Source: a virus. Taken from it: DNA of 22,390 bases. Of the stretch, positions 1 through 22,390 are shown piece after piece. The translations under genes and the position numbers were made by a program. The DNA is taken from the IMG/VR virus record IMGVR_UViG_3300031963_001000, positions 1 through 22,390 of that record; one strand, written 5' to 3'. The stretch's first letter is position 1. Each line of letters opens with the position of its first letter. Under the pieces are notes generated by a model, which was not told the origin of the DNA, ran no database searches, and saw nothing but the letters and a program-made list of their open reading frames with translations.

Positions 1-167
1 AGAATTATGTTCTTGTATTTTTTCCACCATTCCAAAGCCCTGCTACCCATCTCTGAAATAACATCGTCATCAAAGCGACGCCATTCATCAATGGGGTGGT
101 ATGGAGGCTTCTTTGTGCGAGATGCCTCTGCCTTCCCAGGAAACAACAGGAGTGGACGTTCGACCAT
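1..167 (-). CDS. ietS: S8 (subtilisin-like) peptidase, IetS-like, N-terminal fragment (cut by window edge)
   Basis: Only the first 55 codons are in the window; the gene continues past base 1. Its ATG (167-165) overlaps the TAA stop of the upstream ATPase gene as TAATG, which implies translational coupling. The protein begins MVERPLLLFPGKAEASRTKK and continues into a basic, proline-rich stretch. From memory this resembles the N-terminus of the S8-family proteases found beside AAA+ ATPases in IetAS loci: a (M)xERPLLLFP opening followed by a basic linker. In known IetAS systems the ATPase and protease act together, first described as a plasmid incompatibility/toxin-antitoxin-like pair and later as an anti-phage defence. 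The catalytic Asp/His/Ser lie outside the window and cannot be checked, so the call rests on the N-terminus and the partner gene. Confidence 0.6.
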   Translation of the reverse strand, partial: MVERPLLLFPGKAEASRTKKPPYHPIDEWRRFDDDVISEMGSRALEWWKKYKNII

Positions 168-1168
168 TATTCATCTCCTTGCTGTTTCTGGTCTACTTGC
201 GCCGTCCGTACTCCCCAATTTTTCAATGTCCGCTGGACGATATCTTTCATTTTTGCATCTGGTTGCCCCAGCACATATTGACGGAATACCGTTCTTCCGA
301 ATTCCTCAACCTCTGCAAAATTTGCTCCCTGCATTCTTTTAGCAAGTGTTTCGGGGGCAAGACCAAGGGGAATCTTGATTTTACGCTCGAAGCGTTCAAA
401 CCATTCAGTAAGCCTTGACCTCGTAGGGGAAGGAATTTCCATTCGAACTTGGAATCTTCTCCATACGGCGCGGTCTAAAAGTTCTGGATGGTTAGTAGCT
501 CCGATCACCACAACATGGCTAGGCAGCGTGTCAATCTGCAGCAGAAGGGAACTCACAACTCTTTTTATCTCTCCCGTTTCGTGAGTATCGCCACGCTCTT
601 TCCCAAGGGTTTCGAATTCATCAAAGAAGAGAACGCATTTTCTTGTGCAGGCATAATCAATCAGATTTCTTAGTCGGACAGCGGTTTCCCCAAGATATGC
701 ACCAATAATGCTTTCGTATCTCACCACCAACAGAGGAACCATTAGAGACTCTGCAATGGCTTCCGCTAAAGATGTTTTCCCGTTCCCTGGAGGCCCAATG
801 AGAAGAACTCGGTTTCGTGGCTCAAGATTATATGACCTGAGCAAATCACTTCTGAACTGTTCTTGAATAAGCTCTTGGCAAATAAGTTTAACGTCATCTG
901 GAAGGATGATGTCATCAAATTTTTTCTGCGGGTTAACCTCATAAACAAGATTGTTGATTCGATGATCCATAATCTGCCTCCCACTTGTCCCGTTAATAGG
1001 ACGGTCAGGAGGCGTAATATGCAGCATTTCCTCCAGTTTGGTCGCAAGAACATTGTGATGCTTAGAGCGTTCCTCAGCAATAACCGCTTCTGTCGCCTTT
1101 TTGAGTTTGGCTTTATCGCCACTCAAGCCAGATTGCACAATGTTTAAAATTAAGTCTGCTCTTGCCAT
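167..1168 (-). CDS. ietA: AAA+ ATPase, IetA-like defence ATPase
   Basis: This is a 333-residue classic AAA+ protein. Walker A is GPPGNGKT (125-132), Walker B is LFFDEFE (180-186), sensor 1 is GATN (223-226), and the likely arginine finger is in WRRF (236-239). A helical N-terminal domain of about 80 residues precedes the ATPase core, and a C-terminal lid follows. The length and the N-terminal extension fit the stand-alone AAA+ ATPases that pair with S8 proteases (IetA of Agrobacterium plasmids and the defence-system homologues). The downstream gene, overlapping by TAATG, starts like such a protease. The pair is the last visible part of the leftward replication/recombination operon. The upstream ribosome site (GTAGAGAAACT before ATG) is weak. 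A generic FtsH/spastin-like ATPase is the alternative if the neighbour proves not to be a protease. Confidence 0.75.
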   Translation of the reverse strand: MARADLILNIVQSGLSGDKAKLKKATEAVIAEERSKHHNVLATKLEEMLHITPPDRPINGTSGRQIMDHRINNLVYEVNPQKKFDDIILPDDVKLICQELIQEQFRSDLLRSYNLEPRNRVLLIGPPGNGKTSLAEAIAESLMVPLLVVRYESIIGAYLGETAVRLRNLIDYACTRKCVLFFDEFETLGKERGDTHETGEIKRVVSSLLLQIDTLPSHVVVIGATNHPELLDRAVWRRFQVRMEIPSPTRSRLTEWFERFERKIKIPLGLAPETLAKRMQGANFAEVEEFGRTVFRQYVLGQPDAKMKDIVQRTLKNWGVRTAQVDQKQQGDE

Positions 1169-1209
1169 AGTTTCTCTACTTTTTATTTTCGTTTAAAAAA
1201 CCAGCGGCA

Positions 1210-1527
1210 TCACTTACGCGCAATTTGACGCCCAATTTGTAGGCGGTCTGCCGTGTATGTGGCAACGTAGGTGTCAATATGTAGGCTTTTAATCTCCGCC
1301 AAGTTTCCGGCTGTATCAAACAGATCGGCACCGCGCAGATTGGCACCCTCCAGATCGGCATCGGACAGATTGGCACCGCGCAGACCGGCATCGGACAGAT
1401 TGGCATCGCGCAGACCGGCATCGGACAGATTGGCACCGCGCAGATTGGCACGTTTACCCTTTTCGCCGTCTGTATCAAACCATAACTTGTGGTCTGCCAG
1501 AATAGTTTTTAATTCGTCTTGTGTCAT
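1210..1527 (-). CDS. Pentapeptide-repeat protein with short C-terminal domain
   Basis: The 105-residue product has a 24-residue leader and then nine or so A(N/D/G)Lxx pentapeptides (about residues 26-70; for example ANLRG, ANLSD, ADLEG, ANLRG, ADLFD). Tandem pentapeptides fold as a right-handed beta-helix. The C-terminal part (TYVATYTADRLQIG) resembles the end domain that follows pentapeptides in many phage proteins, but here it stops soon after LQIG, so it may be shortened. The DNA of the repeat block is itself a tandem repeat of roughly 30 bp. AAGGA lies about 10 bp before the ATG. The function is unknown; some pentapeptide proteins mimic DNA and protect topoisomerases, but nothing here proves that. 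It sits directly upstream of the IetAS-like pair. Confidence 0.8.
   Translation of the reverse strand: MTQDELKTILADHKLWFDTDGEKGKRANLRGANLSDAGLRDANLSDAGLRGANLSDADLEGANLRGADLFDTAGNLAEIKSLHIDTYVATYTADRLQIGRQIARK
1320..1460. repeat. Tandem repeat of about 30 bp (two pentapeptides per unit)
   Basis: Near-identical units built from CAGAYYGGCAYCG-type half-units recur head to tail across this stretch. The unit carrying CAGACCGGCATCGGACAG occurs twice, exactly 30 bp apart. The repeats lie in frame within the pentapeptide-repeat gene, so they encode two pentapeptides each and explain themselves by protein repeat expansion. Copy number is likely to vary by slippage or recombination. Confidence 0.8.
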
Positions 1528-1539
1528 TGGGGTTGTTCC

Positions 1540-1857
1540 TTATGGGGTAAAAGTGATTGTTGCGTTTGGAAAGAAGATTGTGCCTAAATAACACGCCAAG
1601 AGAAAAAGCCCGAACATTCCGGCCCACATATACAACATTCCAAACATAAAAGACCGTTGGTCAATTTCGCGCTTTGCTGGTGAGTGTTCTTGGACATCTA
1701 GGTCAACATAGGTTGCCTTTGCTTCCGGCTCTTGGGCAACATAAGCAGGTCTGCTTCTTGGCTCTATAATGTAATCGGCCTTGGTGTTTTTACCTCCAAT
1801 TTCAAGATACGGAACATGCTGTCCGTCTATGGTGCAGTTTTCAAAAATTAGTGTCAT
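1540..1857 (-). CDS. Small C-terminally anchored membrane protein, function unknown
   Basis: The 105-residue protein has a soluble N-terminal part (about 70 residues, acidic and proline-containing) and one hydrophobic segment near the C-terminus (about residues 70-97, SFMFGMLYMWAGMFGLFLLA). It should sit in the inner membrane with a short tail. I chose the ATG at 1857 over an in-frame TTG at 1872. GAGGGAGA lies 5-6 bases before this ATG, and the TTG would overlap the upstream stop codon. I do not recognise the family. It lies in the leftward early operon between the coiled-coil and pentapeptide genes. Confidence 0.65.
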   Translation of the reverse strand: MTLIFENCTIDGQHVPYLEIGGKNTKADYIIEPRSRPAYVAQEPEAKATYVDLDVQEHSPAKREIDQRSFMFGMLYMWAGMFGLFLLACYLGTIFFPNATITFTP

Positions 1858-1868
1858 AACTTTCTCCC

Positions 1869-2981
1869 TCAAAAGTTGATTGTAACGTGGCGGATTTTGT
1901 CATCCAAAATTGCATCAAGAATGCTTTCTGGATTTGCAACGCCCCCAAAATGATACGCAAGATCAGTCCGAATTTCCCCCAGCACCTTCGCCCGGTGCGC
2001 TTCGTCGGCTTGGCGGAGGGCTTCGGCCGCAGCATCATCGGCGGCTTTCTTTTCGGCGGCAATGCGTTCTTCTAAAGCTTTTTTGCGCTCTGCCTCGATG
2101 GCCGCCTGTGCGTCTGCGTGGGCTTTGTCGATGGCGGCCTGTGCTTCACGCGCAATGCGCTCCTGTTCGGCTCTGGCCGCAACCTCGGCGGCCTCTTTAT
2201 CAGCCTGTGCTTTTCGTGCGGCCTCTTCGGCTTGCTGCTTGGCTGCGGCGGCCTCTCGCTCAACTCGGTCAATTTCAGCTTTTGCCGCAACCTCAGCAGC
2301 TTCCGTTGCCGCCTTGGCTGCATCTTCTGCAATCTTGGCTTCACGCTCGGCCTGTATCCGATCCGCGTTTATGCGCTCCAGTTCTTCCAGACGGGCCTTG
2401 TCTGCAATGGCCTGTTCACGATCAGCCTTTTGTGCGGTCAATAGCGCAATCGCACCGTCTTTCATAGTCTGCATTTTGGTCGTAAATTCCATGAAATCCA
2501 GAGATGCGCTGATAACCTCAATCCGGTCAATCCGCGCTTGATATTCGGCTGGTTCCATCGGGCCGGAAAGTTGTGCCAGTAAGCGAATTTCTTCGATGAC
2601 GTCCTCACGCTCTCTCACCCGCGCTCTTTCCCGATTTTCGTATTCGGTAACGGGCTGGCGGATTTGATCTTGCAATTCGTCAAGAAACGTATTTGCCTTT
2701 TTGCGGGCTGCATTGACTTCGTTTGTTTGAACGCGCCACTGCTCGGTTAAATCTTTCCCTGCTTTGTCAATGGCGGTCTTTGACCGTGCCACTTTATAGG
2801 CCGTTGAGATAATTTCTTTCCGGCCTTTTTCTGTTGTCGGGTCAGTTAGAATGCTCAAGGCATCCTCTTTGATCCGGGCCAGAATGTTATCAAGTCCACC
2901 GTCAACGAACAGTGATTGAGCCGTGACAGGCAGTTGCACGTCATTGGCTGTGATGATGGTTAGCTCTGCGCTTTGTGTCAT
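1869..2981 (-). CDS. TolA-like coiled-coil phage protein of the recombination cluster
   Basis: This 370-residue protein has an N-terminal domain (1-170) with the pattern seen in phage proteins of this type. A region reading LTDPTTEKGRKEIISTAYKVARSKTAIDK is followed by a long helical section. From about 190 to 335 there is a strongly Ala/Glu/Lys/Arg-rich coiled coil, the reason such proteins are often annotated TolA or cell-envelope biogenesis protein by low-complexity similarity. A short C-terminal domain (AHRAKVLGEIRTDLAYHFGG and on) closes it. No signal peptide or membrane segment is visible, so a true TolA role is unlikely. GAGGGAAAACCAA precedes the ATG. Homologues I recall sit next to phage recombination genes, as here. 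Precise function is unknown. Confidence 0.75.
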   Translation of the reverse strand: MTQSAELTIITANDVQLPVTAQSLFVDGGLDNILARIKEDALSILTDPTTEKGRKEIISTAYKVARSKTAIDKAGKDLTEQWRVQTNEVNAARKKANTFLDELQDQIRQPVTEYENRERARVREREDVIEEIRLLAQLSGPMEPAEYQARIDRIEVISASLDFMEFTTKMQTMKDGAIALLTAQKADREQAIADKARLEELERINADRIQAEREAKIAEDAAKAATEAAEVAAKAEIDRVEREAAAAKQQAEEAARKAQADKEAAEVAARAEQERIAREAQAAIDKAHADAQAAIEAERKKALEERIAAEKKAADDAAAEALRQADEAHRAKVLGEIRTDLAYHFGGVANPESILDAILDDKIRHVTINF

Positions 2982-3025
2982 TTGGTTTTCCCTCGTTTGT
3001 GTTCCTGTTTGTTATCAAACCACGG

Positions 3026-3442
3026 TTAAAATTTACCGTCAATGATTATTTTTTGCCATGCCTCGACGGCTTGCATGGTGGCATCAACACCCAAAGCAAT
3101 ACACGCAAAGCACCCGGCATCTTTGGCGGCCAATAGGGTGGCTGCTTGCTCGGATGAAAGTTTCGATTGCGTATGGTCGCGGCGTTTCATCTCGCACACG
3201 AACGGAATGCGGCCAAGGATGATAATGTCAGCAATGCCGGTGGTCATGCCCTCGGCCTTATCAAACGCGGCCTGTTGCCATGTCCTAGCCCGTTCATTGT
3301 CCACATGGAAAGACAGCAAGGAAAGGTGCGGCATCGTGTTCCGCAACCGATTAAAGAACGTCACCATCTCAACCGTTTCACGTGGGCATTTTCCCCGAAA
3401 CTTCACATCACCATAAACCGGTATCCCTGCTGGAAACTTCAT
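3026..3442 (-). CDS. VRR-NUC-like PD-(D/E)XK nuclease
   Basis: The 138-residue product shows the core of a small restriction-like nuclease fold. GIADIIILG (69-77) supplies the metal-binding Asp72, and FVCEMKRR (81-88) supplies the ExK pair Glu84/Lys86. A helix with SSEQAATLLAAKDAG and the strand FACIALG follow. This order matches the VRR-NUC family (Holliday-junction or flap nucleases), where stand-alone phage members sit beside helicases. The start overlaps the stop of the upstream helicase by ATGA, so the two are probably co-translated and may act together. I see the motifs directly; the family name is recalled, and the DNA substrate is inferred. Confidence 0.75.
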   Translation of the reverse strand: MKFPAGIPVYGDVKFRGKCPRETVEMVTFFNRLRNTMPHLSLLSFHVDNERARTWQQAAFDKAEGMTTGIADIIILGRIPFVCEMKRRDHTQSKLSSEQAATLLAAKDAGCFACIALGVDATMQAVEAWQKIIIDGKF

Positions 3443-5235
3443 GCCTCTGGCTCCTCATCTATTGGCTGGTTTAAGGCGTAAATGTTATAGAATTGGTTGG
3501 TGGTTTCTTTCTTGTAAGTCACCGTCTCCGGCTTATCGCCAAACAGATAGGGCTTGACCATCTCCAGTTTCTTTTCTGCCTTATAAATATCGCCGGGGTC
3601 TTTCATCACCCAGATTGGAAAGTACCGGTGCGGCGTGATAATATCAATGCGATATGTCTCATTGCCGTTTTTGCTAATACCTTCTGTGACCATCCAATCT
3701 AGCACCTGGTCGCACTGCATCCGTGTCGGGTCGCGTTTTAGGGCTTTATATTCAATCCTCAACTTTTCGTTTGGATCGACAATCTCGCCCTTACACTCCG
3801 CGCAATACCGCGCTGAAATGTCGTTTTTATGCTCACAGTGTGGACACTTCTTAAAAGTCCACCAGTAATTGCACTGAACGAAAGCACCGCGAACCATCGT
3901 ATAAGACATACAGCGCCGCCCGTAATGCGCTGGGACGTCGCCATAGTCCGATGGTATCCGCGTTCCATCAAGGTCGGTGAAATACCCGTATGGGTCAATC
4001 TCATATCCGCCTTCATTGGGGCGGCCCGTGAATGTGTTTACCCCGCCGCATTCAAGACACAGGCAATCAATTTTTCCGCCGCCTTCTTTTTTTCTCTTTG
4101 CTGTGATGATTGGTGCGAATATATCGCCATCAGGGCAGTGACGCTCTAGGTTTTCGGCATAGTCCAGAATTAGGCAGTCATCTTTGCCGTCAAACAACCT
4201 TAACCCCCGCCCGATAATCTGCTGTAACAGCCCAACGCTTTCCGTTGCCCGTAGCAGGGCCACAACGTCCACATGCGGCGCGTCAAAACCGGTGGTTAGC
4301 TTTCCAACGTTCACCAGATACTTAACCTCCTGCCGCTTGAAAGCATCGACAATCACCTTACATTGCTTCTGGTCAGTGTCCTTTGATGTCATAATCCGCG
4401 ATATAGACGACGGCAGGGATGCTAAAACCTCGTGCGCGTGCGCGACAGTGGCGGCAAAGATAATTACCCCCCGCCGATCCCTGCTTTTCTCAACCACATC
4501 CATAACGATTGCAGCGGTTTTGCGGCCATGACCATGATAGGCGCGGTCGATGTCGTCCTGACTGAAATTCCCGGCGTTGTTTAAGGTCATGCCAAGCGTC
4601 TGGTAATGCTCTGCCCCAATTGAGCCAATGACCGGTTGTGTTAGATACCCCATATCAATCAGGGTTCGGGCGCGTATCTGATAAACGCACTTTTTGAAGA
4701 ATGTATGATCCAGTCGTTGTTCTTTATCAACAGCGCGATTGTCTGGCCCTATCTCATAGATAAAGCCCTCATTCATGCGGTATGGCGTTGCTGATAGCCC
4801 GATCACGCGCACGTTGCGGTTTGTGCTTTGAATTGCATCAACAATCGAAAGAACGGTTGGCGTCAAGCCATGCGCTTCATCAATGATGATGGCCGCCACA
4901 TCGTTTTGAAATCTGCTGATCCTGTTTTTCACCGTCCCGGGCGTGCCAAAAACAACCGGATGCTTTGTGGATTTTTGCCCCACGCTGGCGGAAAACATCG
5001 AGGCGTAATTGCCAGTTGCCAGATATTTTTTATAGTTCTGCTCCACAAGAATGCCAGACGGCGCAAGGTTCAATATCCGCTTGCCGCTGCGCTGGTGTAT
5101 CAGCTTTGATATTTCCGCGATGATATGTGATTTTCCCGCCCCCGTTGCCGCCTCAAGGATGCAAGGCGCGGTTGACGCCATAACATGATGCATCACAGCG
5201 TCAACCGCTTCCTGTTGGTATGGCCGCAGCGTCAT
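3439..5235 (-). CDS. DEAD/DEAH-box superfamily 2 helicase with zinc-finger tail
   Basis: The 598-residue SF2 helicase has Walker A ATGAGKS (30-36), DEAH (119-122), SAT (148-150), TTGFDAP (314-320) and motif VI QQIIGRGLR (338-346). After the two RecA-like lobes comes a cysteine-rich part: CLCLECGG (391-398) and a second cluster CPHC..CAEC (464-481), which probably bind zinc. The layout resembles phage and plasmid helicases related to the UvsW/RadD/type III restriction group. It starts within ATGA shared with the exonuclease stop and ends in ATGA shared with the nuclease start. It likely remodels recombination or replication intermediates for the phage. Confidence 0.9.
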   Translation of the reverse strand: MTLRPYQQEAVDAVMHHVMASTAPCILEAATGAGKSHIIAEISKLIHQRSGKRILNLAPSGILVEQNYKKYLATGNYASMFSASVGQKSTKHPVVFGTPGTVKNRISRFQNDVAAIIIDEAHGLTPTVLSIVDAIQSTNRNVRVIGLSATPYRMNEGFIYEIGPDNRAVDKEQRLDHTFFKKCVYQIRARTLIDMGYLTQPVIGSIGAEHYQTLGMTLNNAGNFSQDDIDRAYHGHGRKTAAIVMDVVEKSRDRRGVIIFAATVAHAHEVLASLPSSISRIMTSKDTDQKQCKVIVDAFKRQEVKYLVNVGKLTTGFDAPHVDVVALLRATESVGLLQQIIGRGLRLFDGKDDCLILDYAENLERHCPDGDIFAPIITAKRKKEGGGKIDCLCLECGGVNTFTGRPNEGGYEIDPYGYFTDLDGTRIPSDYGDVPAHYGRRCMSYTMVRGAFVQCNYWWTFKKCPHCEHKNDISARYCAECKGEIVDPNEKLRIEYKALKRDPTRMQCDQVLDWMVTEGISKNGNETYRIDIITPHRYFPIWVMKDPGDIYKAEKKLEMVKPYLFGDKPETVTYKKETTNQFYNIYALNQPIDEEPEA

Positions 5236-6098
5236 GTAAACCGCCAGCTTACGGACGGCTTGCCTTGATATGGCGACAGGTCGGCATCAGGCAACAGTTC
5301 CTTAATGGCTTTGGCGTATGATATTGCCCCCTTGGATTCAACCTGTGTTAATCGTCTCCCTGCGATGATGGCGTTGCCGCCCTTGGCCAGTGAGATAAAG
5401 TCCTCCAGAAGTGCTTTCTTACGCTCTTCCAGTTGGTCGATCTGATCGCGCAGTTCATCCCATTCCGTCACCATCTTTTGCGCCGTGGGCGTGTCGATCA
5501 CCCGGCGTTTTTCTTCAAGGTGTTCGCCTGGATTGAGTAGGGCTGCTTGATATTCCGCATGAAATTCACATGCTGTGCGCCATAACAGGGCTATCATTTC
5601 TTCTTTGCGCTCAACACGGTCGAGCCGCGAGCCGTTCGGCGCCCACTGGTAAAAATCACACCATTGACGGTCAGCCATATACAGATTCCATTGAACCTGT
5701 GCCCTGTAGTGTAAAAGGCTATCATCACAAATTGGTGTAAATATGGGGGTTCCGTCCTTGCGTTTAGAGAACGGACATTTTATCTCCAAAATGCCAAAAT
5801 CCCCAATTAACCCATCAGGCGATGCCCCGAATTGGTCGGTGTGGAAAAACACCGTTTCCCGCACTTTATTGCCGGTTTCAATCTCATAGGCGTGGCGTGC
5901 TAGTGGCTCGTGCTTCTGCCCGTATTCGGTGGCGATATTGCCGGTAAATTCAGGCTCAGCCCCAAAGTGTTGCCGCACCATTTCCCGCAATACATCGGCG
6001 CGGGTTTGGTATGGCGACCATCCCATGATTGAACCAATGCGGCTTGCTGTCACCCGCCCCACGCGCAAGGCTTTCCATTCGTCTGACCCTTGGATCAT
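5232..6098 (-). CDS. YqaJ-family (lambda Exo-like) exonuclease
   Basis: With the ATG at 6098 the protein is 288 residues and begins MIQGSDEWKALRVGRVTASR, the usual opening of YqaJ viral recombinases. Nuclease motifs are clear: TEYGQKHEPLAR (57-68, Glu64), GASPDGL (91-97, Asp95) and LEIKCPF (104-110, Glu105/Lys107). The fold is PD-(D/E)XK, degrading one strand of duplex ends to give 3' single strands for annealing or strand exchange. A longer reading from 6194 exists, but GGGAGAGG lies 8 bases before the 6098 ATG and the extension overlaps the upstream gene. It is coupled to the downstream helicase by ATGA and works logically with the Sak4-like ATPase and SSB upstream. Confidence 0.88.
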   Translation of the reverse strand: MIQGSDEWKALRVGRVTASRIGSIMGWSPYQTRADVLREMVRQHFGAEPEFTGNIATEYGQKHEPLARHAYEIETGNKVRETVFFHTDQFGASPDGLIGDFGILEIKCPFSKRKDGTPIFTPICDDSLLHYRAQVQWNLYMADRQWCDFYQWAPNGSRLDRVERKEEMIALLWRTACEFHAEYQAALLNPGEHLEEKRRVIDTPTAQKMVTEWDELRDQIDQLEERKKALLEDFISLAKGGNAIIAGRRLTQVESKGAISYAKAIKELLPDADLSPYQGKPSVSWRFT

Positions 6099-6131
6099 GC
6101 GTTTATCCTCTCCCAGATTGTATAAAGAAAG

Positions 6132-6156
6132 GGGGCGGCGCTTGTATTGCCGCCCC
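6132..6156 (-). terminator. Hairpin in the leftward operon, possible partial terminator or attenuator
   Basis: GGGGCGGC (6132-6139) and GCCGCCCC (6149-6156) form a perfect 8-bp G+C stem with a 9-base loop. In the leftward transcript the stem is followed by CTTTCTTTATA, a broken T-rich tract. It lies between the SSB-like gene and the exonuclease gene inside one operon. It could lower downstream transcription or protect the upstream mRNA, rather than end transcription fully. Confidence 0.5.
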
Positions 6157-6165
6157 TGTGTTTGC

Positions 6166-6786
6166 TTAGAATGGGATTTCGTCATCCGTATCAACGCCCT
6201 GTGTCACCTCAACGGCGGCGGGGCGGGGGGCTTGCGCTACTGGTGCCGGTGGGCGTGCGGCTGAAGGTGTTGCCGCTGTTGATTCAACAACGCTGCCCTT
6301 TATGCCGGTGCCGTTTAAATAATTGCGGCTGATCTTGCGGTCATCCTCATAAACACCGACAAGAATGATTAGCTTCTTATTGGTATGAGCGTTGCTGACT
6401 AGGCTGGCCGTCAACGGCTTACCACCCTGCAAAGCCAGCGTGACCTTTGAACCAAGCGCGGCATCAACAGCAAAGAATTTTTTGCGCGAATTAACAACCT
6501 TCTTTTCCCATTTAGTTTGATCTGGCTCATAGCTTGGTCGTGCATGTGCCGATGAATCCAAAGGTAAATTAGCACGAACCACAATCCCGCTGAATTGTTG
6601 CGGTTTCACGGCGGCAAAGCTGTATTTTACAGACTTACCCTCTTCGTTGTATTCCGCGCCAGTGACCAGCACTTCAACAAAAGTATTGTCCGGGATAAAC
6701 GGTGCTTGACCTGGGGCCTGTGCATACCCTTCAAGGTAATCCTCGGCTTTATAATCTGATAACAGGCTGTCTAAAAAATCACTCAT
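6166..6786 (-). CDS. Single-stranded DNA-binding protein (SSB-like), acidic tip DDEIPF
   Basis: The 206-residue protein (start ATG 6786, MSDFLDSLL) ends in TDDEIPF. This is the acidic-hydrophobic tip through which SSB proteins recruit partners. A Pro/Ala-rich linker (about 170-195) separates the tip from the globular part, also like SSB. The globular domain has no obvious bacterial SSB signature, so it may be a phage-type SSB. The ORF can be read from 6831, but the 6786 start leaves only an 8-bp overlap with the upstream gene and has AGAGG about 9 bases upstream. It directly follows the Sak4-like ATPase, a pairing known in phages where Sak4 works with a cognate SSB. Confidence 0.75.
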   Translation of the reverse strand: MSDFLDSLLSDYKAEDYLEGYAQAPGQAPFIPDNTFVEVLVTGAEYNEEGKSVKYSFAAVKPQQFSGIVVRANLPLDSSAHARPSYEPDQTKWEKKVVNSRKKFFAVDAALGSKVTLALQGGKPLTASLVSNAHTNKKLIILVGVYEDDRKISRNYLNGTGIKGSVVESTAATPSAARPPAPVAQAPRPAAVEVTQGVDTDDEIPF

Positions 6787-7681
6787 CGTTTGATACCTCT
6801 GTGGTTGTTTCAGTTGTTTCAGTTTGTGCATAGTCCACGTTATCTAAACGCAGCTCTGGGATATATTGAGCAAGGGGGTTGATCCCCTTCTCATATTCTA
6901 GGGGTTCGTCAATCCCGTAGCGGTTCTTTGCTTGGCTAAAGACATTTGAATAACAAATCACTTCACGGCCTCGCCCGTCTTTTTTAACTTTTTTCTCTTT
7001 CCCAGTATGATCTTTCTCGGTCAAGGTATGGGAAGAAAGCCGCAGAAACGCTACCACGTCCACATTGTCAGTGTAGTGCGGGGCGCATTTTTCATTCATT
7101 CGCAAGGTGTAGCGGTTAAACGGCTCTTCATCTGGGGGCCTGATTTGCTCAATCGTGGCATGGGATATAAAGACAACATTCATTCCGCGCTTATTTCGTA
7201 AATACTCGCAGTTTTGACGAATGGTGTTGTGCATTCCAGCGACGGCTTGATACCCGTTGCCATAACCACCAATGGCGTTGCCGATTGTTTTCAAAACTCG
7301 CTCGCGGTCAAAGACACGTTTTTCCTTTGGGCCGCTTTCAAATTTTTTTGAATCGGTTTCAAGGACGTATTCAACAAAAATACGCTCAAGTGCGGTGATG
7401 CTATCAATAACCACTGTCTTAAAGTCATGCGGCTTTGCATACAGCCAGCGCAATTGACCTATTAACACTTCATAGGCTTCAACAGGATCAGACGGCAAGG
7501 ACGGCATTGTGGCAACGTCCACGCCCTGCGCGGTCAATGACCGCAAGCCTTCCTCGGCTTGTATAAAGATGGGGTTGGGCGACAATGCGGCAAGGCTGGT
7601 TTTGCCCGTCCCCATATCCCCGACAATGGTCATCACAACGGGCTTATCCGTTGGTCTGCCCGGTTTGAAATAGTCTATCAT
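6779..7681 (-). CDS. RecA-like ATPase, Sak4-type phage recombinase
   Basis: This 300-residue single-domain P-loop ATPase has Walker A GDMGTGKTS (21-29) and Walker B KTVVIDSITA (88-97). The length, the early Walker A and the pattern PIFIQAEEGL after it match the AAA_24/Sak4 group: shortened RecA/Rad51-like cores that promote strand annealing or exchange in phages. Full RecA or UvsX features such as long C-terminal domains are absent. GGAGG lies 11 bases before the ATG. It is the first gene of the leftward early operon, followed by the SSB-like protein and the exonuclease, giving a complete phage recombination set. Confidence in ATPase is very high, in Sak4 specifically moderate. Confidence 0.82.
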   Translation of the reverse strand: MIDYFKPGRPTDKPVVMTIVGDMGTGKTSLAALSPNPIFIQAEEGLRSLTAQGVDVATMPSLPSDPVEAYEVLIGQLRWLYAKPHDFKTVVIDSITALERIFVEYVLETDSKKFESGPKEKRVFDRERVLKTIGNAIGGYGNGYQAVAGMHNTIRQNCEYLRNKRGMNVVFISHATIEQIRPPDEEPFNRYTLRMNEKCAPHYTDNVDVVAFLRLSSHTLTEKDHTGKEKKVKKDGRGREVICYSNVFSQAKNRYGIDEPLEYEKGINPLAQYIPELRLDNVDYAQTETTETTTEVSNDE

Positions 7682-7739
7682 TGCTTGTTTATCCTCCGTT
7701 GTTTAATCACAGATACACCTTTTCACAATTAAAATTAAG

Positions 7740-7765
7740 CGTCAATAAACAATTTTATCTTGACG
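7740..7765. promoter_or_regulatory. Inverted repeat CGTCAA-N14-TTGACG between divergent early genes
   Basis: A 6-bp perfect inverted repeat with a 14-bp A+T-rich spacer lies in the 141-bp gap between the leftward ATPase gene and the rightward HTH gene. Each arm reads TTGACG outward, so the arms look like back-to-back -35 boxes for both directions. Good -10 boxes at 17 bp are not obvious on either side, so promoter assignment is tentative. It could equally be an operator for the adjacent HTH protein. Confidence 0.45.
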
Positions 7766-7822
7766 TGATTTTTTTTGTGTGTGATCGTGACGATGGATAA
7801 CACATGAAAAGGGGCTATAAAT

Positions 7823-8020
7823 ATGTCTGATTATTACAAGGAGGTGCTGCGAATTGCGGCAATCCTTAACTCAAGAGATTACAAAATTGTCGATGTAGTC
7901 AAGGACACCGGCCTAACATACAGCACCTTAAACCGGGTGCGCAATTACAAAAAAGGCGAGGTTGATTATCTGCCATCGCCCCGAACAATCGCTGTGCTGT
8001 CAAAATATTTTAAGGCTTAG
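7823..8020 (+). CDS. Small helix-turn-helix DNA-binding protein (Cro/repressor-like)
   Basis: The 65-residue protein is almost entirely an HTH domain. DYKIVDVVKDTGLTYSTLNRVRNYKKG (about 19-45) has the helix-turn-recognition-helix pattern of XRE/Cro-type proteins, followed by PSPRTIAVLSKYF, the usual closing helix. AAAAGGGG precedes the ATG. It is divergent from the recombination operon and 5 bp upstream of the primase gene, so it is likely to be an autoregulator of the divergent promoters. A role as replication initiator binding the repeats near 10340 is a less likely alternative. Confidence 0.75.
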   Translation: MSDYYKEVLRIAAILNSRDYKIVDVVKDTGLTYSTLNRVRNYKKGEVDYLPSPRTIAVLSKYFKA

Positions 8021-8025
8021 TCACC

Positions 8026-10335
8026 ATGCAGGACATCTGGTGGGAAGAGGGTTATTGCGTCTTTGGTTTACACGCCATCAGGGACGGGCGATGCACCTGT
8101 GATAATCCAGATTGCACCATGGCGGGTAAACATCCATGGGCGTATGGCTGGCAACATGGTCAAGTGTGGTCAGATGAACAATACGAAAACATGGTCGAGG
8201 CTGGCGCGTTCAAAACAGGTTATGGCCTCTTGGTCAAGGGGCTGCTGGTCATTGATGTTGATTATCGCAACGGCGGTATTGCATCATACGCTCGTTTAAT
8301 GGAGGACTTCCCGGAAATTTCAGGCTGCGGCTTGATCGTCAACACTGGTAGCGGTAACGGCTCGCGACACCTGTATTTTAAGATGCCAGATGGCGCTTAT
8401 GTCCAACATATAGAGAAATACCCCGGCATTGATTTTAAGACCACCGGTTACGTTGTTGGCCCCGGCTCGATGCACAAAAGCGGCAATCCTTACACGGTAT
8501 TATCTGGCTCTATACAGGATATTGACGACGCGCCAGAGCGGCTTGTACCGGCATTGTTAAAACCAGAAGTCAAGCGCGTTACCCACAACGGCCATGCTGT
8601 TGATGTTACTGACGCGCAATTGGTTGAGATGTTGTCGTTTATCGATCCTGATTGCGGGTATGACACGTGGATCAAGGTCGGCATGTCTCTGCATCATGTC
8701 AGTAGTGGCGCTGGTCTTGATATTTGGGATAAATGGTCGCGCAACGGCAAAAAATACCCCGGCCATTCCACACTATCCAGTCATTGGCAATCGTTCGGCA
8801 AGTCCAGCAATCCTGCCATGTATGGCACACTGCACCACATCGCCACAAGTGCCGGGTGGTCGGCTGCTGTTGAGTTTGTCATTCCAGACGGGCTGTTTAC
8901 CGATGACGCGTTTGACGTGCGCCAGATTGACCTGTTGCGCCCTCCGGGCTTTACGGGTGTAATATGCCGTTGGATCAACAGCCAATGCCGCCGCCCCCGT
9001 GAAACGCTGGCTGTTGCCGCATCCCTTGTGACGATTGGGAATATCATCGGCCTGCATCATATTGATGCTGTGGACGATGTTACAAGCAACCTGTTTGCGT
9101 TTTGTGTGGCAGGGGCAAGAACAGGTAAAGAGGCCATCCAGCAAGCAATGGGAAAGCTGCACAAAGCGGCTGGTATCCATCCGGCGGTGCATGGCTCCAT
9201 TAAGTCGGAGCAGGAAATTTTACGGAACCTTACGCGCCACCAATCGGCCTATTACATCATTGATGAAATCGGCATTTTTTTACAGAAAATCAAAAACGCT
9301 CAAACACGCGGCGGCGCGGCTTATCTTGAGGGTGTTATCGGCGCGTTAATGGCGGCTTACTCTAAGGCAAACGGCACTATGCTGTTGACGGGCGATATGA
9401 AAGAAGAATTACGCGCCGCCTTAATGAAAGAGCACAGGCACCTTGTTCGCCAGCTTGATGAAATACCAGCTAGTGACCACCCGCGTGTTCAAAAGATTAT
9501 CGACCGCGTGGAAAGGCAGATTAACGAATTGAATGATGGCTTAGTGAACCCGTTTTTAAGCATGGTTGGGTTTACCACGCCAGTGACCTTTGATGATGTT
9601 GTTGATTTTCAGGCGGCAACAAATGGGTTTATTGGCCGAGCACTGATTTTCAATGAGCGTGAAACCGTTCCGCGTGCTGTGATGGGTTTTAACCCGCCAT
9701 CGCTTGATGAGCATACGGCATTGCGCCTTGAGATGCTGGCGTTAGGCGGCACGATGTCCACAGCCAAACGCGATAGGATCGAGCGCGACGCGACGATTCC
9801 AATCAGTGTTGTTGACACTACCGCCGAGGCGGAAACAATGCTTAGAGAGTGCGTCACGCACTTTGAGGACATGGCCCTTGAGTTCAAGGCAACAACCGGG
9901 CTTGAAGCCCTCGCACTGGGGGCTTATGAGTTGGTTGCTAAGGTGTCGTTTATTCTTGCCGCCCCTGATGGTGTGCGAACGCTCGAGCATGTCCGGTGGG
10001 CGTTTGCTTTGGTCAAAAACGATATTGACCAGAAAGCACGGCTGGTGTCCAGTAACGACCACAGCGAGGACGACCCTGACAAGGCATTGGCCCTAAAGAT
10101 CATGTCGATTGTTGACAGTGAGGAAGGGGAGGGTGAGGGAGTTATCGTAAACCGATGCAAAAAACGCGGTAAAAACGGCGTTGGTGGCGACCGCGAGAAG
10201 GTTTTGTCTGTTCTGGCAAGGCTGGTTGATAAAGATGTTGTCACAAAAACGGTTAAGGATTACAATGATGGCTCTGGTAGGGCTGTGTGTAAAACGACTT
10301 ACTTTCTTACCAGAACTAATTACGCAATAACTTAG
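8026..10335 (+). CDS. Primase-polymerase / helicase fusion (Prim-Pol, PriCT-like, DUF3987-like)
   Basis: This 769-residue replication protein starts with a zinc-site-like CTCDNPDC (23-30) and KHP, then shows Prim-Pol motifs VIDVD (75-79, DxD), SRH (113-115) and GIDFK (135-139). A PriCT-like segment lies about 195-265 (YDTWIKVGMSLHH). The C-terminal half resembles DUF3987-type phage helicases: a modified P-loop VAGARTGKEA (361-370) and Walker B IIDEIG (411-416). The P-loop has Glu where Ser/Thr is usual; I believe this occurs in relatives. The last 90 residues look winged-helix-like. There is almost no ribosome site, so it probably depends on translation from the HTH gene 5 bp upstream. It should prime and unwind phage DNA, perhaps at the repeats just downstream. 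Confidence 0.88.
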   Translation: MQDIWWEEGYCVFGLHAIRDGRCTCDNPDCTMAGKHPWAYGWQHGQVWSDEQYENMVEAGAFKTGYGLLVKGLLVIDVDYRNGGIASYARLMEDFPEISGCGLIVNTGSGNGSRHLYFKMPDGAYVQHIEKYPGIDFKTTGYVVGPGSMHKSGNPYTVLSGSIQDIDDAPERLVPALLKPEVKRVTHNGHAVDVTDAQLVEMLSFIDPDCGYDTWIKVGMSLHHVSSGAGLDIWDKWSRNGKKYPGHSTLSSHWQSFGKSSNPAMYGTLHHIATSAGWSAAVEFVIPDGLFTDDAFDVRQIDLLRPPGFTGVICRWINSQCRRPRETLAVAASLVTIGNIIGLHHIDAVDDVTSNLFAFCVAGARTGKEAIQQAMGKLHKAAGIHPAVHGSIKSEQEILRNLTRHQSAYYIIDEIGIFLQKIKNAQTRGGAAYLEGVIGALMAAYSKANGTMLLTGDMKEELRAALMKEHRHLVRQLDEIPASDHPRVQKIIDRVERQINELNDGLVNPFLSMVGFTTPVTFDDVVDFQAATNGFIGRALIFNERETVPRAVMGFNPPSLDEHTALRLEMLALGGTMSTAKRDRIERDATIPISVVDTTAEAETMLRECVTHFEDMALEFKATTGLEALALGAYELVAKVSFILAAPDGVRTLEHVRWAFALVKNDIDQKARLVSSNDHSEDDPDKALALKIMSIVDSEEGEGEGVIVNRCKKRGKNGVGGDREKVLSVLARLVDKDVVTKTVKDYNDGSGRAVCKTTYFLTRTNYAIT

Positions 10336-10443
10336 CTGATTACGCACTTGTTACGCACTTGTTACGCAGCCTAAGCTATTGAAATATAGTCTCGTTACTC
10401 ATTACGCACCAAAAGCGCAGAATTGAGAGAAAACGAGAACAGA

Positions 10444-10455
10444 GCCTCTAGAGGC
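10444..10455. repeat. Perfect 12-bp palindrome GCCTCTAGAGGC
   Basis: The palindrome lies inside the core between the two iteron arms, followed at 10458-10469 by CCCTAAAAAGGG. Neither is followed by a T tract, so they are not clear terminators of the primase transcript. Confidence 0.5.
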
Positions 10456-10484
10456 ACCCCTAAAAAGGGCTTAATGGAAATCAC

Positions 10485-10503
10485 TCCAAATTATATATTT
10501 GGA
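10485..10503. repeat. A+T-rich hairpin in candidate origin core
   Basis: TCCAAAT (10485-10491) and ATTTGGA (10497-10503) pair around TATAT. A second overlapping pairing TTTGGA/TCCAAA (10498-10512) makes competing hairpins possible. Such A+T-rich foldable DNA suits an unwinding element. Confidence 0.45.
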
Positions 10504-10525
10504 TTTTCCAAATGATTTTCCTATT

Positions 10526-10544
10526 CTATAGTATACTACTATAG
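10526..10544. repeat. Perfect hairpin CTATAGTA-TAC-TACTATAG in origin core
   Basis: An 8-bp perfect stem with a 3-base loop, very A+T-rich, near the middle of the region between the iteron arms. Confidence 0.5.
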
Positions 10545-10705
10545 CTAAGTGTATCTAAATGCTTAGCATGTTGTTGGTTTGTTCTTTTATATATTATTAT
10601 TATATCTCTATAGCTGCGTAATGAGTAACGAGATTGTTTATCAATAAGTTAGGGTGCATAATCACTGCGTAACAAGTGCGTAATCAGTATATTGAGTGTA
10701 TCCAG

Positions 10706-10733
10706 ACCATATTGCCGACGTTGGCAATATGGT
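10706..10733. repeat. Perfect 11-bp inverted repeat (ACCATATTGCC / GGCAATATGGT)
   Basis: Two perfect 11-bp arms (10706-10716 and 10723-10733) flank the 6-base loop GACGTT. It lies 18 bp outside the right iteron arm. No T run follows, so it is not a typical terminator. It could bind a dimeric protein (operator, partition or recombination site). A 63-codon reading frame starting at a GTG (10696) crosses it, but the frame has no recognisable family. Confidence 0.55.
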
Positions 10734-10971
10734 TTCAGGCTGGTTATTTCCAAAATGGAAACACCTGCCGACCCTAAAGATGCCCTTGCCGCTTTTTCAG
10801 CCGTATTCTTGCCGTGAAAAAATTAGATTGGGGGCGTTTTTGACATCACCGAAGGCTTGGTGTTTCGGCCAAGAAAAAACACGCTAGGAATCTATTGAAA
10901 AAAGAAGTTGACATCAGCGTCATTCTTGCCTCATTTTACATGAAGAATCAGCAAAACAAGGAAAGAATAAC
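10734..10971. other. Non-coding stretch between the inverted repeat and the next gene
   Basis: No convincing gene is present. Small foldable pieces include TTTCCAAAATGGAAA near 10747 and CTTGG..CCAAG near 10856-10873. TTGACA at 10908-10913 may be a -35 box for the gene at 10972, but no clear -10 sits at 17 bp (CATTTT at 18 bp is weak). Confidence 0.4.
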
Positions 10972-11292
10972 ATGAAGAGCCAATCACTGAAAACAGCAAC
11001 CGAACAATCAGAAGAGGGCTTGCTGGTAGGGCGCGACCCCAGAACGATGACGGTTGAAGAGTTAAACGCCAATGGCCACTTTGACCGTCCCTTGCTGGAT
11101 GTGATCCGGGCGAAGTGTTTGGACTGTTGCGGACAAAATCAGGCTGAGGTTCGCCGCTGCACTGCGATTAAGTGTGACCTTTGGCCGTATCGTATGAATA
11201 AAAATCCCCTCCGCAAACGCGAATTGTCTGATGAGCAGAAACAGGCAATGGCTGACCGTATGCGCGGCTTGCGGAAAAATCAGGAAGGTTGA
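10972..11292 (+). CDS. Small cysteine-rich phage protein, putative zinc-binding
   Basis: The 106-residue protein carries a central segment RAKCLDCCGQ..RRCTAIKCDLWPYRMNKNP (about 47-79) with Cys49, 52, 53, 63 and 68. This arrangement, a short AKCLDC knot followed by a Cys pair and LWPYR..NP, is familiar to me from hypothetical proteins of many proteobacterial phages and prophages, with no assigned function. Four cysteines suggest one zinc site. The C-terminal tail is charged and helical. AAGGAAAG precedes the ATG. It is the last rightward gene before the convergent leftward cluster. Confidence 0.7.
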   Translation: MKSQSLKTATEQSEEGLLVGRDPRTMTVEELNANGHFDRPLLDVIRAKCLDCCGQNQAEVRRCTAIKCDLWPYRMNKNPLRKRELSDEQKQAMADRMRGLRKNQEG

Positions 11293-11338
11293 CTGGTGGC
11301 CAAATTCTAAACCAGTCGAATTCGACCCCTTTGGAAAT

Positions 11339-11368
11339 AAAAAAACCCGGCCTGTCTCCAGTGCCGGG
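11339..11368 (-). terminator. Intrinsic terminator of the leftward small-gene operon
   Basis: On the minus strand GCCGGG... reads as a CCCGGC/GCCGGG stem (11346-11351 with 11363-11368) followed by seven T (11345-11339). It lies 28 bp past the stop codon of the HicB-like gene, the right place to end block 3 before it runs into the convergent gene at 10972-11292. Confidence 0.8.
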
Positions 11369-11395
11369 GTGGTAGGGGTTGGTGGGGGGGGCTGC

Positions 11396-11674
11396 TTATG
11401 GCAAGCTGGCGTTATAAGCCGCAATCTCGGCGGCCTGTTCTGCTGGTATGTCAACAAGGTATGCCGCGTCATCTGTGGCCACCGGGAGGGGGATTGGTAG
11501 CTTGCGGGATAATAGATAGACAATGCGAGAATAAATCATCTGCCGTCCGTAATGAATAACGTTATCAAGATTTTTAATATGGGCGGAATAACCAGGCATC
11601 GACGGACAGGTGATGGTAAATCCCCCGTCAACCGTGTCTGGCGTCACCTCAAGGGCGTATAGATCGCTGGTCAT
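11396..11674 (-). CDS. HicB-like small protein (orphan antitoxin-type fold)
   Basis: The 92-residue protein has the pattern of the HicB partial RNase-H-like fold: LEVTPDTVDGGFTITCPSMPGYSAHIKNLDNVI (8-40), where the GGF-strand-CP-LPG motif and the following helix match. No separate DNA-binding domain is visible after it. No HicA-like toxin gene (about 60 residues with a catalytic His) is adjacent on either strand, so it looks like an orphan. It overlaps the upstream gene by ATGA and is the last gene before the terminator. The similarity is moderate, and a different function for the fold is possible. Confidence 0.5.
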   Translation of the reverse strand: MTSDLYALEVTPDTVDGGFTITCPSMPGYSAHIKNLDNVIHYGRQMIYSRIVYLLSRKLPIPLPVATDDAAYLVDIPAEQAAEIAAYNASLP

Positions 11675-12033
11675 GGTGTTGATTCCTTTTCTGTCGTATT
11701 CGCCAACGCCTGAACGATGGCGGCGTGGATTGTTTTCATCTGGTCTGGCGTCTTAACGCCATCAAGCGCCTTGATAATGTGGTCTTTCAAAAAAGACATT
11801 TGCCGTTTTGCTTTTATCCCTTCGTTGTATGACAAAATCTTGTCTGTCACAGATTGGGCATAGGTGTAATCTGTTCCAACAATTTTTAACCGATCCTTGG
11901 TAATTCTGGTGCCGTCCTCAAGACGCCATTGTGTTTTAGTTTCTCCTGTAATCTCAAGGATCAGGTAAGGCTTTGGGGCAGCCCAACGGCTGTTCTGGCT
12001 GATCGCAACCTTGTCCCCAATCTTAAAAATCAT
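11671..12033 (-). CDS. KOW/SH3-like small protein, related to its upstream neighbour
   Basis: The 120-residue protein begins MIFKIGDKVAISQ and has a beta-rich first half (to about 52, ending KDRLKIVG) like KOW/SH3 barrels that bind nucleic acid or protein. A helical second half (about 60-115) follows. The opening FKIGDKVA is shared with the upstream gene product, suggesting tandem duplication. GGGAGG lies 6 bases before the ATG. Function unknown; it overlaps both neighbours. Confidence 0.6.
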   Translation of the reverse strand: MIFKIGDKVAISQNSRWAAPKPYLILEITGETKTQWRLEDGTRITKDRLKIVGTDYTYAQSVTDKILSYNEGIKAKRQMSFLKDHIIKALDGVKTPDQMKTIHAAIVQALANTTEKESTP

Positions 12034-12220
12034 TGCCTGCCTCCCTTGCTAAAACAACGCATCTGGATGCGTCAACCTCGTAGTGTGGAAATTGCTTTGT
12101 AAATGCCAATCCATCACTTGTGTAAAAAAGATAAATGGTTTCGCCCGTAATGGTTTTTGTGTCTTCCAGGCCGATCGTGCTGGACGTTGCCACCTTGTCG
12201 CCGATCTTAAACTGTGTCAT
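12023..12220 (-). CDS. Short KOW/SH3-like protein (tandem relative)
   Basis: The 65-residue protein begins MTQFKIGDKVATSS, matching the downstream protein's opening, and then diverges. I chose ATG at 12220, with GGAGGGTGAAGGAC upstream. An in-frame GTG at 12229 forms GTGA with the upstream stop and cannot be excluded. The end overlaps the next gene by 11 bp. No membrane segment or catalytic motif. Function unknown. Confidence 0.6.
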   Translation of the reverse strand: MTQFKIGDKVATSSTIGLEDTKTITGETIYLFYTSDGLAFTKQFPHYEVDASRCVVLAREAGNDF

Positions 12221-12225
12221 GTCCT

Positions 12226-12714
12226 TCACCCTCCCGTTACAATCGCCAGAAAAATATGCCCCGCTATGAAAAGCAATATGGCCACAATCGAAAAAAGGCG
12301 TGAAGCATCAAGTTCTTGCCGCTTTTTGTAAAAGTCAACAAATCCAACGCCGAACCTAAAGTCATATTTGCAAACAAACAATTCCTTGCCGTTTTTAATG
12401 TCATCATCCTGAGGCCAGATTAAATCTTCATGGCTCACACGCGAACGTCTGCCTACATCATCAACAACAATGCTATACCGATAATTCAAGCTATCATCAC
12501 GCTTTCCAGTGTCGTAAACCAATTTATAGTCCGGTGTTTCTGACGTGATTATTTTAGGTTCTGTGTCCAATTCCGGGAATCGTCGAAAAATGTCGCCGCT
12601 GCGTTTTTCCCTTTCATATTCATACATCTTTTGATCCAAACGGCGATTGTGCCCATTTTTATCAATCCGGGTTGCCCGTGTCTCATCAAGGTGTTTTTGT
12701 CGGTTGAATTTCAT
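12226..12714 (-). CDS. Tail-anchored membrane protein, function unknown
   Basis: The 162-residue product has a strongly charged soluble part (1-138) and one hydrophobic C-terminal segment (about 140-160, LFSIVAILLFIAGHIFLAIV). It would be anchored by its tail in the inner membrane with the bulk in the cytoplasm. AAGGAGG lies about 10 bases before the ATG, a strong site. It overlaps the upstream gene by 29 bp. I do not recognise it; membrane-anchored small phage proteins are often superinfection or host-takeover factors, but that is only a possibility. Confidence 0.6.
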   Translation of the reverse strand: MKFNRQKHLDETRATRIDKNGHNRRLDQKMYEYEREKRSGDIFRRFPELDTEPKIITSETPDYKLVYDTGKRDDSLNYRYSIVVDDVGRRSRVSHEDLIWPQDDDIKNGKELFVCKYDFRFGVGFVDFYKKRQELDASRLFSIVAILLFIAGHIFLAIVTGG

Positions 12715-13156
12715 TTGCTTTAGCCTCCTTCATGGCTTGGCGTCTGGCTCGCTGTTTTTCATTGCGAGCCTCCCTGGTGGCTTCCTTGGTGCGGTGGTAT
12801 CGCTCAAGGTTTGCCTCGTTTTTTCGTTTGTTGTGTTCAAACTTCCGTAGCTGCCGCCGCATCTCTTTACGGCATTCCGGTGAGCAGGTTTTGACATTGC
12901 CCTTTACGTCAAAGCTTTTCTTGCAAACAAAACAGCTTTTAGTTTTCCTGACCTCTTTCACAATTTGGTAGCGCAACCGCTCAATACACTGCCTCGCCGT
13001 CCCGAACGCTATCACAAGCCCTTTATCATCGCGGACAGTGTATTTGCCGGGGTTTTTCATAGCGTTGGCCTTGATGTTCTTCTCCCGCCGCCGCTTGCGA
13101 ATGTCAGCCGTGCTGGTGCTGGTCACGTGTGGGTCGAATTCGTCGAGGATGCTCAT
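12686..13156 (-). CDS. Basic zinc-finger protein, putative nucleic-acid binding
   Basis: With the start at 13156 (MSILDEFDPHVTS) the protein has 156 residues. A finger CFVC (75-78) ... CSPEC (91-95) has CX2C-CX3C spacing typical of treble-clef fingers. It is followed by a very basic, helical tail (about 96-150) rich in Lys/Arg/Glu. The chosen ATG shares ATGA with the stop of the upstream gene, which supports it over the longer reading from 13195. It likely binds RNA or DNA. No specific family recognised. Confidence 0.6.
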   Translation of the reverse strand: MSILDEFDPHVTSTSTADIRKRRREKNIKANAMKNPGKYTVRDDKGLVIAFGTARQCIERLRYQIVKEVRKTKSCFVCKKSFDVKGNVKTCSPECRKEMRRQLRKFEHNKRKNEANLERYHRTKEATREARNEKQRARRQAMKEAKANEIQPTKTP

Positions 13157-13335
13157 CGCTCTAAATCCATCCATTCTGTTGGGCTGCCGCTCCACTTTTG
13201 GAGAACATCATCAAATTGGCCGATGCCGTTGCATATCAACGGTTCTCCGGCGTAATCGTAAATGGCTCTCAACCGTATTTTACGATCACGTGGCGCAGTG
13301 GCTATCGGTTGCCAGTGGCTGGTTGTGTCGGTCAT
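13153..13335 (-). CDS. Small WQPI-TAPRD phage protein (DUF551-like)
   Basis: The 60-residue product starts MTDTTSHWQPIATAPRDRKI. The WQPIxTAPRD opening followed by a short beta domain and a terminal W is typical of small proteins found in many phages and prophages, related to DUF551. Function is unknown. The start at 13335 shares ATGA with the upstream 59-codon gene; a reading from 13347 lacks such support. It is coupled by ATGA to the next gene as well. Confidence 0.65.
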   Translation of the reverse strand: MTDTTSHWQPIATAPRDRKIRLRAIYDYAGEPLICNGIGQFDDVLQKWSGSPTEWMDLER

Positions 13336-13511
13336 TTCCTTATCCATTTCCTGTTTTTAAGTTTAACTGCACGCTGTTGACGCTTGCGATTGTAGCCGAC
13401 AGCCCGGCAATCCATGCAACAATAGGCGCCTGATTTGTAGCCCTGAAACACCCGGTAGCACACCGTGCAAACCTTGCTTGATCGGGCTATCTCAATCGTT
13501 TCTGGCTGCAT
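13332..13511 (-). CDS. 59-residue zinc-ribbon-like protein (short gene)
   Basis: Reading the minus strand from ATG 13511 gives an open frame of 59 codons ending in TGA at 13332. It contains CTVC (15-18) and CCMDC (31-35), i.e. two cysteine knuckles 13 residues apart, then a very basic tail (NRKRQQRAVKLKNRKWIRK). AGGAGA lies 7 bases before the start. It overlaps the upstream HTH gene by 20 bp and the downstream gene by ATGA, so it fits the operon exactly. Probably a small nucleic-acid-binding protein. Confidence 0.7.
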   Translation of the reverse strand: MQPETIEIARSSKVCTVCYRVFQGYKSGAYCCMDCRAVGYNRKRQQRAVKLKNRKWIRK

Positions 13512-13818
13512 GACGCTTTATCTCCTGAATGATCTGGTGAATGCGTTGCTTGCTTAAACCTAGCGCTCTGCCAGCCGTTTCTAGCGAGGCATCAGGGTGA
13601 TGTCTGGTGTAATTCAGATACCGCTCAACCGGTGCCGATGGGTAAGGCTTGCGCTTGCGGTCGAGGCCTTGGCCGGATTTGTGTTTCTTGATCCACGACA
13701 TCAGGGTAGGGATTGTTATCCCATATCGTGCAGCAACGCTTTTCATGCTCTCCCGATCGTTAATGACCTTTAGCACGATATACAGGCGCTCGGCCTCTGT
13801 GTGGTGTTTGGTGGTCAT
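13492..13818 (-). CDS. Double helix-turn-helix DNA-binding regulator
   Basis: The 108-residue protein has an N-terminal HTH, SMKSVAARYGITIPTLMSWIKKHKSG (about 24-49), of the kind seen in IS3-type OrfA and other Hin/Trp-like proteins. A second HTH is ETAGRALGLSKQRIHQIIQEIKR (about 80-102). There is no transposase catalytic partner nearby, so a phage regulator is more likely than a transposon remnant. GGAGG lies 7 bases before the ATG, and the start shares ATGA with the upstream membrane protein. It is a candidate to bind the 19-bp sites near 14880-15070, which is inference from position only. Confidence 0.7.
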   Translation of the reverse strand: MTTKHHTEAERLYIVLKVINDRESMKSVAARYGITIPTLMSWIKKHKSGQGLDRKRKPYPSAPVERYLNYTRHHPDASLETAGRALGLSKQRIHQIIQEIKRHAARND

Positions 13819-13994
13819 CGCGTCGCCTCCAGCAAACAGGTTTTATAGGTCAGTGTTGTCTGCTTCTGGCACGCAGCCTGAATGTCGCTGGTGGCCGCCA
13901 CGCCAGCAACACACCAGACGATCACGGATAACAGGCACGCCATGATAATGACGCTGGCAATGCCGTTGAAGATGCGGTCGATTGTTGTTCTCAT
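13815..13994 (-). CDS. 59-residue single-span membrane protein (short gene)
   Basis: Minus-strand frame from ATG 13994 to TGA 13815. The product starts MRTTIDRIFNG and has one hydrophobic span (about 12-34, ASVIIMACLLSVIVWCVAGV), then a polar tail with two cysteines. GAGG lies about 10 bases upstream. It shares ATGA with both neighbours. Orientation is likely N-in. Function unknown; a different frame through the same DNA (to 14112) lacks this coupling and reads like a shadow. Confidence 0.65.
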   Translation of the reverse strand: MRTTIDRIFNGIASVIIMACLLSVIVWCVAGVAATSDIQAACQKQTTLTYKTCLLEATR

Positions 13995-14131
13995 TGGTCA
14001 AAATCCTCATATTCCATAAATTCTTGCAATTCTGCCATTTCCTCTTGAAATTTTTTATGCTGTTCAACGGTAACTCCGTAATATGCAGCCTGTTCTTTAA
14101 TTGCCGTGTCAAGGCGTGCTAAATTATTCAT
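13991..14131 (-). CDS. 46-residue acidic helical protein (short gene)
   Basis: From ATG 14131 an open frame of 46 codons encodes MNNLARLDTAIKEQAAYYGV and then a Glu-rich helix ending MEYEDFDQ. GGAG lies 8 bases before the ATG, and the stop shares ATGA with the next gene. The composition is that of a real acidic small protein. No family recognised. Confidence 0.6.
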   Translation of the reverse strand: MNNLARLDTAIKEQAAYYGVTVEQHKKFQEEMAELQEFMEYEDFDQ

Positions 14132-14164
14132 CGTCTCTACTCCGTTTATGGGTGGTTGTGGGTG

Positions 14165-14647
14165 TTAGGCGGCTTTGGCGCGGGTTAGGATGTCGTCCCA
14201 GAAACTTTCCCGATAACCTGTAAACATTTGATAAACCATTTGTGAGCCGTAAATATCCCAATCATGGCTAAAAAAGTTACCCATGTTTTCCATTGTTAAA
14301 CCCTCAAAACCGGCATACATTCCTTTAATGTGGCGGATAATTGCCGCGTCCATCTCATTGCTGCGGTTGTTGTTTAAGCGGGCAAACTTAACTTGTGGCA
14401 AGTTTTCGTTGTAGTTGGTGTATTCATAGCAATCTGTCATTCCGTCAAAATGGCCATATACGTATTTGGCAAGGATTGTCTCGATTTTCTTTACGATAAA
14501 CGGCGGCAAATCCTCACACCGAACATTCACACTGTTGCCCATTGAGTAGGTGTCACTGGTCACAGAAAACTTTGTGCCGGGTAAAAGTGCCTTCAATTCC
14601 TTGCGGATCATTGCGGCGGCTTGGGCTGCTGTGCTTTTGGTTTTCAT
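14165..14647 (-). CDS. LPD29-like domain protein
   Basis: The 160-residue protein opens with STAAQAAAMIRKELKALLPGTKFSV (5-29), then SDTYSMGNSVNVRCED and a later FDGMTDCYEY (67-76). These are the marks I associate with LPD29, a large-polyvalent-protein-associated domain found in plasmid and phage anti-restriction/conjugation-type polyproteins, also as stand-alone small proteins. Its molecular role is unknown. It is the first gene of the leftward small-gene operon, about 50 bp downstream of a good promoter, so it would be made first. AGAGGGA lies upstream of the ATG. Confidence 0.7.
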   Translation of the reverse strand: MKTKSTAAQAAAMIRKELKALLPGTKFSVTSDTYSMGNSVNVRCEDLPPFIVKKIETILAKYVYGHFDGMTDCYEYTNYNENLPQVKFARLNNNRSNEMDAAIIRHIKGMYAGFEGLTMENMGNFFSHDWDIYGSQMVYQMFTGYRESFWDDILTRAKAA

Positions 14648-14695
14648 CGTCTTAATCCCTCTTGTTTGTCCGGGCCGTGTTGTCCCGATAAATTA

Positions 14696-14724
14696 ACAAT
14701 ACAGATATGTTGGGGTGGCGTCAA
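14696..14724 (-). promoter_or_regulatory. Leftward promoter for the small-gene operon
   Basis: On the minus strand TTGACG (14724-14719) and TATTGT (14701-14696) are separated by exactly 17 bp. The first start codon downstream is at 14647. This is one of the two best sigma70-type promoters in the window. Confidence 0.7.
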
Positions 14725-15029
14725 GGGGTAATTTATTTAATTATGTGTTTTATTTTTAGAGGGGGGGGTATGTTATAACATTGCATATAAGGACATAAAG
14801 ATATGTTTATATGTGCATGTCTCTATGTGCGCGTAGCAGTATTATGGAAAATCAGAAATAGACTGGATTTCACTCTTTAGTCCCAGAATGAGACTATCTC
14901 GATTTGCGACTATCTTTCAATCAAGCAACGATCAAAAGTCCATCAAAAGTTTGCGCATTGATATTGTTAGGTTATTTGCATTTGCACGGTAAAATTGGGC
15001 GAATCAATCAAAAGATTGTCAAACAAAAT
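14725..15029. promoter_or_regulatory. Non-coding control region between divergent operons
   Basis: No gene is seen. The stretch is A+T-rich with a run of eight or more G (about 14761-14768), a 12-bp palindrome ATGTTATAACAT (14770-14781), alternating ATAT-rich DNA (14783-14815), two close copies of ATCAAAAGT (14931, 14942) and a 19-bp operator-like site (listed separately). Confidence 0.5.
14878..14896. promoter_or_regulatory. Operator-like site 1
   Basis: TAGTCCCA-GAA-TGAGACTA, a near-palindrome (one mismatch between half-sites). A weaker relative follows at 14894-14912, where the right half TGCGACTA matches 7 of 8. Confidence 0.65.
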
Positions 15030-15048
15030 TAGTCCCACTTTGAGACTA
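15030..15048. promoter_or_regulatory. Operator-like site 2
   Basis: TAGTCCCA-CTT-TGAGACTA, identical half-sites to site 1. It lies 22 bp (about two helical turns) upstream of site 3. Confidence 0.7.
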
Positions 15049-15051
15049 ATA

Positions 15052-15070
15052 TAGTCCCACATCGAGACTA
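15052..15070. promoter_or_regulatory. Operator-like site 3, abutting the late promoter
   Basis: TAGTCCCA-CAT-CGAGACTA. It ends 2 bp before the -35 box of the terminase promoter, a position suited to an activator touching RNA polymerase, or a repressor blocking it. Confidence 0.7.
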
Positions 15071-15072
15071 TC

Positions 15073-15101
15073 TTGACGTAAGCACGCCTTAGCGTTATGT
15101 T
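15073..15101 (+). promoter_or_regulatory. Rightward late promoter for the packaging/head operon
   Basis: TTGACG (15073-15078), a 17-bp spacer, TATGTT (15096-15101). A TATAAT follows at 15101-15106 but at 22 bp, too far for the same -35. GGGAG (15113-15117) is the ribosome site for the small terminase ATG at 15125, leaving a very short leader. Confidence 0.65.
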
Positions 15102-15124
15102 ATAATGTAACAGGGAGTAGGGCC

Positions 15125-15544
15125 ATGGCGCATAAAATGCCGCACACCACAGGCGATAGCACTAAATATCGAGGCCAGGACACGCTTGACGCAGTGGACG
15201 CCTATATTGCTGGCCGGTGGCGCGAGGTTGAGGGGCAGGTCTGCCCTACAATGACGGGTTTTGCCGTGTGGTCAAAAATCAGCAGGCCAACCCTCGGAAA
15301 TTGGGCTGACAAGCACCAAGATTTTGCCGCAAAACTCACAGAATTAAAAACATTCTGTGAAAATTATTTGGTTCAAGGGGCGCTCGGTGAGCTCTATTCC
15401 GCGCCGATTGCCAAGCTGGTGCTATCCCATGCGCATGGATACGTCGAAAAGTCCCAGATTGAGACTATTGCGCCCCAAACACCTGAGGGTGTAATCGGGT
15501 CAATTAAAAAATTGCTGGGAAATCGTGGGGAAAATAGCGAGTGA
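15125..15544 (+). CDS. terS: Terminase small subunit (DNA-packaging protein, gp3-like)
   Basis: The 139-residue protein has a central HTH-like region (CPTMTGFAVWSKISRPTLGNWADKHQDFAAKL, about 39-70). It is followed by helices with YLVQGALGELYSAPIAKLVLSHAHGYVEKSQIE, the layout of gp3-type small terminases that recognise the pac/cos site and form a ring. Position before the large subunit, coupled by GTGA, confirms it. The sequence encoding EKSQIETI contains a near-perfect copy of the 19-bp operator-like site. The C-terminal tail is charged and probably flexible. Confidence 0.85.
   Translation: MAHKMPHTTGDSTKYRGQDTLDAVDAYIAGRWREVEGQVCPTMTGFAVWSKISRPTLGNWADKHQDFAAKLTELKTFCENYLVQGALGELYSAPIAKLVLSHAHGYVEKSQIETIAPQTPEGVIGSIKKLLGNRGENSE
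15449..15467. promoter_or_regulatory. Operator-like site 4, inside the small terminase gene
   Basis: AAGTCCCA-GAT-TGAGACTA matches sites 1 and 2 at 15 of 16 fixed positions; only the first base differs. It lies about 350 bp downstream of the late promoter, where it could loop to the upstream sites, act as a roadblock, or mark a packaging site. Confidence 0.55.
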
Positions 15545-17067
15545 CCGTCTGGATCAGCAACGAGCAACTGGCTGATTTAACCGCGCAGGTCGAAGCGGCG
15601 CTTGCCGATCTGGACGATGCCGGGCGGAATCAGGCCGCATCCCTGCTAGAACGTGCGTTGATCCAGCACAAACAATCAAGAGCGTTCGCGTTTTTTAACG
15701 ATACCGACACCATGCACGGCCAGGCGCTGTATCACTCGCGGCACCGATACCCGCGCCACATGGAATTTCTGGCCAGCAAATGCAGCCAGCGATTGTTTCG
15801 GGCCGCAAACCGTGTCGGTAAAACAGAGACAGGCGCGTATGAGGTGGCCCGGCACGCAACAGGGCTTTATCCGTCATGGTGGAATGGCACGAAATATCAT
15901 CAACAGGTCGATATATGGGCCGCTGGTAAAACCAACGAAACAACGCGTGACATTATCCAGCAAAAACTATTCGGCAATGTCATTACAATCAACGGCAAGC
16001 GTGCCTTTACAGGTGACGGCGCAATCCCAGGCTGGTTGATCGGTGATATTACCTGGCGGCAGGGCATTCAGGGGCTGGCCGATACCGTCAAAATCAAACA
16101 CGTCCCGTCCGGCGAGTGGTCAACAATCGGCCTGAAATCCTACGAACAGGGCCGGGGATCGTTTGAGGGCACAGCAAAACACGTTGTGTGGTGCGATGAA
16201 GAGCCACCGATGGACGTTTTCAGTGAGTGCCTGATCCGCACGGCGACAGTTTTCGGCATCGTTCTGGTTACGTTCACGCCGCTGGAGGGCATGTCCGAGG
16301 TCGTGCGGTCGTTTATGGAGGCTAAGGCCGGGCAAAGTCGTCTCACGGTCACGGCGGGCTGGGACGATGTTCCCCATTTGGACGAGAAAACCAAGGCCGA
16401 ATTGCTGGCCAGCATCCCGCCACATGAACTTGACGCACGGACAAAGGGCATACCGTCCCTGGGTTCCGGCGCTGTTTACCCTGTGTCGTGGTCAGATATT
16501 ACCATTGATCCGTTCCAGTTGCCTGAGTTCTGGCCGCGAGCGTATGGCCTTGATGTTGGTTTTCGCGCAACCGCTGGTCTGTGGGGCGCGTGGGATAGGG
16601 ACAACGACACCTGGTATCTTTACCGCGAGTATAAACAAGGCGAGCAACAGCCAGCGTCGCACGCAGCAGGGATTAAACTGTCAGGGTCGTGGGTGCGCGG
16701 CGCGATTGATCCGGCCAGTCGTGGCCGGTCACAGGTTGATGGCAAGCGCTTGTTTGACGAATACCTCTCGCTGGGCCTCAATCTGGTGCCAGCAGACAAC
16801 GCGGTCGAGGCTGGCGTGCATCGCTGCCTGATGGGATTGCAGACCGGGAAGATCAAGGTTTTCAATACCTTAGTGCAATTCAGAAGCGAATATGAATCCT
16901 ATCGCCGGGATACGTCCGGCAACGGGAAAATCGTCAAAGAACACGATCACCTGATGGACGCATTCAGATACCTGATGATGTCCGGGCCGAAAATCGCACA
17001 AACCAGACCAATTCCACGGGCGTTAAACGTCAGCTACAGACCGGGGCAGAACAATGCAGGATATTGA
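15541..17067 (+). CDS. terL: Terminase large subunit (ATPase and nuclease)
   Basis: The 508-residue motor has Walker A AANRVGKT (88-95), Walker B VVWCDEE (215-221) and coupling motif TFTPLEG (244-250). The C-terminal RNase-H-like nuclease has acidic residues at GLDVG (Asp338), AIDPAS (Asp390) and DHLMDAFRY (Asp469/473). This is the Terminase_6-type layout seen in P22-like and other short-tailed phages. The start is GTG at 15541 within GTGA shared with the small subunit stop. It cuts and pumps DNA into the prohead through the portal encoded next. Confidence 0.93.
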   Translation: MTVWISNEQLADLTAQVEAALADLDDAGRNQAASLLERALIQHKQSRAFAFFNDTDTMHGQALYHSRHRYPRHMEFLASKCSQRLFRAANRVGKTETGAYEVARHATGLYPSWWNGTKYHQQVDIWAAGKTNETTRDIIQQKLFGNVITINGKRAFTGDGAIPGWLIGDITWRQGIQGLADTVKIKHVPSGEWSTIGLKSYEQGRGSFEGTAKHVVWCDEEPPMDVFSECLIRTATVFGIVLVTFTPLEGMSEVVRSFMEAKAGQSRLTVTAGWDDVPHLDEKTKAELLASIPPHELDARTKGIPSLGSGAVYPVSWSDITIDPFQLPEFWPRAYGLDVGFRATAGLWGAWDRDNDTWYLYREYKQGEQQPASHAAGIKLSGSWVRGAIDPASRGRSQVDGKRLFDEYLSLGLNLVPADNAVEAGVHRCLMGLQTGKIKVFNTLVQFRSEYESYRRDTSGNGKIVKEHDHLMDAFRYLMMSGPKIAQTRPIPRALNVSYRPGQNNAGY

Positions 17068-19147
17068 TTATCAACAGGAAGACGCGGATCAAAAGGCGTT
17101 TGCCGCCGTGCAGGGCATCGCCGGGCATATTCTTGGGCTTTGTGCTGAGGCCGAGCGGTCAAAAACCTCAGTGGAATTGCGCTGGCAGAAATCAATTCGG
17201 CAGTACGAGGGCGTTTATGAACCCGGCGAGGCACCGACAACCGGCGCAAAAGTCTATATCAAAGCGACCCTTGCAAAAGTCAACAAAATCCGTGCCCGGC
17301 TTTATGACACGCTTTTTCCCTCTGATGCACAAAACTGGGACATTCAGCCAACGCCGCAAGCCTCGCTCGATCGGGATATAGAGAACGGCACGGGTGATCC
17401 TGAGGCTGCGAAACAGATTCAAGAGGCCGCCCGGCAGGCCTGTGACGCAATGCGCGACCTGATAGACGATCAGTTGTCTGAGGCTGATTATTCCGCAGTT
17501 TTTCGTGACGTGATCGACGACTGGACGCTATACGGTGTCGGTATCGTCAAGGGGCCAGTTTCGGAATCATGCACGCACGGCGCATGGATGCGGGACGAAA
17601 CGGGAAACTACACGCTGGCAAAGGGCGGTCATATCAAGCCGGTTGTTGTGCGGGTCGATCCGCTGTCGTTCTTTCCCGATCCGAACGCCACCAGCGTTAA
17701 AGATGCTGAATATTTTTGCGAACGCCGACCGCTGACCAAAGCGCAGATGCGTAAACTGGCAAATGATCCCGGGGTCAATAAACGCGCTTTGATTGAGGTG
17801 TTGAAAGCAGCGCCACTTGAGATGATGCCCACGGTTTACAACAGTGGACAGGCAGAATTAAACGATATCCGCAATAAAGCCGACAAAATCATCGTGTGGG
17901 AATGGCACGGATCACTGACCGCCGAACAGGTGCGCCAGATTGCTGACGCCTACGGTGATGAGGGCCTGTCTCAATTATTTGCAGACGATGACCCCCTAAT
18001 CGATATCCCGGTAGTCGCACTGGTGGCAAATAATCAGGTGTTGAAATTGTCCCCGGCACCGCTTGATACAGGCGAAAGTGTTTATTCAGTCGTACCGTAT
18101 GTGCGCGTTGAAAACAGCATCTGGGGCCTGTCCGAGTGCGATTTGATCCGGGACAGCCAGACGGCGCTGAACAGTGCGTGGCGGATGGTTCTTGACAATT
18201 CCGCCTTGTCAACCCGGCCTCAACTGGTGGTGGATAAAGCGGTGATTGAGCCGGTGGACGGCGATTACTCGATCACGCCCGGCAAGGTCTGGGCACGGGC
18301 ACAGCAGGCCGTCCCTGCAAATTATCCGCCGTTTGAATTGTTCAAAATGGAGGGTTTCCAGGAAGAATTGTTGCAATTGGTGTCCACGGCCAAGGAGTTT
18401 ATGGATTTGGAATCGTGCCTGCCAGCGTGGGCAGAGCCGGAGCCGGGCGCAACGCCAAGCAACACCGCGTTTGGCACAGCGATGATGATTTCATCGTCCA
18501 ATGTCAACTTTAAGCGGCTGCTGAAAAACTTCGATGACGACATCACGAAGCCGATTATACGCCGGTTCTACCAGTGGAACATGCAATTTGCGCCCGATGA
18601 AACCGTCAAGGGTGATATGCGCGTGATCGCCAAGGGCAGCACGTCACTGCTGGCCCGTGAGATGCGCGGTCAAACGATTATGGCAATGCTGCAATTCGGG
18701 CAGTCGCCACTGCTGGCCCCGATGACCAAGATTGATGAATTATACCGGGAGGCGTTCCGGGCAAACATGCTTGACCCGGATCAGTTCCTCAAGTCCCCGG
18801 CAGAATTGCAGCAAGATGCAGAGATGGCCGCGCAACAGGGTCAGGCGGTTGATCCGGCATTGCAGCGCGACCAGATTAAGTATCAAACACAGCTTCAGCT
18901 TGCAGAGATGGATAGCCAGACGCGCTTGCAGCTTGCTAATATCACGCGTGAAACTGCAATGGCAAAGCTTTCAGGCGACCTTAATATTAGTATGGCCGAC
19001 CTCGAAGCCATGCTGACCAACGCACAAGCGGAGCGCGACCATAAAGAGCGGTCGCAAGCGGCAGAAACGGCCCTCAAAAGGCAACAAACCGCCATCGAGA
19101 CAACGACAGGCGTTGATGTGCCAGACGGTACGAGGTTCGCCGGATGA
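17054..19147 (+). CDS. Portal protein (P22-size head-tail connector)
   Basis: At 697 residues it is close to P22 gp1 in size, much larger than siphovirus portals. Features: an N-terminal helical stem region with KVYIKATLAKVNKIRARLYDTLFP (about 65-90), then a mixed core with ENSIWGLSECDLIRDSQTALNSAWR and a clip/crown-like part (FGTAMMISSSNVNFKRLLKNFDDDI). A Gln-rich coiled-coil C-terminus (about 575-680) may form a barrel as in P22. It overlaps the terminase gene by 14 bp and is followed by a small gene sharing ATGA. It forms the dodecameric ring at one vertex. Confidence 0.88.
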   Translation: MQDIDYQQEDADQKAFAAVQGIAGHILGLCAEAERSKTSVELRWQKSIRQYEGVYEPGEAPTTGAKVYIKATLAKVNKIRARLYDTLFPSDAQNWDIQPTPQASLDRDIENGTGDPEAAKQIQEAARQACDAMRDLIDDQLSEADYSAVFRDVIDDWTLYGVGIVKGPVSESCTHGAWMRDETGNYTLAKGGHIKPVVVRVDPLSFFPDPNATSVKDAEYFCERRPLTKAQMRKLANDPGVNKRALIEVLKAAPLEMMPTVYNSGQAELNDIRNKADKIIVWEWHGSLTAEQVRQIADAYGDEGLSQLFADDDPLIDIPVVALVANNQVLKLSPAPLDTGESVYSVVPYVRVENSIWGLSECDLIRDSQTALNSAWRMVLDNSALSTRPQLVVDKAVIEPVDGDYSITPGKVWARAQQAVPANYPPFELFKMEGFQEELLQLVSTAKEFMDLESCLPAWAEPEPGATPSNTAFGTAMMISSSNVNFKRLLKNFDDDITKPIIRRFYQWNMQFAPDETVKGDMRVIAKGSTSLLAREMRGQTIMAMLQFGQSPLLAPMTKIDELYREAFRANMLDPDQFLKSPAELQQDAEMAAQQGQAVDPALQRDQIKYQTQLQLAEMDSQTRLQLANITRETAMAKLSGDLNISMADLEAMLTNAQAERDHKERSQAAETALKRQQTAIETTTGVDVPDGTRFAG

Positions 19148-19338
19148 TACACGCGATCCACAGAACCCTCGAATGGCCCGACTACAAACAGTTTCTACGC
19201 GCCCAGCGATACAAATTGATGGAAGCGCTGGCCACTCCTGGATTGCCTCACGATGAATCAAACCTCCTTCGAGGCCAGATAATTGCCATTCTTGCACTTG
19301 AGAATGGCGATATTGACAAAACAGCAAAAAGGACGTAA
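19144..19338 (+). CDS. Small conserved protein between portal and scaffold
   Basis: The 64-residue helical protein contains EWPDYKQFLRAQRYKLMEALATPGLPHDESNLLRGQIIAI (about 9-49). I recall similar short proteins (EWPxFxxFLxxQRxxLLExLAxPxLPHDExQxLRGQI) at this exact place in other short-tailed phages, with no known function. It overlaps the portal gene by ATGA and ends 3 bp before the scaffold gene. Confidence 0.7.
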   Translation: MIHAIHRTLEWPDYKQFLRAQRYKLMEALATPGLPHDESNLLRGQIIAILALENGDIDKTAKRT

Positions 19339-19341
19339 ATT

Positions 19342-20154
19342 ATGACAACCAATGATGTATCCGCGCTTGAACAACAAGCCCAGGGTAGCGATGTTTCTGG
19401 TGACGTTGAACTGCAAAAGGCAGAACAACAGGCAACCACTGAACAAGCGCCCGTGACGGATAACGCGACACCAGCGCCAGAATCAGACGAAACACCCGAC
19501 AAAATCATTGAATCACTCGAAGCCTTGCTTGAGAAAGAGCAGCAGCGAAACAGGTCTAATTTTGGCCGTGTGTCAAAACTGACCAAGACGCTCGCAGAAA
19601 TCCAGCAAGAACGCGACGAGTTAAAGGCCCGGCTCGAAGAGATGACCGCGCCCAAGATTGATCTGGTTGCGCTTGAGCAAGATTATCCCGATATGGCAAC
19701 TGCTGTTAAGGCCTTGTCCCATCAGGTTGATAGTCTGAAAAAAGCCCAAACAGTAGCAAAGCCTGAAAGCGTTCAGATTGATGACGTGGAGTTTCAACGG
19801 CGACGTGCAGCCCTAAGCGCAAGTCACCCCGATATGGATCAGATCGCAAGCGACGAAAACTTCTGGCGATTTGTTCAGCAATCATACGGGCAAGATGGCG
19901 TGGCGGATATAAGAAACAGCACTGACCCGAACGTGCTTTCCGACGTTCTCACTGACTACAAAAACGCTACCAGGGTGAAATCACAGGTATCAACCCTGCG
20001 CCAGAGGCAGCTAGCGGCTACGACCGCAGCACCAGCGCAGAAAGCAGCCTTCAAAGAGGTGACCAGCGTCCGGGACTTGGATTTTTCAAAGATGTCGCCG
20101 GATGAATTAAACCACTATGCAGCGCTGTATGAGAAAGGACAGTTAAAATCATGA
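19342..20154 (+). CDS. Scaffolding protein
   Basis: The 270-residue protein is acidic, Gln/Glu-rich and largely helical. The N-terminal 50 residues are disordered (Ala/Thr/Pro/Glu), a coiled coil spans about 53-102, and the C-terminus is a short helix (DFSKMSPDELNHYAALYEKGQLKS). This is the usual composition and place of a phage capsid scaffold, just before the capsid gene. AAGGACG precedes the ATG, and the end shares ATGA with the capsid gene. No protease motif is seen, so removal may not need cleavage. Confidence 0.75.
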   Translation: MTTNDVSALEQQAQGSDVSGDVELQKAEQQATTEQAPVTDNATPAPESDETPDKIIESLEALLEKEQQRNRSNFGRVSKLTKTLAEIQQERDELKARLEEMTAPKIDLVALEQDYPDMATAVKALSHQVDSLKKAQTVAKPESVQIDDVEFQRRRAALSASHPDMDQIASDENFWRFVQQSYGQDGVADIRNSTDPNVLSDVLTDYKNATRVKSQVSTLRQRQLAATTAAPAQKAAFKEVTSVRDLDFSKMSPDELNHYAALYEKGQLKS

Positions 20155-21170
20155 CGACTTATGCCGGTACTACCCAAGGCGTCAATCAGTTTATGGCGGT
20201 TGATGCTCTGAAACAGATTAAAGCACAATCTGTTTTAACACGAATGGGCGCTGTTAAGCCAATTCCTAAAAACAACACCTTGAACTATCAACATCGCCGC
20301 CCCCAGGTGATGGCCGCTACAACCGCCCCATTGGTTGAAGGTGTTACGCCGACACCGTTGACAAGCGGTTACGACATCATCACAGGCACCGTTAAGCAAT
20401 ACGGCAACTGGGTTCCGACAACCGATGTCATCAAAGACGCGTCATCTTATCCGAAGCAGTTGCAGGAAATCGCGCAAGAATTGGGCGAGCAGGCAATCCG
20501 TTCAATCGAGCGCCTCGCTTTCTTTGCTCTTCGCGGCGGCACCTCGGTCACCCGCTCAAACGGTTCGGCCAGAAGTGATATCAATACGCCTGTTTCTTTG
20601 CAAACAATCCGTATTGCTGTTCAGTATCTGATGAACAATCAGGCCCGGACAACCAAAGGGAAAATCACTGCGGGATCAGGCGAAAGCACTGTGCCAGTGC
20701 CTAAGGCCTATATCGCGGTTGCCCACCCTTACTTGCGTAACGATATTCAAAACTTGCCGGGCTTTAAGCCTATCGAGCGTTACGCCCGTACTGACGACAT
20801 GATTGAAGGAAACGGTGAAGAAATCGGTACGATTGATAGCGTCCGCGTTATCATCTCAACCGCTTTTGACGCCTTTGCGGACGCTGGCGGTGCCAAAGCT
20901 GGTTCTGGCACAACAATGCTGTCAACCAGTGGAACCAACGCCGACGTTTACCCGATCCTGATCTTTGGTGATGAAGCCTTCATCCATTGCGGCATCACTG
21001 GCTCTGATAGCACAAACATTCAGATATTGCGGAGTGAGCCACAAGTCAGTTCATCTGACCCATTGGCACAGCGCGGTACGATTGGCTGGAAGACCTATCA
21101 TGACACCAAAATTGTCAATGATTCATGGATGACCCGCATCGAGTGTGCAGCTACTGACCTCAGCGCATAA
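20151..21170 (+). CDS. Major capsid protein, N4-gp56-like family
   Basis: The 339-residue protein begins MTTYAGTTQGVNQFMAVDAL and has the pattern KNNTLNYQHRRP (40-51), a long loop, and then GTVKQYGNWVPTTDVIKD (79-96). It continues with a helix (LQEIAQELGEQAIRSIERLAFFALRGG) and a beta-rich C-terminal half with DEAFIHCG. These are hallmarks I associate with the N4-gp56 family of HK97-fold capsids found in podoviruses. No prohead-protease cleavage delta domain is present at the N-terminus, consistent with a separate scaffold gene. Exact relatives cannot be named from the sequence alone. Confidence 0.85.
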   Translation: MTTYAGTTQGVNQFMAVDALKQIKAQSVLTRMGAVKPIPKNNTLNYQHRRPQVMAATTAPLVEGVTPTPLTSGYDIITGTVKQYGNWVPTTDVIKDASSYPKQLQEIAQELGEQAIRSIERLAFFALRGGTSVTRSNGSARSDINTPVSLQTIRIAVQYLMNNQARTTKGKITAGSGESTVPVPKAYIAVAHPYLRNDIQNLPGFKPIERYARTDDMIEGNGEEIGTIDSVRVIISTAFDAFADAGGAKAGSGTTMLSTSGTNADVYPILIFGDEAFIHCGITGSDSTNIQILRSEPQVSSSDPLAQRGTIGWKTYHDTKIVNDSWMTRIECAATDLSA

Positions 21171-21202
21171 TGGTCGCTAGCGGAAAAGAAAGGAATTAAA
21201 TT

Positions 21203-21526
21203 ATGTCATCTTTACCAATTACCGGGACGGTTACGGGGACTGGTTCCGCGATTAACGTCTCTTTAGGCTTCGCGCCCGGATATGTAAAAATCTGGAACGA
21301 AACCGACACGAAGAAAGGCACGCTGGAGTGGTCATCCACTATGGCGGCGGCTTCGGGCTGGAAAACCCTCAATGATGCGTATGTGACCCGGATCACATCG
21401 AATGGTATTTCTGCGTACACCGGCTCAACAACTGCCGGTGTGGGCTTTACCATTGGGGCAGATACCGATCTGAATGGCGCATCTGATGTGATCCATTACA
21501 TCGCTTTCCCGATCCGGGTGGCCTAA
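21203..21526 (+). CDS. Small beta-rich structural protein downstream of the capsid gene
   Basis: The 107-residue protein is Gly/Thr/Ser-rich with alternating strands, starting MSSLPITGTVTGTGSAINVSLGFAPGYVK, and ends in HYIAFPIRVA. AAAGGAATTAAATT precedes the ATG. The place right after the capsid gene and the composition suggest a head-decoration or minor head protein, but no family is recognised with confidence. Confidence 0.6.
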   Translation: MSSLPITGTVTGTGSAINVSLGFAPGYVKIWNETDTKKGTLEWSSTMAAASGWKTLNDAYVTRITSNGISAYTGSTTAGVGFTIGADTDLNGASDVIHYIAFPIRVA

Positions 21527-21527
21527 T

Positions 21528-22022
21528 ATGAGTGTATGGGCTGAACCAATCAAGCCCGGTGTGCTGACGGCAACAGACCTTAAGCACTACCGGCAAATCC
21601 CTGAAGCAGGGGCCTTCCTTGCGGCGGCTGTTGCTTCGGGCCGGACAAAATCAAATGTTGGTTTTGTTATCTCGCCCGGATTAACAAACATTGCGAATGT
21701 TGAGGTTCGGTTTCTGTCGCATGACAACAAGTTAGTTCCAGCGCCAAGAGTGTTTGATATTTTCTTGTCGGATGCTGCAACCGGAATAGGGCTAACAGCA
21801 ACAACAGCATCTGGAACCGTTCAGGCAAAATCAGCATCTGGAACGCTGTTGTTTACCTATACGGCTAAAAAGCTGTTGAAGGTGCAGACGCTGGCAACAG
21901 GCTCTTATACGCTTGAGATCACAGACTCGGCAAAGACCGGCTTTTATGTGGCCGTTGTCGATCCTGTGTCTGGCTTGCCTATACTGTCGCGCAAGCTTGT
22001 TACCGCTGATTACGGCGCTTAA
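21528..22022 (+). CDS. Structural-like protein with beta-sandwich character
   Basis: The 164-residue protein has a short helical N-terminus (to about 45). A beta-rich region with TLATGSYTLEITDSAKTGFYVAVVDPVSGLPI follows, which looks like an immunoglobulin-like or carbohydrate-binding-like sandwich as seen in phage decoration proteins. It starts 1 bp after the previous stop and ends just before a terminator, so it closes the capsid transcription unit. The function is inferred from position and composition. Confidence 0.6.
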   Translation: MSVWAEPIKPGVLTATDLKHYRQIPEAGAFLAAAVASGRTKSNVGFVISPGLTNIANVEVRFLSHDNKLVPAPRVFDIFLSDAATGIGLTATTASGTVQAKSASGTLLFTYTAKKLLKVQTLATGSYTLEITDSAKTGFYVAVVDPVSGLPILSRKLVTADYGA

Positions 22023-22028
22023 TACAGG

Positions 22029-22052
22029 GGCGGGGTGAAAGCCCCGCCTTTT
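22029..22052 (+). terminator. Intrinsic terminator after the capsid cluster
   Basis: GGCGGGG (22029-22035) and CCCCGCC (22042-22048) form a perfect 7-bp stem with loop TGAAAG, followed by TTTTATT. It begins 6 bp after the preceding stop codon. Confidence 0.88.
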
Positions 22053-22082
22053 ATTCTCTCAACAACATGAAAGGCCCGTCAC

Positions 22083-22390
22083 ATGTACGACCGCGCAAAA
22101 CTGATTAAGGCAATCGAAACACACAATCTTGAAGTGGACAAGCGCAGCACTCTGGACAAGCTGATTGACGCTGTGCGCAATGGCACGAATGAAGCCGTCC
22201 TTGAAAGCTGCAAAGCTGATACTGGTTACGATGCCATCCAAAAGGACATGGCAATTAACTTTGGCCGGACAGAAACACTTGAGGAAAAAGCTGACAAAGC
22301 CGCTTATGTGATTGTCAACATTGTGCAATCCTATGAAAGCACAGAGCCAAACTATGTGATTTTAGGCCACAATCTGCGGCAGATTAAAGT
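22083..22390 (+). CDS. Unrecognised protein, N-terminal part (cut by window edge)
   Basis: From ATG 22083 the frame stays open for 102 codons to the window end. The product is helical and charged: MYDRAKLIKAIETHNLEVDK, later ESCKADTGYDAIQKDMAINF and AAYVIVNIVQSYESTEPNYV. AAAGG lies upstream, and the gene follows the terminator by 31 bp. The position suggests a head-completion or tail-adaptor gene, but I recognise no family. Confidence 0.6.
   Translation, partial: MYDRAKLIKAIETHNLEVDKRSTLDKLIDAVRNGTNEAVLESCKADTGYDAIQKDMAINFGRTETLEEKADKAAYVIVNIVQSYESTEPNYVILGHNLRQIK

Follow-up and report, generated by a model that had tools for sequence, protein, structure and literature searches.

Results

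Gene content of the window

The window, by which we mean the entire 22,390-nucleotide stretch of DNA that was analysed, is a linear 22.4-kb virus record with an overall A+T content of 50%. Genes for the terminase, portal, and major head protein occupy its right part, and the left part carries recombination genes (a helicase, a YqaJ exonuclease, and a Sak4-like AAA protein). A minus-strand open reading frame of 105 residues at 1210–1527 is made up of repeated five-residue units of the pentapeptide-repeat kind. The gene for a Prim-Pol protein is preceded by one for a small HTH protein, an order found in most members of the family, and is followed directly by a mirrored array of short repeats (Table 1). 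Immediately past this array lies a near-perfect 14+14 bp palindrome, ACCATATTGCCGAC/GTTGGCAATATGGT, at 10706–10733; it resembles a terminator, and the relative L005 has a similar one. Rfam yielded no match to a known RNA element. The cumulative GC skew reaches its minimum about 2.3 kb upstream of the array, where gene direction switches, and since the skew tracks gene direction, it discriminates neither the position of an origin nor bidirectionality.

Table 1. Coordinates of the mirrored element, its parts, and the two adjacent genes
Feature	Position	Strand	Basis
Small Cro/C1-type HTH protein gene, upstream of primase	7823..8020	+	Pfam HTH_26, weak match
Prim-Pol protein gene, 769 aa, predicted initiator	8026..10335	+	Pfam, PHROG 3022, AlphaFold2 and Foldseek
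Unpaired additional TTACGCA unit, over the final primase codons	10320..10326	+	
Left arm: outer TTACGCA repeats at 10340, 10351, and 10362 (11-bp steps); inner pair at 10395 (TTACTCA) and 10402 (TTACGCA), 7-bp step	10336..10408	+	
IHF-like site TAAGCTATTGAAA, one mismatch, between outer and inner left-arm repeats	10372..10384	-	
Core, 206 bp, 67% A+T, small hairpins on left side	10409..10614	none	
Right arm: inner pair at 10615 (TGCGTAA) and 10622 (TGAGTAA); outer repeats at 10655 (degenerate, TGCATAA), 10666, and 10677; TTACGCA on the minus strand at 10677, 10666, and 10615	10615..10687	-	
IHF-like site TATCAATAAGTTA (exact WATCAANNNNTTR), between inner and outer right-arm repeats, mirrored orientation	10639..10651	+	

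A mirrored element starts 1 bp after the primase stop

An initial annotation of this DNA had described two inverted arms sharing one centre, with every repeat pair adding to a coordinate sum of 21023, and both the coordinates and the shared centre were borne out. The arms are complementary at 62 of 73 positions (85%), and the left arm begins 1 bp after the stop codon of the primase gene. The sum of 21023 is the sole peak of symmetry, with 68 of 87 positions matching as opposed to 14–29 at neighbouring sums, and the symmetry score of 45.5 lies far above those of 100 dinucleotide shuffles (mean 9.7, maximum 14). The layout that had been described, three TTACGCA-type repeats per arm at 11-bp steps and one more within a perfect 19-bp block (10390–10408 and 10615–10633), is present as well, but the mirror partner of the repeat at 10362 is degenerate by one mismatch and the unit at 10320 is unpaired. 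The 19-bp block also contains TTACTCA, 7 bp before TTACGCA. The core had been characterized as A+T-rich and filled with hairpins. It is A+T-rich relative to the window, reaching 80% near 10489–10538, and is the probable melting region, but it is only modestly richer in hairpins than expected by chance (z = -1.9).

When the two arms are compared with each other, the repeat units match at 34 of 35 positions and the spacers at 28 of 38, and this difference is expected if selection acts on the repeats. It bears on a reading in which the element is an origin like that of plasmid pRN1 and what matters is that the two arms fold into a large cruciform or stem-loop, with the repeats as by-products of an inverted duplication. 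The arms are a true inverted repeat whose spacers match too, and the pRN1 origin is a stem-loop 3′ of a Prim-Pol gene in which structure is conserved and sequence little (PMC4234260). However, the repeats are better kept than the spacers, most other family members have the repeats and their spacing but no long complementary arms free of gaps, extrusion would be unfavourable because of the 206-bp loop, and the core folds only modestly better than chance. We regard such a cruciform origin as quite improbable.

No other opposed-repeat array in the window is as good as this element, and the same holds for a 34.5-kb sister contig, where it is identical letter for letter. It occurs once per genome, the sister contig is the only other place in which it was found, and no DNA similarity was found in phage records. 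The initial annotation had held that copies of the unit at unrelated sites with target duplications would mark it as a MITE; no such copies were seen, and we rejected a MITE or transposon. More generally, the element might serve in recombination, as an attP whose arms carry integrase sites of the arm type, or in partition, or it might be a mobile element with inverted repeats, since repeat arms around a core recall attP arm sites and paired inverted arms recall a MITE. Across lineages, however, the plan goes together with the Prim-Pol gene, and this whole group of readings seems to us highly improbable. An attP was rejected because no tyrosine integrase (PF00589) was detected in the window or in three relatives, four records in all that may be incomplete, in a search whose positive control worked. 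A DnaA-dependent origin was likewise rejected, there being no match to a DnaA box inside the element; the nearest match is at 10286, within the primase gene. Nor does the element conform to a classical iteron plasmid origin, with a one-sided array and DnaA boxes, because here opposed arrays lie on both sides and no DnaA box is present.

Opposed arrays recur after the Prim-Pol gene in about 20 lineages

From viral contigs and phage records we collected 124 loci of Prim-Pol relatives, which fall into 89 nucleotide clusters, and searched 520 bp around each primase stop blindly for opposed repeats (9-mers with at most one mismatch, score of at least 5). Opposed arrays were found after the primase gene in 20 of 83 independent clusters as opposed to 0 of 350 control regions, which were of equal length and lay upstream of the gene, inside it, or further downstream. 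A variant of the search with exact 7-mers gave 16 of 65, again with none in the controls. These counts are probably low because several members below the threshold (e.g., L110) show weaker repeats by eye. On the protein tree the arrays are clustered, yet they occur on early as well as late branches. The cultured Pseudoalteromonas phage H103 has a matching plan, with GATAGTA repeats and 44–61-bp arms in a 506-bp gap after its primase gene. A genome collection yielded only six relatives, all in metagenome-assembled genomes, and no relatives of the helicase were found in plasmids.

The repeat sequence itself varies between lineages (AGAATAGTA, CAGAAATAG, ACAAATAGT, ACGGATATG, GACCGTTAG, TTGATAGTA, CACTTATGC, and others). 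Thus, the conservation of arms and spacing for which the initial annotation had asked is found as a layout in about 20 independent lineages, but the repeat letters have diverged, and one close relative, described below, is without arms. From these searches, we conclude that the opposed-repeat layout is a feature of the family of Prim-Pol relatives and not a curiosity of one phage.

The spacing plan is kept although the repeat letters change

Read from the outside inward, an arm consists of two or three repeats at 10–12 bp steps, a gap, two or three repeats at 7–9 bp steps, and then the core. The gap between outer and inner repeats is about 32, 40, or 66–79 bp across the family. Of 26 arms, 20 have a wider step at their outer end than at their inner end, and 2 show the reverse. 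L052 provides the best example, with six repeats per side, five pairs of which fall within 1 bp of a common centre. A mirror register fits better than simple translation in 8 loci, worse in 1, and equally well in 14; this agrees with expectation, though weakly, since few sites are available in most arms. This spacing plan is kept although the letters of the repeats change.

In the window, an IHF-like site lies between the outer and inner repeats of each arm, and the two sites sum to 21023, as the repeats do. Across the family, IHF-like 13-mers matching a consensus taken from outside were present in the outer–inner gap in 14 of 33 cases as opposed to 14.8% expected, with a p-value of 1e-4 that is generous because the motif had been spotted by eye in the same sequences beforehand and nine loci with irregular arrays were omitted. 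Thirteen of these 14 gap sites are in mirrored orientation. IHF-like sites are also enriched 3′ of the gene in array-negative relatives taken as a whole set. The right-arm gap of some elements, chiefly those whose gap measures about 78 bp, contains a further palindrome, GTTAGCGCTAAC; it is exact in L039, L007, and L090, has one mismatch in L050, L067, and L009, and is perhaps the site of another protein.

Some relatives keep the primase without the arrays

The closest relative, L005, has a primase 88% identical to that of the window and no arms. In L005 (6310–6470), similarity breaks off at the final codons of the gene, and about 120 bp of unrelated DNA replaces the arms up to the palindrome that both genomes retain; no comparable array was found anywhere in its 21-kb contig. 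Either the origin of L005 has moved beyond the contig or it works differently. L005 is the main fact against strict coupling of gene and element: a close relative with the primase but without the symmetry had been named beforehand as the result that would count against an origin, and it is seen this once, outweighed by the other lineages. In addition, a clade of 26 clusters (including L034, L049, L056, L105, and L151) has almost no detectable arrays. In two of these, L105 and L151, the next gene begins at the primase stop, so their origin may lie elsewhere.

The Prim-Pol protein is predicted to carry an MCM-like helicase and a winged helix

The protein encoded directly upstream of the element contains an AEP primase domain (residues ~31–171), a PriCT_2 domain (201–273), an MCM-like AAA+ domain of the DUF3987 type (~296–680), and a C-terminal winged helix (684–761). 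Pfam matched Prim-Pol (PF09250, E 1e-19) and PriCT_2; it gave no match over the helicase part of this protein, and DUF3987, which is predicted to be a helicase (PMC5862659), was matched over that part in 46 of 63 relatives. AlphaFold2 gave good models, with a pLDDT of 85 for the whole protein and 92.5 for residues 296–769 (helicase and winged helix), and residues 684–761 were modelled as three helices and a two-stranded wing. With Foldseek, the N-terminal half matched the primase domains of pRN1 (1rni) and NrS-1. The closest matches of the helicase part were MCM proteins, which form hexamers, followed by Orc1/Cdc6, and no SF3 helicase was among the top 50. The TM-scores of the MCM matches are low (0.35–0.40 over the query), so that "MCM-like" is a statement at the level of the fold. 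Searching solved structures by sequence gave no useful match. In related primases, C-terminal winged helices have been suggested to recognize origins (PMC5862659).

In one clade the repeat follows the primase wing and not the HTH protein

The initial annotation had named either the Prim-Pol/helicase or the small HTH protein as the likely ligand of the repeats, and five relatives distinguish the two. L090, L094, and L104 have GGATAT-type repeats in common together with a similar wing (PAGxGxTxK/R), and L007 and L009 have CACTTA-type repeats and another wing (FGKGG-RTTE). The wing end of L009 was read despite a frame break in its primase gene, where an in-frame stop (L009 2447–4572) may be an assembly error. 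The HTH proteins group the other way: that of L090 goes with those of L007 and L009 (77–87% identity), and BLAST finds no similarity between it and the L094 and L104 proteins. Thus, L090 and L104 have winged helices that are 69% identical and the GGATAT repeat in common with unrelated HTH proteins, whereas L090 and L009 have HTH proteins that are 87% identical with different repeats and wings. Within this small clade, therefore, the repeat follows the primase wing and not the HTH protein, and the first of the two proposed ligands is favoured over the second, as far as five members can tell. The HTH slot before the primase is kept while its type changes, an unrelated HTH having taken the place of the small HTH gene in L007, L009, and L090. 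Across the family, covariation of repeat and winged helix was positive and was not significant after allowing for relatedness of the helicase domains (partial 0.11, Mantel p = 0.16).

The same comparison bears on whether the element is an operator and terminator region, in which the repeats, as binding sites for the small HTH protein or a different phage repressor, would govern transcription around the primase operon and play no part as an origin. The usual place of the HTH gene just before the primase fits such a role, as does an intergenic element with small hairpins that is followed by a terminator-like palindrome. However, HTH type and repeat type cross-cut in the five relatives, the arrays lie 3′ of the gene and not at a promoter, and mirrored arms with a 50–200 bp A+T-rich core and IHF-like sites would be an unusual form for an operator. 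We consider an operator unlikely; judged from these sequence comparisons, the HTH protein is probably a regulator rather than the protein that binds the repeats.

Discussion

We think it likely that replication starts at the element and that the phage's primase-helicase binds it through the winged helix as two opposed complexes, with binding, assembly, melting, and direction all inferred. This reading draws on the fact that about 20 independent lineages have the layout 3′ of their Prim-Pol gene, on the predicted MCM-like helicase and winged helix, and on published replicons with the same order of gene and origin. The original proposal of a phage origin is thus supported, but the type of gene–origin pair is one already known from SaPI, SCCmec, and pRN1.

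In SaPI and SCCmec, the C-terminal domain of the helicase binds repeats directly downstream of its own gene, with the SaPI helicase apparently bound as two hexamers (PMC7581432). The SCCmec helicases are termed MCM-like in the title of a reference cited in PMC5862659. The SaPI and SCCmec systems (Rep/Cch2) are like the window in having a short-repeat origin directly downstream of an initiator-helicase gene, and an MCM-like fold with a C-terminal DNA-binding domain is common to both, predicted for the window from AlphaFold2 and Foldseek. Their primase is a separate protein, whereas the window has AEP primase, helicase, and winged helix in one chain, and the parts of the descriptions available to us do not include mirrored outer and inner spacing or IHF-like sites in the arms, both of which the window has.

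The pRN1 origin is a 100-bp stem-loop just 3′ of the gene for ORF904, a Prim-Pol/helicase/winged-helix protein, and has no iterons; two opposed hexamers, with forks running both ways, were proposed for it, and the idea of opposed hexamers was carried over to Bordetella phages (PMC4234260). Like the window, pRN1 combines an AEP Prim-Pol, a helicase, and a C-terminal winged helix with an origin immediately 3′ of the gene, and, as in the window's family, form is kept while sequence diverges. Unlike the window, it has an SF3 helicase where our model resembles MCM, and a compact stem-loop in place of ordered repeats in both arms around a 206-bp core. The Prim-Pol of phage NrS-1 has one recognition site per strand near the genome centre, a proposed origin (PMC7102993). 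It too is an AEP Prim-Pol fused to a helicase (hexameric in NrS-1), but with two isolated 8-nt template sites and an SF3-like helicase where the window has repeat arrays. At archaeal origins, inverted initiator sites flank an A+T-rich melting element, and the helicase is an MCM. The archaeal initiator, Orc1/Cdc6, is a separate protein, whereas in the window the winged helix is inside the helicase-primase.

We propose the following model. The product of the upstream gene, with its AEP primase, MCM-like AAA+ helicase, and winged helix, would bind the repeats through the winged helix. The outer repeats are about one helical turn apart and the inner ones 7–9 bp apart, and bending at the IHF-like site between them may bring both tiers together, so that a helicase ring could be seeded on each arm. 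With the arms mirrored, the two rings would be loaded in opposite orientation. The A+T-rich core would then melt, and the primase domain could prime both strands. The initial annotation had pictured two facing protein filaments; since the predicted helicase resembles the ring-forming MCM, two opposed rings are likelier, and we set the filaments aside. Bidirectional replication would fit the mirrored symmetry.

Although this type of gene–origin pair is known, the mirrored two-tier arms appear to be new: we found no description of such arms with IHF-like sites in the Prim-Pol family in the literature searched, most of it outside subscription journals. More tentatively, these elements may constitute an undescribed and widespread class of phage origin that needs no separate initiator or loader. 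One polypeptide, uniting primase, MCM-like helicase, and a winged helix for origin binding, would read a two-tier repeat code that is mirrored and has one bend site per arm, and would thereby place two MCM-like rings in opposition. Such an origin would be a minimal and self-contained analogue of MCM double-hexamer firing, a possibility to which we give somewhat less than even credence.

The placement of helicases on duplex DNA is usually studied with many proteins. If our reading is right, this family would offer a compact one-protein system for the opposed placement of MCM-like ring helicases on duplex DNA. With variable repeats on a constant plan, and repeats that match the wing in close relatives, swaps of specificity are directly testable. 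The reading would also supply a spacing rule with which further origins of this kind may be found, and it would name the origin of a large group of phages, uncultured and cultured, that carry AEP Prim-Pol/DUF3987 proteins.
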